Positions 1-64,000 of a DNA stretch of 64,000 bases are shown here, one piece after another. Each line of letters opens with the position of its first letter. Positions within the stretch are counted from its first letter, which is position 1. The notes under the pieces are model-generated. The model did not search any database and had not been told where the DNA came from. It was given only the letters and a program-made list of their open reading frames with translations. This stretch comes from a virus. Location of the stretch: positions 1 to 64,000 of IMG/VR virus record IMGVR_UViG_3300025626_001351; one strand, 5' to 3'. The position numbers and the translations under genes were made by a program.

Positions 1-416
1 TTACCAATACCTTTAATCATAAACTCATGAGAGTCATCTGTATAAGTTCTAAATGAATATGTTCCAGATTTATTAGGCTTAAACCATCCTGTATAAATGA
101 TTGCGTATCTATCACTACCCGGTCCATTCCATCTTGGTGGATTCCATTGTTGATAAGGAGTATGGTTACCACCTCTTGGCCCTTGATAACTTGTTATATC
201 TACAGTTGTATCGACATGAAGTGTAGTACCAGCAGAATTAAGATTAACCATATTGTCAAACTCTGAATGAGAATTGGCATTACCGGTATAACCGGCTCCG
301 GAAGATTGATTTCCATAGTGAGTCTTAAGTGACCTTAAGTTTACTGTAGTAGTGGATTGCCCATACGCTTGAGCGCTCAGAACAAGGAATATAACAAGTC
401 TTATTAAATATTTCAT
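1..416 (-). CDS. Secreted PA14-like domain protein, 3' end outside window
   Basis: An open frame begins with ATG at 416 and runs off the left edge without a stop (138 codons visible). The N-terminus has a basic start, a hydrophobic stretch and a small-residue cleavage region (about residues 1-21, ending near AQAYGQS), which reads as a Sec signal peptide. Residues about 98-138 contain RYAIIYTGWFKP, SGTYSF and TDDSHEF, the pattern of PA14/GLEYA-type carbohydrate-binding beta-barrels. It lies downstream of the lysis genes. It may act at the host surface or be a virion adhesin; the missing C-terminus prevents a firmer call. Confidence 0.6.
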   Translation of the reverse strand, partial: MKYLIRLVIFLVLSAQAYGQSTTTVNLRSLKTHYGNQSSGAGYTGNANSHSEFDNMVNLNSAGTTLHVDTTVDITSYQGPRGGNHTPYQQWNPPRWNGPGSDRYAIIYTGWFKPNKSGTYSFRTYTDDSHEFMIKGIG

Positions 417-439
417 AAACCATACTACGGTGATTCAGG

Positions 440-661
440 TTATTTTTTAGCGAATTTCTCAATCCCAGCGATACCAAAGCAACCAAGCGTTATATATACG
501 AATGAGTTGTATATAAATTCATTGATTATTAAATCTTTTCCAAAGTATCCAGTTGCCAAATCAACGATTGCAAATAAAGTCATGACTGCGAAAGACATGA
601 ATCCAATTACGTTTTTTTCGTTAATGTCGTTATTGTCCTTAAATATGTTTTTAAATGCCAT
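440..661 (-). CDS. Putative holin (small two-TM membrane protein)
   Basis: About 73 residues with two predicted membrane helices (roughly residues 20-38 and 49-67 of the short form) separated by a polar turn, and a charged C-terminus ending EKFAKK. It lies immediately downstream of the endolysin, the usual holin position, and would form the inner-membrane lesion that releases the amidase. I prefer the ATG at 661 because GGGAG precedes it at 7 nt; an upstream in-frame ATG at 688 would add nine residues and a dual start is possible. No holin family was recognised by sequence, so the role rests on topology and context. Confidence 0.5.
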   Translation of the reverse strand: MAFKNIFKDNNDINEKNVIGFMSFAVMTLFAIVDLATGYFGKDLIINEFIYNSFVYITLGCFGIAGIEKFAKK

Positions 662-719
662 CCATTTTCTCCCAATATATTTAAACATAATATAACCTTT
701 TGTTAAAACTGATTACTAA

Positions 720-727
720 TATAAATA
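720..727 (-). promoter_or_regulatory. Candidate late AT box before holin gene
   Basis: Coding strand GACTATTTATATTAGT, resembling the box ahead of the tail tube gene (GACTATTTATTAGT). A late-promoter role is inferred from position only. Confidence 0.4.
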
Positions 728-738
728 GTCTACTTTTA

Positions 739-1620
739 CTATAAACTAATCAACATATCCAACAATTCCTCTTGTGGGAACATATCGAATTTATCTTTAC
801 GAGTATTTGTGTGTGTCCACATACCCTTTACTCTACCATAATAAGCATCTTCATTGAATTCAAATCCATCTGCACCTTTTTTCTTAACTTCCTCTACAAG
901 ACCTTTTCTTACATCAATTCCATCTCTATCTGCTATATAAAGTATCCATAAACGAAGTGCTTCGATTTGTTTATCAGAATATTTGTGCCATTCTTTGAAT
1001 CCTCTGAATGGTTTATCTAATGTTACGATTTGTGATTCATGTGCCGTAGTACCAGCGTAAGTTTTTCCATTCTTTAAGTATCCAAAGTTATTTACTTCTA
1101 TACCAACAGAATGTGTATGCATATGTTGAGAACCATTCTTACCTAAGTGCCATCCGTAATGTCCTTCAGGAAATGCTTGAACCATAACACCATCGTAGGT
1201 TTCATCGTTACCTTTGATTGATTGACCACCTAAAACGAATTCAGTTGCTACTGCACCTCTACTATCTCTACCCCAATGGTCTACAGTTCTGTAAGGATTC
1301 TGCCAACCTGCTGTATGATGTAAGAAACAATATTCTTTTTTGGTAATACCACTTTTATATTCACCTTCGGGTAGAAAGTGTCTATTGATTACGAGTCCGT
1401 TTTCTGTTTCATACGTTTTTTCAGAATCATCAGTACTAGCAAGACCCATACAGTCCCAAGTGGAAGGGCCAACAATACCATCAGAATCAAGACCATTGGC
1501 TTTCTGAAACTCTTGAACTGATTTCTTAGTTCCTTCACCGAATATACCATCTGCGCCTATTTCTAAAAATTCTTGTAATAATTTAACTTCTTTACCTCTT
1601 GAACCTACTTTAAGTAACAT
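739..1620 (-). CDS. Endolysin: PG-binding domain plus N-acetylmuramoyl-L-alanine amidase
   Basis: 293 residues. The N-terminus (about 3-58) is a peptidoglycan-binding domain 1 (GSRGKEVKLLQ, ADGIFGEGT, DGIVGPSTW). A linker leads to an Amidase_2-type domain (about 95-215) with FLHHTAGW near 99-106 and THSVGIEVN near 170-178, which supply likely zinc-ligand histidines. It would cleave the amide bond between N-acetylmuramic acid and the stem peptide at lysis. There is no signal peptide, so export depends on a holin, and a candidate follows directly. The start at 1620 has a good AAGGAG ribosome binding site. Confidence 0.9.
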   Translation of the reverse strand: MLLKVGSRGKEVKLLQEFLEIGADGIFGEGTKKSVQEFQKANGLDSDGIVGPSTWDCMGLASTDDSEKTYETENGLVINRHFLPEGEYKSGITKKEYCFLHHTAGWQNPYRTVDHWGRDSRGAVATEFVLGGQSIKGNDETYDGVMVQAFPEGHYGWHLGKNGSQHMHTHSVGIEVNNFGYLKNGKTYAGTTAHESQIVTLDKPFRGFKEWHKYSDKQIEALRLWILYIADRDGIDVRKGLVEEVKKKGADGFEFNEDAYYGRVKGMWTHTNTRKDKFDMFPQEELLDMLISL

Positions 1621-1647
1621 TTTATCTCCTTTATTTGTTTGTAGATA

Positions 1648-1839
1648 CTAATAAGTATGTAGAAATTCTAAAGGTACTCTCCACTCTATTCCAAAGGGGT
1701 CTTTAAGCTCTGCTTCTCCCTTTAGTTCGTTGAGTGATATAAGAGTCACCTTTTCGCCCTCTACCAGACTTCCCCTGTGTGAACTGAAGGTCTTCTTCAT
1801 TAATATTTTTGTTCCTATTTGATTTTCCAAATTTTTCAT
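1648..1839 (-). CDS. Small unknown protein, possibly SH3-like
   Basis: About 63 residues from the ATG at 1839; a TTG at 1863 would add eight residues. The C-terminal half (RGSLVEGEKVTLI, DPFGIEWRVPLEFL) reads like a compact beta-barrel of SH3 type and looks truly coding. It overlaps another open frame (1703-1894) that joins directly onto the preceding gene, so the true N-terminus is uncertain and a frameshifted single gene is possible. Function unknown. Confidence 0.5.
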   Translation of the reverse strand: MKNLENQIGTKILMKKTFSSHRGSLVEGEKVTLISLNELKGEAELKDPFGIEWRVPLEFLHTY

Positions 1840-1894
1840 ATTTTTCAAAATGTTCTTCTTCAAAGTCTATACTTCGAATGTCAATTTTACCCAT
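1703..1894 (-). CDS. Overlapping small ORF, start coupled to upstream gene
   Basis: A 63-codon frame whose ATG (1894) overlaps the stop of the 1887-2132 gene by 8 nt, a spacing typical of coupled genes here. Its first half is acidic (FEEEHFEKYEKF) and looks coding. Its second half (KSGRGRKGDSYITQRTKGRSRA) looks like the out-of-frame reading of the better-formed 1648-1839 frame. Either this is a genuine overlapping gene, or the two frames form one product through a +1 shift or a sequencing error. Low confidence as an independent protein. Confidence 0.3.
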   Translation of the reverse strand: MGKIDIRSIDFEEEHFEKYEKFGKSNRNKNINEEDLQFTQGKSGRGRKGDSYITQRTKGRSRA

Positions 1895-2132
1895 TACTAA
1901 TAACCTTTAAGTTTTTTATTTTTTCTAAGAATTCTTCGACAGTGTAGGTTTTATTTTTGTCGTCTTTTATTTTTATTTCTGAGAGTGTGTCTGGATACTT
2001 TTCTACTAACCTAACAAGAACCTGAAAGCCATCGTCAGCCCAAAAGTTCTTAAACGAAGACTCTCCTAAGATGTTAGTTGAAAAGTCAACATCTTGTTCG
2101 GTGTCATCTGGTAGTAAAATGAAGTATCTCAT
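1887..2132 (-). CDS. Hypothetical small acidic protein
   Basis: 81 residues, acidic, beginning MRYFILLPDDTEQDV, with a C-terminal helix-like segment (YTVEEFLEKIKNLK). No signal peptide, membrane segment or recognised domain. It overlaps the stop of the upstream glycosyltransferase by 4 nt (ATGA), so it is translationally coupled to the glycan cluster's last gene. Function unknown. Confidence 0.65.
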   Translation of the reverse strand: MRYFILLPDDTEQDVDFSTNILGESSFKNFWADDGFQVLVRLVEKYPDTLSEIKIKDDKNKTYTVEEFLEKIKNLKVISNG

Positions 2133-3334
2133 AATTTAATTAAACTATTTTCGTATGTTTTTAGTCTATTAACCTTTATATTAAATATGTCTAATTCAAA
2201 AGAACCGACTTCAAGGTCATTAGAATCTAATATTTCTGATAGCTGTGTTAGCCAAGTGTATGATTGTTGTGTTACACGAGTTGCATCAAATTCTATTTGA
2301 ATATCACATTCAATATTTTGATTGATTCTCTTACCTAAATCAAATTCAGTATCAGGTTGTTCACCTTTAATATACGCATCTATTACATCTTGTGGTAGGT
2401 CAATGTTAATATTATCACACCAAGGTTCTAATGCTTTCAATATATCCTCATTACCATTTGATATAATGAATTGAGTATTAAATTTAGGTGGTACAATTGG
2501 TTTCATTAAAGTGTCGTGTTTACAATAGTGTCCCCACTTTCTTAGAAAGTTACGAGTTGAACGGATGTTCTGAGTCAACCACTCATCGGTTTCTCTGTTC
2601 TTCATAAACACTTCACCATTTGGATTTCTTTCTGCTCCATCTGCAAATCTACTACCTCTACACGTCATGTGATATACACACCCACCCCAAGTCTGAATAA
2701 ACTTATATCCGTTTAAGTGAAATCTATTAAAGATATCAGTATCTTCTTTTGATTGTGGTGCGTACAATGGGTCATGCCCACCAATAGATGTAAAATCTTC
2801 TTTAAACATAAACCATGGAGCGAAGATTCCTTCAGTTTGTTTGGTTGCTTGATTCATTTGTACATCTTTGAACCACTCTAACAATTCGTTTTCTTTGAAT
2901 TCTTCTGGTTCGATTCCGAAATCCATCAATATTTTTTCAGGCCCATCGGGATGTAATGGTGGTTCTATTCTTGTCAATGATACTACACTTAGTGGTGCTA
3001 TATGTTTTACTACAAAATCTAACGCACCTGGCATAAGATACATATCAGCGTGATATATTCCTATAATTGGTGTATCTGCTATCTCTACCAACTCATCGTA
3101 TAAGATTGTATGTCCCAATCTCGTTGGCCCATCATTTCTAATTGCTTTGAAGTTTGGGTCTTTTACCATCATTTCTTCACACCATTCCCAAGTTCCATCG
3201 TTACTGAAATCATCAGCTACACATATTGTTGGTTCTGAGCCACCATTCTTTCTGATTGAATCGTAAGACCACTTTAAGTATTTTAAATTGTTTCTACTTG
3301 GTTGAATGAAACTTATATCTTTTTTACTTATCAT
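2129..3334 (-). CDS. GT2-like glycosyltransferase
   Basis: 401 residues. The N-terminal 230 residues have the GT-A pattern: an opening strand (ISFIQPSRNNLKYL), the sugar-nucleotide strand with VADDFSNDGT, and the metal-binding region IYHADMYLMPG. It resembles the 5604-6503 protein (both have SRNN/SNNN-LxY, YxSIRKN and a late YHxxxRGSxF motif), so the two are paralogs. The remaining ~150 residues are an unassigned tail. It would transfer a sugar from a nucleotide donor; acceptor unknown. It overlaps neighbours by 4 nt on both sides, within the long glycan operon. Confidence 0.8.
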   Translation of the reverse strand: MISKKDISFIQPSRNNLKYLKWSYDSIRKNGGSEPTICVADDFSNDGTWEWCEEMMVKDPNFKAIRNDGPTRLGHTILYDELVEIADTPIIGIYHADMYLMPGALDFVVKHIAPLSVVSLTRIEPPLHPDGPEKILMDFGIEPEEFKENELLEWFKDVQMNQATKQTEGIFAPWFMFKEDFTSIGGHDPLYAPQSKEDTDIFNRFHLNGYKFIQTWGGCVYHMTCRGSRFADGAERNPNGEVFMKNRETDEWLTQNIRSTRNFLRKWGHYCKHDTLMKPIVPPKFNTQFIISNGNEDILKALEPWCDNINIDLPQDVIDAYIKGEQPDTEFDLGKRINQNIECDIQIEFDATRVTQQSYTWLTQLSEILDSNDLEVGSFELDIFNIKVNRLKTYENSLIKL

Positions 3335-3915
3335 AATTTTAAATCTTTTCTTATATCTTTTTTTACCACGTCCAAATACTTCGTTCGTTTCTCATCTGTA
3401 ACAAATGGTACAGACCAAAATTGTTTAGTTTTTCGCCATCTGTTGAGATTCCACCCAAATACAAATGTATAAACTCCCATTACTAATCTTAACTTAACTG
3501 AATTAAGATATAATGTAACAACAGGTAACATCGGTGCACCATGTGTTATATATGTTCTAACTTTCTTATCACTAAGAAATGGTTTTGGATAAGCATACTT
3601 ACCAAATAATGGTACAAATTTATATGCAAACCCCGGCGTGAATACTTCATCAAAGAATGTTTCCATCTTTGGAACTAATCTAAACCACCAAACAGGCGAT
3701 ACAAAGTAGATATGAGTTGACCATGATACCATCTCTTGGTATTCTTTTATTAAGTCGGTTCTGTTACGATGGAGTTTATCATCATATACATCAATAACTT
3801 CATAAGTTTCTTTATTGTCTATAAGTTCATTAACAATCGTGCTGAATATACCATTATAGCAAAACGATTTATGGTCAGGATGACCAACTACTACTAAATG
3901 TTTTTTACTTGACAT
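3331..3915 (-). CDS. NAD(P)H-quinone oxidoreductase-like flavoprotein (Flavodoxin_2 fold)
   Basis: 194 residues matching the NQO1/MdaB/YwrO family: an N-terminal strand-loop VVVGHPDHKSFCYNGI for FMN/FAD phosphate, then FVSPVWWFRLVPKM, FFDEVFTPGFAYKF, and a Gly/His-containing loop THGAP near residue 125. Such enzymes carry out two-electron reduction of quinones or similar acceptors with NAD(P)H. It sits between a glycosyltransferase and a glycosyltransferase-like protein (overlaps of 4 and 11 nt), so it is co-transcribed with sugar genes. A redox flavoprotein is unusual in a phage glycan cluster; its substrate cannot be inferred. Confidence 0.8.
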   Translation of the reverse strand: MSSKKHLVVVGHPDHKSFCYNGIFSTIVNELIDNKETYEVIDVYDDKLHRNRTDLIKEYQEMVSWSTHIYFVSPVWWFRLVPKMETFFDEVFTPGFAYKFVPLFGKYAYPKPFLSDKKVRTYITHGAPMLPVVTLYLNSVKLRLVMGVYTFVFGWNLNRWRKTKQFWSVPFVTDEKRTKYLDVVKKDIRKDLKL

Positions 3916-4726
3916 ACGTCTTTACCTTATTTATTAATTCATCATAGCTTGTTACATGATGAATTGTTTGTCCTGATAGTTTTGGAAAGAATGTTTCATA
4001 TGCGTTCCACTTAACTTCGTATCCTTTAATTCCATATATAATATTCTCACCACCAAAGTATGCAGCTAATGCTGAATTACCCCCTTGTGTTGATATATGA
4101 TGGTTAGCTCTACTCATTACAAGCATTTGAGTGAAATTATAGTCTAAGTTATATTCTTCTGCTAAATCCTGCATTGTTGTTATTCCAGATTGAAAAACTA
4201 AATCTCTATCACCAAATGTCAATTGAGTCGAGTGGTCATTTACTATGTCTGTTAATCCTGGTCTATTGTACACTATATAGAATTTATCTGATAATATCTC
4301 AAATATACGACTTAATGTTGAGATATCCAAATAATTTACAGGATTACTATTCCATTCCATTTGATATTTGTTTGATACAACTACTATTGGTTTATCAAAA
4401 AACATTTGGAACATACCTTTGTAGTGTTCTTTTAAGTTAGGTGGTGACCATTTGTCTTCCCACATTAACTTATCACCAACGATTGGTCTTGAAAAGCACC
4501 CAGCTACATGATTGTGTTGTCTATAATATTGTTGATTATCTATATGGACTCTTAAAAATGGCTCTCTACTCTTGTATATTTCATCAACCCTTATATTAGG
4601 GTATAAAAGACCAGCGCCCTTAGCCGATTTGACTATGACATCATGTCCTGCTTCGTGATACCAATTAATTAAAGGTAGCGCAGCGAACAACTCATATCCA
4701 TATTCTCCGTTTACATCAAAAATCAT
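3905..4726 (-). CDS. Glycosyltransferase-like protein (GT-B type?)
   Basis: 273 residues. It begins with a strand and glycine/tyrosine-rich turn (FDVNGEYGYELFAALPLINWYHEAGHDV) as in GT-B enzymes acting on ADP-heptose or fucose donors. It ends with a donor-site-like region, SRANHHISTQGGNSALAAYFG near 206-226, similar in layout to the sugar-nucleotide loop of GT9/GT11-type proteins. I do not recognise the exact family. Position between an epimerase and glycosyltransferases supports a sugar-transfer role; this is inference. Confidence 0.55.
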   Translation of the reverse strand: MIFDVNGEYGYELFAALPLINWYHEAGHDVIVKSAKGAGLLYPNIRVDEIYKSREPFLRVHIDNQQYYRQHNHVAGCFSRPIVGDKLMWEDKWSPPNLKEHYKGMFQMFFDKPIVVVSNKYQMEWNSNPVNYLDISTLSRIFEILSDKFYIVYNRPGLTDIVNDHSTQLTFGDRDLVFQSGITTMQDLAEEYNLDYNFTQMLVMSRANHHISTQGGNSALAAYFGGENIIYGIKGYEVKWNAYETFFPKLSGQTIHHVTSYDELINKVKTYVK

Positions 4727-5607
4727 TCAGGAAAGTCTAATTTTAATTGTGTATGATATATTGATTGTATGTAAGTTCTTAACTTATCCTCAGGTCTCCA
4801 ACCTAATAATTCAACAGCATCGTTAGTTTCTCGTAATGTTTCTCTGTAATTACCTTTTTGGTCTGGTATATGTTCTATTTCAATTGATGGATTATGTTCT
4901 ATAAACCAACTAGCTACATCGAGTACTGAATGATTCTTACCACATCCAAGCTCCCACGCATCATTATGTTTTGTGTCTGAGTTAGCTACTCTTATTAAAC
5001 CATCGACAATATCTTCTACATGAGTAAAATCTCTACGTTGTAAACCATCACCTACTATTGTAATATTCTGATTTGCCTCTATTTGTCTTCTCCATATACC
5101 AATCACAGCAGCCCAATCACCTTCAACAACTTCATGTGGCCCATATACATTATAGAATCTACAAATCTCAACATCCATTTTGTATGTTGCTTTGTACATT
5201 TTACAAATTTCTTCACCAAGATATTTGTAAGTTGCGTATGGAGATTGATATGGGTCGTGGTGTTTTGATGATGACCCAGCATAAACCATTTTAGTATTAG
5301 TTTTTCTTGCCCACTCACAAATAGCTTGTGTACCTATAACATTTGCGTGAAAGGTTTCCATTGGGTCTATAAATGATGGCTGTATTCTTGACAACCCAGC
5401 CAAATGATATACTACATCGTAATCATCTAACACTAAATACTCAGTTGCAATACACTCTCCTTGGATGTACTGACAGCCTTTTACATGATTTAATTTAGAC
5501 CCAGTTGAGTAATCATCAATTGATGTTACACTGTGTCCATCTGTTAATAATCTTTTAATTAAGTTAGTACCTATAAATCCGGCACCTCCTGTTACTAATA
5601 TTTTCAT
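4723..5607 (-). CDS. NAD-dependent sugar epimerase/dehydratase (extended SDR)
   Basis: 294 residues with the N-terminal Rossmann motif GGAGFIG (residues 7-13), DDYS after strand 2 and the YxxxK catalytic pair in YATYK near 125, preceded by AGSSSKHH. Later RFYNVYGP and RRDFTHVEDIV are typical of UDP-glucose 4-epimerase and nucleotide-sugar dehydratase relatives. It would interconvert or dehydrate an NDP-sugar to supply the neighbouring glycosyltransferases. It overlaps both neighbours by 4 nt. The exact substrate cannot be set from sequence alone. Confidence 0.88.
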   Translation of the reverse strand: MKILVTGGAGFIGTNLIKRLLTDGHSVTSIDDYSTGSKLNHVKGCQYIQGECIATEYLVLDDYDVVYHLAGLSRIQPSFIDPMETFHANVIGTQAICEWARKTNTKMVYAGSSSKHHDPYQSPYATYKYLGEEICKMYKATYKMDVEICRFYNVYGPHEVVEGDWAAVIGIWRRQIEANQNITIVGDGLQRRDFTHVEDIVDGLIRVANSDTKHNDAWELGCGKNHSVLDVASWFIEHNPSIEIEHIPDQKGNYRETLRETNDAVELLGWRPEDKLRTYIQSIYHTQLKLDFPE

Positions 5608-6503
5608 AATAATGGTATTCTGTTAGGGTTATTTGTTCCTTTTATTGGTTTTACAAATGTTTGGTCATCAGTTTGTGGCATCTGACCCCATTTTTCGTAA
5701 AACTTTTTGGAGTTTCTGTTTTCTGACTGGAGTTGTCGTTCACCAGTTCTTGTAATATTATCGTCTTTAAAATGTGAACCACGAGCTGAAAAGTGATATA
5801 AAACACTTTTAGATGACATTACAAACTTATATCCTTCTAATTGCATTCTGATAAATAAATCCATATCGTCAAATGAAGCGGGTGCGAATAGTGGGTCGTT
5901 ACCACCTATCCATATATAATCTTCAGTCTTACAAAAGAAACCAGCCCCACCACCTTTTCTAACACGCGTTTCATCCATTGCCGCAAGCTTTTGAGCCCAC
6001 TCATCAAACCACTCTTTATCAAAGTTGTGGTGGAATTCTCCAAACTCATCAGTTGATACAAATACAGTACCAGGTCGGTAATCAGGGTCATTAGGGAATA
6101 TTTTAGGTTGAATTCTAAATGATGATGCGATTATTCTATCAACCCCATCACCCTCTTCTATAATCTTTTGTAGTTCAATATCTTGATTTGGTGCAATCCA
6201 CATATCTGCATGGATTATATTTACATATTTAGTAGTTACTTTTGATACACAAAAATCCATCCCACCACCTATTCCTCGTGGGACATCGTTATGTTCTATA
6301 AAACCTTTTAAATTTTTGTCTACTTGTAATCGATTCAGTAACCATGCATCTGTACCATCGGTACAATTTTCTGCGTGAATTACAATTGGTTGGTCTTTAT
6401 AGTATGCGTTTTTTCTAATTGACTCATATGCTAACATTACATAGTTCAAATTATTATTTGATGAGATACAACTTGTTATAGGGCTTTCCATACGTCTGTC
6501 CAT
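5604..6503 (-). CDS. GT2-like glycosyltransferase
   Basis: 299 residues with GT-A features: SCISSNNNLNYVMLAYESI, IHAENCTDGTDAWLL, IIHADMWIAP (metal-binding loop) and the late SVLYHFSARGSHF motif shared with the 2129-3334 protein. An in-frame ATG at 6491 would reduce overlap with the upstream gene to 16 nt and is an equally good start. Likely transfers a sugar in the same glycan pathway as its neighbours; donor and acceptor unknown. Confidence 0.78.
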   Translation of the reverse strand: MDRRMESPITSCISSNNNLNYVMLAYESIRKNAYYKDQPIVIHAENCTDGTDAWLLNRLQVDKNLKGFIEHNDVPRGIGGGMDFCVSKVTTKYVNIIHADMWIAPNQDIELQKIIEEGDGVDRIIASSFRIQPKIFPNDPDYRPGTVFVSTDEFGEFHHNFDKEWFDEWAQKLAAMDETRVRKGGGAGFFCKTEDYIWIGGNDPLFAPASFDDMDLFIRMQLEGYKFVMSSKSVLYHFSARGSHFKDDNITRTGERQLQSENRNSKKFYEKWGQMPQTDDQTFVKPIKGTNNPNRIPLL

Positions 6504-7426
6504 TTATATGTTTTAGTTTGTTTCATAAAATTGTAAGCATTATATTTTGAATATTCACTTGCTATTTTATACCAATCATTGGATTTTCTTTGTGCGTTTA
6601 TATCAAGACCAACCTCTTTATCTACATAACTTCTCTTTCGTGGGTGTTCTCTATTGTGTACTAACAATATATTCTTTACAATATACAACGGAATTTGGTT
6701 ATTTCCAAACATTAGTAGCATTTTATTCATTATTGCTGTATCTTCATGAGTAAAGAATGTTGATTTTGGTATATTAACACCACTTTTTACTAAATCTGAT
6801 GACATTATTAACCCACATCCATTAAATTTATAGTCATAGGTAGCTTCAATCATTGGTGATTCAACATTTGAGTTTATCTCTTCCATTTTATCATAACCCA
6901 TATAACATCTTGTTCCATACCATGCGTGTGGGTCTCTTGGTAAGTCTGTTAGTTTAGGATGTTCCAATGGTTTCCACGAATCATCCCACATTTTACAAGT
7001 AGAGAAGAAACCTAACCATTTAGGAGTATCATCTTTTACAGCTTCTTGTAGTGATAATATTGATTCAATACATTGAGATGGTACTAGCATATCAGATTCA
7101 CCCCAAAACAATACATCTGTTAATTCAGAGTATTTTTCATTGAAATCTCGTCTATAATCTGCGATAGTATATAAATCACCTTCTGTTCTATATGTAATTT
7201 GATAACCTTTAAGCTTGTATTGATTACACACTCTGATATACTTTTCCATAATATAAGTTAGCATATCAACTTCGTCAGAACATTTTTCTAAATCTTGATT
7301 TGTGACCATACACATATCAATCAAAACTTTATCCTTTTGGCCACCTATTGATTTGATTAAAGAATCTAAATATTCTTCAAACATTTCAATCTCGTACCAT
7401 TGTACTAAACAACCAGCTGCTACCAT
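6476..7426 (-). CDS. Putative glycosyltransferase (GT-A-like)
   Basis: About 316 residues from the ATG at 7426, which overlaps the upstream stop by 7 nt; an ATG at 7453 is possible but would give a 34-nt overlap. The centre holds VLFWGESDMLVP, a GT-A-like metal/donor loop, followed by substrate-pocket candidates (WLGFFSTCKMWDD, FNGCGLIMSSDLV, FFTHEDTAIMNKML). The last motif resembles the EDxxL region of GT2-type enzymes. Family assignment is tentative, supported by its place inside the glycan operon. Confidence 0.6.
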   Translation of the reverse strand: MVAAGCLVQWYEIEMFEEYLDSLIKSIGGQKDKVLIDMCMVTNQDLEKCSDEVDMLTYIMEKYIRVCNQYKLKGYQITYRTEGDLYTIADYRRDFNEKYSELTDVLFWGESDMLVPSQCIESILSLQEAVKDDTPKWLGFFSTCKMWDDSWKPLEHPKLTDLPRDPHAWYGTRCYMGYDKMEEINSNVESPMIEATYDYKFNGCGLIMSSDLVKSGVNIPKSTFFTHEDTAIMNKMLLMFGNNQIPLYIVKNILLVHNREHPRKRSYVDKEVGLDINAQRKSNDWYKIASEYSKYNAYNFMKQTKTYKWTDVWKAL

Positions 7427-8244
7427 AATGTATCTCTTGGAATTCCTTCCCAACCAGGATTAGTTTCTGAATCTATTACCCACGAAACACCCTGCTTCTG
7501 TAACCATTGGTAAATACCTTTAGTTGCGTTTGCTACTGATTTGATTTCCCTTGGCCCCATTGATGTTTTTGCATAAACAATCTTTTCATGTTCATTACCA
7601 TAGAAGTGTTCTTGGAATACTCGTTGTGTATCGTCTTCAGTACCTTTTTCAAAAGATGACAAGTCACCAATGTCCCAACCAACTGTTACTATTTTTCTAA
7701 CACCTAAGTATAAACAAAGTGGTATAGCCATTTCGTACATAATACCTGGCCCCCATGGTTGATTCATACCATATTCGGGGTGGTCTAATTTCATAGAATC
7801 CCAATCTTCCATTTCTGACAATGAATGAATCATTTTATTTGGGCCTACACCACCACCAACGTTTGGATTGTTTCTAAATATAGGAATGAATAAGTCTGAT
7901 TCTAAATTATTATCGAATATCATTTGTGGATGAAATTGTTCAAATATTGCCCAAGTAACAATTGATTTATTATTTGTCCAATCGTATGGTGCAAAGTTAC
8001 ACCAATTTAGTAGATGGAAATCTGCTACATCTTTTAGAATATTATATGATTGTTTGATTGGTAAACAAAGTTTATCTTCCATAAACTCGTTTAAAAATTC
8101 AGTATCATATTTTTTTAATGATGGGCCCCCTGCTATTATGTACGCAGTTTCATCTTTGTATTGATTTTTTAATACCTCTAAACGTTCTTGTGGTTCTTCT
8201 AATTTTAGAAGTTCTTCTCGTAACTTACTTGTTTGTAACTTCAT
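7420..8244 (-). CDS. DUF115/MptE-like protein
   Basis: 274 residues. Residues 34-45 read AYIIAGGPSLKK, the hallmark of the DUF115/Maf (6-hydroxymethylpterin pyrophosphokinase MptE-like) Rossmann fold, and a second strand-loop VRKIVTVGWDIGDLSS lies near 181-196. Relatives occur in surface-glycan and flagellin-glycosylation loci, where they are linked to nonulosonic-acid modification, and in many marine phages. Here it lies between an FkbM methyltransferase and a glycosyltransferase. Biochemical role not assigned. Confidence 0.6.
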   Translation of the reverse strand: MKLQTSKLREELLKLEEPQERLEVLKNQYKDETAYIIAGGPSLKKYDTEFLNEFMEDKLCLPIKQSYNILKDVADFHLLNWCNFAPYDWTNNKSIVTWAIFEQFHPQMIFDNNLESDLFIPIFRNNPNVGGGVGPNKMIHSLSEMEDWDSMKLDHPEYGMNQPWGPGIMYEMAIPLCLYLGVRKIVTVGWDIGDLSSFEKGTEDDTQRVFQEHFYGNEHEKIVYAKTSMGPREIKSVANATKGIYQWLQKQGVSWVIDSETNPGWEGIPRDTLW

Positions 8245-8246
8245 TA

Positions 8247-8828
8247 CTATATATTAGTATTTTTAAAATATATGTCAGCGTGACTTGATGCAATCTTGGC
8301 TATACTTGTCTGTTCAAATCCAACTGATTTAAGAAAACTGACTACATCTTCGGCTAACTTTTGACCCTTATACCATTCTTCGTATTCACATTCACATTTT
8401 ATATGATGTGTTTTTTTTAATATTTCTTTAGCTCCTTGTAAGATTTCATACTCAGAACCCTGTGTATCCATTTTGAGAAAGTCTATATGAGATAAATGTC
8501 CTAATACATTGTCCATTGTATCCGCGTTAACCTGTATTTTCTTGTAATTTATCAAATCTCGTCTATTTAAAACAGCAGTATTTGGTTCTCTTAATGACGA
8601 ACAATTTCTTTTTTGAGTTAGATAAAAGTCAAAAGTTCCTTTTTTGTCCGATAATGCTGTATCATATATTGTGATATTATTGTGATTTCCATACTTGTTA
8701 TTCAGGTCACTATAAAAGTCAGGATGACATTCGAATAAATATATTTCATCTTTGTTAATATCGTCAACACCATAACTTGAAGCAGGAAATCCAGATGCGC
8801 CTACATCTACTATAATTCTTTTATCCAT
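8247..8828 (-). CDS. FkbM-family SAM methyltransferase
   Basis: About 193 residues from the ATG at 8828 (8-nt overlap; an ATG at 8840 is also in frame). SAM-binding motif I is VDVGASGF, followed by an acidic strand end YLFECHPDF, ALSDKKGTFDFY, and the FkbM signature FLKMDTQGSEYEILQGA. FkbM enzymes commonly O-methylate sugars or sugar-like moieties, which would cap or decorate the glycan made by this cluster. Length is normal for the minimal FkbM domain. Confidence 0.87.
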   Translation of the reverse strand: MDKRIIVDVGASGFPASSYGVDDINKDEIYLFECHPDFYSDLNNKYGNHNNITIYDTALSDKKGTFDFYLTQKRNCSSLREPNTAVLNRRDLINYKKIQVNADTMDNVLGHLSHIDFLKMDTQGSEYEILQGAKEILKKTHHIKCECEYEEWYKGQKLAEDVVSFLKSVGFEQTSIAKIASSHADIYFKNTNI

Positions 8829-9222
8829 TTGTGATTTCATTAAATTGTTTCAAAGTTTGTTCCCATGATTCAAACCTAATTCCTCTGTCATCTATATAAC
8901 AGAGTGCTCTTGGTTTTTCACAAGTTATTTCCTTTATATAAGTATCAATCTCATATTTAGTTAACCACTCCCAAATTAACTCTTCTCCACTTTTTCCATT
9001 TACAAGTGGTCTATCTGGTTTTACTTTAGCAGTAAATAAAACTATATCATACCCTTCAGATTTAAACCATTTGATAGCTTCGATTGAACCTTCAATTGGT
9101 GGGTCATATACAGTTCCATCGTGAAATCCTTTTGAATTACCATGAACAACTCCATCAAAGTCTATTGCAACTTGATGATTATTTTCGTGGTGTTGTAATT
9201 TATCGTAATCTGTTATTATCAT
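8821..9222 (-). CDS. HAD-superfamily phosphatase-like protein
   Basis: About 133 residues from the ATG at 9222, chosen because it overlaps the upstream TGA by 4 nt (ATGA). HAD motif I is AIDFDGVV with the nucleophile/acid Asp pair, motif II is VLFTAK, and a motif IV-like CYIDDRGIRF ends the core. Small phage HAD proteins dephosphorylate sugars, nucleotides or polynucleotide ends. In this operon a sugar-phosphate phosphatase step, such as in ulosonic-acid synthesis, is plausible but unproven. Confidence 0.78.
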   Translation of the reverse strand: MIITDYDKLQHHENNHQVAIDFDGVVHGNSKGFHDGTVYDPPIEGSIEAIKWFKSEGYDIVLFTAKVKPDRPLVNGKSGEELIWEWLTKYEIDTYIKEITCEKPRALCYIDDRGIRFESWEQTLKQFNEITNG

Positions 9223-10040
9223 AATACTGCTCTTCCTTTCATTTGTTCCCAATCTCTATGTTTTCTAACGTTGTTGTTAGTTTCTTGAACTGCACATAGT
9301 ACATTGTCAATTGTGTTTAAGTTCTCACTTAAATAAAGTATTGCTGCTAAATCTTTTGGCAAACAATGTCCACCAAATCCAAAATCCCCATCTGGCCCTG
9401 GTACATTCCAATGAGATTTTCCTAACCTATCATCTAATGTTGCATATTCTACAACTTTATCATAATCAACATTGAGTTCATTACACAATGAATACATTTC
9501 GTTTGCGAATGATACTTTAGTAGCTAAAAATGTATTAGTTAAATACTTCACCATCTCAGCATGAGTTGAATCTGTTTTGATTATATGTGCCTTTGGGAAT
9601 ACTTTTGAAAATATAGTTTTCAATTCAGTAGTTGCAGGTCTTACACCACCTAATATAATTCTATCTTGGTTCTCATAATCAGATACAGCATTTGCCTCTG
9701 TTAAGAACTCTGGATTAAATACTACACTCATGTTTGGGTATAGTGAGTTTAATCTAGCAGTTGTACCAGGTGATACAGTTGATTTAATTACCACAGTCTT
9801 TGTAATACCAAATTCAAAACATCTTTTGATTACAGATTCTACTAAAGAAGTATCACAACTACCATCTGATTTCATTGGAGTTGGTAAACACACAAATACA
9901 ATTTTGTTATCTAATGTTTCTTGTTCAGATGAATTACATTTAGATGAATCTAAGTCATATGTTGAGATATCATAGTAATTTTTAAACTTTTGGTAAACTG
10001 CATTACCAACAAACCCTTGTCCTATAATCCCTATTTCCAT
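9219..10040 (-). CDS. UDP-glucose/GDP-mannose dehydrogenase-like, short form
   Basis: 273 residues. The N-terminal Rossmann motif is GIIGQGFVGNAV; VFVCLPTPMKSDGSCD, STVSPGTT and NPEFLTEA follow as in UDP-glucose dehydrogenases. The catalytic cysteine region GFGGHCLPKDL (near 219-229) is intact. Typical enzymes run to about 390-450 residues; this one stops after the central helix domain and lacks the C-terminal UDP-binding domain. It may still oxidise an NDP-sugar as a minimal form, or act on another substrate. It overlaps the following HAD gene (4 nt) and the preceding fusion gene (10 nt). Confidence 0.82.
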   Translation of the reverse strand: MEIGIIGQGFVGNAVYQKFKNYYDISTYDLDSSKCNSSEQETLDNKIVFVCLPTPMKSDGSCDTSLVESVIKRCFEFGITKTVVIKSTVSPGTTARLNSLYPNMSVVFNPEFLTEANAVSDYENQDRIILGGVRPATTELKTIFSKVFPKAHIIKTDSTHAEMVKYLTNTFLATKVSFANEMYSLCNELNVDYDKVVEYATLDDRLGKSHWNVPGPDGDFGFGGHCLPKDLAAILYLSENLNTIDNVLCAVQETNNNVRKHRDWEQMKGRAVL

Positions 10041-11785
10041 GATGTTACCATTGTTTCAACGATTTCAATATCTCCTGGATAGTCTACTGCGTGTGATACA
10101 CTGTCAACCATTACCATTTTTACTTTATGTCCCATCTCTATAAATCTATCAATCTCAATATCTTCTTCAAATTCGAGTGGTGTCTTTTTACCATAATCGG
10201 CAAAGTCTTTTAGATGTTCTCTGTTGAATCCATAGATACAAACTTGTTTTAGTGGATTATTAGTCTTACCCTGCTTTGTTCCTGGTAACGGACTTCTTGA
10301 ACACCAAATCAACTCATCATTTAAATTTGTGATTACTTTTGGTATTTTTGGGTCTTCAATATCTTCATGTGGATTCAAGTAAGCCATACAATTTATTATA
10401 TGGTCAGGATAATCCATCTTAGCTTGAATAACCTTATCAATGTCTTTTGGTGATAACATAGGTTCATCACCTTGAACATTAATAATAAAATCTGCGTCTA
10501 TTTCCATTGCTGCTTCTGCAACTCTATCTGTACCTGTTGGACATTCGTCTGAGGTTAAGATTACGTTTAAACCATTGTTTTTTGCAACATCAACTATTTC
10601 CTCGTTTTCTGTTGCTATGTAAATATTATCTTTACCTACCATTGATTTTTGACATAATTCAGCGACCCAAAGAATCATTTCTTTTCCATGAATCATTGCA
10701 AGAGGTTTACCAGGAAATCTTGATGATTTATATCTCGCTGGAATAACGATAGCAACTTTAGGTTTTGTAACCTCTTCAAGTTTGGTACTATCAAATGATT
10801 GTGGGTCTGATATATCAAGTAGTACATCTTGTATTCTATTAGGATGTAGGAATGATTGTTGTAAATTTTGTGGATATAATGGGTGAATGTGTTTTAACCC
10901 ACTAACCATATAGTTGTGTGTAAAGCCCCATTTGTATTTTTCCATCAAAGGATTCATCCAATCAGATATAACCTTTTGTAAGGGTTTACAATCGTATGAC
11001 CCCATACCCTCACCATACTGAAAATATGTGACGAGTTGTTCAGTCTTTACATTTCCGACACCCCTACCCATTCCAAGTAAAGTACCATCCAACCAATATG
11101 CTCCTTCAGAGTAACCAGCAAGACAATTAGCAAAAGCAAGACCAAGATTATCATGTGTGTGAATACCAATTGAATCAGAGCCTTTAAACAACTCAACTAT
11201 TTCCTTTGTTGTATCAGGTGTCAATGCTCCATACGAGTCGGCAAAGTATAATGCCAATGGTTCTAATGTATTCATAGCTACGACAAACTCAGAAATCTTT
11301 CTATATTCTAATAAAGAAATACCCATTAAGTTTATTATTAATGAATATCCTTTAGATTTAATATATTTACCGATTTCGACAGAATGGTCTAACTCCGAAT
11401 ATTTTATAGCTAGACGACAAATGTCAAATGGTGAATCTTTACTATCGTGGATAACGTCATCAATCAAAGAGAAATCTACTTCATCGTTTTTTATGAAATC
11501 TTTAGCATCAATCATAAATGCTAATTGTAAATTCACCGGCTTTCTATAATCTAATACTTCCCAAATGAACCTATCGTTACACTTACGATATTTACCACCC
11601 TTAACAGGTGACTTGTAACCCATCTCCATTACTCCGACTCCCGAAAGTTGAAGGGCTTGAACTAATTCTTTGACCATTTGAGTTTCAAAGTTCCAATTGG
11701 TGTAATAACCACCATCTCTTAATGTACAATCTAATATCATAGGAAATTTGTTAAAATTTTCTTTCGAACACACGATTCGTTCCAA
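10031..11785 (-). CDS. Fusion: DRE-TIM aldolase domain + CMP-sugar (KdsB-like) cytidylyltransferase
   Basis: 584 residues. Residues about 15-275 form an HMGL-like/DRE-TIM barrel: ILDCTLRDGGYYTNW supplies the metal-binding Asp and catalytic Arg, with IGIHTHDNLGLAF as the HxH-type metal motif, as in 4-hydroxy-2-oxovalerate aldolases. Residues about 345-584 form a CMP-KDO synthetase-like domain: VAIVIPARYKSSRFPGKPL (CTP loop), TSDECPTGTDRVAEA and NVQGDEPML. The simplest reading is synthesis of a 2-keto-3-deoxy sugar acid by pyruvate aldol chemistry and activation to CMP-sugar by one polypeptide. Domain calls are firm; the joint pathway is inference. Confidence 0.85.
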   Translation of the reverse strand: MERIVCSKENFNKFPMILDCTLRDGGYYTNWNFETQMVKELVQALQLSGVGVMEMGYKSPVKGGKYRKCNDRFIWEVLDYRKPVNLQLAFMIDAKDFIKNDEVDFSLIDDVIHDSKDSPFDICRLAIKYSELDHSVEIGKYIKSKGYSLIINLMGISLLEYRKISEFVVAMNTLEPLALYFADSYGALTPDTTKEIVELFKGSDSIGIHTHDNLGLAFANCLAGYSEGAYWLDGTLLGMGRGVGNVKTEQLVTYFQYGEGMGSYDCKPLQKVISDWMNPLMEKYKWGFTHNYMVSGLKHIHPLYPQNLQQSFLHPNRIQDVLLDISDPQSFDSTKLEEVTKPKVAIVIPARYKSSRFPGKPLAMIHGKEMILWVAELCQKSMVGKDNIYIATENEEIVDVAKNNGLNVILTSDECPTGTDRVAEAAMEIDADFIINVQGDEPMLSPKDIDKVIQAKMDYPDHIINCMAYLNPHEDIEDPKIPKVITNLNDELIWCSRSPLPGTKQGKTNNPLKQVCIYGFNREHLKDFADYGKKTPLEFEEDIEIDRFIEMGHKVKMVMVDSVSHAVDYPGDIEIVETMVTSWK

Positions 11786-11793
11786 AACGTGGG

Positions 11794-12417
11794 TTACACG
11801 AGGGTATCGTAATATTCATTTTGTTTTTCTTGTTTAGCTATATTCTTATGGTGATATAATGCCAACCCCTCATCCCATGGTAAGTTTGACATAGTTTGGT
11901 AACCATCGAGTTTCTCGTGTACCTTGTTTATCCAACGAATATTATCTGAGTTTTTGTATAGTCTCCATTGAGGGTCTGGCCAATTAACCCAACCCTTTTC
12001 GTCTACCTTCCAACCCCATTTCTGAATATGAGAATCTGTTAAACCATCTACTGTATTTACTCTTGGGACTAAAATTACATCCATTGAGTTTGCTTCAAGT
12101 ATATCTGAAAGGTTTGTGATTAGAATCTCATTTGGAATCTCATCTGCATCAATTTGGAATATCCAATCACCATTACACAAATCTGTAAGTTTATTCTTCC
12201 AATTAGCAAAGTGTCCATCAAACTCCCCACCATGCCAACTGAACTCAGCATTAACTGATTTTGCTCTTAGGAAATCTTCTACTGATTTAGAACCATTTTT
12301 AGAATCGTATAGAACTACGATTTCATCTTCAGCTCTAATATACTTTTGTAAGAATGGTATGAGTTTTTGTATTTCTACAAACTCATTACATACTGTTATT
12401 GCGTAACTTATTTTCAT
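11794..12417 (-). CDS. GT2 glycosyltransferase
   Basis: 207 residues, a compact GT-A domain: SYAITVCNEFVEIQKL at the N-terminus, DEIVVLYDSKNGS, and GDWIFQIDADEIPNE with the DxD metal motif near 109-111. The C-terminal WRLYKN and VHEKL resemble WaaE/KdtX and SunS-like enzymes, often used for LPS-core or glycopeptide sugar transfer. It is the gene upstream of the aldolase-cytidylyltransferase fusion in the same transcript. Confidence 0.85.
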   Translation of the reverse strand: MKISYAITVCNEFVEIQKLIPFLQKYIRAEDEIVVLYDSKNGSKSVEDFLRAKSVNAEFSWHGGEFDGHFANWKNKLTDLCNGDWIFQIDADEIPNEILITNLSDILEANSMDVILVPRVNTVDGLTDSHIQKWGWKVDEKGWVNWPDPQWRLYKNSDNIRWINKVHEKLDGYQTMSNLPWDEGLALYHHKNIAKQEKQNEYYDTLV

Positions 12418-12421
12418 ATTT

Positions 12422-12931
12422 TTATACTATTGGTGTATCTTGATTTGTTTCTAAATTAACGTCATCTTTTCTAACTTGTGCTTCTCTACGTTGAACTGCT
12501 TTAGGGGCTATGACATCATGGACTCCATAATCATAGTTGTAAACAGTAACAGTAGATATGTTTTTCTCAACTAAAGTTCTGTAACCTGGTTGGAGTTTTT
12601 TGTTTCTGATTTTTCCTAAATAGAATTGTTTTGAACTTTCATCCAATTGTAATTTAGTTAAGTCTAGCTTTTTGATTCGTGGAGTTTTACTATTGACTTC
12701 CATTAAATCTTCAGCTAATTTAATCATTTGTGCTGGTGGTATATGTTTTAAATCTAAACAATGGAAATATGTTTTAAATGCAGGTTGAAGAATAAATACG
12801 AAATAGTCTCTTGATTTACCATCCACTTTCTTGTACCTAATCTTAGCCACCATACCACGTTCCAACTTTGATTTTGACAACCGAGTTGGGTCAGCTAAAT
12901 TACTTCTATGTCTACTTGTAAAATCTGCCAT
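12422..12931 (-). CDS. Hypothetical protein
   Basis: 169 residues, basic, no signal peptide or membrane helix. The segment ERGMVAKIRYKK...DYFVFILQP (about 24-51) looks like a small beta-barrel. The C-terminal part (KLQPGYRTLVEKN, TVTVYNYD) also appears beta-rich, and the last 25 residues are polar and probably disordered. It lies between two glycosyltransferases, overlapping one by a single base. I do not recognise a family and assign no function. Confidence 0.6.
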   Translation of the reverse strand: MADFTSRHRSNLADPTRLSKSKLERGMVAKIRYKKVDGKSRDYFVFILQPAFKTYFHCLDLKHIPPAQMIKLAEDLMEVNSKTPRIKKLDLTKLQLDESSKQFYLGKIRNKKLQPGYRTLVEKNISTVTVYNYDYGVHDVIAPKAVQRREAQVRKDDVNLETNQDTPIV

Positions 12932-14199
12932 TACTTCTTCTTCAATTTAGGTAGTTTTAGTCCAACTTGTTTAGGGCCCTCACCTACTTTATTGTTAGTA
13001 AGTATTTCACCTAATTTAGTTGACATCAATTCTTTGGTAAAATTAGTCTTTACATAGTGTCTGTTTTTACGAGACCTTTCAACACATTTCTTGTATTGTT
13101 CATATACTAATTTCATTGTACCACTAGCTTTTCCATAATCGATAGTAAACCATTTAGACCCATCGATAATCCATTTATTTTGAGCAGACTTGTGAACAGG
13201 TTCTAATTGTCCATCAATCAAGAAGTTAAAATCTTTGTTCAAGAAATCAACATGACCTGACCAAGCTCCTGCTATAATAGGTTTACCACTCATACAAGCT
13301 TCTAACAATGGTCTCCCAAATCCCTCACCCCTTGTATATGAAACGTGAGCTTTCACTTTTGGATGATTGTATAATGAATTCATTTCTGAATCTGTTAAGT
13401 CCCCATCAAGGATATAGATATTTGGTAACTTACTACCACCAACTTGCTCTCGTATCATGTCAACACGTTTTTGTATCTCATGTACATTTGTAATAGATGG
13501 AGCGACTATTGATGTTTTAAGTATCAATGCCGGTTGTACTTTTTTGTTTTTAAATGTAGTTAAGAATGAATGAACCAATGTACTTACATTTTTTCTATCG
13601 TGTCCCATATCACCATTTAACCAATGACCTACAAATAAGAAACAAAAACTCTCCTTTATATTAGATAACTCTTTATTAATAGTTTCGTCAATTGGAGTTT
13701 TATTATTATATACGTTGGTGTCAAATCCTTCAAATAAAACTTGTACGGGTTTTTCTAATCTTAACTCACCAATCTTTTGGTTTGTCTTCTCATTTACTTT
13801 ATCGTATACTGCAGTCAATGTTCTAGCTGAATGTTCCGATGATACAAGATTTAAATCCATCCTATTACATCCCTCAATGAACTCATACGATGCATCGGTA
13901 GTTTCTATTACAGCTGATACACCAATATTAAAATGACCTACTGCTTGAAACTCTGATGGGATTGTAATCTGAATCCATATATCTGGTTTAGTTTCCATCT
14001 TAGGTAAGAATCTACCTATAAGGTCTTGGTCATCTTTCGTCAATGCGTTTTGAGGTGTTGACCCCCATCGTTGTGGTAGGATTTTAATATCCCACTCATC
14101 ACCTTTTTGTTCTATAAGAGCTCTTACGAAATCTCTACTTCTTGAACCATACCCACTTCTTGTAGCTATGGGACAACTAACTATACATAACTTTTTCAT
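12931..14199 (-). CDS. GT4-like glycosyltransferase (GT-B fold)
   Basis: 422 residues. The N-terminus carries a GT-B opening (CIVSCPIATRSGYGSRSRDFV). The C-terminal donor domain has FVGHWL, IYILDGDLTDSEMNSLY and the EX7E-like site SYTRGEGFGRPLLEACMSG near 288-306, typical of GT4. The extreme C-terminus is Lys-rich (KLPKLKKK). It is followed within 4 nt of its own start by a second GT4 gene upstream, suggesting consecutive transfer steps. Confidence 0.85.
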   Translation of the reverse strand: MKKLCIVSCPIATRSGYGSRSRDFVRALIEQKGDEWDIKILPQRWGSTPQNALTKDDQDLIGRFLPKMETKPDIWIQITIPSEFQAVGHFNIGVSAVIETTDASYEFIEGCNRMDLNLVSSEHSARTLTAVYDKVNEKTNQKIGELRLEKPVQVLFEGFDTNVYNNKTPIDETINKELSNIKESFCFLFVGHWLNGDMGHDRKNVSTLVHSFLTTFKNKKVQPALILKTSIVAPSITNVHEIQKRVDMIREQVGGSKLPNIYILDGDLTDSEMNSLYNHPKVKAHVSYTRGEGFGRPLLEACMSGKPIIAGAWSGHVDFLNKDFNFLIDGQLEPVHKSAQNKWIIDGSKWFTIDYGKASGTMKLVYEQYKKCVERSRKNRHYVKTNFTKELMSTKLGEILTNNKVGEGPKQVGLKLPKLKKK

Positions 14200-14202
14200 A
14201 TC

Positions 14203-15648
14203 TTATATCTTGTGTATATCAAATCTTTTTCTTGGTTTCCAATTACTAAAACATCCTTCAATAGCATCGATGAATTTCTCACCCATTCTTTCTGAAGCCA
14301 TATCACCTTCACCAATGACATATTCGTGTCCTAATAATCCACATTTTGTTCTTTCTTCCGCTTCCATATTCATCCAATAATCAATAGCATCAGTTATATC
14401 TTTATGACTTGCTCTGTCATCAAATATGTATGGTGTCATAGGTGAACCTTGTAGTGATAAATTTGATGGCCACACCGGCTTCACCCACTCACCCCAAGTC
14501 AGTTCATCTATAATTGGACTATCTTTGTCATGTAAAGAACCAATATCTACATAATCATCAGCTGTTAGATATTCCCATTGTTCATTCATACCTTTGGGAG
14601 CAACATTCCATTTGAATCCACATTGGTCTTGTAATCCACCTGTGACATTAACTACTATTGGAGTACCTGCTCTCATTGCTTCACAACTTGCGAGACCAAA
14701 TCCTTCATTAGATGCTATGTTCAAACAAATATCAGCTGAGTTGTACATTATATTTAGTTCTTCTGTACTATATTTTTTGTTGGTAAATTTGTAATCACCA
14801 TACTCACCTATCATTTTAACTACTTCAGCGATATCCGTACCATTATCATCTACTGGTTGTGTATGTAATACTAAAACACATTTCTTGTCAGGATGTCGTT
14901 TAGCAAAGTTACTAAATGATAATACTAAGTCACCTGGCATTTTTCTACGAATGTTTCTATTATTCCAAATGGCTACAAAGTCATGGTCTTGAATCCCAAG
15001 GTCTTTTTTAAACTTAACTACTGATTCATCATTCGCGTCTAATGGTTTGAATAATGGTGATACTCCATGTGGAATATATTTGTATGCCCAATCTTCTTTT
15101 ACCATATTATACTTATCGAGTACACGTTTGTTGATACCATATGTTTGCTTTGAAATACCAACAAGTAAATCACAACTAGCATAAAATGGTGCATTCCATT
15201 GTGGGTCAGGTATTGAATCCCAAATGTTATAGTACATAATAGGACATATTTGTCTTACCTCGTTCTCCATTTCATATAACCATCTCCAAAATCTTGGGTC
15301 GGTAAAATGTAGAATAGCATCTGGCTTTTCAATATTAATTAATTCTCTTAAAACTTCAGGATTACCATACCCAGTATGAGCATATATTTTAAGATTTGCA
15401 TCTTTAATACCATGACTTTTTCTGACATCTTCCGATATATCAAATACCTTACCATGTTCAGGATGTTTTAAAGCTGCACCTAATTGTACCCAATCATACT
15501 TATGAAGGGTTGAAATTACAATTTCTTTTGATTGTGTAGCTATACCACTATGTAATCTGAGGTCATCCGATAAAAGTAATATCTTTGGCTTTTTCGGAGA
15601 ATTCGGGTCTACTTTTTTAAGAGTAGGTAGTTTTATCTTATCATTCAT
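14203..15648 (-). CDS. GT4-like glycosyltransferase (GT-B fold)
   Basis: 481 residues. The N-terminal acceptor domain opens with KILLLSDDLRLHSGIATQSK. The donor domain has FVAIWNNRNIRRKMPGDLV, then YNSADICLNIASNEGFG followed by LASCEAMRAGTPIVV, the GT4 E-x7-E site. The protein begins MNDKIKLPTLKKVDPNS; its LPTLKK resembles the LPKLKK tail of the next GT4, hinting at a shared interaction motif. It is the first gene after a 46-nt gap that holds an AT box (15672-15679). Confidence 0.87.
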   Translation of the reverse strand: MNDKIKLPTLKKVDPNSPKKPKILLLSDDLRLHSGIATQSKEIVISTLHKYDWVQLGAALKHPEHGKVFDISEDVRKSHGIKDANLKIYAHTGYGNPEVLRELINIEKPDAILHFTDPRFWRWLYEMENEVRQICPIMYYNIWDSIPDPQWNAPFYASCDLLVGISKQTYGINKRVLDKYNMVKEDWAYKYIPHGVSPLFKPLDANDESVVKFKKDLGIQDHDFVAIWNNRNIRRKMPGDLVLSFSNFAKRHPDKKCVLVLHTQPVDDNGTDIAEVVKMIGEYGDYKFTNKKYSTEELNIMYNSADICLNIASNEGFGLASCEAMRAGTPIVVNVTGGLQDQCGFKWNVAPKGMNEQWEYLTADDYVDIGSLHDKDSPIIDELTWGEWVKPVWPSNLSLQGSPMTPYIFDDRASHKDITDAIDYWMNMEAEERTKCGLLGHEYVIGEGDMASERMGEKFIDAIEGCFSNWKPRKRFDIHKI

Positions 15649-15671
15649 TCGTAACTCGTTCTTTTATTTAA

Positions 15672-15679
15672 TATAAATA
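15672..15679 (-). promoter_or_regulatory. Candidate AT box before GT4 gene
   Basis: Coding strand GTATATTTATATTAAA in the 46-nt gap between the cupin and GT4 genes. It could start a separate transcript for the lower glycan cluster; chance occurrence in AT-rich DNA is possible. Confidence 0.3.
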
Positions 15680-15694
15680 TACAAAAAATAATTA

Positions 15695-16039
15695 TTAAAT
15701 CCTATTATATTCATCTGAAATTCTGACTATATCATCTTCTCCAAAGTAAGTACCAGTTTGTACTTCTATGAACTCCACAATCTCATCTGTTTCATTCCAT
15801 GCTCTATGCCTAGAACCTAATGGTATTTTTATACTTTCACCATACGACCTAAATACTTTTTCGTCATCTAATATAATTGTTAGATTACCTTTTGTAACAA
15901 TCCAATTCTCTTGTCGTTTATGGTGGTATTGGTACGATAATTTTTGGTTTGGATTTACCGTAATCTTTTTTACTTTACATTCAGTCCAATCATAAAGTAT
16001 TTCATATTTACCCCAAGGTCTTTCTTCTATTTTTCTCAT
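15695..16039 (-). CDS. Cupin: mannose-6-phosphate isomerase type II C-terminal-like
   Basis: 114 residues. ERPWGKYEIL at the N-terminus, then VNPNQKLSYQYHHKRQENWIV and GSRHRAWNETD match the MannoseP_isomer cupin found at the C-terminus of bifunctional ManC/AlgA enzymes. Metal-binding histidines (YHHKR) are present. As a free-standing domain it would interconvert fructose-6-P and mannose-6-P or a related sugar phosphate. It feeds naturally into the downstream nucleotide-sugar genes. It overlaps the preceding gene by 4 nt. Confidence 0.87.
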   Translation of the reverse strand: MRKIEERPWGKYEILYDWTECKVKKITVNPNQKLSYQYHHKRQENWIVTKGNLTIILDDEKVFRSYGESIKIPLGSRHRAWNETDEIVEFIEVQTGTYFGEDDIVRISDEYNRI

Positions 16040-16431
16040 TGTACAAATTTAGCAGTTTTACCCCACTTAGTCAATAATCGTTTGAAGTGATTAAATTCAT
16101 TTCTTTTGATTTCACCAAAGTGTACTATCTTATCAGCATTATGAACGATACAATCATATTGATGAAGGGGTTGTGTTGGGTGATATGGTTTACCATAATA
16201 ATCATCTTCCATTCCGCTGTAAAGTGATGTTGGTGTACTAGCAGCATTATACTCTATATACTTTGCACCCATCTCTAATGAATATTTACGAACCCACTTT
16301 TCAATACCATTCTTATTTCCTCGTGTAACTATAATTAAATCATCACCGAATTTACTTTTTAAGTTGAAGATGAGGTCTTTTATCTCACCTCTCTTTTCAT
16401 ACTTCTCGTCCCCTATTAACGCTATCCTCAT
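16036..16431 (-). CDS. SLOG/Rossmann-like nucleotide-binding protein
   Basis: About 132 residues from MRIALIGDEKY (ATG 16431); the open frame extends upstream to 16530 but that part is basic and overlaps the previous gene. The opening strand-loop, IIVTRGNKNGIEKWVRKYS and GAKYIEYNA near the middle, and DCIVHNADKIVHFGE resemble the DUF2493/YspA branch of the SLOG superfamily, which binds nucleotides or nucleotide sugars. It sits beside the cupin and may belong to sugar metabolism. Moderately sure of fold, not of function. Confidence 0.55.
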   Translation of the reverse strand: MRIALIGDEKYEKRGEIKDLIFNLKSKFGDDLIIVTRGNKNGIEKWVRKYSLEMGAKYIEYNAASTPTSLYSGMEDDYYGKPYHPTQPLHQYDCIVHNADKIVHFGEIKRNEFNHFKRLLTKWGKTAKFVQ

Positions 16432-16933
16432 TTGCTTTAAGTCTCTTTTGAATCTTTTTCCAATACCTTTTAGTTTGCTTCTTTTGTAGTCCTTTCGGCC
16501 CACCATTCCAACACCTGGCGATTTTCTCATATGTACTTTCTTTGTGATAATAATTGTAAATTACATAAAACATTTCAATAGATTTAACCTCATCCCACCT
16601 GTCATCAAGTGTATAAAATTCTTCTGATTTTGTTTTATGTAATAATCTATTTACTTCATTCACCATGATAGGTCGTATTTGAAGTATACCAGCAGCGTTT
16701 TCACCTTTAGCAAATGCATTTGGATTTCCTTCAGATTCTACTAATATCATAGCTTCTATCAAATCACTTACATCCCTTTCAGGAATTGTAAGTAATGTTG
16801 GGATTTCTTTTTCAATTTTTAATTCTATAATTGGCTTTGGAAGTAATGTTATGATTGGTTGATGATATCTTGGAGTTTTACTATTAGAACTTACTAATAA
16901 ACACCCAACTATTCCTATTATTAATAACCTCAT
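16397..16933 (-). CDS. Lytic transglycosylase-like (SLT) exported protein
   Basis: 178 residues. A short hydrophobic N-terminus (MRLLIIGIVGCLLV) could be a signal anchor; IVGC even resembles a lipobox. The catalytic domain (about 55-165) has AMILVESEGNPNAFAKGENA, with Glu in the SLT ES motif, then AGILQI and ARCWNGGPKG, the usual three SLT blocks. It would cleave MurNAc-GlcNAc bonds. It lies between the RecB-type nuclease and glycan genes, far from the amidase, so it is probably a second, membrane-tethered muralytic enzyme rather than the main endolysin. Confidence 0.78.
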   Translation of the reverse strand: MRLLIIGIVGCLLVSSNSKTPRYHQPIITLLPKPIIELKIEKEIPTLLTIPERDVSDLIEAMILVESEGNPNAFAKGENAAGILQIRPIMVNEVNRLLHKTKSEEFYTLDDRWDEVKSIEMFYVIYNYYHKESTYEKIARCWNGGPKGLQKKQTKRYWKKIQKRLKANEDSVNRGREV

Positions 16934-16935
16934 AT

Positions 16936-17886
16936 TTAAACTTTTATACGTTCTTTCTTACTACACAACCCATCATTAGTTTTAAATGGACACCACTTAC
17001 AATTTTTATTGTTCTTACCTGCTATTGGAAGAAATTCACCTTCTGAATTATATGTACCATCATCATTAAATGCTACGTCAATAAAATCATTGAAACTATT
17101 GACTATCTTATTTAGTGTTGGTTTACCATGAGCTGGTACAAATTCTTGTACTCGTTTTTGTGCAAACATTGCCTCTTCCCATAACTTACGTTTTACAATA
17201 AAATATCTAACTTGAATCTTATCAACTGGGTATCCATATTGTTCAGCGAAGAACTTTTTATATAATACTAATTGAGCCGTTTTGGTCTTATCAGCCTTTT
17301 GCCACTTGTTCCATCCTTTAGTAGATGTTTTAATGTCCCATATTTCAATCGAACCATCATCAATAACTTCGAACACCAAATCAAGGAATCCCTTCATCAT
17401 AACGTTTTCATTGACCTCAGATGCTGGGAAGTATATTGGAAGTTCTACACCTACTAACCTCATCTTACGAGTTGAAAAGTAGTCACTTCTATTTTTCTTA
17501 AGGAAATCTATAATCTGAACCCCATCATCGTAAAACTCATTCATTTCACTACGATTGGTAAACTTAACACCATACACAGCCATCATCTTTTTATACTCCT
17601 TAGCCATCTCATCTAAGAGTAATTGGTTTAAGTCCATCTTTTCAGCTTCAACAGCCGATTGATTGTACATGACTTGTAACCAAGCTTGTAGAGTTTCGTG
17701 CATTGCTGTACCAAATACAAGATGGATTGATGGGTCAAAGTCTCTATGACCATCCATGTAAGTTAATTTCCATTGTTTTGGACAATTAGCCCACATCGTA
17801 TACTGAGAATACGATACTTTAACATCACCCTTCTTTTCTTCGTGAACAGGAAAGTTAAAGATATTCGATACCATTGATTTTTTCAT
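16936..17886 (-). CDS. RecB/Cas4-type PD-(D/E)XK nuclease
   Basis: About 316 residues starting at the ATG at 17886; an upstream frame to 17922 would place the promoter inside the gene and is rejected. Motifs in order: SYSQYTMWANCPKQW, GTAMHETLQ (His), KGFLDLVF (Asp), IEIWDIKTS (D-x-K) and QLVLYKKF (QxxxY). An N-terminal Cys (ANCP) and C-terminal CKWCPF...GLC cysteines could form a 4Fe-4S cluster as in AddB/Cas4. It probably acts in recombination or host-DNA breakdown and is transcribed from its own promoter (17892-17923), with almost no leader. Confidence 0.85.
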   Translation of the reverse strand: MKKSMVSNIFNFPVHEEKKGDVKVSYSQYTMWANCPKQWKLTYMDGHRDFDPSIHLVFGTAMHETLQAWLQVMYNQSAVEAEKMDLNQLLLDEMAKEYKKMMAVYGVKFTNRSEMNEFYDDGVQIIDFLKKNRSDYFSTRKMRLVGVELPIYFPASEVNENVMMKGFLDLVFEVIDDGSIEIWDIKTSTKGWNKWQKADKTKTAQLVLYKKFFAEQYGYPVDKIQVRYFIVKRKLWEEAMFAQKRVQEFVPAHGKPTLNKIVNSFNDFIDVAFNDDGTYNSEGEFLPIAGKNNKNCKWCPFKTNDGLCSKKERIKV

Positions 17887-17891
17887 ACACT

Positions 17892-17923
17892 CTAATATAC
17901 GACAATTTGGCGTAAATACCAAA
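17892..17923 (-). promoter_or_regulatory. Bacteroidota-type promoter for nuclease gene
   Basis: TTTG-N20-TATATTAG. The ATG at 17886 begins 6 nt after the -7 box, so the transcript should start at or within a few bases of the start codon. This decides the start against the upstream in-frame codon at 17922. Confidence 0.8.
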
Positions 17924-17951
17924 TTTTTAATGTTATTAAATTGTTAAGTTT

Positions 17952-18359
17952 TTACTTAGCCCACTTCTTTCTTTGGACTATCTGAGAAATAATTCCATAT
18001 ACACTCAAGTCTTCGTAAGTGTCTTGAATATTTTCACCGACTTCATCAGGTTGGCCTAATACAACTAATTGCTTTAGTCTCTGAATCTTGTCATTTTTTC
18101 TGAACCATAACCCTACTAAAGATAATTTTATATCTTCATCAGATTCTAAGTTAGTTCCAACTGATATATTACCTGGTCCGTAGTTTCTTTGCTTCTTACA
18201 AAACGTAACATACATCTCATCTAATATACTTTTAAACTCATTACAAGTTTCAGGATATAATCTTTCACAATAATCTTGTGCGTTTTCTTCTTTTTTATTC
18301 TTTACAACACGTTCAGAATATTTTACTTTGTTCTTTTTGTCTCTTATTATTTCAGCCAT
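17952..18359 (-). CDS. Nmad1/DUF1599-like nucleotide-modification-associated protein
   Basis: 135 residues. After a lysine-rich N-terminus, the core CKKQRNYGPGNIS, LVGLWFRKNDKIQRLKQL, ENIQDTYEDLSVYGII matches the all-helical DUF1599 family described as nucleotide modification associated domain 1. Relatives are frequent in phages with modified DNA and are proposed to act on nucleotides. It lies downstream of gp62 (13-nt overlap) and in the same half of the window as two Mom-like genes, consistent with a DNA-modification role. Family call is from memory of the motif. Confidence 0.7.
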   Translation of the reverse strand: MAEIIRDKKNKVKYSERVVKNKKEENAQDYCERLYPETCNEFKSILDEMYVTFCKKQRNYGPGNISVGTNLESDEDIKLSLVGLWFRKNDKIQRLKQLVVLGQPDEVGENIQDTYEDLSVYGIISQIVQRKKWAK

Positions 18360-18787
18360 TTCTTGATTTGTTTTTTATCTATCCCATATTTTTTAAGAAT
18401 ATCGGATATTTCTTCCTTACTTAATATCTCAAGGTAGTCTTTTACTTCCCTTTGAGAAACTTTATAGTATCGAGATAAGTACTCTAATACATTAGAATCG
18501 TACTTTTCTCCGGTCTTACTTTTTATGTATTTATCAAAAGATTTCTTCTTAGGTAATACATCTAAGTATAATTTATACACATCTCGTGGACTGAGTTGAC
18601 CAATAGTAAATTGTTGCAACTCGTTTACCAACTCAAGCAGTCCCATATTCATAGATAGGAATCTATTTACCATGAATGGTTCAAAGGTCTTTCTATCCAT
18701 AGTGGATAGTTTATCCCACGATACCTTCTGCTCTTTGAGTCCTGAGAGGTGTTGAAATAATGTCTTAGCTTTCTTAGCTACCGCCAT
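18347..18787 (-). CDS. gp62: Clamp loader small subunit (T4 gp62-like)
   Basis: 146 residues, all-helical. TLFQHLSGLKEQKVSWDKLS and FEPFMVNRFLSMNMGLLELV are the typical N-terminal pattern of gp62 in marine T4-like phages, followed by LSPRDVYKLYLDVLP. It pairs with gp44 to load the gp45 clamp. The gene follows gp44 with only a short zinc-ribbon gene between them, as expected. T4 gp62 is 187 residues, so this is a short version. Confidence 0.82.
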   Translation of the reverse strand: MAVAKKAKTLFQHLSGLKEQKVSWDKLSTMDRKTFEPFMVNRFLSMNMGLLELVNELQQFTIGQLSPRDVYKLYLDVLPKKKSFDKYIKSKTGEKYDSNVLEYLSRYYKVSQREVKDYLEILSKEEISDILKKYGIDKKQIKKWLK

Positions 18788-19046
18788 CTAGTAATTCTTT
18801 TGGTGTAAATTTAGGATGAACTGTTCCACAATTATTACAAACCACAACTGGTATTGGTAACATTGAAGCTTGACCTGTCGGTGATTGAACTGCTGGGACT
18901 TCTTTATACATCGTAAGTTGTTCGAAGAATATCCCATCACAATTAGGACACGTTACAGTCTCCAATTTAGCTGGGTCTAATTTTAATTGTTGTGGTTGTG
19001 ATTGGGCTCCACCCATATTCAAAACCTTTCCTTTGTTTTTTGCCAT
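18774..19046 (-). CDS. Small zinc-ribbon protein
   Basis: 90 residues with two Cys pairs, TCPNCDG near 32-38 and VCNNCGT near 69-75, spaced like a zinc ribbon; the N-terminus is basic and Gln-rich and the intervening loop is Pro/Ser-rich. It is inserted between the gp44 and gp62 genes (3-nt gap and 14-nt overlap), so it is made together with the clamp loader. It could bind DNA or a replisome or transcription partner. No named family recognised. Confidence 0.65.
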   Translation of the reverse strand: MAKNKGKVLNMGGAQSQPQQLKLDPAKLETVTCPNCDGIFFEQLTMYKEVPAVQSPTGQASMLPIPVVVCNNCGTVHPKFTPKELLDGGS

Positions 19047-19049
19047 AAT

Positions 19050-19967
19050 TTATCCTATTGTCATTAAAATGTTTAATATCATTGCCATTACATTGATTTC
19101 TTTATCAACTACCATTGAATCTTTATACTGACCATCAGCTATGTTTAAAATAGTTTGTCCTACCTTACCACCACCATAATTATCCACATTATCATATAAA
19201 GAACGATATAATGGTGTAAAGTCTTTTACTTTAGAATCAGCTATAATCTGTCTTATTGACATAAATTTAGATTTGACATCATCTGACTTCTTTAGAACTT
19301 CTATAATATCATCCGTATAGTTAGCTTGTATAGTAGACGTTTTATCAATAACTAATTTACCATTAATTACTTGTCTTTGACCTGCGTTAAGTACTCTACG
19401 AATATCAGGATACCCACTATTTACTAAAGTTACTAAATCTTGAACATCAAAGTCAACACCTTCTTCTTGTAAGATATCATTTAATCGTTTAGCTACATCT
19501 TTTTTAGAAGGGGGTGCTATAGCGAATGTCTGACATCTACTTTGAATAGGGTCAATAATTTTCTCAACATAATTACAAGTTAATATAAATCTTGTTGTTG
19601 CTGAGAATGTTTCCATTAGATTACGAAGTGCTGCCTGTGCATTTGGTGTTAGGTAATCAGATTCATCTAAGATGATAACTTTCCATTTACGGAAACCCAT
19701 AGAAGATGCAAATCCTCTAATCTTATCTCTAACAGCATCTACTGAGTTTTCATCAGATGCGTTAATGTACATCAAATCACAATCGATTTGGTTTGTAATG
19801 ATTTTAGCGAGAGTGGTCTTACCTGTACCTGCTACTCCGTAAAGTAATAGATGTGGTACATCTTCATTCTCAATGTAAATTTTTACTTTTTCTAAGATAT
19901 GTTCATTACCAACATACCCTTCTAATGTATCGGGTCTATATTTTTCAACCCATAGTGAATTGCTCAT
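19050..19967 (-). CDS. gp44: Clamp loader large subunit (T4 gp44-like AAA+ ATPase)
   Basis: About 305 residues from MSNSLWVEKYRPDTLE (ATG 19967), chosen because it overlaps the upstream TGA by 4 nt; an in-frame ATG at 20009 gives a non-homologous N-terminus. Walker A is YGVAGTGKTTLA, Walker B IILDESDYLT, sensor 1 FILTCNYVEK and the arginine-finger SRC motif is PIQSRCQTF. With gp62 it opens and places the gp45 sliding clamp using ATP. Confidence 0.93.
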   Translation of the reverse strand: MSNSLWVEKYRPDTLEGYVGNEHILEKVKIYIENEDVPHLLLYGVAGTGKTTLAKIITNQIDCDLMYINASDENSVDAVRDKIRGFASSMGFRKWKVIILDESDYLTPNAQAALRNLMETFSATTRFILTCNYVEKIIDPIQSRCQTFAIAPPSKKDVAKRLNDILQEEGVDFDVQDLVTLVNSGYPDIRRVLNAGQRQVINGKLVIDKTSTIQANYTDDIIEVLKKSDDVKSKFMSIRQIIADSKVKDFTPLYRSLYDNVDNYGGGKVGQTILNIADGQYKDSMVVDKEINVMAMILNILMTIG

Positions 19968-21154
19968 CTTCCTACTTCTTTTAAATATGTTTCTTTTGCT
20001 TTTTCCCAAGTCATTCCAATGATGTCTAAGTAGAACAATGGTTCTGGCTTAATACGACCTTCATCAAATAGCTTTGCGTATCTTCGTATTGCTTTTGGCT
20101 TCCACCACTTCATAGTATATTCGTCACCCTCTGTGAATTTCTTCTTCATCTTCAGTTGACTCTCATCAATTTTGTTTTGAAGAAACTCATTCCCATTGTC
20201 ATACATCATTGCGAAATATACACCTCTTTTAAATCCATGTTGGTAGTGAGTACTTTTAATACCTAACTCTTTAAATATCATTGAAAGGATACGTTGTTTA
20301 ACACCTGATACAGGTCCTTCAATTCCTTCTTTCTGAGTGGTGGTTTTTGTATAGTCCTCTGATTTATGTTCTTTCAACCATTGATGCCAAACATCATAAT
20401 ACTTGTCATCTGGTTTAGTAGCAACTTTACCTGCGGATTCACCTAAAGTTTTGTAATGTGGAATACCATTATATTGGGAGTGGATACCATATAGAGATGT
20501 AGTGCCGACTGCTATCAGTTCTTGACCATACTTTTCCTTCCAATGGTTACGAACGATTGGTGAAGTACACATACAGGCGACTAATTTACCACCAAGAAAA
20601 TTATAGCCAAGTGGTTGGGTACAAACAATTGTACTGGCTATTGTGGTGTGGTTTAGACGACCATCTTTAAATTTATTTTCTTTACTCCATCCTATATAGT
20701 TATCCCTAACTCCCAACGATGTTACATCTGAACCTAATGATACTAAACCTAAGAGTTTACCACTCACTCTATCCTTAATATATAACTTTACATTACGACC
20801 TGGATTAGCTGAAAACGACATTGTATGAATCAACTTACGAATTTCTGTCCATCTTGTTGATTCTTTGGAGTCTGTTACGATTTCAACATATGGGTCTAAG
20901 GACTCTATCTCTTTGATAGTTTGGTCTTTATCCATAATGTTAGTAGGTGACCACAATTGGTCAATATATGGCGCCATAGCAGCTTTTCTCTTCATAGAAG
21001 ATGGAAGGTCACCATTATACTCTACCCACTTTTTATATAAGGTTTGTTCTTCAACTGACATAGATGATAGATAATCCATATTTCCTATGAAATTCTCTTT
21101 CTCTACATCGTAGTCGAATATTGGTTTAGCTGGCTCGGTATCCCAAAAATTCAT
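19964..21154 (-). CDS. DUF4338/DruA-like protein
   Basis: 396 residues. The middle (about 125-245) has LLGLVSLGSDV, RDNYIGWSKE, LGGKLVACM, WKEKYGQELIAVGTTSLYG and YKTLGESAGK. Order and character match the DUF4338 domain found in DruA of the Druantia defence system (RDxxIGWS, LASH, YG..LLETF, LGxTxG). No function is established for phage versions. It overlaps gp45 by one base and gp44 by 4 nt, so it is locked into the replisome operon, suggesting a role in replication or in countering host defence. Domain call made from memory. Confidence 0.55.
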   Translation of the reverse strand: MNFWDTEPAKPIFDYDVEKENFIGNMDYLSSMSVEEQTLYKKWVEYNGDLPSSMKRKAAMAPYIDQLWSPTNIMDKDQTIKEIESLDPYVEIVTDSKESTRWTEIRKLIHTMSFSANPGRNVKLYIKDRVSGKLLGLVSLGSDVTSLGVRDNYIGWSKENKFKDGRLNHTTIASTIVCTQPLGYNFLGGKLVACMCTSPIVRNHWKEKYGQELIAVGTTSLYGIHSQYNGIPHYKTLGESAGKVATKPDDKYYDVWHQWLKEHKSEDYTKTTTQKEGIEGPVSGVKQRILSMIFKELGIKSTHYQHGFKRGVYFAMMYDNGNEFLQNKIDESQLKMKKKFTEGDEYTMKWWKPKAIRRYAKLFDEGRIKPEPLFYLDIIGMTWEKAKETYLKEVGR

Positions 21155-21849
21155 TACTTTATCTCTACTAAGTAATAGTTAGACTTAAATCCTTCATGTT
21201 CAAATACAACCTCTGCTAATCCTTGTGGTGATACTTTTAGTGAAGAAGACTTAGCACCTCTATTAGCGTTAAGAATTTCTTTTAAATATTTAGCCGAGAA
21301 CGAGATTGGTTCTACATCACCCTCACAAGTACAGTCTACATTCATAGAAATTCTATTTGAGTTAATTTTAGAATAACCTAAAATAACCTCACCTTTAGAT
21401 TTTTTACAAGTGAATGTAAATGTATCTGAATCACTAAGTGCTCCTTTTGATTTAATGAATTTACTAACAAAATCATCATTCATTGTAATTGTTGACGTGA
21501 ATGGTGGAAGTGCTTTTAACTCTGGAACTACTGGGATTACAGATAGGTCAGCCAACATATAGTTTACTGATGTACCTTTATCAGAAAATACAAGAGCTGC
21601 TTCACCCTCTTTAACATCCATATTAGAGTCTAAAACTCCAAGTAGACCTTTTAATTGTGATGTAGTATAAACACCATACTCTCCATTTGGAAAATCTTTG
21701 TTATCACTACTTACGTTACCTAATAAGGTTTTATCATCAGATATAAAATTAACTGATAATCCTGCATCTGTCGATGTTACTTTTACTGATTCGACTTCAC
21801 CACCGAGATTGTATCGGTTAATAAAGCCTTCAAACGAACTTTTTTTCAT
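21154..21849 (-). CDS. gp45: DNA polymerase sliding clamp (T4 gp45-like)
   Basis: 231 residues, close to the 228 of T4 gp45. It shows the repeated beta-rich clamp fold with YTTSQLKGLLGVLDS, FSDKGTSVNYMLADLSVIP and a C-terminal SFSAKYLKEIL...LKVSPQGLAEV half. The clamp tethers polymerase to DNA and in T4 also activates late transcription. It is preceded by a clear promoter (21882-21913) with its -33 box in the last codons of the polymerase gene and a leader of about 30 nt, and is followed by clamp-loader genes. Confidence 0.9.
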   Translation of the reverse strand: MKKSSFEGFINRYNLGGEVESVKVTSTDAGLSVNFISDDKTLLGNVSSDNKDFPNGEYGVYTTSQLKGLLGVLDSNMDVKEGEAALVFSDKGTSVNYMLADLSVIPVVPELKALPPFTSTITMNDDFVSKFIKSKGALSDSDTFTFTCKKSKGEVILGYSKINSNRISMNVDCTCEGDVEPISFSAKYLKEILNANRGAKSSSLKVSPQGLAEVVFEHEGFKSNYYLVEIK

Positions 21850-21881
21850 AATTTACTTTTTACTATTGATTTATTATTATA

Positions 21882-21913
21882 CTAATATACGAAATTTATT
21901 TTTAAAAACCAAA
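21882..21913 (-). promoter_or_regulatory. Promoter for gp45 operon
   Basis: TTTG-N20-TATATTAG; the -33 box lies within the last codons of gp43. The leader to the gp45 ATG is about 30 nt. Confidence 0.82.
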
Positions 21914-24418
21914 AAATTGTGAAGCTTTATTTAGATTCGGGTTTGGTTTCTCCCAATTCATAGCTTTATAGAAGTCATCAAGTTTATTTTCTAACTCTTG
22001 TTTCCATATTTTGTCATAGTCAATGTATTGTTCTACAAAGTCTAATATCTCTTTTGGGTCATTATGACCCTTTAGGCCCGTTGTATCTAATCCAAGAGGG
22101 TTTCTTTTCAAATATACCCATTTAATTTTATCACCATCTTTCATTGGTTCATATTTGTAAGCAGTCTTAAAGTATTTTAATAACTGATTGTAAGTAAGTG
22201 CTGCTTTAACGTGAGCTGGTGTTCCTTTCATAAACTCACCCAATACTTGAGACTTATGTGTATATTTGGTCATATCCTTTACTGCTGAATTCTTTGCGAT
22301 ATCAATGAAGTTTTTGTTTGGCATCTCTTCTTTGTAATCAAGAATCTTAGTATCAATTTTAGTTTTTTCAGTAGACTTCAGAATATCCATCAATACAGTA
22401 CTCATCACTTCTTTGAAGTAAGTTGGGAATGATGAACGTTTCACATCCAATCCTTTAACATCCAACTTATCACAATCAACCTCATTATCATTAATAATCC
22501 ATTGAGCGTATCGTTTCTTTGATACCCAAAATCCACCTTTAGCGATAGTTTCTTGTTTGATATCAAAATGATGTTTTGTTATGTTAAACATTTTTAATGC
22601 CATCATATCATATACTTTGTTGATGTGAGTCTCAACTTCTTTTGCAGCTGATAGAATAGCTGGAATCATCTCTTCATCAGAATCTTCATTAAGTTCTGGA
22701 TTACGAGCTTTTACTAATGGAGCGGCTTGATAGAATACCGAGTCAGTATCAGTATACACGTTGTAATCAGCATCTTTACCAATAACACTTGAATAGTACT
22801 TATTAGCAATCATCTCAGTTGTTTTAATTACAGTCTGACCTGTGATTGTAGTTGCTTCTGCATTATCTACATCATAGAATCTGAATGATGGTAATCCCAT
22901 TACACCATATAATGAGTTCAACATAATCTTTTGTACTAACTGACGTTGAGCGTAAAATTTATATAGTTTATCATTCCCAGCTTTACCATAGGATTTCATT
23001 TGATTTTTAAACTCCACTCTTTTGTTGAACCATACATTAAGAATTTCAGGAATAACCCCTACTTTGTCTTGTCTATATAGTACACCATTAGCTGCTACTG
23101 AATATTCATTTTTCTCAATAAAATTATTAAACTTATCTTTTGGTAATGGTGGAAATTCATTACCATCGTCATCGACAATTGAATATGTTTCAATAGCACC
23201 CTTCATGTGGTCTTCAGCTGAATAGTTCTTAAGTTTACCAATCTTAGTTTCAGGTGAGATATTGATACTCATAATGATTGATGGGTATAGTGAAGTCAAA
23301 TCCAAATCATAAACCCATTTGTAAAGACCAGGTTTTGGTTCTTTTACATAAGCTCCTGTAAACTTTCCTTCACCATCAGAACCATCAGCATTTTTAAACA
23401 TACGTTGAGGTTTGTTAGGTGCGATTCTATCACTCCTTCTAAGGAATGTTAAAATAGCCCCTTCTAACCATTTAGATGAAAATAAAAAATCCTCATAGAA
23501 TACATGACCTGCGTGACAAATTGCTTGTGCGAGTTGTATAAATTGTAGTTTCTTATCCATATCCACTACCAATTCAACATCAACTAAGTTGTACTCACAA
23601 AACTTCTCAATATCATCTCTGAATAATTGGTCTAAGTTTCCTTCATACTCAATCTTACCTCTACCCAATTCCATCTTAGCGATAGTATCTAATCGGTAGT
23701 TTGGGTATTCTGTATATGTAAAGTTCTTGAATAGTGCAATATAATCTAATGCAGATACTCCTGCTATAATGTACCTCTTACGATATTTGTTCCAATGAAC
23801 TTTACCGATTGGTGATAATCTATTTGCTTGTGTAGTACCTAAGACTCTTTTTAATCTATTGTAGAGATATGTTACATCAAAGAAATCAATATTCCATCCA
23901 GTAATAATAGTTGGTGAAATCTCTTCCCAAGCATTTACAAATGCAACCAACATATCTGCCTCACTACGAAATGAACGTACTTTAGCACCTTTGATAGTCT
24001 TATCTATCTCTTCACCTTCACTAAGTACATATACAGTGTAATCGTTTGTAGCTGAGTCGTGAAATGCAACTGAGGTCATTGTGTTCTCAGCTTTTTCAGT
24101 ATCAGGCAATCCACTATTCATCTCAACCTCAATATCAAACGTCAATGTAACGTGTCCAGTTGAAATTTCATCTGAATCACCATACTCATCGATTAAAAAT
24201 CGAGTCATTTCGTTTACATCTGATTCGTAAAGTTTAAGACCATCATCTTGTTTCCAAAAATTAATCTTCTTTAACCTTTCGCCATGAATAGATTGGTGTG
24301 CTCCATTACCATCTTTTACATAAGCGTACCTACGATATTTAGATGTGAAATACCCCTTCTGGTCATCCCAACAATGGATGATACTTTTTTCTTTTTCAAA
24401 ATAAACGTTTTGATACAT
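21902..24418 (-). CDS. gp43: Family B DNA polymerase (T4 gp43-like)
   Basis: 838 residues (T4: 898). The exonuclease domain has Exo I TFDIEVEM (Asp95, Glu97), Exo II GWNIDFFDVTYL and Exo III YNLVDVEL. The polymerase domain has region II DLTSLYPSIIM, region III KIMLNSLYGVMG and region I YTDTDSVFY. The C-terminus ends NKASQFFGF, a likely clamp-binding peptide (QxxFF-like). It is the replicative polymerase. No gene interruption is seen. Confidence 0.96.
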   Translation of the reverse strand: MYQNVYFEKEKSIIHCWDDQKGYFTSKYRRYAYVKDGNGAHQSIHGERLKKINFWKQDDGLKLYESDVNEMTRFLIDEYGDSDEISTGHVTLTFDIEVEMNSGLPDTEKAENTMTSVAFHDSATNDYTVYVLSEGEEIDKTIKGAKVRSFRSEADMLVAFVNAWEEISPTIITGWNIDFFDVTYLYNRLKRVLGTTQANRLSPIGKVHWNKYRKRYIIAGVSALDYIALFKNFTYTEYPNYRLDTIAKMELGRGKIEYEGNLDQLFRDDIEKFCEYNLVDVELVVDMDKKLQFIQLAQAICHAGHVFYEDFLFSSKWLEGAILTFLRRSDRIAPNKPQRMFKNADGSDGEGKFTGAYVKEPKPGLYKWVYDLDLTSLYPSIIMSINISPETKIGKLKNYSAEDHMKGAIETYSIVDDDGNEFPPLPKDKFNNFIEKNEYSVAANGVLYRQDKVGVIPEILNVWFNKRVEFKNQMKSYGKAGNDKLYKFYAQRQLVQKIMLNSLYGVMGLPSFRFYDVDNAEATTITGQTVIKTTEMIANKYYSSVIGKDADYNVYTDTDSVFYQAAPLVKARNPELNEDSDEEMIPAILSAAKEVETHINKVYDMMALKMFNITKHHFDIKQETIAKGGFWVSKKRYAQWIINDNEVDCDKLDVKGLDVKRSSFPTYFKEVMSTVLMDILKSTEKTKIDTKILDYKEEMPNKNFIDIAKNSAVKDMTKYTHKSQVLGEFMKGTPAHVKAALTYNQLLKYFKTAYKYEPMKDGDKIKWVYLKRNPLGLDTTGLKGHNDPKEILDFVEQYIDYDKIWKQELENKLDDFYKAMNWEKPNPNLNKASQFFGF

Positions 24419-24421
24419 ATA

Positions 24422-25555
24422 CTATTTTAACTTATTATGTAACTCCTTAATCATTATCTCTTCGTTCAAAGATAATTCCAAAGCTCTATTTAATGACATT
24501 TTGTCGTGTTCTTTACGGAACGTGTCATCATCTAATATTTTATCTAAATAATTAAAGAAGTCTTTTTTATATTTAAAGAACATTCCATTAGGGTCAATTT
24601 CCCTATAACAATCAGAATCATGCCAAATCATTGGAGTACCATTCATCATACAATCAGTTCCACTTACTGACCAACCATAATTTGTTTGTTTCATTTGAAC
24701 ACCAACAACACAATCTTGTAATCGTTTATAGTAATCATGTTTTGGTACTTTGGTATTGTCTACCCAAGTGTGTGGTGGTTTACCATTCAACTGAGGAATC
24801 CACACTTTGAAATCATCTCTTGTTTTTCTGTATTCTACCATCAACTCCATAAACTTTGGATACCCCTTGTATGCAGCTGCTCTGTGATTGAATACAATTA
24901 ACTTTTCTTTTGATTTCTTAACATCACTAACAATCTTTTGTTTAGGTAACCCTAAGTTCCAAACTGAAAGTATATTATCCAATTTGGTTACAAATTCTTG
25001 ATTAAAAGTATCACCTGCTTCTTTTAATACTCTATTCTTTTGGTCTTGTGTATTAATATAACAAGTATCCATTTGGGAGATACCTAATAATTCAATTGGT
25101 AACCATAGCCATTTTGGTTTACCAGCTCTATTATCAGGACCATTACATGATTTCATTTCCCACCAATGACAATAACCTATAATTTTAGTATTCATTGTTT
25201 TACGATACCTACCCACTTGTACCCAATCAGGCAGATGTGAATAGATTACATCATAATCAATGTCTTTTAACATATTAATTAACTTGTCAGATGGAAACGA
25301 CCTCTGATTCATCATGTCACCAGGTATATGAATCTGATGCTGTTTGACGTTTGGTAAGTTTAACTTCTTTGCTAACTTACCTTCAGGCATGAGAACATTA
25401 AAGAAGTAATCACCACATTCATTTAGTTTTAGAATATGATTATATATAACGTCTACGAAACTGTCTTTATCAACATTGGATGAATTAGTAATATTAGGAA
25501 TTACAAGCACCTTACGTGCTTTACTATAATCTATACTATCACCCCAAAAATTCAT
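24422..25555 (-). CDS. GT-B-like glycosyltransferase beside DNA polymerase
   Basis: 377 residues. The N-terminal half is Rossmann-like (VLVIPNITNSS, YDVIYSHLPDWVQVGRY); the C-terminal half has LIVFNHRAAAYKGYPKF, VGVQMKQTNYGWSVSGTDCMMNGTPMIWH, analogous to the donor loop of GT-B enzymes. It has its own promoter (25575-25606) and lies 3 nt ahead of gp43. That placement, apart from the main glycan cluster and beside Mom-like genes, makes a nucleic-acid base glycosyltransferase worth considering, but the acceptor is unknown. Confidence 0.65.
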   Translation of the reverse strand: MNFWGDSIDYSKARKVLVIPNITNSSNVDKDSFVDVIYNHILKLNECGDYFFNVLMPEGKLAKKLNLPNVKQHQIHIPGDMMNQRSFPSDKLINMLKDIDYDVIYSHLPDWVQVGRYRKTMNTKIIGYCHWWEMKSCNGPDNRAGKPKWLWLPIELLGISQMDTCYINTQDQKNRVLKEAGDTFNQEFVTKLDNILSVWNLGLPKQKIVSDVKKSKEKLIVFNHRAAAYKGYPKFMELMVEYRKTRDDFKVWIPQLNGKPPHTWVDNTKVPKHDYYKRLQDCVVGVQMKQTNYGWSVSGTDCMMNGTPMIWHDSDCYREIDPNGMFFKYKKDFFNYLDKILDDDTFRKEHDKMSLNRALELSLNEEIMIKELHNKLK

Positions 25556-25574
25556 ATTTGTTATTTTATATATA

Positions 25575-25606
25575 CTAATATACGACTTTTATTTTAAACT
25601 ACCAAA
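25575..25606 (-). promoter_or_regulatory. Promoter for glycosyltransferase-gp43 operon
   Basis: TTTG-N20-TATATTAG, with the -33 box inside the 3' end of the second Mom-like gene; ATG 19 nt beyond the -7 box. Confidence 0.82.
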
Positions 25607-26393
25607 AGTTTACCTGATTTTCTGGCGTAAATGTTTCATGATGTACCACTTCTGATAGAAACTCACTTGCGTCTTTAGGATATGGACTTACTTTGTGCTT
25701 AAGTCGTTTAGTTAACTTACGTTTTTCCGATTTGTTCTGACCTAACACTTGTATATATCTGTGTTTTGCTGATTCTTTTTTTCTCCAAAATTCAGTTAAG
25801 TTCTCCTTACCAAGTTGTGTCTTTAAATGGTCAAGGTTATGACTACCCCATCGAGAAAATACAGTTCTTGAATGTATCCACTTATGTGGGTCACTTTCGA
25901 TTGATATGGAGTAGTTTGGCATTAATTGTATATCACGACAATCTTGATATAACCAATTGGTTGCTTGATAGATACCACCTAAATGCATTTGCTCGGGGTC
26001 AGCATACGATAATAACATTTTTATATTAGATGCGTTATCTTTCATCCATTTAAAAGATTGTCCCATAGCAAACGATTCAATATTTGAACCATACCCATCG
26101 TGTATAAATAATCGTGTTAGTTCTAAACACTCATCTTTTTCTAAACCATCAATAACTGATTTTATTGCCGACCTACCTACTGGATACCCATATACTAAAC
26201 ACCCTATTAATGTTTCTGTATTACCAAGAACATCCTTTTCGTCAGTTTCATAGAATACCCCAAGTGCGTATCTACACATCGTCCAAGCATGCGAATAGTG
26301 ATATTTTACAATCATTTTCTTTGCCGTAGATTTACCTATTTCTCTAATAGTAACACGAGATGTATCTACATAATGTTTATTAGCTTCTTTCAA
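25599..26393 (-). CDS. Mom-like DNA modification protein, copy 2
   Basis: 264 residues. VKYHYSHAWTMCRYALGVF, LIGCLVYGYPVG, CLELTRLFIHDGYGSNIESFA and LLSYADPEQMHLGGIYQATNW follow the phage Mu Mom pattern (HHYS, SRL, YAD-x4-H-x-G-x-IY-x-AT-x-W) of the GNAT-related proteins that modify adenine in DNA and protect from restriction. The C-terminal basic tail (KRKLTKRLKHK) could bind DNA. It is a paralog of the adjacent gene and overlaps it by 14 nt. The chemistry is inferred from Mom, not shown here. Confidence 0.8.
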   Translation of the reverse strand: MKEANKHYVDTSRVTIREIGKSTAKKMIVKYHYSHAWTMCRYALGVFYETDEKDVLGNTETLIGCLVYGYPVGRSAIKSVIDGLEKDECLELTRLFIHDGYGSNIESFAMGQSFKWMKDNASNIKMLLSYADPEQMHLGGIYQATNWLYQDCRDIQLMPNYSISIESDPHKWIHSRTVFSRWGSHNLDHLKTQLGKENLTEFWRKKESAKHRYIQVLGQNKSEKRKLTKRLKHKVSPYPKDASEFLSEVVHHETFTPENQVNFW

Positions 26394-27138
26394 TTGGGTC
26401 TAATTTTCTAATTTCTAATTCCTCTACGATACCACCTTTTGGATATGGTAATGTTGGATGTTTTAAATTCTTAAGTAACTTTCTTCGTTGACCACCCTTA
26501 GCGAGAATGTAAACATATCTGTGCTTTCGTGGTTCTTTACGAATCCAAAATGAGGTCTCCACCTGCTCTTGTATCTTTTTAGGATTGTTAGTTCCATAAT
26601 ATGGAAATATAGTTCTACCATGTTGCCATTCACCATCTTCGGTAAATTTAAAACTCCAGCTATCATTGAATCTTAACTCATTACCCTGGTACTCCCAATT
26701 AGTAGCTTGGTAAATTGTACCAGCGTGTCCTTCTTTTGGGTCTGAATATGATATTAATCCTTTTATTTGTGGTTGGTTTTCTCGTAACCATTGAAACGTC
26801 TGTCCTAAGAACCAACTCTCTATATTAGAACCATAATCGTCAAATACAAACAGTCTTACTAACTCTAAAACTTGAGTTCTATCTAATAATGGTGTAATTG
26901 ACTGACCACTTAATCTTCCGATTGGGTCACCATAACAAGCGACTCCAATTAACTTTTCACTACAATTAAAGAACTGATGTTCCTCAACGTCAGATGTAAA
27001 CAAACCTATGGCGTGAGATACCTTAGTCCATAGATGTGAATAATGGTTTTTTACTATGATATCCTTGGCGACAGATTTGGAAATTTTTCTAACTGATAAC
27101 TTTGATGTGTCACAATAAGATTTTCCCTCTTCTTTCAT
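26380..27138 (-). CDS. Mom-like DNA modification protein, copy 1
   Basis: 252 residues, the first of two tandem Mom-like genes. VKNHYSHLWTKVSHAIGLF, LIGVACYGDPIGR, VLELVRLFVFDDYGSNIESW and LISYSDPKEGHAGTIYQATNW mirror copy 2 but with clear sequence divergence, so this is an old duplication. The basic tail GQRRKLLKNLKHP is also shared. The start overlaps the upstream HTH gene by one base, so both copies and the HTH gene are probably read from the promoter at 27356-27387. Confidence 0.8.
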   Translation of the reverse strand: MKEEGKSYCDTSKLSVRKISKSVAKDIIVKNHYSHLWTKVSHAIGLFTSDVEEHQFFNCSEKLIGVACYGDPIGRLSGQSITPLLDRTQVLELVRLFVFDDYGSNIESWFLGQTFQWLRENQPQIKGLISYSDPKEGHAGTIYQATNWEYQGNELRFNDSWSFKFTEDGEWQHGRTIFPYYGTNNPKKIQEQVETSFWIRKEPRKHRYVYILAKGGQRRKLLKNLKHPTLPYPKGGIVEELEIRKLDPIERS

Positions 27139-27341
27139 TATTGATAGTCGTTAAATTCTCCAAATAAAATGTGTGTCCATGTTTGTCCTTTAACAATCTT
27201 TCGAATGTTGGCTGGGGATACTCCATTGTTTTTAGCTAATACTCTAATATTTCTATGTCCAACAGACCACAATTGTCTAATAGACCTAACTTGTCGTTCT
27301 GTTAATTTATGTGCGGGATGTGATTCACCTCTTAATGCCAT
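27138..27341 (-). CDS. Small helix-turn-helix DNA-binding protein
   Basis: 67 residues from ATG 27341; a GTG at 27356 would lie within the promoter's -7 element and is unlikely. GESHPAHKLTERQVRSIRQL then NIRVLAKNNGVSPANIRKIVKGQTW is the short HTH module common in phage homing-endonuclease tails and stand-alone regulators. It is first in the operon with two Mom-like genes and lies about 14 nt after the promoter, so it may autoregulate this modification operon. Confidence 0.7.
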   Translation of the reverse strand: MALRGESHPAHKLTERQVRSIRQLWSVGHRNIRVLAKNNGVSPANIRKIVKGQTWTHILFGEFNDYQ

Positions 27342-27355
27342 TCTAAATCTTTTCA

Positions 27356-27387
27356 CTAATATACGAATTTATTTTGTAATTTCCAAA
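27356..27387 (-). promoter_or_regulatory. Promoter for HTH-Mom operon
   Basis: TTTG-N20-TATATTAG, with the -33 box inside the 3' end of the dioxygenase gene; the preferred HTH start (27341) lies 14 nt beyond the -7 box. Confidence 0.82.
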
Positions 27388-27944
27388 CTTAAGTCACCAT
27401 TTCTTACACCACTTGGTGGGTCTGTCCATAAGTTTATAGCTATGGCGCTTCTAAGACCTCTTGTTACAGGTGTAACTTTATGATGATGATATCCAGCTGG
27501 AAATATAACCAATCTATTTTTCTTTGGTGCAATACATTCTGGAATTGTATCAGGGGTTGTATATGGGTTTTCTTCATATATTTCAAGAAACCCACCATCT
27601 ATATCATTTTCAATAGGATAATAGACCGTACCAATTATTGGACTGACAATTTCACCTGTTTTTAAGTAAAGTGCTTCGTCTTTATCAAGATGAAATGGTA
27701 ACCCCTCAGGTTTAGTTTCATCATACTGACCTGTCCAATATTCAAATCCACTAACAGACATCTGCTTATATGGTGATGCTTCACCCCAAATAGCTTGTAT
27801 CAGCCGTTTTTTAAGAGTGTTTGCTGGTGTGTTCCACCAACCATCCCACCACATATATTGCCCACCATTATCGAAAAAGGTTTTGTCATTTTGCAAGTCG
27901 TTCAATAACGACTCGTCTTTAATAAAATCATCTATTACAATCAT
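27369..27944 (-). CDS. 2-oxoglutarate/Fe(II) dioxygenase
   Basis: 191 residues with a double-stranded beta-helix pattern: PFHLDKDEAL (HxD iron ligands), GTVYYPI, GGFLEIY, FPAGYHHHKVTPV (distal His) and RGLRSAIAINLW (Arg for 2-oxoglutarate). Resembles prolyl-hydroxylase-like phage enzymes, and its end motifs recall the 63256-63858 enzyme. Substrate unknown: protein, nucleotide or sugar hydroxylation are all possible. It overlaps glf by 4 nt and its 3' end contains the promoter for the Mom operon. Confidence 0.87.
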   Translation of the reverse strand: MIVIDDFIKDESLLNDLQNDKTFFDNGGQYMWWDGWWNTPANTLKKRLIQAIWGEASPYKQMSVSGFEYWTGQYDETKPEGLPFHLDKDEALYLKTGEIVSPIIGTVYYPIENDIDGGFLEIYEENPYTTPDTIPECIAPKKNRLVIFPAGYHHHKVTPVTRGLRSAIAINLWTDPPSGVRNGDLSLEITK

Positions 27945-29032
27945 AACTTTTCTACTTTTGTTAGGGCTGATGCTATCACTTGATGCATATCATAATACTT
28001 ATATTCTGCTAATCTACCACCAAACACTACTTTATCTTGAGCATCTGCTAGCTTTTTATATTTAGAATATAGCTTTTTGTTTAAATCATCACTTACAGGA
28101 TAAAATGGTTCAATACCACGTTCATATAGTATAGGATATTCCCAACTAACATATGTACCCTTCTGACCTTGGTCATCGAAATGTTTATGTTCTATCTTTC
28201 GAGTGTATGGTGTCTTGGAGTCTGTATAGTTCATTACAGCACATCCTTGGTGATTGTCGACTGATTTATACATCTTATTCATCCAATGAACTGATTTGTA
28301 TTCTAAATCACCATATTTGTAATCAAAATACTTATCAATTGGACCTGTATAAATTATAGTCTCACCTAAATCATCCCAATAATCTTTATTCTCTAAATAA
28401 TCACAATCTGTAAATACTTTAACATCCTCTAATAACTTATCAAATATCTGAGTATATCCACCAATTGGCATTCCTTGATACTTGTCATTAAAGTAATTAT
28501 CATTATATGTAAATCTTACAGGTAATCTTTTTATGATTGCTGCTGGTAGTAACTTTGCCGACTTCTTCCATTGTTTTTCAGTATAACCTTTTATTAACTT
28601 CTCATATACGTCTTTACCTACTAATGATAATGCTTGCTCTTCTAAATTAGTAATCTTACCTTTAAATCGTTGTGATTCTATCTTTTCTTTAGCTTCTTTA
28701 GGAGTCGTTACTCCCCACATTTTATTAAAGGTATTCATATTAAATGGTAATGGGTATAAATCACCTTTATAGTTTGCTATTGGATTTAAATGAAATTGTT
28801 TAAAATCAGCAAATTGATTTATCCATTGCCAAATGCGTTCGTTATTAGTATGGAAGATGTGAGGCCCGTATGTGTGAACATGGATATCATTTTTATTCTC
28901 AGTATAACAATTACCACCAATGTGTTTTCTTTTTTCTAAGACTAATACCTTTTTACCACGTTCTTTTAATTCATAAGCACAAGTAGCTCCGAACAATCCT
29001 GACCCAACTATGACGTAATCGTATTTATACAT
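27941..29032 (-). CDS. glf: UDP-galactopyranose mutase
   Basis: About 363 residues from MYKYDYVIVGSG (ATG 29032, 8-nt overlap with the upstream stop). The FAD-binding GSGLFGATCAYEL, VLEKRKHIGGNCY and HTYGPHIFHTNN are diagnostic of Glf; GYTEKQWKKSA near 165 and the late FGGRLAEYKYYDM complete the family. It interconverts UDP-galactopyranose and UDP-galactofuranose, giving a Galf donor for glycan synthesis. It is coupled to a GT2 gene upstream. Confidence 0.95.
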   Translation of the reverse strand: MYKYDYVIVGSGLFGATCAYELKERGKKVLVLEKRKHIGGNCYTENKNDIHVHTYGPHIFHTNNERIWQWINQFADFKQFHLNPIANYKGDLYPLPFNMNTFNKMWGVTTPKEAKEKIESQRFKGKITNLEEQALSLVGKDVYEKLIKGYTEKQWKKSAKLLPAAIIKRLPVRFTYNDNYFNDKYQGMPIGGYTQIFDKLLEDVKVFTDCDYLENKDYWDDLGETIIYTGPIDKYFDYKYGDLEYKSVHWMNKMYKSVDNHQGCAVMNYTDSKTPYTRKIEHKHFDDQGQKGTYVSWEYPILYERGIEPFYPVSDDLNKKLYSKYKKLADAQDKVVFGGRLAEYKYYDMHQVIASALTKVEKL

Positions 29033-30137
29033 ATTTAGTAGCTTTAGTATGTAAGGTTTTACATAAATCACCCGTATCTTGATACGCATTGTTATCTATA
29101 AAAAATACTAATGATGGGAATGGGTTTGTTCTACCCTCTTGGGTTAATTGATTAGTACACTTTATCATACTATTGTAATCCTCAATAGAGTCATAATATT
29201 TAGCTAAATATACTAAGTGTTCGTTTCTTAATTCAGAGAATCGGTTAGCATCATTTAGATATTTTAACATATTATCAATATCACCTAACCATTCATAAGC
29301 TTGAGCAATTAAATAACAAGCATAGTAAGCCATTTCATCGTGTTGGAATACGTTCGATTGAATAGTATTTTCATAGTCATGTGTTTGATTCAAGTACATA
29401 TTGAAGTAAAATATAACTCGCCTTGCATATTCATCTGAGTGTGCTTTTCCAAATGGTAATTCGCCCATAGCACGATACCCATCATTGTATGATTTAGCTA
29501 TATACCATAAATGATAATTATCTTCTAAGACTAAATTGGATGGTACTTTATCTAATTCCAAGGTTAGCCCATCTGTAATAAACTTCATTGGAGCGTTCCA
29601 AGTATCACCATCGTTTGTAATAATTTGCCTAAATCCAGCGGATAAATTATGTCTATGAAAGTCTTCACCTATCTCTGGTAAATGTATAGTTTCATGACGC
29701 TTGTCATGTTGGAAAAACCATGGTCGGTTTGCATTCCACATCCAAGTTCTGTAATACAATGAGAATCCTGGATCTGCTACTATATTAAATGAATCTATTG
29801 ATGTATCATCAAATATAGACCAATCAAAATCTTCGTCAACTTGAAGCTGCTCATCAGCATCCATTCTTAGAATCCAATCACACCCATGGTCTGCTGCTAT
29901 ACACTCTTGTAAAGTATGGTCACGATTCCAACCTGGATAGTCCCAATCAATATAGTAAGTAAATCCTGGTGTATTATTAGCTTTGAAAAACCTATCGATA
30001 ATATCTCGTGTATCATCATTTCCATTACATTGAATAACATAATAATCTACATAATCTACAACTGAATCTAACATTCGTTGGATAGTAGCTGCTTCATTAC
30101 CAACCATGGCATTCAAAACTATTTTGGTTTTTTTCAT
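29025..30137 (-). CDS. GT2 glycosyltransferase with helical C-terminal region
   Basis: 370 residues. The N-terminal GT-A domain has VLNAMVGNEAATIQRMLDSV, YYVIQCNGNDDT and CDWILRMDADEQL with a DxD motif. About residues 260-340 are helix pairs resembling TPR repeats (YLIAQAYEWLGDIDNMLKYL), as in SunS-like and related GT2 proteins. It is directly upstream of glf and coupled to it, so a galactofuranosyl donor is a reasonable guess. The acceptor is unknown. Confidence 0.85.
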   Translation of the reverse strand: MKKTKIVLNAMVGNEAATIQRMLDSVVDYVDYYVIQCNGNDDTRDIIDRFFKANNTPGFTYYIDWDYPGWNRDHTLQECIAADHGCDWILRMDADEQLQVDEDFDWSIFDDTSIDSFNIVADPGFSLYYRTWMWNANRPWFFQHDKRHETIHLPEIGEDFHRHNLSAGFRQIITNDGDTWNAPMKFITDGLTLELDKVPSNLVLEDNYHLWYIAKSYNDGYRAMGELPFGKAHSDEYARRVIFYFNMYLNQTHDYENTIQSNVFQHDEMAYYACYLIAQAYEWLGDIDNMLKYLNDANRFSELRNEHLVYLAKYYDSIEDYNSMIKCTNQLTQEGRTNPFPSLVFFIDNNAYQDTGDLCKTLHTKATKYV

Positions 30138-30150
30138 AACTATTTTTTAA

Positions 30151-30387
30151 TTATACACTTAGATATACATTAACTGGTTTTACTCCGATGTGTCGTTTTA
30201 CTTCGTGACCATTATCTAATAGAATTACAGTGGGTACATTCCTTATACCATATTTTTGTGCAATATCAGATTGTTCATCAACATTAATTTTTCTTACTGG
30301 GATAGTTTGTCCCACACTTTGCATTACCGGCCCTAATGTTCTACATGGCCCACACCATGGGGCTGAGAAATATAAGTACTCTTTCAT
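30151..30387 (-). CDS. Thioredoxin-like protein
   Basis: 78 residues, a minimal thioredoxin fold with the active site SAPWCGPCRTLGP near 8-20 and cis-Pro loop NVPTVILL. It lies 12 nt after nrdA, as commonly seen in phages, so it probably recycles the ribonucleotide reductase disulfide at the NrdA C-terminal CISC. An AAGG ribosome site precedes the start. Shorter than host thioredoxin (about 105-110 residues). Confidence 0.9.
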   Translation of the reverse strand: MKEYLYFSAPWCGPCRTLGPVMQSVGQTIPVRKINVDEQSDIAQKYGIRNVPTVILLDNGHEVKRHIGVKPVNVYLSV

Positions 30388-30399
30388 AATTCTACCTTT

Positions 30400-32184
30400 T
30401 TAACCATCACAGGATATACAATCTGGGTCAAGGGCTCGTGCTGCGATGTCTCCACGAAGTACTGACTCAGTTCTCATATAATAGAGAGTTTTAATTCCTT
30501 GTTCCCAAGCTTCCATATGAATTTGATTAATCCATTTTGGACTTGCTTCTGATGGGAACGCTAAGTTCAATGAAACTGATTGGTCGATGTATTGTTGTCT
30601 TACACCGGCTTGTTTAACCAAATCTAATTGATTAATTTCTTTAAATGTTTTAAATACATCTTTGACCCAAAATACTTGGTCTTTATCAAATACTTCTTGT
30701 GGTATGTCGTCTTTTTTCATTAACTTTCCATCGACATATCCCCAATCGTCCAATTCTTTTATATCTTGAATTGAACCACCATCGGATAAGATTTTATCCC
30801 AAGTAGACTTTTTATTGATTCCAACTTTTCTAAGTACTTTTTCTAATTCAATATTTTTTCTAATAAACGTACCTTTTGCGGTTTGTTCAGTAAATACGTT
30901 GGAAGGCCAAGGTTCAATCCCAGCAGATACATTACCACTTAACTTAGAATTAGAAACAGTTGGAGCGATTGCTCTTAAGTGAGTGTTTCTAAATCCAGTT
31001 CCAACACACCATAATGGTTCACCTAATTCAGCTGCCATATCTCTTGATGCTCTTTCAGATTCAATTTTTAATTGCGAAAATATCTTACGAGTTTCAAACT
31101 GAGCAGTTAATCCTTCAAATGGAATTCCTTTACGTTGTAAGTAAGTGTGCCATCCTAATGTACCTAATCCTAACGCTCTACCTTTTTCAGCTGAACGTAC
31201 TGAGTTATCAAAACCTTTCATATTCTTAGCTCTTTGAAGAAACTCTTCCATAACCCCATCTAAGAACCATGTTGCTGTGTAGATTAAATCAGTATCTTTC
31301 CATTCATCATATTTTGCTAAGTTAAGGGAAGATAAACAACAAACGAATGAATGTGATTCATCTGTATGTAGTGTAATTTCAGAACATATGTTTGTCATAT
31401 GAACTTTTAATCCATTATCTTTGTATGCTCTTGGGTTTTGTTTATTAACATTACCCTTATACATTACATATGGTTCACCAGTTGCTTTTCTCTTTTGAAG
31501 TACTTTACCCCATTTTCTACGAGCTTCTACATCACCTTCTTTAAGTTTTCTCATAAACTTATCACCAACAACCACACATTGATGTAAGTTCAAACATTGT
31601 CTGTTTACATCACCTTTGGGTTCTCTAATTTCAATCCACTCATCAAAATCATCATGGTCTATGTTTAAGTTTACAGATGCTGCCCCACGTCTTACTGCCC
31701 CTTGATTAGTAGCAAGTATTGTAGAATCATATATTTTAGCAAATGGTACAACACCATCTGATGTTCCATTACCTGTTATATTAGAACCAGCTGGTCGAAT
31801 CATATTAATACCAACACCTACACCACCACCATGTTTGGCGAGTAGCATCATTTCTAAGTTTTTCAACCCAATATCTTGAATTGAATCAGCTACATCAATT
31901 CCAAAACAACTAATTGGTAATCCCCTATCAGTTCCAGTATTTGATAATACTGGCGATGCAAGGTTTAACCAACCCTTCCAAATGTAATCGAAGAACTTTG
32001 AAGCAAGTTGGGGTTTGTTTAATCTACGAGCTACTGCCGTTGATACTCTCCAATATGCATCTTTTGGTTTCTCTCCAGCAAGTAAGTAACCATTTGATAT
32101 AGTTTTAACATATATCTCTGTGTTACCCCATACAGGAAAGTCTACTCCAACTTCCCAATCTAAATCTTGTGCGTAATTTTTCAT
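30400..32184 (-). CDS. nrdA: Ribonucleoside-diphosphate reductase large subunit
   Basis: 594 residues. The first active cysteine is in PISCFGID (Cys93), the radical-site triad is NICSE (Asn265, Cys267, Glu269), and the redox pair ends the protein in CISCDG. AKHGGGVGVG and SKLSGN are further class I signatures. The N-terminal ATP-cone is missing, so the usual dATP off-switch at that site is absent. With NrdB it makes dNDPs for phage replication. It lies 6 nt after nrdB. Confidence 0.95.
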   Translation of the reverse strand: MKNYAQDLDWEVGVDFPVWGNTEIYVKTISNGYLLAGEKPKDAYWRVSTAVARRLNKPQLASKFFDYIWKGWLNLASPVLSNTGTDRGLPISCFGIDVADSIQDIGLKNLEMMLLAKHGGGVGVGINMIRPAGSNITGNGTSDGVVPFAKIYDSTILATNQGAVRRGAASVNLNIDHDDFDEWIEIREPKGDVNRQCLNLHQCVVVGDKFMRKLKEGDVEARRKWGKVLQKRKATGEPYVMYKGNVNKQNPRAYKDNGLKVHMTNICSEITLHTDESHSFVCCLSSLNLAKYDEWKDTDLIYTATWFLDGVMEEFLQRAKNMKGFDNSVRSAEKGRALGLGTLGWHTYLQRKGIPFEGLTAQFETRKIFSQLKIESERASRDMAAELGEPLWCVGTGFRNTHLRAIAPTVSNSKLSGNVSAGIEPWPSNVFTEQTAKGTFIRKNIELEKVLRKVGINKKSTWDKILSDGGSIQDIKELDDWGYVDGKLMKKDDIPQEVFDKDQVFWVKDVFKTFKEINQLDLVKQAGVRQQYIDQSVSLNLAFPSEASPKWINQIHMEAWEQGIKTLYYMRTESVLRGDIAARALDPDCISCDG

Positions 32185-32190
32185 AATTAT

Positions 32191-33201
32191 TTAAAATAAA
32201 TCATCCCAATCTTCACCTTCACCTGCTTTACTATAATCAGTAGGTCTTACTGCGAAGAAATCTGTATGTGTTTGTCCACCTGTTAAATGGTAGAACCATT
32301 CTAATTCAGCGGCTGAATCTTTATCGTATTCAAAGTAGTAATCACCACCTTCAATTGCGTTATATCCTAATTCACCTAATTTTTCATTCAGACGTTGATT
32401 AATAAAGTTTTTTAAATCTTCTTTTTTAAGATTTTCTAAATCACCCATTTCAAACATCTTGTCTATATATTTGTGTTCTAATGTCTGAATTAACTTAGCG
32501 GCTAGTACAATACTATCTTTACTATCTTCTAATAACTCAGGATATTCGTCACACATATGTCTGAATAATTGACATCCCATTCGTGAGTGTAATGATTCGT
32601 CTCTTACCGACCATTTCATTTGTTGACCAATACCTTTTAGTTTGTTTCTCATCTGAAATGAGTAAAGTACTGCAAATGATGAATATAAAGCAACTCCTTC
32701 AGTAAACGCTGAGAATATAGCTAATGATGTAGCTACTTCTTTTCTTGCTTCTGCGTTAGTTTTCAGGTCTTTATATGTGTATGAATTGGTAACTTCAGCC
32801 AAGTTATCAAATCGTTCTGCTGTAGCGGGTTCATGTAAAAATGCTTCAAAGTCTTCAAGACCAAGAGATTCATTTAAATATGAATAAGCCGTAGCGTGTA
32901 TAGTTTCTTGAGAACCGAACATCATAGCCATCTGTTTAATTTCATGCTTTGGAAACCAATGCGTAACCATATTAGTCCAATAGTCAGATACAGCACATTC
33001 TGTTTGGGCAAACCCTAAAAGGATGTTACCTACTAAATTCTTTTCTTCGGGTGTAAGATTTTCGTTCCAATCTTTAATATCACCCTGCATTGGTATTTCG
33101 GTATGTAACCAAAATGCCTGAGCTTGCTTTAGCCAACCCTCTGTGTAGTACTCGGGATATTCAAACGGCTTAAAGGGTACTCGATTATCAAATAATCCCA
33201 T
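32191..33201 (-). CDS. nrdB: Ribonucleoside-diphosphate reductase small subunit
   Basis: 336 residues. Di-iron and radical residues align with E. coli R2 spacing: Glu68 (FAQTE), Glu99 and His102 (ETIHATAY), radical Tyr106, then RDESLHSRMG for the second Glu/His set. The C-terminus is acidic and ends EGEDWDDLF, a usual NrdA-binding tail. The region upstream (33243-33274) has only a weak promoter-like sequence (TTTT-N20-TATATTCA). Confidence 0.95.
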   Translation of the reverse strand: MGLFDNRVPFKPFEYPEYYTEGWLKQAQAFWLHTEIPMQGDIKDWNENLTPEEKNLVGNILLGFAQTECAVSDYWTNMVTHWFPKHEIKQMAMMFGSQETIHATAYSYLNESLGLEDFEAFLHEPATAERFDNLAEVTNSYTYKDLKTNAEARKEVATSLAIFSAFTEGVALYSSFAVLYSFQMRNKLKGIGQQMKWSVRDESLHSRMGCQLFRHMCDEYPELLEDSKDSIVLAAKLIQTLEHKYIDKMFEMGDLENLKKEDLKNFINQRLNEKLGELGYNAIEGGDYYFEYDKDSAAELEWFYHLTGGQTHTDFFAVRPTDYSKAGEGEDWDDLF

Positions 33202-33268
33202 AATATTTACTTACTTTTTTATTGTTAAACTTAGTTGCTAGGTGAATATACATATTAAAAATTTAATA

Positions 33269-34630
33269 TTAAAATCCAATATCACCATTCATTTCTTTAT
33301 ATTTTTGAGCCAATTCTTTTCTTACTAAACTCTCCCCACCTTTCATCTCTTTCTTAGTCTGTTGACCAGAAATGGAATCTTCATTATAGATGTGGATTTG
33401 CCCAGTAGAAAAGTTAGCTTTGGATGGAAATGTCATCCCATCAGGACCAAATCGGTTTTTTATTACGTGCCATCTACCTGTACCTGCAAGCTTGTCTTCA
33501 ATCTTACGAGATAAAGATACCACAAAATCAGCAGTCATCATTTTTGAGAATGACCCAGCAATCTTTGTACCTGTAATAATATCGTCTTCTGCCCCACTTC
33601 TGTTAATCTGAGATGCTGTAAATACTGGAACTTCATATTCACCTGCCATACCACGAAGGTCTTCTATAATTTCTTCCAACTCTTCGTGTCGTTTCTCTTT
33701 TGCATGACCATTCCTTAATAAATCAGCGTAATCTACAATAACCACATCTGGCTTTTTACCTTGAAGTGTCATTTTATCCATATGAGCTTTAAGTGAATTA
33801 ACACTTGCAGTTTTCGTAGGATAGTGTTTCACCACTAAGTCACCTGATACGGTATTTACAGCTTTCTTGACATCTTCCATATTGTACTTAAGGTTAGCTA
33901 CTGCTACACCACTTAATACAGCATCATATCGTTGACCTGTATAACCCTCGTTTAATTCAAGAGTATAATGTGCGACTATCTTACCCTTCTTCATAGCGTT
34001 AACACCAATGTTAACTAATGCCCATGATTTACCAATACCTGGAGGAGCTGCCATAAGTATTAACTCACCTTTACCGAATCCACCTTGAGTAATCTCATCT
34101 ATAACATCCCAACCACTTGATACAACATTTCGTACTGAGTCTTCGTATCTCTCAATAATCATTGTTTTATATTCATGACCTAAATCAGAATCTTGACCTG
34201 CTTTCATAGCATTATCAATATTCTTTTTAATCATCTCATAATGACCATTTTCTAATAATGGTACTGAATCTAAGATTGCGTTTTTAATTGATTGATTTTT
34301 ACAAAAGTCAAGGACTTGTTCTTTTACAAACTCTAAGTCATCACTTTCGAGGTGATTCCAAGCGAATTTAAGTATATCTACTACTGAGGTTTGAAGTACG
34401 TCACGTTCAATAGAGTTAATTTTAACTTTAAGGACATCTAAGGTAGGCATTTGCTCGTAATCATTAAAGTGTTTCATAATGGTTTTAACTAACCATTCAG
34501 ACCCTTCTGAATCAAAATACTCTGGCATAAGGATATCATATATCTGACGAAACCACGCCCTATCTGATAATATACTTGATATTACTTTATTCTGAAATGA
34601 TGTACTAAACTTACTTCCTAACTTCTCCAT
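33269..34630 (-). CDS. gp41: Replicative DNA helicase (T4 gp41/DnaB-like)
   Basis: 453 residues. A helical N-terminal domain (about 1-150) precedes a RecA-like motor with Walker A APPGIGKSW (Lys201) and Walker B DVVIVDYADLL, followed by PVFTASQINRSG (motif H3/H4). It would unwind DNA as a hexamer on the lagging strand. It begins 7 nt after the -7 box of its own promoter (34637-34668), so its mRNA has almost no leader. No primase gene is seen in this window. Confidence 0.92.
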   Translation of the reverse strand: MEKLGSKFSTSFQNKVISSILSDRAWFRQIYDILMPEYFDSEGSEWLVKTIMKHFNDYEQMPTLDVLKVKINSIERDVLQTSVVDILKFAWNHLESDDLEFVKEQVLDFCKNQSIKNAILDSVPLLENGHYEMIKKNIDNAMKAGQDSDLGHEYKTMIIERYEDSVRNVVSSGWDVIDEITQGGFGKGELILMAAPPGIGKSWALVNIGVNAMKKGKIVAHYTLELNEGYTGQRYDAVLSGVAVANLKYNMEDVKKAVNTVSGDLVVKHYPTKTASVNSLKAHMDKMTLQGKKPDVVIVDYADLLRNGHAKEKRHEELEEIIEDLRGMAGEYEVPVFTASQINRSGAEDDIITGTKIAGSFSKMMTADFVVSLSRKIEDKLAGTGRWHVIKNRFGPDGMTFPSKANFSTGQIHIYNEDSISGQQTKKEMKGGESLVRKELAQKYKEMNGDIGF

Positions 34631-34636
34631 ATGATA

Positions 34637-34668
34637 CTAATATACGAAATTTAATTTTACTATCCAAA
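34637..34668 (-). promoter_or_regulatory. Promoter for gp41 helicase
   Basis: TTTG-N20-TATATTAG; the helicase ATG starts 7 nt after the -7 box, leaving almost no leader. Confidence 0.82.
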
Positions 34669-34683
34669 CTTATTGGATTAAAA

Positions 34684-35724
34684 TTACTCTGCATTTTTTA
34701 AAAAGTTTTCAAGTGATGTAAATGAGTTGCGTAACCAGCTATCCACATTAGCAAATGTAGTGTATAACTTGTCATACAAAAACATTTTCTTGAATTGTAC
34801 CATATCCAATCGGTCTGACCCAGTATCCATGATACTTCTAACATTTGATTTGATTGATGATGAAATATCGGGGTCTTTTAATTGCATTAGATTGTAGTTC
34901 ATATTGATAGTTGTCACATTTTCTAATAACTTTTGTGACAACTTATCATCACACTCCGTTGAACATTTATCAATGAATGTATCTAAATTAAGAACATCCC
35001 CATTCAGGAATGACATTTTGCTATGAATTGTCTTAGGGCCAACACCTCGTATACCTGTTATATTGTCAGACTTATCACCTTCCATTACACGATAAAACAC
35101 AAGATTTTGTGGTATAACCCCATACTCTGAGCTCACTAATGCCTCATCATACATTTTCTTCTTAGTTGGTGCCCACACTTTAATTCGTGGATTTACCAAT
35201 TGTAGAAAGTCTTTGTCTGATGAAATGATTGTAACTTCTTTTTTAAAATAATGATTTGCTAACCATGCTATAATATCATCAGCTTCTACATAATCAATGT
35301 AAGTTAATGATATCGGTAATACTTGAAGATATTCTATAAGTCTAGCAAATTGCTTTCTCATAGATATGGATTGGTCTTCTAAATCTTCATAACCAACCAA
35401 TCTATTAACCTTAGTTAATCCAGTTCGACCTTCCTTATATCCTTTATATACAGACTTTCTACGATTTGAACCACCTTTACCATCGAATACAATTACCACA
35501 CGAGTTGGTTTTAGTCTACGAATGGTTGCGGCGGTGGACAGTAGAAATCCTGTCACACCACCACAATGTTCACCATCGTCATTCAAGGCAGGTACTGCCC
35601 CAAAGCATCTAATAAATTGATTAAGTCCATCAATGATTAAAACTTTATCATTTAATGATTCATCTTTTGTTTCATTATGTTCTTTACTAACTTCTTTGAG
35701 TAGTTCCTTATACCTATTATGCAT
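34684..35724 (-). CDS. rnh: 5'-3' exonuclease / RNase H (FEN family)
   Basis: 346 residues. VLIIDGLNQF, VVIVFDGKGG, YVEADDIIAWLA, TIISSDKDFLQL and EGDKSDNITGIRGVGPKT supply the acidic metal ligands and H3TH motif of FEN/T4 RNase H enzymes. It removes RNA primers and flaps during lagging-strand synthesis. It overlaps uvsX by 8 nt and is followed by the gp41 promoter. Slightly longer than T4 RNase H (305). Confidence 0.9.
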   Translation of the reverse strand: MHNRYKELLKEVSKEHNETKDESLNDKVLIIDGLNQFIRCFGAVPALNDDGEHCGGVTGFLLSTAATIRRLKPTRVVIVFDGKGGSNRRKSVYKGYKEGRTGLTKVNRLVGYEDLEDQSISMRKQFARLIEYLQVLPISLTYIDYVEADDIIAWLANHYFKKEVTIISSDKDFLQLVNPRIKVWAPTKKKMYDEALVSSEYGVIPQNLVFYRVMEGDKSDNITGIRGVGPKTIHSKMSFLNGDVLNLDTFIDKCSTECDDKLSQKLLENVTTINMNYNLMQLKDPDISSSIKSNVRSIMDTGSDRLDMVQFKKMFLYDKLYTTFANVDSWLRNSFTSLENFLKNAE

Positions 35725-36850
35725 CGAAATCTGTTAATTCAATATTATCAATATTTGACTCTTTACTTGATTCTTTGTAAGCCATAACATATGATTCACA
35801 AATTTTCTCGTAAATACTTGTTTTCAACTCTGGTCTATCTTCCAATAGCTTTTCAAAGTTCTTAGCTTGGAATTTAAGTTCCTCACCAGTTTCTGTATCT
35901 ACATATGTGTACCAAGCACCTGCGATGTCTACCAATTTATAGGTTTTCATCATTTGTAACCATGAACCATAGTTGTCGATACCTCTATCAAAGTAGATAT
36001 CATAATCTACTGAGCGTAGTGGTGGCCCCATACGATTCTTAATTACTTGTGCACGAGTCTTAATACCCACAACTTGGTCAACTCCACCAATTTTGGATTT
36101 AAGTTGTCCCATTTGCTTTAACCTTAATCTACACGATGAATGAAAAGCGATTGCTTTACCACCACTTGTAGTCCAAGGGTCACCAAATGATACACCTAAA
36201 CGAGTCCTTAATTGATTTGTAAAGATTAACGAAATTCGTTCTCTACCAATAAGATTAGTAACCTTTCTCATAGCTTTGGAAATAATAATAGCTTTCTGAG
36301 TAGCATAACCAGCTTGGTCATAATCAGCTGATAACTCAACCTTAGTTGATGCACCAGCCACAGAGTCTACTACTATTGTTACTAATTTCTTCTTATCAGA
36401 ACTTCTTACAGATTCTATAATAGAGTCAATTGCTTCGAATATATCTTCTACTGATTCAAGAGGGACGTATAACATTTTTTGAATGTCAATTCCAATAGCT
36501 TGTAAAAACTCAGTATTACATGCATTCTCAGTATCTATATAGACACCAAGTCCACCTTGTCTTTGAGTATCTGCTATTGCGTGTGCAGCTAATAGTGATT
36601 TACCACTTCCTTCTAAACCAGTAATCTCAGTAATACGACCTACGGGTAATCCACCATTAGGTCTATTTGAGATTGCCAAATCTAACATTGGAGAACCTGT
36701 CGAAACCCACCCATCAAGGTCAGTTGGAGTTTGTTCCCCACCATCCAAGAAGTAAGCCACCTTATTGGCGGACTTAAACTTCTTGTTTAGATTGGTAGCT
36801 AAGATTGAAGATAGTTCATCACGAACTGATTCTTTCTTCTTCTTTGCCAT
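35717..36850 (-). CDS. uvsX: RecA-like recombinase (UvsX)
   Basis: 377 residues. Walker A is GLEGSGKS (78-85), followed by VYIDTENACN, LVTIVVDSVAG (Walker B) and LIFTNQLRTRLGV...TSGGKAIAFHSS, the L2-type loop. The C-terminus is acidic (NIELTDFDA). It forms filaments on gp32-covered ssDNA for strand invasion and recombination-dependent replication. It lies 3 nt after gp32 and is coupled to RNase H. Confidence 0.93.
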   Translation of the reverse strand: MAKKKKESVRDELSSILATNLNKKFKSANKVAYFLDGGEQTPTDLDGWVSTGSPMLDLAISNRPNGGLPVGRITEITGLEGSGKSLLAAHAIADTQRQGGLGVYIDTENACNTEFLQAIGIDIQKMLYVPLESVEDIFEAIDSIIESVRSSDKKKLVTIVVDSVAGASTKVELSADYDQAGYATQKAIIISKAMRKVTNLIGRERISLIFTNQLRTRLGVSFGDPWTTSGGKAIAFHSSCRLRLKQMGQLKSKIGGVDQVVGIKTRAQVIKNRMGPPLRSVDYDIYFDRGIDNYGSWLQMMKTYKLVDIAGAWYTYVDTETGEELKFQAKNFEKLLEDRPELKTSIYEKICESYVMAYKESSKESNIDNIELTDFDA

Positions 36851-36853
36851 ATG

Positions 36854-37615
36854 TTAGTTATTGAATAAATCGTCAAATGCTTCCTTTACATTAGATGCAG
36901 GAGAGGTAGCTTTTGTTTCGGTTTGAGTTTCAGCTTTTGGTTCTTGTTTCTTATCAGTAACTTCACCAGTATCTAACCATTCTTTCAACATTCCTTCCAT
37001 TTCCTCATAAGAAACTTTTTTGAACATTGATGGTAGTTCGATTTGGTCTTTTACAGATTCTAAAACAGCCTTATCTTCAGAAATAGCCGTAGTATTAGGT
37101 TTAACTCTAATATACGTCTCTGGATAAGTTTTTCCTAACTCTGCAGCAGTTTTGAATTCTACTGTGATATCTCTACCATTAACAGGGTCAGTTAAATCAC
37201 CATAATCTGGGTCAGCGAAGAATCCAAGAAGTTCTTGGTAAACATTCTTACCGAATCCCCAAAACTTAACACCTTCTGACTCTTCACCTCTAACGATAAC
37301 AGGAACATAAGTTCTCATTTTCGGAGTTAGTTTTCGAGAAAGTTGGTAATCATCTCTACTACCTGTTGATTTCAACTTTTCAGCGAACTCTAAGATAGGG
37401 TCTGCTTCACCATGTGAACTTGGAGAGATAATGTTCTTACCACCAAATCCAAAATGGAAAAATAGTTCAATAAACGGGTTAGAGGGATTGTGAATGTAAG
37501 GTAAAATCCTTACTTGTTGTTTGCCTGGCTGTGGTTTCCACAGGTTATCGGTCTTTGTAACTTTTGTCTGAAGTGTATTCAGACGGTTTCTGATTGCATT
37601 TAAATCAATTGCCAT
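36854..37615 (-). CDS. gp32: Single-stranded DNA-binding protein (T4 gp32-like)
   Basis: 253 residues. N-terminal basic self-association segment (AIDLNAIRNRLNTLQTKV), OB-fold core with QVRILPYIHN, FFHFGFGGKN and RTYVPVIVRGEE, a Glu/Lys/Thr-rich linker and the acidic end EAFDDLFNN that recruits partner proteins. The protein has no cysteine, so the T4 gp32 zinc site is absent. It has a strong promoter (37655-37686) and a leader of about 40 nt, fitting high expression. Confidence 0.9.
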   Translation of the reverse strand: MAIDLNAIRNRLNTLQTKVTKTDNLWKPQPGKQQVRILPYIHNPSNPFIELFFHFGFGGKNIISPSSHGEADPILEFAEKLKSTGSRDDYQLSRKLTPKMRTYVPVIVRGEESEGVKFWGFGKNVYQELLGFFADPDYGDLTDPVNGRDITVEFKTAAELGKTYPETYIRVKPNTTAISEDKAVLESVKDQIELPSMFKKVSYEEMEGMLKEWLDTGEVTDKKQEPKAETQTETKATSPASNVKEAFDDLFNN

Positions 37616-37654
37616 AATTTGCTCTTTTTTAATTATTAATTATTAACTATGTCA

Positions 37655-37686
37655 CTAATATACAACATTTGGGTGACAATACCAAA
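37655..37686 (-). promoter_or_regulatory. Promoter for gp32-uvsX-rnh unit
   Basis: TTTG-N20-TATATTAG in the 163-nt gap before gp32; ATG about 39 nt beyond the -7 box. The rest of that gap is AT-rich with no gene visible. Confidence 0.82.
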
Positions 37687-37778
37687 TGTATTCTTAATTA
37701 TTTTTTATTTTTTTCAAATTAGTGGTATTTTCGTTACCGAACCACTCTATTATATATATCAAAATATATTTTAAAAAC

Positions 37779-38612
37779 TTAATGTTCTTTAATAATTCTA
37801 TTACTTTCCCCATTTTTATTCAGCTTACCATTATCCAACAACAAGGCCCATGACGAGTCTTCAAATAAAGTTAGGTTTTTCTTTAAATACGTTTCTCCAA
37901 ATACAGTTTTAAGTGCTTCATGAACACCATCAAAACGTTGACCAAAGTCATGTCCTGACAAAATGTATTTGGTTTTTCTGTAAAACATATGAATATCGTT
38001 TAATACTGAATCGTAATCGTGTGCTGCGTCTATATAGGTTACATCAAAGTACTCATCAGGAAAATGAATGTCACCATTTCCGACTTCATATGAATATTTT
38101 TTAATATATTTAAGTTGATTACGATGATGTCTTGTATTCAGTGCGAATTCAGTTTTTACATTATCCCAATTTCTACCAGACATTTGATTATACTCTTCAT
38201 AACCACTATGTGGGTCTATTGCTATTATCTCATCAAATAAACCACTTGATGCAATCATATGAGTCGATTCACCCATATAACTTCCAATTTCACAAAAACG
38301 TCTTTTATTTTCAGGTCTAACACCCCAACCAGCTCCATATTGTGATGTATCTGGTTTATTTTGATAAAATCGGTCTATATAGTGAATAAATGATGTGAAT
38401 CCAATATATTGTGGATTACGTCTAACTTCCCATGAAGGTGATTTTTTTCTCCACTCTTTTGGTGGGTTAAATCTTAACGTTTTACCTTCATTTGCTAAAT
38501 CATTAGTAGTTGTATCAGGAGATGGGGATTCCCATTCATTAGCTGTATTAGGATGGTCTTGCACCTCAATTGGAGTCCAATTAGTACTTATGTTTGTAAC
38601 TTCTTGTTGCAT
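37779..38612 (-). CDS. Class I SAM-dependent methyltransferase
   Basis: 277 residues. After a 70-residue polar N-terminus, motif I reads RFCEIGSYMGESTHMI, motif II IIAIDPHSGYEE, and motif IV DVTYIDAAHDYDSV as in Methyltransf_24-type enzymes, with YILSGHDFG later. These often methylate sugars or small molecules. It lies just before the gap containing the gp32 promoter, at the end of the unit that includes the 696-residue protein. Substrate unknown. Confidence 0.75.
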   Translation of the reverse strand: MQQEVTNISTNWTPIEVQDHPNTANEWESPSPDTTTNDLANEGKTLRFNPPKEWRKKSPSWEVRRNPQYIGFTSFIHYIDRFYQNKPDTSQYGAGWGVRPENKRRFCEIGSYMGESTHMIASSGLFDEIIAIDPHSGYEEYNQMSGRNWDNVKTEFALNTRHHRNQLKYIKKYSYEVGNGDIHFPDEYFDVTYIDAAHDYDSVLNDIHMFYRKTKYILSGHDFGQRFDGVHEALKTVFGETYLKKNLTLFEDSSWALLLDNGKLNKNGESNRIIKEH

Positions 38613-38617
38613 TAAGT

Positions 38618-39007
38618 TTAATTTACGTTTACTATTCTAAATAAACTTGTTTTTAAGATTTTATGGCCAAGACCATCTGTTAAAATTACTGAATTTTTGT
38701 AATCTTCCCAAGAGACTTGGTATTTCTTATCAAGTACTCCACCATTTAGATTTGTTATTAATCTATTTAGAGCGTTGATTGTATATATTGTATTAGATTC
38801 CTTTTTACGATGTGTTAATATCGTGTTTGGAAGGAATTTACTATCTTCTGTTGGTATAATGTTGTAACTCACTACTAATTCTTTTGATGGGTCAAGTTTA
38901 AGTATAAATATTTTTCTACTATAAAGTTCAAAATTAGATTGAACGTCATGTAATACTTTTTCGAAATCAGATTCATTAGTAAATGTACATAATAATTGTG
39001 TTCTCAC
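38618..39007 (-). CDS. Hypothetical protein
   Basis: 129 residues, mixed alpha/beta (LLCTFTNESDFEKVL, KIFILKLDPSKELVVSYNI) with a basic middle. No membrane segment or signal. It is placed between a large unknown protein (10-nt gap) and a methyltransferase (5-nt gap). I recognise the general type from T4-like marine phages as a conserved unknown but cannot give a function. Confidence 0.65.
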   Translation of the reverse strand: MRTQLLCTFTNESDFEKVLHDVQSNFELYSRKIFILKLDPSKELVVSYNIIPTEDSKFLPNTILTHRKKESNTIYTINALNRLITNLNGGVLDKKYQVSWEDYKNSVILTDGLGHKILKTSLFRIVNVN

Positions 39008-39017
39008 TCATCTCTCC

Positions 39018-41108
39018 CTATATCTTTAAAGCAGATTTTACTTTACCTAATGAAAGTTCTTGTGTACCTTCAAAGTTGTAACTATATCTACCAGTTGAAT
39101 TTGTTCCCATTCTAAATTGTGAATATTTTAAATCACCCGTAGTTTCGTTTATACCACTTAACCCATATCCAGCTATGGTAAAATATGGACCTGATTTAGA
39201 ATTTGCTCTTAAGTAAAATACAACTGTATCTGATAAATCTTTAGCTAATTTATTTTGAATAAATGTTTCTGAACCTGGATATGCGGTAAATGCCGTTCCT
39301 TTACCATCTTTATCTAAACCGAATACTTTGTATAAAGGTAATGTTGTTTTACCATACACCATTTCTTTTTCCAACTCTACTAATTGTGAATATAGTGTTT
39401 TAGCATCACCAGTTAAATCACCCAATATACTTTTCAGTACAATTGCTGATTGGAAGTTTGTCAGTAGTTTAGCCACATCATCTTTAGTTACGGGCGCAGT
39501 TAATGCAAGTTTTGAATATCCTTTAAAATAGAATGCTGGATTAGCCATTGAAGCTTTTACCAATGAACCCATTTCTTTATTAACATTATCTACTAATTTA
39601 TTTAATACATTTTGGTTTTTTGCAATTGTATCAAACGAATCCCATATTTTTGGCTTCTTAGCTTCATTTAAAATACCTTCATGTAATCCTGCTTTAAATA
39701 ATTCCTTCTCTAATCTCTTAACATCAGATTTTGGAGATTTTTTGAATCCCTTTTCCATCTTTTTTAAGAATCCACTTAAGAACGAACCTAATTTAGATAT
39801 TTTTTCTAATAATTTAGAACCTAAACTTTTTATGAAGGTAACTCCTTTATTTAGAAAATCTCTTAAACCTTCATCTAATTGAACGGACTCTAATGCTAAC
39901 TTCTTAACATCAGCTGAATCTAATAAACCATACTTATCTTTTAAGAAACCATATATCTTACCTAATTGAGCTGCACCTTTACCTTTTTTAAGAGATACTT
40001 GTAAAAACTTAATATTTGTTCCTTTTATAGTACAAACACCTTTTTTATCGTATTCAACAGGTAACCCCTCATTTAGTTTAGATATAAGTTCAGAACCTGG
40101 CACATTACATACAACACAATCGGCTGTATTATCTTTTACACCATCTACTAACTCAGAACGTTCTGTTGCTGAGTAGTATCCTTTAATATTTTTATGAATT
40201 AGGTATGGAGTTTTAAATGGTAGAATTCCTTGTGTAAATTTAGTCATACCTGCCATTAACTGAGCTATCATAAAATAATCACCCAATGGCATTGAATCTA
40301 ATTTACTTAAAATAGCATCTGGTTTAGCGTAGTCTCCACTACTCCCTAATGCTTTAATAAATCTATTTTTTACTGATTTAGTTACCTTTGCTAAATCCTC
40401 TTCAGTTTTAGCACTATCTAACTCCTTAAGAATACCAACACCATTTACATATAATCCCATACATGCCGCAGTTTCCATTGTATCTGTATCAAAGTTTACA
40501 TCAGTTGCCGATGCACCTTTTTTCATTTTACCAAATAAAGATTGTATGTTTTTATCACTTGCCGTAATAATATAGTTTTTACCAGTATCATCAGCTGAGA
40601 CATATACCGTTCTACCACTATTAATTTTTACCTCGATACCATCATCTGTTGGTGATATTTTATTAAATGGGCCTTTAGGTACTCTTGTAGATGGTGGTAA
40701 CCCCATTTTGAACAAATCTGCAGTATTCTTAAGTGGTAAAAATTTATCACCTACTGAATATTTGTTATCGTATATTGAAGCTTCACTAAGGATTTGACCT
40801 AATTCAATTAATAAGTTTTCTTTTAAATTATCTTTTGATTTTAATTCATCTCGCTCAGCAGCTGTCATCATTGCATACTTTTCATCTTCAAGCTCTTTTT
40901 CATCACCTGAGTCAGGACGTTCTTCGGCATTTTTACCAATTTCTTCTAAATATGCTTTGGCGAAGTCAGCGTCAACTTCATCTGAAAGTATCTCGTATAG
41001 TGATTTTAAAAATTCTTCAGTATATACACCTTCAAATAATTTAGTGTCTATCTGATGATATACTTTTTTAAGTACTTTGTCTATAAATGATGTCTTGGAG
41101 TTCTTCAT
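39018..41108 (-). CDS. Large unknown protein, possible virion component
   Basis: 696 residues. The first 110 residues are helical and acidic. A central alpha/beta region follows (DYFMIAQLMAG, FKTPYLIHKNIKGY, KFLQVSLKKGKGAAQ). Residues about 420-460 are a hydrophobic/basic amphipathic stretch (FIKSLGSKLLEKISKLGSFL) that could insert in membranes, and a C-terminal beta-rich domain ends YSQFRMGTNS. Cys-poor. An AT box (41112-41119) lies just ahead of the start. A virion or ejected protein is possible; no family recognised. Confidence 0.6.
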   Translation of the reverse strand: MKNSKTSFIDKVLKKVYHQIDTKLFEGVYTEEFLKSLYEILSDEVDADFAKAYLEEIGKNAEERPDSGDEKELEDEKYAMMTAAERDELKSKDNLKENLLIELGQILSEASIYDNKYSVGDKFLPLKNTADLFKMGLPPSTRVPKGPFNKISPTDDGIEVKINSGRTVYVSADDTGKNYIITASDKNIQSLFGKMKKGASATDVNFDTDTMETAACMGLYVNGVGILKELDSAKTEEDLAKVTKSVKNRFIKALGSSGDYAKPDAILSKLDSMPLGDYFMIAQLMAGMTKFTQGILPFKTPYLIHKNIKGYYSATERSELVDGVKDNTADCVVCNVPGSELISKLNEGLPVEYDKKGVCTIKGTNIKFLQVSLKKGKGAAQLGKIYGFLKDKYGLLDSADVKKLALESVQLDEGLRDFLNKGVTFIKSLGSKLLEKISKLGSFLSGFLKKMEKGFKKSPKSDVKRLEKELFKAGLHEGILNEAKKPKIWDSFDTIAKNQNVLNKLVDNVNKEMGSLVKASMANPAFYFKGYSKLALTAPVTKDDVAKLLTNFQSAIVLKSILGDLTGDAKTLYSQLVELEKEMVYGKTTLPLYKVFGLDKDGKGTAFTAYPGSETFIQNKLAKDLSDTVVFYLRANSKSGPYFTIAGYGLSGINETTGDLKYSQFRMGTNSTGRYSYNFEGTQELSLGKVKSALKI

Positions 41109-41120
41109 AACTATAAATAT

Positions 41121-42347
41121 CTAAATATTGGACTTAACCATGTGTCCGTAATTATTACCTATTTCTAAATCTGTTGGAAACCCATCCATTTCCATTAATC
41201 TTTTTACTTCTAATATATAATCGTTATCAGATGGGTGGACATCAAATAATATAGAATCATATGTGTACAATACAGGTATGGATTGTTGACCCATATCTAA
41301 ACGATGTAACTTATCTAATATAAGTATGTTTCTTTCAGTCTCAACCGATTGTAAGATGTAATTAAATAGTTTATTTTTATTAAGTGAGTCGTTTATTTCT
41401 ATTTTCCGGCTCATAATTGGTGTATTTGTGAATCGATTACGCAAAAAGTCCATCCATAGTGAGTTTATATACTCAGATGTTTTTCTGAAAAAGGGAATGT
41501 GGTAATATTCGTCCTCTACTCCACCATATAGTTGTCTAAATGTGATTGCTTTTGCTTGACTTATATCTTTACCATATTGATTTGCCAACCACGCATGTGC
41601 TTTTATATCTAATGGGATATCTACCCCTATTAATTTAGCAATTAGTCGTAGGTGATACCCATCAAAATCCAATTGGTATAATTTACCACCCTCAAATCTT
41701 GATATAAATCTGTCTCTAACCCCACCATCTTTTTTTAATGCTGCGTAATTAACCCCATCAAATGTATTTGAAGGTCTTGATGTTGTCGTAAGTGTATTAT
41801 ATTGAGTATATTCAGTTGTATGTAAATCCGTATAAAGTCCATTCTTTTCAACCCATTGTAATGCTTTCACATATAGTTGTGAGAATTTAGAAATTTTTGA
41901 GTCGACAAAAAGTTTCTTCCAATCTTCGAATTGTTCATAGTGTTTCCAAATTGGAATAAGGTCGTTTGCTTTAGGTGCTTGTCGTCTTCTGAATATAGTG
42001 TAGATAGGTTTCTCCTCTACATCAAAGTTTTTAGCTTGCCAAAACAACGACATTTCCAAATCATGCATATTTGGTAAAAAATCATAATGATATAGAAAGT
42101 CCTTCATACCTACTATGTACACTTCGCTGAATTGACTAAAGTCTACCATTTCATCGACAACATCTGCATCAATGTTATGATAGTTAATAAAGAGGTCTAA
42201 GACCCCATCTGATAATATTAATGAAGATATCCTTGATAACTTAGGATGTTTGTCTAAGCTCGTTAAAATAGGGTACACGAGCACCTTTTCCCTTTGGAGT
42301 TGGGAAATGTGTTTATTAAGTTGTTTTTGACTATCTACAATTTTCAT
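41121..42347 (-). CDS. Truncated family A (Pol I-like) DNA polymerase homolog
   Basis: 408 residues. The C-terminal half follows Pol I order: TTTSRPSN (TGRLSS-like), GVRDRFIS, motif A LDFDGYHLRLIAKL (Asp227), motif B AKAITFRQLYGG (Lys266, Tyr274), ILQSVETERN (NxxIQG-like) and motif C YTYDSILFDV (Asp364). Both metal-binding Asp residues remain, but the His and Glu of motif C (HDE) are Tyr and Ser. The N-terminal ~130 residues may be a worn 3'-5' exonuclease fold. Its promoter (42354-42384) leaves almost no leader. Activity is uncertain. Confidence 0.72.
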   Translation of the reverse strand: MKIVDSQKQLNKHISQLQREKVLVYPILTSLDKHPKLSRISSLILSDGVLDLFINYHNIDADVVDEMVDFSQFSEVYIVGMKDFLYHYDFLPNMHDLEMSLFWQAKNFDVEEKPIYTIFRRRQAPKANDLIPIWKHYEQFEDWKKLFVDSKISKFSQLYVKALQWVEKNGLYTDLHTTEYTQYNTLTTTSRPSNTFDGVNYAALKKDGGVRDRFISRFEGGKLYQLDFDGYHLRLIAKLIGVDIPLDIKAHAWLANQYGKDISQAKAITFRQLYGGVEDEYYHIPFFRKTSEYINSLWMDFLRNRFTNTPIMSRKIEINDSLNKNKLFNYILQSVETERNILILDKLHRLDMGQQSIPVLYTYDSILFDVHPSDNDYILEVKRLMEMDGFPTDLEIGNNYGHMVKSNI

Positions 42348-42353
42348 TACTAA

Positions 42354-42384
42354 CTAATATACGAAAAATAAATGAGACTACAAG
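42354..42384 (-). promoter_or_regulatory. Promoter for Pol I-like gene
   Basis: CTTG-N19-TATATTAG, a slightly weaker -33 box. The ATG begins 6 nt after the -7 box. Confidence 0.7.
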
Positions 42385-42401
42385 TATTTTTACACTTATT
42401 T

Positions 42402-42656
42402 TTAATAAATTCGTGCATCGGTGATATTGTAATTGTATAAAATACCACAATCATCATCTTCATCAACAATATTTTCGGTAACCTTACAATAATGTGGTAG
42501 TATTTCTTGTAAACCTTCGAAATCTACTTTTTGCCAATATCCAAATCTAAGTGTTATTCCCTTACCTCTTGTAAAGTAAGCATCATATCCGATTTCAAAA
42601 TCAGATGAACCATACCACTCTTTTATTTCTTTAAATTTTTTATATCCTAATCTCAT
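42402..42656 (-). CDS. Hypothetical protein
   Basis: 84 residues, Tyr-rich and mixed charge (FKEIKEWYGSSDFEIGYD, ILYNYNITDARIY) with an acidic cluster DEDDD. The start overlaps the stop of a 54-residue ORF by 4 nt (ATGA), so the pair is coupled. Located in the small-gene region between the early promoters. Function unknown. Confidence 0.6.
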   Translation of the reverse strand: MRLGYKKFKEIKEWYGSSDFEIGYDAYFTRGKGITLRFGYWQKVDFEGLQEILPHYCKVTENIVDEDDDCGILYNYNITDARIY

Positions 42657-42817
42657 ACTACAAATTCATAATTTTCGGATTCCAATGCCATTTCTTTATC
42701 ATATTCAGAACCATCTGATAAATTTTGTAATTGCATCATATCGATATACTCTTCGGTTGTTATGTAACCACCATTTACACCTACCCATAGGTCTATTACT
42801 AAATTTGTTTTATCCAT
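42653..42817 (-). CDS. Hypothetical 54-residue protein
   Basis: Start ATG 42817, stop TGA 42653-42655. It begins MDKTNLVIDLWVGVNGGY and is strongly acidic at the C-terminus (GSEYDKEMALESENYEFVV). Support comes from the exact 4-nt ATGA overlap with the next gene and from filling the only gap in this run of small genes. Function unknown. Confidence 0.55.
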   Translation of the reverse strand: MDKTNLVIDLWVGVNGGYITTEEYIDMMQLQNLSDGSEYDKEMALESENYEFVV

Positions 42818-42835
42818 TTTTTATTATTTTAATTA

Positions 42836-43042
42836 TTATTTATTTTCGGTTTTTTTATCTTCTGGCCAATCAAAGCCTTTTATCCTATTAGTGGTAAGTG
42901 CCCATATGAATAGTTTAGAAAACAATTCATCTGTACTAAAGGACTCTAATTCTTCTTGAGTCAAAGCCATATCTTTTTGGAATGCTCCTATTAATATAGG
43001 TAGATATGTACTAATAATATATTCTTTTTCTTTACTTACCAT
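42836..43042 (-). CDS. Hypothetical protein
   Basis: 68 residues, probably helical (YIISTYLPILIGAF, TQEELESFSTDELFSKLFIWAL), ending in a charged tail (DWPEDKKTENK). It overlaps the preceding gene by 11 nt. Small early-type protein of unknown role, likely transcribed from the promoter at 43889-43920. Confidence 0.55.
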   Translation of the reverse strand: MVSKEKEYIISTYLPILIGAFQKDMALTQEELESFSTDELFSKLFIWALTTNRIKGFDWPEDKKTENK

Positions 43043-43364
43043 ATCCTATGAATTCTATGTTAATATCGTTTACAATTTTAAGTTTATTTACAGAGTAATC
43101 CCACTCTTCGTTCAACCAATAGTTTTGAACATTCTCTAACTCTTTCAAACACTCATCATACAACTCTTCGATTTCATAACCATCACCAAACTTAATACCA
43201 CCACATAGTGATATCAAATCGTTTAGTTTATCAAAATCATTTTTGTTATTTTTGATACTGAGTAATATCTCAGCTTTCATCAAATCAGCTACTTTGTCAT
43301 TGTGGTCATACATTTCTTTTGACCAAGGTTTTGTAATTTCTATTCCGTATTTCATATTTTTCAT
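43032..43364 (-). CDS. Hypothetical protein
   Basis: 110 residues, acidic, mostly helical (DHNDKVADLMKAEILLSI, YEIEELYDECLKELENV). An ATG three codons in (43355) is an alternative start. It lies one base after the previous gene. No family recognised. Confidence 0.6.
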   Translation of the reverse strand: MKNMKYGIEITKPWSKEMYDHNDKVADLMKAEILLSIKNNKNDFDKLNDLISLCGGIKFGDGYEIEELYDECLKELENVQNYWLNEEWDYSVNKLKIVNDINIEFIGYGK

Positions 43365-43365
43365 T

Positions 43366-43581
43366 TTATCTATACATTGTTACTACTGAACCGAACTTAT
43401 CATCGAATACTTTGATTAGATTCTCATAATCACCACTTCTCATTTCATCCAAAAGTGGTTTGGAATCAACACCCACTTGTTTACAAAGGTTTTTAGCCAC
43501 ACCTAAGATGTAAAATGCGTTACCTTGAGGACCTGTCAAATCTATTTCGATTTTTCCGTTATTTTGTTTTTTCTTTATCAT
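43366..43581 (-). CDS. Conserved small phage protein of unknown function
   Basis: 71 residues: a Lys-rich start, IEIDLTGPQGNAFYILGVA, then LLDEMRSGDYENLIKVFDDKFG. The GNAFY(I/L)hG...DYxNhhxxFDxxFG layout recurs in many phages from memory, always without known function. It sits 3 nt after the promoter-proximal gene and is probably expressed early. Confidence 0.65.
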   Translation of the reverse strand: MIKKKQNNGKIEIDLTGPQGNAFYILGVAKNLCKQVGVDSKPLLDEMRSGDYENLIKVFDDKFGSVVTMYR

Positions 43582-43584
43582 ATC

Positions 43585-43851
43585 TTAACTTAAAAATAGG
43601 TTAGTAGGAACTGATATTCCTTTTTGTTTCTTTATCTGATAAAACACGTTGAAAAATGCTTTGTAAACTTTACCAGCATGCTCTAAGTAATCGGAATTTG
43701 GAGATTTCCACATCATTTCACCACCATTCATTCGGTGTTTATTAACAACTTTGATTTCATATCCTTTAAGGATTAAATCAACAATCTTTTTTTGAGCCGG
43801 AGTAAATTTAACTCCCTCGATTGATTTTTTAAATTCTTTAATTTTATTCAT
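43585..43851 (-). CDS. Hypothetical protein, first gene of small-gene operon
   Basis: 88 residues, basic, with FTPAQKKIVDLILKGYEIK and KVYKAFFNVFYQIKKQKG helices around a polar loop containing MNGGEMMWKSP. It is the first gene behind the promoter at 43889-43920, with a leader of about 33 nt that closely resembles the leader ahead of 44218. Function unknown. Confidence 0.6.
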   Translation of the reverse strand: MNKIKEFKKSIEGVKFTPAQKKIVDLILKGYEIKVVNKHRMNGGEMMWKSPNSDYLEHAGKVYKAFFNVFYQIKKQKGISVPTNLFLS

Positions 43852-43888
43852 TTTTTATTTTTGATTAAACTCTCACTCATTAACTATA

Positions 43889-43920
43889 CTAAAGTACGAC
43901 AATTAATTGACAATTCCTAA
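43889..43920 (-). promoter_or_regulatory. Promoter for small-gene operon
   Basis: TTAG-N20-TACTTTAG; the -7 box is nearer to the TAnnTTTG consensus but the -33 box is poor. The following leader (AGTATAGTTAATGAGTG) matches that of 44264-44295. The 175-nt gap here otherwise holds only a possible 23-residue ORF. Confidence 0.65.
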
Positions 43921-43949
43921 TTTTTAATGTTAAGAAATTGTTAAATCTT

Positions 43950-44021
43950 TTAGAAGAACATTTTATTCCAAGTTAACCACGATGGTTCGTTTACCGCTTT
44001 GGTGTTTTGAAATACTGACAT
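43950..44021 (-). CDS. Possible 23-residue micropeptide
   Basis: ATG 44021 to TAA 43950 encodes a short peptide (MSVFQNTKAVNEPSWLTWNK plus three residues) located 6 nt after the 44027 stop and ending just upstream of the 43889-43920 promoter. No ribosome site or homology is apparent; I list it only because it fills the gap between two genes in the same direction. Confidence 0.2.
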   Translation of the reverse strand: MSVFQNTKAVNEPSWLTWNKMFF

Positions 44022-44026
44022 AACTA

Positions 44027-44218
44027 TTATTTTAAAACTTCAATTACTTTACCAACTTTAACAAAGTCTTCGATAGACAATGTTGACATCCACTCTTCAG
44101 ACACCTCATCGATGTGAACACCATTCTCAAGGTCAACTGACCCATCTTCCATTTGTGCGTGAACTAAAAACTCATTGGTGTCAATCACACATCCTACTGA
44201 TTCTAAACTTACTTTCAT
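44027..44218 (-). CDS. Hypothetical acidic protein
   Basis: 63 residues from ATG 44218 (MKVSLESVGCVID); a GTG at 44251 lies within the conserved leader and is unlikely. Acidic with LENGVHIDEVSEEWM and a C-terminal helix. It is the single complete gene behind the promoter at 44264-44295. Function unknown. Confidence 0.6.
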   Translation of the reverse strand: MKVSLESVGCVIDTNEFLVHAQMEDGSVDLENGVHIDEVSEEWMSTLSIEDFVKVGKVIEVLK

Positions 44219-44263
44219 AACTTTTAATTTTAGTTGGGATAAAACTCCCACTCATTAACTATA

Positions 44264-44295
44264 CTAAAGTACGAATAATAAATGAGAAATCCAAA
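44264..44295 (-). promoter_or_regulatory. Promoter for 44027-44218 gene
   Basis: TTTG-N20-TACTTTAG, located just after the end of the late block. It shares -7 box and leader with 43889-43920. Confidence 0.75.
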
Positions 44296-44323
44296 TAAAA
44301 AGTGTTAAAGTTTTGTTAAAGTT

Positions 44324-44917
44324 TTATCTTGGAGAGAAATAAAATTCTTTTAAGTCTAAAAGATATCGGTCTATTCCAATGAAGTTATTTTTATGTAGTG
44401 CTAATGTACGTCTATTAGTGTCTATTACACCTTTTTCCATTCCTACATCTTGCAAAGGGCCTACTATTTTCCATTGTAACTCTAACTTATCGTAATAAAC
44501 TGAATCAAACCCAAAACCATCTTTATCTACTTCAAAGATAGTTTCATTACCTTTGTGTTTCATAAAGTATCTTGTAATAACCCCTTTAATCTTATCTTTA
44601 TTAGTTAGGATTGGATAATATGGGTCTGGAATATCAATAATAGACGAGTAATCATCCGCCTCTATTTCTTTTAATGTATTATATTGAAAAACACGCTTAA
44701 CGTCAGCTGAACCACCTAAGTCTGCGAATGGTATAAGTCGTCTTGATAAGTTTTTTACATAGTTAGGTTCACTAAATATTTCTTTAGTGTTTTTGTAAGT
44801 GTGGTATTGACCAACATACGGAGTTCCATCTTTTTCCATTAGTTCACCACCATTAGTATAAAGACCACTACTTATTGAGCCAATTGGGTAATATATACGT
44901 TCTCTTCTATCTGCCAT
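44324..44917 (-). CDS. Probable baseplate/virion protein
   Basis: 197 residues, beta-rich and Tyr-rich: YYPIGSISSGLYTNGGEL at the N-terminus, VGQYHTYKNTKEIFSE, GVITRYFMKHKGNETIFEV and DRYLLDLKEFYFSPR at the end. It is the last gene of the late block, 2 nt after the hub-like protein, and ends just before the early promoter at 44264-44295. The assignment as structural rests on operon position. Confidence 0.55.
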   Translation of the reverse strand: MADRRERIYYPIGSISSGLYTNGGELMEKDGTPYVGQYHTYKNTKEIFSEPNYVKNLSRRLIPFADLGGSADVKRVFQYNTLKEIEADDYSSIIDIPDPYYPILTNKDKIKGVITRYFMKHKGNETIFEVDKDGFGFDSVYYDKLELQWKIVGPLQDVGMEKGVIDTNRRTLALHKNNFIGIDRYLLDLKEFYFSPR

Positions 44918-44919
44918 GA

Positions 44920-46635
44920 TTACTTCCCTAACATCATTATACCTGTTATATCAGTTACCCAATCACCATTACTAAAATTTTGTCCTATCTTACTTACGAT
45001 AAAATAAGCTTTAGCTGCTTTTAAGCTTTTTGGTAGTCTATCAATGGTGAATGCATCAGCATATCTAGCACCAAAATAACCATCACATTGAAATGATACT
45101 TCTAAATTATATTTTATTATTGGTTGAGTTTTCTTGGATATTGACTCTACATAAGCTTTTAATGATTGCTTTGCCGTAGTAATTTCTTCCATACCTATAT
45201 TATCACCCAACGTTTCCATTACTTCTTTTAAGTTTTCTTTGTAATCAACAACTGCTGCAGCCTCAGGTTCTAAAGTATCAAAACAACCAGGATATAAGTT
45301 TTTAAGATTATCACCACCCTTGCCTGTTTGTGCAGCGTGAAGTGCCATAGCCATCATTTCCGAATCCATATTGGTACTGACATTGTATGACCTTACACCA
45401 TTCTTATATCCATTTAAAACTTTTAATTCAGTTGGACTTCCACTTGGTTCAAAATCGCTACCTTTATTTAATATTAACATCTGCTCCCCTTTAGCAGTTT
45501 CAGCTGAATTTGGGTCTGAGTAAATATAAGGTCTAACATACCCACCCGTACATACGTCAACTAATCCAAATATCTTTTTTAGATAATCTACAGTAGCTAC
45601 TGATTTTTTACTATCTGAACCTGGTGGCATTGTTAGGTCATTTTGAATCTTAGCTATTGCTGGAATGCTTATATAAATCTTTCCTAAAAGAGAACTACCC
45701 TCAGCTGATATGTCAAATTGGGCTTTACTACCATATCTTCCATTACCTGAAATTAAAATAGATAGTGGGTCGGCTGATTTTATCTCGGATGGGAAGGTTT
45801 GCTTACTACTTTCTACAAAAAGTTTATCATAGGTAAATAATGGGTTTTTAATTTTTAGTTCTGGATTTATATTTTTATTAATTGAATCTATAATGTAACT
45901 AGCCGCTACATATGAAATTTGACTATCATTACTGAACCAGCTGGTGTTTTCTTCCATTTGATGATTACAAATTGCAAATGGCCCATTCTTTTTAGCTCGA
46001 CCATCGCTCGGGCTTAGACCTTTTAGCTTTTGGCTGGATTCTCCAATTATATTTCCAAGAATATCACTTGGTGTAATTGTTTTGCCTGATTCTTCATCTG
46101 TATACTCAATTGGTGCTGAGCTGCTTAGTGTAAAGAAATCAGCCGAAACTACTCCATCTAATTTACCACCTGCTTTTATAGTAACATCAAAGCTACTGTC
46201 TTGGTTTATTGTAAAATCATAACCCACAATCTCAGCGTCTATGCTGTCACTTGTACCACCTGCATACCCTAATTTAATAGTAATTCGTTGTCCTGGTATT
46301 AAAAATGAATTTTCCATGTCATTTAAATCATCAAGCGAAAATACTTTTACTTTAGCAGATGCTTCAAACAACATAGCATCTGATGCGTCTTGTCCACCAT
46401 CATTTGCCATTTCGAATGATTCTAATACAGGTTGTGGTGTTAATCTACCACCCTCAGTACTCATTAATGCTGAATGGGTTTTTTGGACATTACTTTCTAT
46501 TGATGTAATAGCCCCTGAACAACTTGCTTTACCACCACCCTTAAGTGATATCTGAGCGTATGCACGTTTATGTACACCACGAGTGTGTTCTTGTCGTGTT
46601 GGGGGAGTTAATTGTTTTGAGCCTAATGCTGCCAT
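44920..46635 (-). CDS. Baseplate hub-like protein
   Basis: 571 residues, Gly/Ser-rich. Residues about 90-150 (SAKVKVFSLDDLNDMENSF, GQRITIKLGYAGG, AEIVGYDFTINQDSSFDVT) look like the beta-barrels of gp27/gpD-type hub proteins, which form the ring linking tube and spike. The C-terminal part (IKYNLEVSFQCDG...GDWVTDITGIMMLG) is also beta-rich. It lies between the gp53-like gene and the last late gene. Family identity is by pattern and position only. Confidence 0.55.
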   Translation of the reverse strand: MAALGSKQLTPPTRQEHTRGVHKRAYAQISLKGGGKASCSGAITSIESNVQKTHSALMSTEGGRLTPQPVLESFEMANDGGQDASDAMLFEASAKVKVFSLDDLNDMENSFLIPGQRITIKLGYAGGTSDSIDAEIVGYDFTINQDSSFDVTIKAGGKLDGVVSADFFTLSSSAPIEYTDEESGKTITPSDILGNIIGESSQKLKGLSPSDGRAKKNGPFAICNHQMEENTSWFSNDSQISYVAASYIIDSINKNINPELKIKNPLFTYDKLFVESSKQTFPSEIKSADPLSILISGNGRYGSKAQFDISAEGSSLLGKIYISIPAIAKIQNDLTMPPGSDSKKSVATVDYLKKIFGLVDVCTGGYVRPYIYSDPNSAETAKGEQMLILNKGSDFEPSGSPTELKVLNGYKNGVRSYNVSTNMDSEMMAMALHAAQTGKGGDNLKNLYPGCFDTLEPEAAAVVDYKENLKEVMETLGDNIGMEEITTAKQSLKAYVESISKKTQPIIKYNLEVSFQCDGYFGARYADAFTIDRLPKSLKAAKAYFIVSKIGQNFSNGDWVTDITGIMMLGK

Positions 46636-46647
46636 AACTTAGTTTCT

Positions 46648-46953
46648 TTATGTTGTTGGTTTATTAAGTATATTAAACTCTTCTTTAATACCCTCTATAT
46701 CAAATGGAATTCGTAATTGTTCTCCAATTTTAACTCCCATATTCCCAAAACCTAATTTGTTAGCTCTAGCTATAATCCACCACAAACTTGGGTCTTGATA
46801 ATATTCCCATGCTAAATTATCCAACCTATCTCCAAATGCACCTATAATATAGGTATCTGAAACTGAAGGTGGAATTGTTGGGTATACGATAGTATTATAT
46901 TGTAATCGTTTCGTGTTCCGTTTTCCTATGGTTATGTCTTCGTATCTTTTCAT
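46648..46953 (-). CDS. Baseplate wedge protein, gp53-like
   Basis: 101 residues with IIGAFGDRLDNLAWEYYQDP followed by LWWIIARANKLG and KIGEQLRIPF, the LysM-like pattern of gp53 and tail protein X. In T4, gp53 joins adjacent wedges in the baseplate. It sits between the long repeat-containing baseplate protein and the hub-like protein, as expected for baseplate genes. T4 gp53 is longer (196 residues), so this is a minimal version. Confidence 0.75.
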   Translation of the reverse strand: MKRYEDITIGKRNTKRLQYNTIVYPTIPPSVSDTYIIGAFGDRLDNLAWEYYQDPSLWWIIARANKLGFGNMGVKIGEQLRIPFDIEGIKEEFNILNKPTT

Positions 46954-46970
46954 GGTTTATGGGGTTTATG

Positions 46971-49900
46971 TTATTGGGTTCTTGTAAATGTTCCAAATAT
47001 ATTATCAGCTTTATACTTATGTAATCCGTTACCAAGTACAGTACACCCGACTGAAATATCTATACCCATTGGTAATTGATAATCTATGTCCCATGGAGTG
47101 TCATCTGAGTAAGTATATGATAACGTTGTTAATATCATTGGGGTTTGATTATATAATTGACCTATTGTTAACTTTAGGTCAGTAGCACCTGGAGCTGTAT
47201 ATCCAACACTAGCATATTGAGGCATTGTATATGTAGATAAGCGTTCTAATTTAGTCCACAACGGCTCCATCTCTATTCGAGATGTTGGATACACTTTAAA
47301 GTTAAATGAAATATCTCTTTTAAAAGTATCATATACATAAACAGGTTCTGCTCTACCAGTATACTTTATATCCGTATAACCTGGTGAAAAGTTTTCTGAT
47401 AATCCAGATATAGTTCCTCTAAATTGTATATTATCTCCTGCTCCGGCCGTTTTAAAAACTAATGGAATTATATCAGTCCCAGTCGTTCCAATTGTAGAAG
47501 CTTGAACTTCATCGTAGTAACCTTTATAGTTAGCTGCATCTGAATATGTTATCGTCCACTTATCACGAACCTTTCCATCAGTTTTGAACATTTTACCAGG
47601 AGTACCAAATTTATAGTTGGTTTCAAGGTTCTTTGACGTAAAGTCAGATTCAGTAGCAAATCCTTTTTGTTGACTAGTACCTACATCTCTAAAATCTTTA
47701 GGTATAATAGGTGGTTGTCCTGTTGATAATTTAGCCTTATTCTGAAGGTTCTTGTAAGACATTCCATTAAAGTCTTTAATGTCATTTAATGCACCAGCTG
47801 TATTTCCTTCACTTGATAGTAGGTTTTCACCTGGATACTTCTTCTTATGGGTATCATCAATATCACCTAATACTTGTTGAGTATTTCCGAACTTTAACTT
47901 ATCTGTCTTGTCAGCTGGTACATCGTCATTATACGTTTTAGCATCTGAAGCGTATGGATTATACTTTTGTGCTAATATATCTATGTTTTTCTTACCATCA
48001 GTTATATAAGGACTTGTAGTTCTACCATCTCTATCTTTTTGTAAAACTCCTTTGGATAGTTCGATGATTTTATCTGAATCTTCAGCTAATTCACCATTAT
48101 CGAATTTTTTTAGATTTTCAGTATAAGTTCCACTTCCCTCACCCAACAAGGCCATAGGATTAAATCTTTGAAAGAACCTTACTCCCGTTTGTGCACCATT
48201 TCTATTACCAAAGTCTTGGCCAGCATTGTGATATCCTAATGTAGAAGTCCCACGAGATGTTAAACTTATACCAAGCCCATATACGGAATCAAATCCACCA
48301 TTATTTTTTAAAGTAGATGGAAACGGCATTCCCGGAGCAATCATTGGCCCAGCTTTTACTAATTGCTCATAAAAATCACTTATCTTATCTTTATATCCAC
48401 TAAGACCTAATTTTTTGTACTTACCTGCTTTATCTTGTAAGATTACACCACTTCTATCGGGACGTAATCCTATCAGCCCACCACCAACACCTGCAAGTAA
48501 GTTTATTGGAGTCCAAGTTCTACCAAATGCGTTTGCTTTTTGTGTACCAAATTGTCTAACAGACCAAAGTAGTCCTTTTACTGATAAAAAGAATGAACCT
48601 AAACGTACTAAATCAATTGCAGCTCTATTTAATGATGTTACTGTACCACCTCTGATAAATCCATCATCAATTCCTAACCCAGTCAAATCCCAATTTTGTG
48701 GTTCGGTTTTATTTTTCCTTTGAATACCCCTTAGTACATAAGGCTGTTTGAAAATACTTAACCTATTTGATGCATCATCTTGTAGATTAAATTTGTTGTA
48801 CATATTATCTAAAAACGATGGTGAGTTTTTTTGTTGTGATATGGTTTCTAATGAAAAGTTTGGATACAAGAAAGTACCAGCGTCATAATATTTACCAGAA
48901 TTAGGTGAATATCTTGGCGACCCTGCAATTTCAGAACCTACTTTATATTGACCATATCCCGGTGTAAATGCTAGACCTGGAAATGCGTTATCAAAATTAC
49001 TTAATAATGAATTTGAACTATTAAATTCTGTACCTTCAATACCAGTAAATTTAGTATCATCGATAGTTTTCATAAATGGTGAGAATCCAACAGCTTTTTC
49101 ATCTGTAATATAATTTACAGTTTCAAAACTCTTCCCTTCACCTTCTAATTTTGGACTAAACCCAAATGGGTCAGTTGTTATATTACCTTTAAACTTATCA
49201 CCTTGATTTAATACTTGTGTATCAGTTTCACCTAAAAACTTAGAACTTATATCAGATGGTATTTGGTCAGTTTCACCTAAAAAGTTAGAACTTCTGTCAG
49301 ATAGGTTAGGAGTTGTTTCACCTAAGAAGTTAGAACTTATATCTGATTCATTAGGAGTTGTTTCACCTAAGAAGTTAGAAGTGTTGTCAGCTTCATTAGG
49401 AGTTGTTTCACCTAAAAAGTTAGAACTTCTGTCAGATAGGTTAGGAGTTGTTTCACCTAAAAATTGTTCTGTAAGTGTTGATTCTTTTGGTGTTGTTTCA
49501 CCTAAAAAGTTTTGTGTAAATTTAAAAGTAGCAGGAGTTGTTTCACCTTTAAATATATCACCTTGAGTAGCTTCAGTAGGAGTTGTTTCACCTTTAAATA
49601 TATCACCTTGAGTAGCTTCAGTAGGAGTTGTTTCACCTTTAAATATATCACCTTGAGTAGCTTCAGTAGGAGTAGTCTCTCCTTTGAACTTATCACCTTG
49701 AGTAGCTTCAGTAGGAGTAGTCTCTCCTTTGAACTTATCACCTTGTTGTACTTCAGTAGTAGTAGTTTCTCCTTTGAACTTATCACCTTGTTGTACTTCA
49801 GCAGTTTTAGTTTCACCTAAAAATCGTTCTGCCAAAGACATTGGTTTAGGGTCAGGTAGTCCAGCAAGTTTATCAATGTTACCAGATGGTAATATTTTTA

Positions 49901-50078
49901 CATCCACTCCTACTTTTTCAGGAGTTACTTTTGGAGCTAATACTTTTTTACCTTGTACCTTATCACTTAATGGAGTTGTATTGAATGACTCTGGTTGTAC
50001 TGTCTCTTTTTTATCAAGAGGTGTACTTGTTGGTTTTCTGAATTTAGATAAATCTGATTTTAAGTCTTTAAGTGCCAT
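46971..50078 (-). CDS. Baseplate-associated protein with fifteen 15-residue repeats
   Basis: 1035 residues. Residues 86-310 are fifteen consecutive 15-residue units, each starting F(L/K)GE or a variant, with TTPTEATQGD or TTPNxSDxSSN bodies. A long Gly/Tyr/Asn-rich middle follows (about 360-830). The C-terminal ~190 residues (YTGRAEPVYVYDTFKRDISF, MEPLWTKLERLSTYT, DIDYQLPMGIDISVG) form a beta domain typical of baseplate/tail proteins in marine T4-like phages. It lies between the tape measure and gp53-like genes. The repeat array may be a flexible, Thr-rich stalk or a glycosylation target. Confidence 0.7.
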   Translation of the reverse strand: MALKDLKSDLSKFRKPTSTPLDKKETVQPESFNTTPLSDKVQGKKVLAPKVTPEKVGVDVKILPSGNIDKLAGLPDPKPMSLAERFLGETKTAEVQQGDKFKGETTTTEVQQGDKFKGETTPTEATQGDKFKGETTPTEATQGDIFKGETTPTEATQGDIFKGETTPTEATQGDIFKGETTPATFKFTQNFLGETTPKESTLTEQFLGETTPNLSDRSSNFLGETTPNEADNTSNFLGETTPNESDISSNFLGETTPNLSDRSSNFLGETDQIPSDISSKFLGETDTQVLNQGDKFKGNITTDPFGFSPKLEGEGKSFETVNYITDEKAVGFSPFMKTIDDTKFTGIEGTEFNSSNSLLSNFDNAFPGLAFTPGYGQYKVGSEIAGSPRYSPNSGKYYDAGTFLYPNFSLETISQQKNSPSFLDNMYNKFNLQDDASNRLSIFKQPYVLRGIQRKNKTEPQNWDLTGLGIDDGFIRGGTVTSLNRAAIDLVRLGSFFLSVKGLLWSVRQFGTQKANAFGRTWTPINLLAGVGGGLIGLRPDRSGVILQDKAGKYKKLGLSGYKDKISDFYEQLVKAGPMIAPGMPFPSTLKNNGGFDSVYGLGISLTSRGTSTLGYHNAGQDFGNRNGAQTGVRFFQRFNPMALLGEGSGTYTENLKKFDNGELAEDSDKIIELSKGVLQKDRDGRTTSPYITDGKKNIDILAQKYNPYASDAKTYNDDVPADKTDKLKFGNTQQVLGDIDDTHKKKYPGENLLSSEGNTAGALNDIKDFNGMSYKNLQNKAKLSTGQPPIIPKDFRDVGTSQQKGFATESDFTSKNLETNYKFGTPGKMFKTDGKVRDKWTITYSDAANYKGYYDEVQASTIGTTGTDIIPLVFKTAGAGDNIQFRGTISGLSENFSPGYTDIKYTGRAEPVYVYDTFKRDISFNFKVYPTSRIEMEPLWTKLERLSTYTMPQYASVGYTAPGATDLKLTIGQLYNQTPMILTTLSYTYSDDTPWDIDYQLPMGIDISVGCTVLGNGLHKYKADNIFGTFTRTQ
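49149..49823 (-). repeat. Fifteen 45-bp in-frame tandem repeats
   Basis: Each unit encodes 15 residues with Phe at position 1 (positions 86 + 15n of the protein; the last unit is degenerate). The four to five central units (about 49550-49735) are nearly identical in DNA; outer units diverge in blocks (TTPTEATQGD type and TTPNxSDxSSN type). All three frames on both strands stay open through much of the array. Confidence 0.95.
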
Positions 50079-52780
50079 TATCCAACTCTCCTAGTGCTTT
50101 TTGCATTTTGTACTTTACTTATTTCGCTGATGACTTTGTTACCCATTACTATTTGAATTGGTTGAGATTGTAAATCACTTCTCAGACCTTTAATTTCAGC
50201 TAATAGTTCAGAATCACCATCACCACCACCTGCTTCAGCTTCAGAATCACCACCACCCATACCAAACGCTCCAGCAAGTCCACTAAGAGCGGGTGCTACA
50301 GCCGATAAAGCTATTAGTAATCCAATACCAGGCATAGCAGCGAGTCCAGCAAGTGCAATCATACCTAATCCAGCAGCTATACTTACTAACCCAGCCCCGA
50401 CACCTAATAACATTGGTGCGACTCCACCGAGAGTTATTAATGACTCAATCATTCCACCCATGTCACTTTGACCTAATTTAGAAAATCCTTCAGAGATTGG
50501 CCCTAATGCAACTCCTAATGCTGTAAGTGCTACAGCACCTAAAATAATGAATGGTGACATAAATCCTAAACCAGCTACAGTAGTTGCTAATATACCTATA
50601 CCAGTTGAGAATGAAATTATAGCTTGAGTATCCAATCCTTCTAACATTCCAAATGCAGCTGCGGCTGGGCCTAATGCTATTCCTAATACTGTAAGTGCAA
50701 CAGCACCCATAATAATAAACGGAGCTAACAGTCCTAAACCAGCAGTAGCCAATGCTAATACACCAACACCTGTTGAGAATGATATTAGTACTTGTGTATC
50801 TAATCCTTCTAACATTCCAAATGCCGTAGCAGCTGGAATTATAGCTGCTCCTAATATTGCAACAGCAGCAGCACCCATGATAACAAATGGTGCAAGGAAT
50901 CCTAATCCAGCAGCTGCTAATGATAATATTGTAAGTGCTCCTGCGAATGCGAACATTGAAGCTGGTTCAACCCCAGCCAAAAGACTCATAGCATACGCGG
51001 CTGGTATTAATGCTATTGCTACAATACCAAGTGCCAATGCACCCATTATTACGTTACCACTAATCATACCCATTAGAGCCAATGTAGCTCCTAATATACC
51101 AATTGACGCAGAAAATGCTATCATTGTAACTGGGTCTACGTCACCTAACATATACATAGCAGCTGCGAATGATGCTCCCATCACTGCAACTAATGCACCT
51201 AAGACAACTATACCCATTAATTTTTTACCTGGTTTTTTTCCTAATGAATCTAAACCTTCACCTAAACTTTTGAGGATACCACCCCCACCATCTCCACCAC
51301 CACTTGGTGCTTCTGGCATTGGTGAATCACCACCACCTTTTGAAAATGGATTAAGATTACTTAAACCAGTACCTTTACCCTGCATTACATTCATTAGTGC
51401 GTATTGAGCTACCATCGTAGCTATCGCAGCACCACCACTCATCGCACCACTTTTAATTTCAGCAAACATAGCTTGCTGAGCTTGCTTTTTCTCTTCAAGT
51501 TGTTGAAGTTCTTTAGCATTCATGCCTGGATTTTTAGCTTGTAGGTCAGCGAAGTTTTCTTGTTTCACTATCATATCTGATAATTCGTCTGTACTCATAC
51601 CATATGTAGCAGCTAGAGCATCTCTACCAGCTCTACTCATATCATGGAACTTTTCACTACTAAGGTTAGCTTCCTTCATAGCAGCTGTCATCATTTCCAT
51701 ACCTTTAGCTTCATCACCAAACTTCATTTCGAAGGCAGCGTCTTGAGCCATAGCAGCGGATGCTGTATATTCACCCATACCCATAGCTCTTAATTTCATT
51801 TGAGCTCTGGCTTGAGTTTCAAGGTTTACCATATTATCTGACATTTGTTCCATCATCTTCATGGAAACACCTTGTTGTTTTAATTCGGCTGTTTTTTTAG
51901 CTAAGTTAATTAATTCTTCTTTTGAAGCTCCAACTAACATACCAGCACTATCTGCCATTTCTTTGAATAAGACGTTAGCATTTACACCAGCTCCATAAGC
52001 AATAGCTTTTATTTCGCTGGTCATCTCTTTAGCATTACCATTAGCGTCTGCAAATATCTGATTTAATTTAACAGAACTAGCAGCGTCACCAGTTAGTGCC
52101 GTTAATGCAGCTACGTTTTTCTGCATATCACCTGTGATACTTTTTGTAGTACCAAAGTACTCACCTGCATCTTTTGCAGCTTGTGCTAATCCCTCTGTAC
52201 CATATAGTAATCCTTCTATACTAAATGATGCGGCTAAAGTTTGAGCACCTAATCTACCAGCTTCATCAGCTGATGTACCCATGTTGACGTATAATTCTTT
52301 TGCGAGTCCAACTGTGTTGGATATTACGTTACCAAGAAATTCAGCTGCTTTTTGAGCTATTACAATTCCGGCACCTATTAACGTACCAGCTTTTATCATT
52401 TCACCCATAGTTCCTAAAGAACCATATAAGGTATCTGATACATCTTCCGTAAGTCCTTTTAATTTCTCTTCGGTATCTTTTTGTTTTTGTTTTTCTTCAA
52501 GAATAGTTTTAACATTATCTAATTGGTCTATATAATGTTGATTGATATCTTCACCCTTATCAAGTTGCTCTTTTAAGAGTTCATCAATAGTTGTGTTAAT
52601 ATCGTTTATTTTGGACGTTAAATCTTTTTCTTCGGCAAGGTTTTTTAATAAGTCTTCTTTTATATCCTTAGCTTGATTAGAAACAAACTTATAGGTTTGT
52701 GCGGACTTAACGATTTCATTCATTAAGTCACGTTCTCCTGCTAAGAGTTCTTTTCTTTTTTGGATATCATCAGATGCCAT
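50078..52780 (-). CDS. Tail tape measure protein
   Basis: 900 residues. The N-terminus (1-110) is coiled coil; residues about 120-480 are Ala/Met-rich helices (TSADEAGRLGAQTLAASF, KQQGVSMKMMEQMSDNMV); a Gly-rich hinge (PSGGGDGGGG) leads into a long hydrophobic region with 56-residue tandem units built on GLGxLAPFxIMG and GMLEGLDTQ, then a short polar tail. Length, hydrophobic repeats and location directly after the tail-assembly chaperone genes identify a tape measure. It sets tail length and may form a channel on ejection. Confidence 0.85.
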   Translation of the reverse strand: MASDDIQKRKELLAGERDLMNEIVKSAQTYKFVSNQAKDIKEDLLKNLAEEKDLTSKINDINTTIDELLKEQLDKGEDINQHYIDQLDNVKTILEEKQKQKDTEEKLKGLTEDVSDTLYGSLGTMGEMIKAGTLIGAGIVIAQKAAEFLGNVISNTVGLAKELYVNMGTSADEAGRLGAQTLAASFSIEGLLYGTEGLAQAAKDAGEYFGTTKSITGDMQKNVAALTALTGDAASSVKLNQIFADANGNAKEMTSEIKAIAYGAGVNANVLFKEMADSAGMLVGASKEELINLAKKTAELKQQGVSMKMMEQMSDNMVNLETQARAQMKLRAMGMGEYTASAAMAQDAAFEMKFGDEAKGMEMMTAAMKEANLSSEKFHDMSRAGRDALAATYGMSTDELSDMIVKQENFADLQAKNPGMNAKELQQLEEKKQAQQAMFAEIKSGAMSGGAAIATMVAQYALMNVMQGKGTGLSNLNPFSKGGGDSPMPEAPSGGGDGGGGILKSLGEGLDSLGKKPGKKLMGIVVLGALVAVMGASFAAAMYMLGDVDPVTMIAFSASIGILGATLALMGMISGNVIMGALALGIVAIALIPAAYAMSLLAGVEPASMFAFAGALTILSLAAAGLGFLAPFVIMGAAAVAILGAAIIPAATAFGMLEGLDTQVLISFSTGVGVLALATAGLGLLAPFIIMGAVALTVLGIALGPAAAAFGMLEGLDTQAIISFSTGIGILATTVAGLGFMSPFIILGAVALTALGVALGPISEGFSKLGQSDMGGMIESLITLGGVAPMLLGVGAGLVSIAAGLGMIALAGLAAMPGIGLLIALSAVAPALSGLAGAFGMGGGDSEAEAGGGDGDSELLAEIKGLRSDLQSQPIQIVMGNKVISEISKVQNAKSTRRVG
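50410..50914 (-). repeat. 56-residue tandem repeats in tape measure gene
   Basis: Three consecutive ~168-bp units, each encoding GLGxxxPFxIxG, then an Ala/Gly/Leu-rich segment and, in the first two, GMLEGLDTQ. A more worn copy precedes them. The units give hydrophobic helices in the predicted C-terminal third. Confidence 0.8.
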
Positions 52781-52793
52781 TGACTAACCTTTT

Positions 52794-53033
52794 TTATTTA
52801 CCAGTACTATATGCTTTATCAAAAGCATTAGCTAATCTACGAAGTTGGTCTTTTTCTTTTTTTGTTGGAGCTCCGTTGATTGTTTTTTCAATCTTATTCT
52901 TGATATTATTTAAGTCAGTCTCAAGTGATTTTTTTAACTTATTCTTTTTACTAACGAATAAATCAAATATACCTTCAGAAATATCTAACTTAGTAAATAA
53001 TTCTTTTAGTTTAGATTTTTTAATTGTTTTCAT
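52794..53033 (-). CDS. Small helical protein, probable tail component
   Basis: 79 residues, Lys/Leu-rich and predicted helical throughout (KKSKLKELFTKLDI, FVSKKNKLKKSLETDLNNI, KDQLRRLANAFDKAY). It lies between the tail-assembly chaperone and tape-measure genes, preceded by an AT box (53057-53064) and a short hairpin. Its function is unknown; position suggests tail assembly. Confidence 0.6.
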   Translation of the reverse strand: MKTIKKSKLKELFTKLDISEGIFDLFVSKKNKLKKSLETDLNNIKNKIEKTINGAPTKKEKDQLRRLANAFDKAYSTGK

Positions 53034-53056
53034 ACAAATCCCTTTTGTTCATATAG

Positions 53057-53064
53057 TATAAATA
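53057..53064 (-). promoter_or_regulatory. Candidate late AT box before 52794-53033 gene
   Basis: Coding strand ACATATTTATACTATATG, directly after a short stem-loop and about 24 nt before the ATG. Confidence 0.35.
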
Positions 53065-53066
53065 TG

Positions 53067-53096
53067 TAAAAACCCAACAATTACGCTGGGTCTTTA
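53067..53096 (-). terminator. Weak stem-loop after tail chaperone gene
   Basis: Minus-strand RNA: AAGACCCA, ten-base loop, UGGGUUUUU. A five-base core stem (ACCCA/UGGGU) with U-rich 3' side lies directly after the 53097 stop and ahead of an AT box, so it may end or attenuate the previous unit. Confidence 0.5.
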
Positions 53097-53378
53097 CTAT
53101 CTTGTTCTACTTTTTGCCTTAGCTTTCTTCATTTCCTTGTCATGTTGTGACTTTTCTTCTTCTTTAAACTCTATAATCTTCTGAATATAGAAGCTTCTAG
53201 CCCATACTGGCATATTGTAAACGTCAGTATGTGAGAATCCACCATTACCATGATAAATCAAGTCAAATATTTGAGAGTGTAAGTGTTTCCTATAATCAGA
53301 CCTCAGGCCAAAAAAACCCGATACCCATAGGTAACGACATATCTCTCCCTTCTCCAGTCTCTTCCGATACGAATTCAT
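53097..53378 (-). CDS. Tail-assembly chaperone extension (frameshift partner)
   Basis: 93-codon frame overlapping the 3' end of the 53296-54168 gene by 83 nt in the +1 (-2) frame. GGFSHTDVYNMPVWARSFYIQK is a pattern common in chaperone second halves of myophages, followed by a charged tail (KEMKKAKAKSRTR). No ribosome site precedes the nominal ATG at 53378. A run of seven T (53310-53316) in the overlap would let ribosomes shift into this frame, adding about 70 residues to the first product. In T4 the nearby small gene is 51. Confidence 0.7.
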   Translation of the reverse strand: MNSYRKRLEKGEICRYLWVSGFFGLRSDYRKHLHSQIFDLIYHGNGGFSHTDVYNMPVWARSFYIQKIIEFKEEEKSQHDKEMKKAKAKSRTR

Positions 53379-54168
53379 ATGTTAAATCAATATCAGGAAC
53401 TACTTTTGAAATATGTGCTCGGAGTGACTTTGAATCTACTGCAAATAATTCGTTATCCACGAAATTGTTTATTACTTTTTGTTCTACTTCACCATCTACT
53501 GAAAGTATCATGTTTTTCAATCGAGTTGTTAATTGTCGTGATGTGACATCCTTTAACTTACGATTTGCTTTCTTAATCTCTTCGGTTTGGTGTTTTACTT
53601 TTCGTTCTTTGGACTCTGTCATTGCTTGGAACGTAATTTTTCGTTCTGACCTTGGTAACGTGTATTCAAATTCATTTTTATGTAATTCTATTTGGTTAGA
53701 ACCATCATAATCATTATTTTCAAATTGTGTTAAATCAATTGTTTCCTTTTGTTTGTTATCACTATAAGGGTCATCGATTTCTACTACATAATCTTTACCA
53801 TATCCTAAGATTCTAGCCGCAATCATAATAGCGTTCTTGTCACCTGTAACTAAATCTACATATTTAATCACGTCACCCTTACCATTACCAATTATTAATG
53901 ACTGAAATAGTCTATCTAAGACTGTACCATCTTTAATGTATGATTGTGTGGTTAGGATATCTTCCTCTTTTGCTGTCATATACTTCATCTCGATTTGTCC
54001 TGAAGACAACGGATTGTCTTGAGGGTAAATTAATCCTTTAGATGGTAAGTCTATAATTTCAGTAGGGAATTTGTAATCACTAAGTTGTTTAACTTCGTGT
54101 TCTTTTTTTAACTTTTCTATCAGGTCTTTTTCATTACCTTGATATTCGTCTTGTAACTCATTACTCAT
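53296..54168 (-). CDS. Baseplate hub assembly / tail chaperone (T4 gp26-like)
   Basis: 290 residues. IDLPSKGLIYPQDNPLSSG, EMKYMTAKEEDILTTQSYI and VLDRLFQSLI match the T4_baseplate (gp26-like) family; a Lys-rich helical middle precedes a C-terminus ending GIGFFWPEV, the usual F(F)WP end. It lies between tube and tape-measure genes, where tail-assembly chaperones reside. Translation may end here or shift into the overlapping frame at the T-run, giving a second product of about 356 residues. Confidence 0.78.
   Translation of the reverse strand: MSNELQDEYQGNEKDLIEKLKKEHEVKQLSDYKFPTEIIDLPSKGLIYPQDNPLSSGQIEMKYMTAKEEDILTTQSYIKDGTVLDRLFQSLIIGNGKGDVIKYVDLVTGDKNAIMIAARILGYGKDYVVEIDDPYSDNKQKETIDLTQFENNDYDGSNQIELHKNEFEYTLPRSERKITFQAMTESKERKVKHQTEEIKKANRKLKDVTSRQLTTRLKNMILSVDGEVEQKVINNFVDNELFAVDSKSLRAHISKVVPDIDLTYEFVSEETGEGRDMSLPMGIGFFWPEV
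53310..53316 (-). other. Candidate programmed frameshift site (seven T)
   Basis: In the coding strand GGG TTT TTT TGG lies four codons before the stop of the gp26-like gene and inside the overlap with the 93-codon frame. Slipping -2 (or +1) on the T-run continues as GGC CTG AGG in the second frame. A -1 slip reaches TGA within three codons. Confidence 0.6.
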
Positions 54169-54269
54169 AACGTATGTTCTTTTTATTTAGATTTATATAA
54201 AATTAGGCAAAATATGCCTTTTTAACCTTTCATATAGTAATATATATGTGATTCGCAATTAATTAATAC

Positions 54270-54299
54270 AAAAAAACCCCCAATTTCTTGGAGGTTTTT
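54270..54299 (-). terminator. Rho-independent terminator after tail tube gene
   Basis: Minus-strand RNA forms a stem AAAACCUCCAA / UUGGGGGUUUU with a GAAA loop, one mismatch, followed by a run of U (seven in total, partly in the stem). It lies 20 nt past the tail tube stop. The inverted repeat could also act on the opposite strand. Confidence 0.8.
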
Positions 54300-54320
54300 A
54301 TCAATTTGTATTTTATTCAA

Positions 54321-54809
54321 TTAGAATTGAAGTATTGCGTAATCGTATGTAAGTGTTAATTCAACCGTTGCAAGGTCTTCACCAGCATAGTCCATATCTG
54401 AAAAGTTAGCTGATTGTATATAAGCTCCCTTTAACGTCCACTCTTCTACTTTATCACCAACAGGACCCAAACTATTGAATGTGATATCTTTTTTGTAGAA
54501 ATCAGAGTAACCATCTCTACCTGTTACAGATTCGTGATGTAATCTTACCCATTCCATTGTTGCTTGTGCAGCAGATGGTACTACTGGGTCATATAAAGTG
54601 ATTGCGAGGTCTTGCCATTCAGAGCGACCTTTCACATATCTTCTAACATTGATGTGGTCGATGGTAACTTTACCATTTTGAATTTCTGGCCTAGCAGCTG
54701 TTTTCACTAAGTACGCAGGTATTCCCTCGATATACATAATGAACCTGTTTGACATTTTAGGTTCAAAATTCGTGAACATAATTTCTGTTGGGTCTAATAA
54801 TTGTGCCAT
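54321..54809 (-). CDS. gp19: Tail tube protein (T4 gp19-like)
   Basis: 162 residues, matching the 163 of T4 gp19. FEPKMSNRFIMYIEGIPAYLV, ITLYDPVVPSAAQATMEWV and the C-terminal VELTLTYDYAILQF are the recognisable blocks of tube proteins. It forms the inner tube of the contractile tail. A strong AGGAG ribosome site precedes it and a stem-loop terminator (54270-54299) follows, suggesting a separately controlled, abundant product. Confidence 0.92.
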   Translation of the reverse strand: MAQLLDPTEIMFTNFEPKMSNRFIMYIEGIPAYLVKTAARPEIQNGKVTIDHINVRRYVKGRSEWQDLAITLYDPVVPSAAQATMEWVRLHHESVTGRDGYSDFYKKDITFNSLGPVGDKVEEWTLKGAYIQSANFSDMDYAGEDLATVELTLTYDYAILQF

Positions 54810-54836
54810 TTAATTCTCCTATTGTTTCTTCTTACT

Positions 54837-54844
54837 AATAAATA
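54837..54844 (-). promoter_or_regulatory. Candidate late AT box before tail tube gene
   Basis: Coding strand GACTATTTATTAGT, about 28 nt before the ATG, with AGGAG following. Confidence 0.4.
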
Positions 54845-54859
54845 GTCTTGTTTTAAATT

Positions 54860-57259
54860 TTATCCTTCAGGAAAAGCTGCGCCAGTCGGAAGTACATTGA
54901 AATCAAGTACTATGAATTCAGCAGTTTTAGCTGGTTGAATAAAAATTTCACCTTTTAATATATTTCTATCGATAACGTCTGGTGTATTGTTAGTTTCATC
55001 CATGATTACTCTAAATGCGTACAGACCTTGTCTTTGTTGTACTGATTCTAAGTATGGGTTAACTATTGCCAAGAATCTGTTTCTTGTAGCAGCCGTATTA
55101 TTTTCGAATATTAAATATCTTGAAGATGAAGCGATAAATTTCTTTAAAGCGATTAATAATCTTCTTACATTAATTCTGTCAAGTGCCGATGGTTTAGCTT
55201 GAAGTGTCTTCTGACCAAATACAGTAGCACCTTGTCCAGGGAATGTAGCGATTGGGTTAATTCTGTTTTCGTAAAGAGTATCTCTTTCTGTGTGAGTTAA
55301 TCTTGTTTTAACTTCTATTACGTTTGGTAATCCACCTCTGTTTAAACCTGCAGGTGCGAACCATGGTTCAGCAACTGAATCGTTAAATGCAATTACACCT
55401 GGTATTACAACACTTGGCGGTACCCAGATTGGTTTGTTCTTATCAGTATCAAGGATTTTTACCCATGGGTGATAAGTACCAACGTAGTTAGAATCGAAAG
55501 CCGTTAATGAGTTAACAACAGTAGCAATAGAATCTTGATATGCACCAGCGTCCATAACGTAGAATGCGTCTTGTCTATCTTCACACATATCTTTAGCAAA
55601 TGTACTTACTGATGAGTGATATCTGTTGATAACACCTGGTGTTACTAACATATTCATATCGTATTCATCAGGATTAGATACAGCTGCGATAGCTTTTCTA
55701 TAAGCAATTGTTCCATCAGCCGTAGCAGATGATAAGTCTAAACCTTGTGAGTTTCCAGCGACAATATCAGCCCCTTTGTAAACTAATCGGTTTGGAGCGA
55801 ATCCATCAAATCCACCTTGGAATGGTATCATAAATTTCTTAGCGTCAATAATTGAGTTTAAAGATATAGCGGTTTCTTGTCCTACAATACCAGTTACACA
55901 ATTAGACAACATAAAATCAACACCTACTGATTCAAGAGAAGAATCTGGAATTGGATTTAAGAAGTTTAAATTATCTGTGTTTGTGAAATCAAATGAGTAT
56001 CCTAAGAATGCTCTCTTGTTATATTCACCACCAATAGATTGTGATACTTCGTATGTTGGATGTGGTAAATCATACCCACTATGTACTGGAGACCTTAGAG
56101 CTTTAAATCCGAAAGGTACTAATGTTGAATCAAGTGCTTGATTATCTACATCAGAATCAACTTCTACTCTAATATGAACTGAAGCGTTAGCGTAGTCACC
56201 ATTTGAAGTAACTTTACCATTTGCATCAACAGTTATGTATTTGTCACCAATTACTCTCTTAATATAATTAGGAGAATTAGGGTCTAAGTTAACACCACTA
56301 AATTCTTCAACTATATTAGGTCTAACATCAGAATCTTGTACAGTTGCACCAAAAACAGAATTAGGTATTTTACCCGTATCTACTCTTCTGATTATTACAG
56401 AGAATGTTCCGTATTCAGAACCTGGTACTTCAGATGCTTGTTTGATATCTCTAATACCTACTTTAAATTCGTAGTTAGTTGGATTACCATGAGATAGTGT
56501 ATGGAATTTTATTAATTTTTTAGTAACACCACTAACGTTTTGAGACGTAATCCAAGGAGTTGAAGCCTCTGAATAAGCTTTGGTGTAGTCAGTTGTAAAG
56601 TTTGATGCTTTAACTACTTCTATAACTTCGTCTTTAGCAAAAGATGCTGATTGGAAAGTAGAAAAGTTCAAGTATGTGTATAGGTATTCCGATGATTTAG
56701 GAGCGTATCCAAGAACTTTAGTAAAGTAATTTGTACTTGTTGGGTTTAAAGATGCTGTAGCAATTACAGTATATGCAGATGCTGATAATACAGGAACCGG
56801 TCCTGATGCACTTAGTGCAAGTTTAAAATCAGATGCTGATACATCAGTTAAAGAACCACTCAAGTTAGCTACAAAAGATAAATCTGTTGAACCAGTGTTG
56901 TGTGATGTTAATGTAGTTGTCGGATGGAATACAGCCGCAACTTGTCTTCCAGCTGAGCTGGATATTTCTAATACAAGTGGTTCAACTACATATCCACTCT
57001 GTCCTAATACTCTTACGATAGTTGCATTTCCTGCATCTTCTAAGTATGCTTGCGCAGTATAAGGAAGATATGAATCTTCAGTTAAGCCTCCAAACGTTTG
57101 TTGGAATTCTTGAAATGACTCTACTTTCGTTGGTACGAATGCAGGGCCTTTTATGGTTTGTCCTATAAGAGCAGCACCTATTTCACCAATACCTACTGGT
57201 AAAAATGATAAATCTTTCTCTCTTGTGAATACACCTGGACTAACAATTCTTTCAGCCAT
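54860..57259 (-). CDS. gp18: Tail sheath protein (T4 gp18-like)
   Basis: 799 residues (T4: 659). SPGVFTREKDLSFLPVGIGEIGAALIG is the sheath N-terminal pattern; the conserved C-terminal domain includes TVFGQKTLQ, RINVRRLLIALKKFIASSSRYLIFENN and GEIFIQPAKTAEFIVLDFNVL. The extra length lies in the central beta-rich, surface-exposed region (about 90-450). AGGAG lies 8 nt before the ATG and an AT box (57298-57305) about 40 nt upstream. Confidence 0.95.
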   Translation of the reverse strand: MAERIVSPGVFTREKDLSFLPVGIGEIGAALIGQTIKGPAFVPTKVESFQEFQQTFGGLTEDSYLPYTAQAYLEDAGNATIVRVLGQSGYVVEPLVLEISSSAGRQVAAVFHPTTTLTSHNTGSTDLSFVANLSGSLTDVSASDFKLALSASGPVPVLSASAYTVIATASLNPTSTNYFTKVLGYAPKSSEYLYTYLNFSTFQSASFAKDEVIEVVKASNFTTDYTKAYSEASTPWITSQNVSGVTKKLIKFHTLSHGNPTNYEFKVGIRDIKQASEVPGSEYGTFSVIIRRVDTGKIPNSVFGATVQDSDVRPNIVEEFSGVNLDPNSPNYIKRVIGDKYITVDANGKVTSNGDYANASVHIRVEVDSDVDNQALDSTLVPFGFKALRSPVHSGYDLPHPTYEVSQSIGGEYNKRAFLGYSFDFTNTDNLNFLNPIPDSSLESVGVDFMLSNCVTGIVGQETAISLNSIIDAKKFMIPFQGGFDGFAPNRLVYKGADIVAGNSQGLDLSSATADGTIAYRKAIAAVSNPDEYDMNMLVTPGVINRYHSSVSTFAKDMCEDRQDAFYVMDAGAYQDSIATVVNSLTAFDSNYVGTYHPWVKILDTDKNKPIWVPPSVVIPGVIAFNDSVAEPWFAPAGLNRGGLPNVIEVKTRLTHTERDTLYENRINPIATFPGQGATVFGQKTLQAKPSALDRINVRRLLIALKKFIASSSRYLIFENNTAATRNRFLAIVNPYLESVQQRQGLYAFRVIMDETNNTPDVIDRNILKGEIFIQPAKTAEFIVLDFNVLPTGAAFPEG

Positions 57260-57297
57260 TATTTTCTCCTAATAATTAATCTTTGGGTTTACCTTTA

Positions 57298-57305
57298 TAT
57301 AAATA
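57298..57305 (-). promoter_or_regulatory. Candidate late AT box before tail sheath gene
   Basis: Coding strand GGTATTTATATAAAGG, about 39 nt before the sheath ATG. Confidence 0.4.
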
Positions 57306-57330
57306 CCTTAAAAAATTTGAAAACGAATAT

Positions 57331-57612
57331 TTATTTGCTTGGAGTAAAGGTATTTTTTTCAATATCGTAAGTTCCCTCACCATATTTTTCCCTTAAACCG
57401 TTTCCTAATTCTGTTTCTTCAGTTCTTAAGTTATCATAATCGCCTAACAAAGTTTTCTTTTCGTCCTTTAATTGTCCGAATGTTTGTTCTAGCCTTTGTA
57501 TATCAATTTCGATTTCCCCTAACCTACTTGTAACAGTCAAAACTTTTGCTTGAATGTCATAAATACGTTTTTGTTCTTCGTTTGTAAATTCTTTTACTAT
57601 TTTCTCTTCCAT
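57331..57612 (-). CDS. Small coiled-coil protein in late operon
   Basis: 93 residues; a continuous heptad pattern from about 8 to 75 (VLTVTSRLGEIEIDIQRL, FGQLKDEKKTLLGDYDNL) ends with a basic/polar tail. Located between the gp15-like and sheath genes, preceded by an AT box at 57636-57643. Small coiled-coil proteins of this type occur in many marine T4-like late regions; function unknown. Confidence 0.65.
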   Translation of the reverse strand: MEEKIVKEFTNEEQKRIYDIQAKVLTVTSRLGEIEIDIQRLEQTFGQLKDEKKTLLGDYDNLRTEETELGNGLREKYGEGTYDIEKNTFTPSK

Positions 57613-57635
57613 AACATCTTTTGTTTATTTGTGTA

Positions 57636-57643
57636 TATAAATA
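57636..57643 (-). promoter_or_regulatory. Candidate late AT box before coiled-coil gene
   Basis: Coding strand ACATATTTATATACAC, about 24 nt before the ATG at 57612. Confidence 0.35.
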
Positions 57644-57651
57644 TGTAAATA

Positions 57652-58491
57652 TTATTCATTACCACGTTTTTTAGCATTTGAATTACCTGAAAGTGATGGT
57701 ACTTCTCCAAAAGATACCTTACCAACTGAAATATGACGTTTAGTATTGTTGGTAACAGCAGCATATTCTGGTACTATGTAAGCTTTAACAGTTAAACTTA
57801 TATTTGCTCTCGTAATTCGGTCTTGACCCATTTCTGATATGGTCTCAAATCCATATGATTCACCCTTTACAACAAATTTATATCTTTCACCAAATGAACG
57901 TCCTTGGAAATAAACTATTTGCTCTACTACCTTATTAACTTGTTCCATATAATCAGTCCAAACAACTACTTCATATTCTAAATTAACATAATCAGGTCTT
58001 TCTACTGATAAAAACTCTTTTTTAGGTGTCTCATCTGTTAATATTGAAAATGCATCATATCGATTAACATTAGTATATGTTCGTTCAAACATCTGATGAG
58101 CATCTTCGTTTTGAGCTACTTTTAATTTTGAAAGTTCTGTATTAACTGACAAGTTATTTCTTTTAAACATAATAACAGGTGTTTGTAACATCCCATTGTC
58201 ATCTCGCATAAACCCATCACGTTGTGCACTTGCCCATTTTTCAGGAGAAGCATACATTACTGGTATTGGTAAAAATCTACCATCATCTTCTACAGTAGGT
58301 TTAACATCTTTTTCTAAAAACGTTTTAAATGCAGAATCAATATCATATATACCAACATTAACATTTTTTACTTTGTCTTTATCTCTACGAAGTTGTTTTG
58401 CTTTATTAAGCTTTGGGTCAACAGCCGTAGATGATTGTGTTTGTATAATCTGAGGTTTTGAATTATCTGTATTTCTATATTTAGTTGCCAT
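57652..58491 (-). CDS. Tail completion / sheath stabiliser (gp15- or gp3-like)
   Basis: 279 residues (T4 gp15: 272). A basic, polar N-terminus precedes PIPVMYASPEKWASAQRDGF, YVNLEYEVVVWTDYMEQVNKVVEQI and FERYKFVVKG-like strands ending SLTVKAYIVPE, the layout of gp15. In T4 gp15 caps the tail and binds gp14 and the sheath. Gene order 13-14-15-18-19 supports this. A distinction from gp3 cannot be made by eye. Confidence 0.65.
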   Translation of the reverse strand: MATKYRNTDNSKPQIIQTQSSTAVDPKLNKAKQLRRDKDKVKNVNVGIYDIDSAFKTFLEKDVKPTVEDDGRFLPIPVMYASPEKWASAQRDGFMRDDNGMLQTPVIMFKRNNLSVNTELSKLKVAQNEDAHQMFERTYTNVNRYDAFSILTDETPKKEFLSVERPDYVNLEYEVVVWTDYMEQVNKVVEQIVYFQGRSFGERYKFVVKGESYGFETISEMGQDRITRANISLTVKAYIVPEYAAVTNNTKRHISVGKVSFGEVPSLSGNSNAKKRGNE

Positions 58492-58492
58492 G

Positions 58493-59020
58493 TTATAGTC
58501 CTATTGGTACTTTGTTATCATTTTGATTTGAATTACCAAATCGTGTATCAACTAATTTAATACTTGTTTGTCTTGAAACGTGTGCATCACATATAATAGA
58601 TACATTCAACCCTTGGTCGTCACCACCATCCCAAGTCTTTGGGTTTTTTCCGGCAAAATATTGATATGAGTATGATGCGTCAATTAAATGATATTCATCA
58701 TTCCATTGAATGATGTCACCAACACTTGGTACTAATTCTCTATCTACTAAACTTTGTCTAAGAAATCTAAACTGTACCTCACGACTATAAGATTGACCAT
58801 AGTCATCTGATATTTGTGCTGATTGGTTTCTTTCGATTAAACATGGTACTTTTATAGGTTGGTTGTATACTTTATCTTTTCCTTCACCATATAAGTTAGA
58901 TTTAGTATCGCTTACTGATACCATATAGTAATATATCTCTGTATCGATTATATCATCTATTAGCTCTTTGTTTAGTTTATTAAACAAACTCATATCTCGT
59001 TGTCCACCGAACAATGCCAT
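58493..59020 (-). CDS. Neck protein (T4 gp14-like)
   Basis: 175 residues (T4 gp14: 256). FNKLNKELIDDIIDTEIYYY, NLYGEGKDKVYNQPIKVPCLIE and REVQFRFLRQSL match the neck-protein pattern; IIQWNDEYHLIDASYSYQYF follows. With the gp13-like protein it forms the collar ring joining head and tail. It is located 3 nt after the gp13-like gene and 1 nt before the gp15-like gene. Confidence 0.7.
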   Translation of the reverse strand: MALFGGQRDMSLFNKLNKELIDDIIDTEIYYYMVSVSDTKSNLYGEGKDKVYNQPIKVPCLIERNQSAQISDDYGQSYSREVQFRFLRQSLVDRELVPSVGDIIQWNDEYHLIDASYSYQYFAGKNPKTWDGGDDQGLNVSIICDAHVSRQTSIKLVDTRFGNSNQNDNKVPIGL

Positions 59021-59023
59021 AAA

Positions 59024-60187
59024 TTACCCTATAAAAATTGGTCTTGGTACTCTATTTAAAGTCTCTTCTAAATATTCAGACTCTTCTTTTCTTGCTTCCA
59101 TTAATGACCTACGAGATGTTGAATCTAACATTTCTTTTAAGTCAGTTAATAGAGTTTCTTTTTCTGCAGAAGCTTCATTTCTTAAATCTGCACCATCAAG
59201 TGTTACATCAGCTCCTGGTATTGGAATAGAACTAAATTTAGCTCTAATAGCACCTAACATTTCTTTAGCTAATGCTAATGCGTATCTAGCAATCCATTGT
59301 TTACCTGCACTATTGATATTGGCATATGTTAATCTTCCAAATGGTGCGTTTGATAAATCACTCACAACATTAGTATTAGCAATAGGTGATTTAGTTTCAC
59401 TTTCAAGTGTATATTCAAAATATACTTTAGCACCAGTGTCACCTGCCGTTGGTACAGGAAATAGTTTTACTCTCTGACCATCTATATGAAATCCAAATGA
59501 AGATTTACGGATGTAATCGTTAAATTCAATAGCTTGTAATCTTAAGAGGTCATCAAACATTGGTTGCATCATAAATGATACACCAGGTGAGTAATTACCC
59601 CAACCAAAGGTTTGCATCATTTGTTGAGAACCAAGACCAGTACCTACAAATGGGTCAAAGTATCTAATAATTGCAGGTGGTGATGTATGAAATACCTTAC
59701 GAAGTGTTACTCCATTAGATACTGAACCACTTTCTAAATTTACTCTAGAATCGTCACCTAAATCATAAATTTGTTGACCACCATTCATTTCGAATGAACC
59801 TGTATAAACAGTAACTCTACCACCAGAACCAGCTTCTGTACCATAATCTTTAGCTATATTAACTACACCACCTAAATTTGTAGCTATTTCTGTATCTGAT
59901 AAATCTAAATCTAAAGATGAGCCTTGTATAGATAACATATTCTCTTTTGCTCTGTACTGATTTACTTGTGAAGAATATTCATTAGCTGCCTCTTCAAGAC
60001 AAGTAAAAAAGTTTATATCTTGTAATTCAACATCTACGATTGGATAACCTAATCGCTTAGCACACCATTCAGCTACTTTTGGAGCATCTGATTGAAACTT
60101 AACGTCTGCATCAAAAAACCCAAAAGGAGTTGATGACCCACTTGAAAATGAACCTGAACCAGGCCAAATTGGAATATCTACTGCCAT
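59024..60187 (-). CDS. Neck protein (T4 gp13-like)
   Basis: 387 residues (T4 gp13: 309). FDADVKFQSDAPKVAEWCAK, LGYPIVDVELQDINFFTCLEEAANEYSSQ is the recognised N-terminal block of gp13 relatives; the central part is Gly/Phe-rich and the C-terminal helix contains LMEARKEESEYLEETLN. It starts with AAGGAG and has an AT box at 60208-60215. With gp14 it closes the head after packaging and binds the tail. Confidence 0.75.
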   Translation of the reverse strand: MAVDIPIWPGSGSFSSGSSTPFGFFDADVKFQSDAPKVAEWCAKRLGYPIVDVELQDINFFTCLEEAANEYSSQVNQYRAKENMLSIQGSSLDLDLSDTEIATNLGGVVNIAKDYGTEAGSGGRVTVYTGSFEMNGGQQIYDLGDDSRVNLESGSVSNGVTLRKVFHTSPPAIIRYFDPFVGTGLGSQQMMQTFGWGNYSPGVSFMMQPMFDDLLRLQAIEFNDYIRKSSFGFHIDGQRVKLFPVPTAGDTGAKVYFEYTLESETKSPIANTNVVSDLSNAPFGRLTYANINSAGKQWIARYALALAKEMLGAIRAKFSSIPIPGADVTLDGADLRNEASAEKETLLTDLKEMLDSTSRRSLMEARKEESEYLEETLNRVPRPIFIG

Positions 60188-60207
60188 TTAATTCTCCTTG
60201 TTATACA

Positions 60208-60215
60208 TATAAATA
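60208..60215 (-). promoter_or_regulatory. Candidate late AT box before gp13-like gene
   Basis: Coding strand CCATATTTATATGTATAAC followed by AAGGAG and the ATG at 60187. Confidence 0.4.
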
Positions 60216-60224
60216 TGGTAGAAC

Positions 60225-61955
60225 TTATCTTTCCCTATTTTTCATAAAAGAAACTGTAATATAACGTGTTCCTTTAGTAGTAGCACGAGCTCCATGCTTA
60301 TGTGTTATGTTTCCTGGATGTAAGGTAGCATAACCTATTGAATTCTTAACTAATTTTTGTTGTCTTTTAAAATAAGTACCACCACCTTCATATTCATCTA
60401 AGTCTGATAGTTGTACTAAACAAGTTAAATCAGAAGAATCATGGTGTATTGACAAATGACCTTGTGCGTCAGGTACATATTTGGCTAAGAAGTTTTCACA
60501 TTGTAAATCATCCCAACCCTCTCCTTCAAGACCATATATATACACTCCCAATTGCATTACATAGTCTTTTAAAACAGCATTGTATATATCATCCATACCT
60601 ATCTCAGTTAATAACATATCAGTAGTTGGATAAAATTCATGCCGTTTAAATGTCCACTTTTGCGAATGCTCAGCCTCTTCTCGAATCATTTTACAAAAAT
60701 CTTCAGTAAATAATGGGAATGATAAACAATTATTAAATGGTTCATCTATAATTAAATCCCATTCCTTGGTTCTTACTGAATATGTTAAGAATTTGCTTTC
60801 CCACTCTTTTTTGTTATCCCAATAAGAATATAATTCCGGATGTAATTTATCAATATTTTCATTAGTACTTCTTACTTTAAAAGTATGTGCACCAGTTGGT
60901 ATTTTAATTGAAGTATTTATCATATCAATCCACTCATTACTTCGAGTTTCCCAATTTTGTTGTCTTGCAAATTTTTCAGCTACATCTAAGTAGTCATATC
61001 CATTCTCTTCGATAAACTCATAAGTTGATAAAAACGTCGCCTCTTGAATAGTTTCAGAAGTGTCAGCTCTAACTATTGCAGCTTTTCCATTTAGTAATGA
61101 TTTTAAATTACCAGTATCAGTTGAAATTATTTTAGTTCTACCCATCATCATTTCAAGGGCTGTAATACAATAAGTTTCATCATAGTTAGATGGGTACATC
61201 CAATATTCTGCCGATTTAATCTGTTTATATAAATCTGCTGGTGGTAAGTTGCCCAACCATTTTACATCTTGATAAAACATTCTATTTTTATAGTCATTAT
61301 ACCATTCCATAGCATATGGTGGTGATGCGACCCATAACGTTAAGTATGGGTTTATTTTTTTTAATGATGGCCATAGTTTAATTAATACTTCAAGTCCTCT
61401 ATCTGAGGCTGACGTATAAACTATTTTATTTTTAAAAGTTTCTTGTTCTATTTCATCAAAATCAATAGGGTCAATAGCATTACCTAAAACAAACACTCGT
61501 TCTGGATCTAAATTATAGTCCATAATTATATTTTTTCGTTGGTGTTCGGAAACTGCTATGATTTTTGTTAATCGTGGGTCGTTTAGATAATCTTTACCAC
61601 CATTTGGTAATTCTTCACCATTATACCAAGGATAAAACTCCATATTATGCATCCAAAAGTATGATTTTTCATATGTGATATTTAAATCTTCTAATAAGGG
61701 TAAATAATTGATATAATTACTTGCGATTACAACATCAAAGTAAATGTTACTCTCCAAATTAGCATATGGTATATACTTTACACCATCTGATTCAGATTCT
61801 ATTACTTCACCTGTAATAGTAACATCATGTCCCATAGATTGGAACTTTTCAGCTAATTTTATACTACAATATTCTGACCCACCTATTCCATTATTTAACC
61901 AATAATCTTTATTTATGGGTTCTTTATGATACCCTGTACAAAATAGTATTTTCAT
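60225..61955 (-). CDS. Fusion: GT4-like glycosyltransferase + PLOD-like 2OG-Fe(II) hydroxylase
   Basis: 576 residues. Residues about 1-350 form a GT-B protein: NGIGGSEYCSIKLAEKF, VFVLGNAIDPIDF, IVYTSASDRGLEVLIKLW, MYPSNYDETYCITALEMMMG (E-x7-E region). Residues about 410-576 form a dioxygenase with HHDSSDLTCLVQLSD (His504, Asp506), GGGTYF, ITHKHGARAT (His554) and GTRYITVSF (Arg564), like procollagen lysyl hydroxylases. It may hydroxylate and glycosylate the same target. It lies just upstream of the neck genes, within the late region. Confidence 0.85.
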   Translation of the reverse strand: MKILFCTGYHKEPINKDYWLNNGIGGSEYCSIKLAEKFQSMGHDVTITGEVIESESDGVKYIPYANLESNIYFDVVIASNYINYLPLLEDLNITYEKSYFWMHNMEFYPWYNGEELPNGGKDYLNDPRLTKIIAVSEHQRKNIIMDYNLDPERVFVLGNAIDPIDFDEIEQETFKNKIVYTSASDRGLEVLIKLWPSLKKINPYLTLWVASPPYAMEWYNDYKNRMFYQDVKWLGNLPPADLYKQIKSAEYWMYPSNYDETYCITALEMMMGRTKIISTDTGNLKSLLNGKAAIVRADTSETIQEATFLSTYEFIEENGYDYLDVAEKFARQQNWETRSNEWIDMINTSIKIPTGAHTFKVRSTNENIDKLHPELYSYWDNKKEWESKFLTYSVRTKEWDLIIDEPFNNCLSFPLFTEDFCKMIREEAEHSQKWTFKRHEFYPTTDMLLTEIGMDDIYNAVLKDYVMQLGVYIYGLEGEGWDDLQCENFLAKYVPDAQGHLSIHHDSSDLTCLVQLSDLDEYEGGGTYFKRQQKLVKNSIGYATLHPGNITHKHGARATTKGTRYITVSFMKNRER

Positions 61956-61956
61956 A

Positions 61957-63249
61957 TTACTCCACTATATAATTTAAAACTTCTTCTTTATTTCCATAAC
62001 GTGTTCTATCCATCCATGATTGTAGTTTGTATGAACTACCATCGTCATCATTCCAATTCCAATCAAACCCACCTAACTCACTAATACGTTCGTGAATAGA
62101 AGTATCGTAGTAATCTCGAATTAATCGGGCTCTTCTGTTAATATCAACTCTATTATTGTCAACAGTAGAGTCACCATTATTATATTGTACATACAACATT
62201 TTTTTAAGATGAATAAACTTTGTTTCTAAAAATGTTTTTAGAATTAATTCATAATCATCAGCTACTGATATATTACGATTGTGTCCACCTACTTTATGAT
62301 AAGTATCACGATTCCAAATACGACAATGATTAGGCATTCCAATATTAAATCTAATTGTTTTTGGATTTATATCAGGATAGTGATGGGTTAACCATGATTT
62401 ACCATCAGCCTCTACCCAAGTGTGACCAGCATATGCCCATGCAAATCGATTGTCAGTATGTTGATACCAATCATCACCAATATGACCATACACTCGTGGT
62501 GAGTCGTCTTTTTCAACCTCAGTTACATCAGTATATATAAACCCAGCGTCTGGATATTGCTTACTAGCATTAAGTACGTCTTCCAAACAAGTAGAAATTA
62601 ACCAATCATCATGGTCTAATTCAAATAACCACTCACCATTACACATCATAGCTGCTCTGTGTTTGGCTTCTCCTACATTTCCTGATGTAGTTGGTGTAAT
62701 TCTATGTATATGTACTCTATAATCTTGACTAGCTATATCTTCTAAGTAATCCCAAGTAGTATTATCACCAATTGGTGAATCATCTACAACTACCCATTCC
62801 CAATTTTCATAGGTTTGGTTAACTAAACTCTCGTATGTTCTAAATATTCGTTCGTTAGTTTTATATGTTGGTGTAAAGATTGATAGTATGGGATTATCCA
62901 CATCTCTGTAAATATTATTTATATTACATGACCAAAATGTAGACTGACATACTACATCATTAGCTAAAACATTGTCAGATGGAGCAGTATCATATGATAT
63001 TATCTTACTTGATACCATAGTGTGGTGGTCAAGTTTTAAAATATCAGTTTGATGAGTATAATCACCAATAGTCATAACTATATCGGGATTATGTTCTGCT
63101 AAATGTTTTTTAAATCCATCTGAAGACTCATATGAATATAAAATTACACTTTCTTGTAAGTCTTCTTCGAAATAAATGTCAGATTTAAGTGATATTTTTC
63201 CAAATCTATTCCATCCATATATTAACGCTGTAGGTAATTTTGTTTTCAT
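61957..63249 (-). CDS. GT2 glycosyltransferase
   Basis: 430 residues. The first 125 residues form an extra Rossmann-like domain (VIMTIGDYTHQT); then a GT-A core with LSIFTPTYKTNERIFRTYESL, WEWVVVDDSPIGD, NVGEAKHRAAMMCNGEWLFELDHDDWL (DxD-type) and ISVADDYELILKTFL. It would transfer a sugar to an unknown acceptor. It is one base away from the GT4-hydroxylase fusion and next to another hydroxylase, a three-gene unit for hydroxylation/glycosylation. Confidence 0.88.
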   Translation of the reverse strand: MKTKLPTALIYGWNRFGKISLKSDIYFEEDLQESVILYSYESSDGFKKHLAEHNPDIVMTIGDYTHQTDILKLDHHTMVSSKIISYDTAPSDNVLANDVVCQSTFWSCNINNIYRDVDNPILSIFTPTYKTNERIFRTYESLVNQTYENWEWVVVDDSPIGDNTTWDYLEDIASQDYRVHIHRITPTTSGNVGEAKHRAAMMCNGEWLFELDHDDWLISTCLEDVLNASKQYPDAGFIYTDVTEVEKDDSPRVYGHIGDDWYQHTDNRFAWAYAGHTWVEADGKSWLTHHYPDINPKTIRFNIGMPNHCRIWNRDTYHKVGGHNRNISVADDYELILKTFLETKFIHLKKMLYVQYNNGDSTVDNNRVDINRRARLIRDYYDTSIHERISELGGFDWNWNDDDGSSYKLQSWMDRTRYGNKEEVLNYIVE

Positions 63250-63255
63250 ACATTA

Positions 63256-63858
63256 TTATCTATAAGGTTCACCACCTACCCATAATACAAATGATTTTCT
63301 AATACCTTTTGAGACAGGGGTAACTCTATGTAAATAAAAAGATGGAAATATCACAGCAGCTCCTTGAACTCGTGGTGCTGTTAATTGTCTACCTATATTA
63401 AATTGTAAATCACCATTATCATATTCAGAAGGGTCTGATAATTGTACTGTTACTGAGATTTTACGTTGATTTTGGATTTCTGTTCCACAATCCATGTGCC
63501 AATTGTAACCACCTTCTTGAGTTCCGTAATATTCTGTATATTGGATTTGCTCATTCATGGTAGATAGGTCAAACTTCCACATTTCATTATTAGCTTGAAT
63601 AATCATATCATGAAGTTTAGAATAAACCCATCTCCATTGTTTATTTTGTGGACACCATTTTATTCGTGATTTTCTATATTCAGATATTTTTGATTCGTCA
63701 CCTTCACCAGTTACAGCATCTTGAAATGGTAATTCTTTGGTCATTGACTCTATAATTGTAAGTTCTTCTTTTGAAAACCCATTTTTGAACCAATAATAAT
63801 CTGTATAGTTTACGTCATCTCGGGAAGACGACCTATTAAATCCGTATTTTTCTAACAT
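63256..63858 (-). CDS. 2-oxoglutarate/Fe(II) hydroxylase (PKHD/PiuC-like)
   Basis: 200 residues. YNWHMDCGTE (HxD), ISVTVQLSDPSEYDNGDLQF, AAVIFPSFYLHRVTPV (distal His) and GIRKSFVLWVGG (Arg) form a complete prolyl-hydroxylase-like core. Phage homologs are common in marine T4-like genomes with unknown substrates. An AT box (63879-63886) lies about 20 nt upstream, and two glycosyltransferase genes follow. Confidence 0.9.
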   Translation of the reverse strand: MLEKYGFNRSSSRDDVNYTDYYWFKNGFSKEELTIIESMTKELPFQDAVTGEGDESKISEYRKSRIKWCPQNKQWRWVYSKLHDMIIQANNEMWKFDLSTMNEQIQYTEYYGTQEGGYNWHMDCGTEIQNQRKISVTVQLSDPSEYDNGDLQFNIGRQLTAPRVQGAAVIFPSFYLHRVTPVSKGIRKSFVLWVGGEPYR

Positions 63859-63878
63859 AACTAATTATTTGATTTATA

Positions 63879-63886
63879 TATAAATA
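63879..63886 (-). promoter_or_regulatory. Candidate late AT box before hydroxylase gene
   Basis: Coding strand TAATATTTATATATAAATC, about 21 nt before the ATG at 63858. Confidence 0.35.
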
Positions 63887-63897
63887 TTAAAATGTTT

Positions 63898-64000
63898 TTA
63901 ATAAAAACTACCAGAATGGAATGTTCTTACAATATATACTGCATCACCACTTGACCACCCATTAGGTTTGAACATAAGTTTTTGTCCAACTACATCAAAA
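63898..64000 (-). CDS. C-terminal end of an unknown gene, start outside window
   Basis: An open frame enters from the right edge and ends at TAA 63898-63900. The 33 visible residues include KLMFKPNGWSSGDAVYIVRT and end HSGSFY. Too little remains to name it; the beta-like pattern and location suggest a virion protein. Confidence 0.5.
   Translation of the reverse strand, partial: FDVVGQKLMFKPNGWSSGDAVYIVRTFHSGSFY

Follow-up and report, generated by a model that had tools for sequence, protein, structure and literature searches.

The Mom protein of bacteriophage Mu converts adenine in DNA to N6-carbamoylmethyl-adenine within a short degenerate sequence context, and the modification blocks many restriction enzymes. 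It is a rare non-methyl modification of adenine that is known chiefly from single-copy genes. Mu Com activates translation as an RNA-binding zinc-finger protein (PMC6483171), and in jumbo phages Mom typically occurs as a domain joined to a restriction-type endonuclease (PMC7824862). Here we describe a locus in which two divergent Mom genes, termed MomA and MomB, follow a small HTH gene on the 69.8-kb viral contig IMGVR_UViG_3300025626_001351; the window, i.e. the whole stretch of DNA that was analysed, comprises 64,000 nucleotides of this record. The tail sheath and the DNA polymerase place the phage among the T4-like phages, and its nearest catalogued relatives are Microcystis phage Mel-JY01 (sheath 56%, polymerase 47%) and the Flavobacterium immuto phages (sheath 53%); no Mom gene was found in these relatives. 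The carriers of the cassette are a lineage of large, uncultivated T4-like aquatic phages. In the structural region of the window, an open reading frame at 46971-50078 encodes a large protein with near-identical repeats of the FLGETTP or FKGETTP type near 49500-49820.

The three genes lie on the minus strand at the positions named in the original prediction, and they are transcribed in the order HTH gene (27341-27138), MomA (27138-26380) and MomB (26393-25599), with overlapping ends. The HTH protein has 67 aa when read from its ATG and 72 aa from a GTG at 27356, which is also open. MomA, the upstream Mom copy, is a single-domain protein of 252 aa; the final base of the HTH stop codon is also the first base of the MomA ATG start. 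MomB, the downstream copy, is a single-domain protein of 264 aa, and its frame, which starts with TTG, overlaps the end of MomA by 14 bases. At 27356-27386 on the minus strand, immediately before the HTH gene, we find a promoter-like site (TTGG-N-TCGTATATTAG) that resembles the Bacteroidota -33/-7 type. With three overlapping genes in one run that begins at this site, the cassette looks like a single transcription unit, in agreement with the earlier suggestion that the HTH gene is co-transcribed with the Mom genes. A second site of the same motif, at the MomB end (25575-25605, minus strand), marks the start of the next unit, that of a glycosyltransferase gene (24422-25555). The neighbouring 2OG-Fe(II) oxygenase gene (27369-27944) was rejected as a part of the system, because it does not stand beside the cassette at several loci with flanking sequence (L007, L029, L109).

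The promoter-like site TTG-N-TCGTATATTAG is repeated on the minus strand of the window at 21882-21912, 25575-25605, 27356-27386, 34637-34667 and 42354-42383, and five exact copies of the 12-mer TCGTATATTAGT are present in the window, all on the minus strand and each shortly upstream of a gene start. Among the matches listed, the pattern TTTG-N18-21-TAnnTT[TA]G lies upstream of the HTH gene at 24 of the 68 distinct loci; shuffled sequence gives a mean of 0.2. The sites of the window resemble the vegetative promoter of Bacteroidota, and because of this resemblance the host of the phage is likely a member of the Bacteroidota.

Both proteins had been predicted to belong to the Mom family on the basis of shared motifs (HYS, EL.RLF and SY[SA]DP-x3-H-x-G-x-IYQATNW), which are indeed present in each copy, and the profile search that had been proposed as a check places both in the family. 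The Pfam Mom profile (PF25680, curated cut-off 27.1 bits) matches MomA with 156.1 bits and MomB with 165.2 bits over positions 2-202 of its 202, and PHROG 1384, "Mom-like DNA modification protein", matches them with 177 bits (7e-52) and 156 bits (3e-45), respectively. By sequence, Mu Mom was also found in the PDB with either copy (phmmer to entry 8bv8; MomA 5.6e-12, MomB 4.3e-7). PADLOC and NCBIfam returned no match for either copy. An AlphaFold model of MomA built from 63 sequences has a mean pLDDT of 89.3 (the same protein modelled alone, without an alignment, gave a pLDDT of 35 and a useless model), and in a Foldseek comparison with the PDB its best match is Mu Mom, 8bv8, with E=1.4e-13 and TM-scores of 0.64/0.71. 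The next GNAT follows at 1.3e-4, nine orders of magnitude weaker. The profile and fold matches together rule out both a chance resemblance and membership in an unrelated GNAT family, the outcome that would have spoken against the prediction. The model thus indicates that MomA has the GNAT-like fold of Mu Mom; the fold was modelled for MomA alone, to which MomB is 44% identical over 243 residues.

The active site is retained as well. Our source for the essential serine of Mu Mom is the title of PDB entry 8bv8, "inactive mutant S124A", in a 241-aa numbering; this residue is S114 in the 231-residue numbering, and the 8bv8 chain carries A in place of the S encoded by the Mu gene. Its equivalents, S108 in MomA and S107 in MomB, are serine in 28 of 28 MomA and 27 of 27 MomB clade representatives. 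Among the same rows, the equivalents of Mu H48, Y49, R101, E113, Y149 and N153 are invariant in both clades. The two copies in the window are identical to each other at the equivalents of H48, Y49, R101, D139 and Y149, which belong to the active site of Mu Mom. The aspartate equivalent to D139, intact in the window, is replaced in other phages by Asn in three MomB and by Ser in one basal MomA, and these few proteins may have little or no activity.

Scans of IMG/VR recovered the order HTH-MomA-MomB in dozens of distinct phage contigs, and because the same order recurs so often, the arrangement is far beyond chance. At least 83 distinct MomA genes remained after identical ones were removed; the scans were seeded with patterns from these proteins, and the contig counts, made among the matches listed, show recurrence and not true frequency. 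Among those matches, 70 distinct MomA genes have 1.5 kb or more of downstream sequence, and MomB comes next after 66 of them; an HTH orthologue lies directly upstream of MomA at 74 of 79 loci. The MomB frame overlaps MomA in 44 of the 66 pairs, and in the other 22 the genes stand apart, mostly with a short segment between them that holds a small open frame (all among the matches listed). MomA is found without an adjacent MomB in L171 and in three loci of a basal MomA type (L158, L159, L172), the latter on incomplete contigs, and MomB occurs alone in the relatives L046-L058, also on incomplete contigs; since many contigs are fragments, an absent partner is weak evidence.

Searches of whole records show that two Mom genes are the rule, with three in several records. 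A third Mom lies between MomA and MomB in two of the 22 separated pairs (L140 and L141). There, at 3740-4456, and also in L142, MomA, a diverged Mom that is 36-40% identical to both, and MomB form a tandem trio. Shorter additional Mom-family genes that exceed the Pfam cut-off occur elsewhere in the same phages (L007:11188-11841, L035:9310-9945, L059:9118-9777 and L042:5372-6001). In L138 and L147, MomA and MomB are separated by a gene that has at least 145 codons and no significant Pfam match, and in G050:C1:7924-8541 a third Mom copy is broken by a TGA and a TAA and is apparently a decaying gene. As the original prediction held, a single copy is usual in described phages: each catalogued phage with a detectable Mom has it at one place only, and with tblastn of two queries against 50,697 phages (257 and 307 records) we detected no second Mom, although very diverged copies could escape such a search. 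In the papers searched, we found none on Mom-like genes or on multiple Mom copies; that the pairs are confined, among our matches, to metagenomic phages may be the reason.

A maximum-likelihood tree, inferred with a quick method and with SH-aLRT as the only support measure, separates MomA (28 rows) and MomB (27 rows) into two clades with a support of 99 each, and the single-type Mom genes of other phages branch near the bases of these clades. Because the two copies form separate, well-supported clades, the tree indicates that the duplication is old, and a recent duplication is ruled out. Both copies evolve under strong purifying selection (median dN/dS 0.079 for MomA and 0.089 for MomB), which argues against decay of either. 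Together with the intact active sites, this rules out a degenerating second copy, the replacements at the D139 equivalent being the exceptions. At seven positions, among them S41/R41, D159/P159, S160/N160 and Y210/Q215, each clade is fixed for a residue of its own; these differences are consistent with distinct roles of MomA and MomB, but they are few and could have a structural cause.

The two copies are kept together with the HTH gene in dozens of related viruses, and this joint retention suggests that they have different jobs. We propose, with about even confidence, that HTH-MomA-MomB is a conserved anti-restriction operon with two active Mom enzymes that differ in the DNA sequence context they modify. 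An old duplication would have given rise to MomA and MomB, followed by specialisation, most likely by sequence context. Both copies would modify adenine in DNA as Mu Mom does, with carbamoylmethyl-adenine as the probable product, and the two together would hide a larger number of restriction sites than a single enzyme. That other phages of the group have a third Mom copy, or copies apart from the pair, counts in favour of this explanation. That the paralogues write different marks, be it in context or in modified base, and that exchange of partners between phages changes what host restriction cannot see, is a proposal to which we give somewhat less than an even chance.

Redundant copies maintained for dosage or timing, with the same activity at another level of expression, would also keep both active sites intact, as observed. 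Translation of the two may differ, given that the MomB start position is TTG in 45 of 71 and ATG in 24 of 71 distinct genes, against ATG in 58 of 59 for MomA (among the matches listed). However, the overlap of the genes may dictate the TTG of MomB, and two long-separated, separately conserved clades with fixed differences exceed what dosage needs; we consider this alternative unlikely.

The original prediction also offered a heterodimer. As an obligate partnership of MomA and MomB, either as one enzyme that has two active sites or with catalysis in one subunit and recognition in the other, it would agree with the overlap and joint retention of the genes and with the structure of the Mu Mom family, which is counted among experimentally validated dimers (PMC13232217). 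The identity matrices of MomA and MomB correlate between phages (Mantel r 0.53, 0 of 2000 permutations), but such a correlation is expected from shared inheritance alone, and both clades retain a complete active site. Moreover, the identities of the two disagree strongly in some phage pairs, with NrdA at a steady 84-86%. Compared with the window, L022 has identities of 84% for the polymerase, 86% for NrdA and 90% for MomB, but of only 65% for MomA; the reverse is seen with L109, which reaches 84% for NrdA and 85% for MomA but only 59% for MomB. Gaps between MomA and MomB identity of more than 20 points, in either direction, are few (75 of 2,211 pairs). Replacement of one partner by recombination is the simplest reading that these values suggest, as drawn from identities and not from a recombination test. 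The discordance fits independently acting, modular enzymes and weakens the case for an obligate heterodimer, which we regard as distinctly unlikely.

More doubtful again is a division of labour by chemistry on the same DNA, where one copy would add another acyl group, modify another base or carry out a second step on the Mom product. The old divergence and the fixed clade differences would suit two different enzymes that are both kept, but in the window's two copies all mapped equivalents of the Mu active site are the same, which favours a shared chemistry. The acceptors of GNAT enzymes vary widely, and one or both copies might now act on a tRNA, a protein or a host factor, but this is very improbable, since the best match in fold and in sequence is Mu Mom and the essential serine is kept.

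The maintained, diverged pair provides a natural comparison for what sets the target context of Mom. It also suggests that some phages combine several Mom specificities, as hosts combine several restriction specificities.

Among the known systems, the closest catalogued relative is the Mom of Polaribacter phage P12002L, which is 45% identical to both copies. It lies outside the MomA and MomB clades in the tree and, unlike the window's genes, is a single copy that adjoins a DNA methylase gene and not an HTH gene. The jumbo phages likewise carry Mom domains in large genomes, but there the domain is part of a fusion, whereas here it forms two single-domain proteins. In LR756508.1 (W03; L251-L254), a 484-kb uncultured phage, we observed four weak Mom-profile matches, one of them containing stops, at 159414-218044 in long open frames (510-797 codons); these are perhaps fused proteins as in the jumbo phages. 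The HTH-Mom order of Microbacterium phage BarnCat is a loose parallel only, as its HTH protein has no obvious resemblance to that of the window.

The com-mom operon of Mu resembles the cassette in that the gene for a small nucleic-acid-binding protein precedes mom and overlaps its start, and it differs in that the product of the window gene is unrelated to Com, being an HTH protein that resembles the corresponding part of HNH endonucleases. In the window this protein has only a weak Pfam match, to HTH_28; an orthologue clears HTH_7 with 25.2 bits (cut-off 23.8). It matches PHROG families of HTH proteins and HNH endonucleases, and in phage HNH endonucleases the similarity is to the HTH region. 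Only this region (67-72 aa) is present, with neither an HNH nuclease domain nor a CxxC zinc finger of the Com type in the protein. A regulatory role is plausible from its position and by comparison with the com-mom order of Mu, and is offered as a guess. With Mu Mom itself (8bv8; PF25680; PHROG 1384) the locus shares the full-length family match, the predicted fold of MomA, and the essential serine with its neighbouring active-site residues. It differs in lying in a T4-like phage that has no Com gene at this place, and in carrying two adjacent paralogues where Mu has one copy. MomA and MomB are thus ordinary members of the Mom family, and what is new is the maintained paralogous pair.
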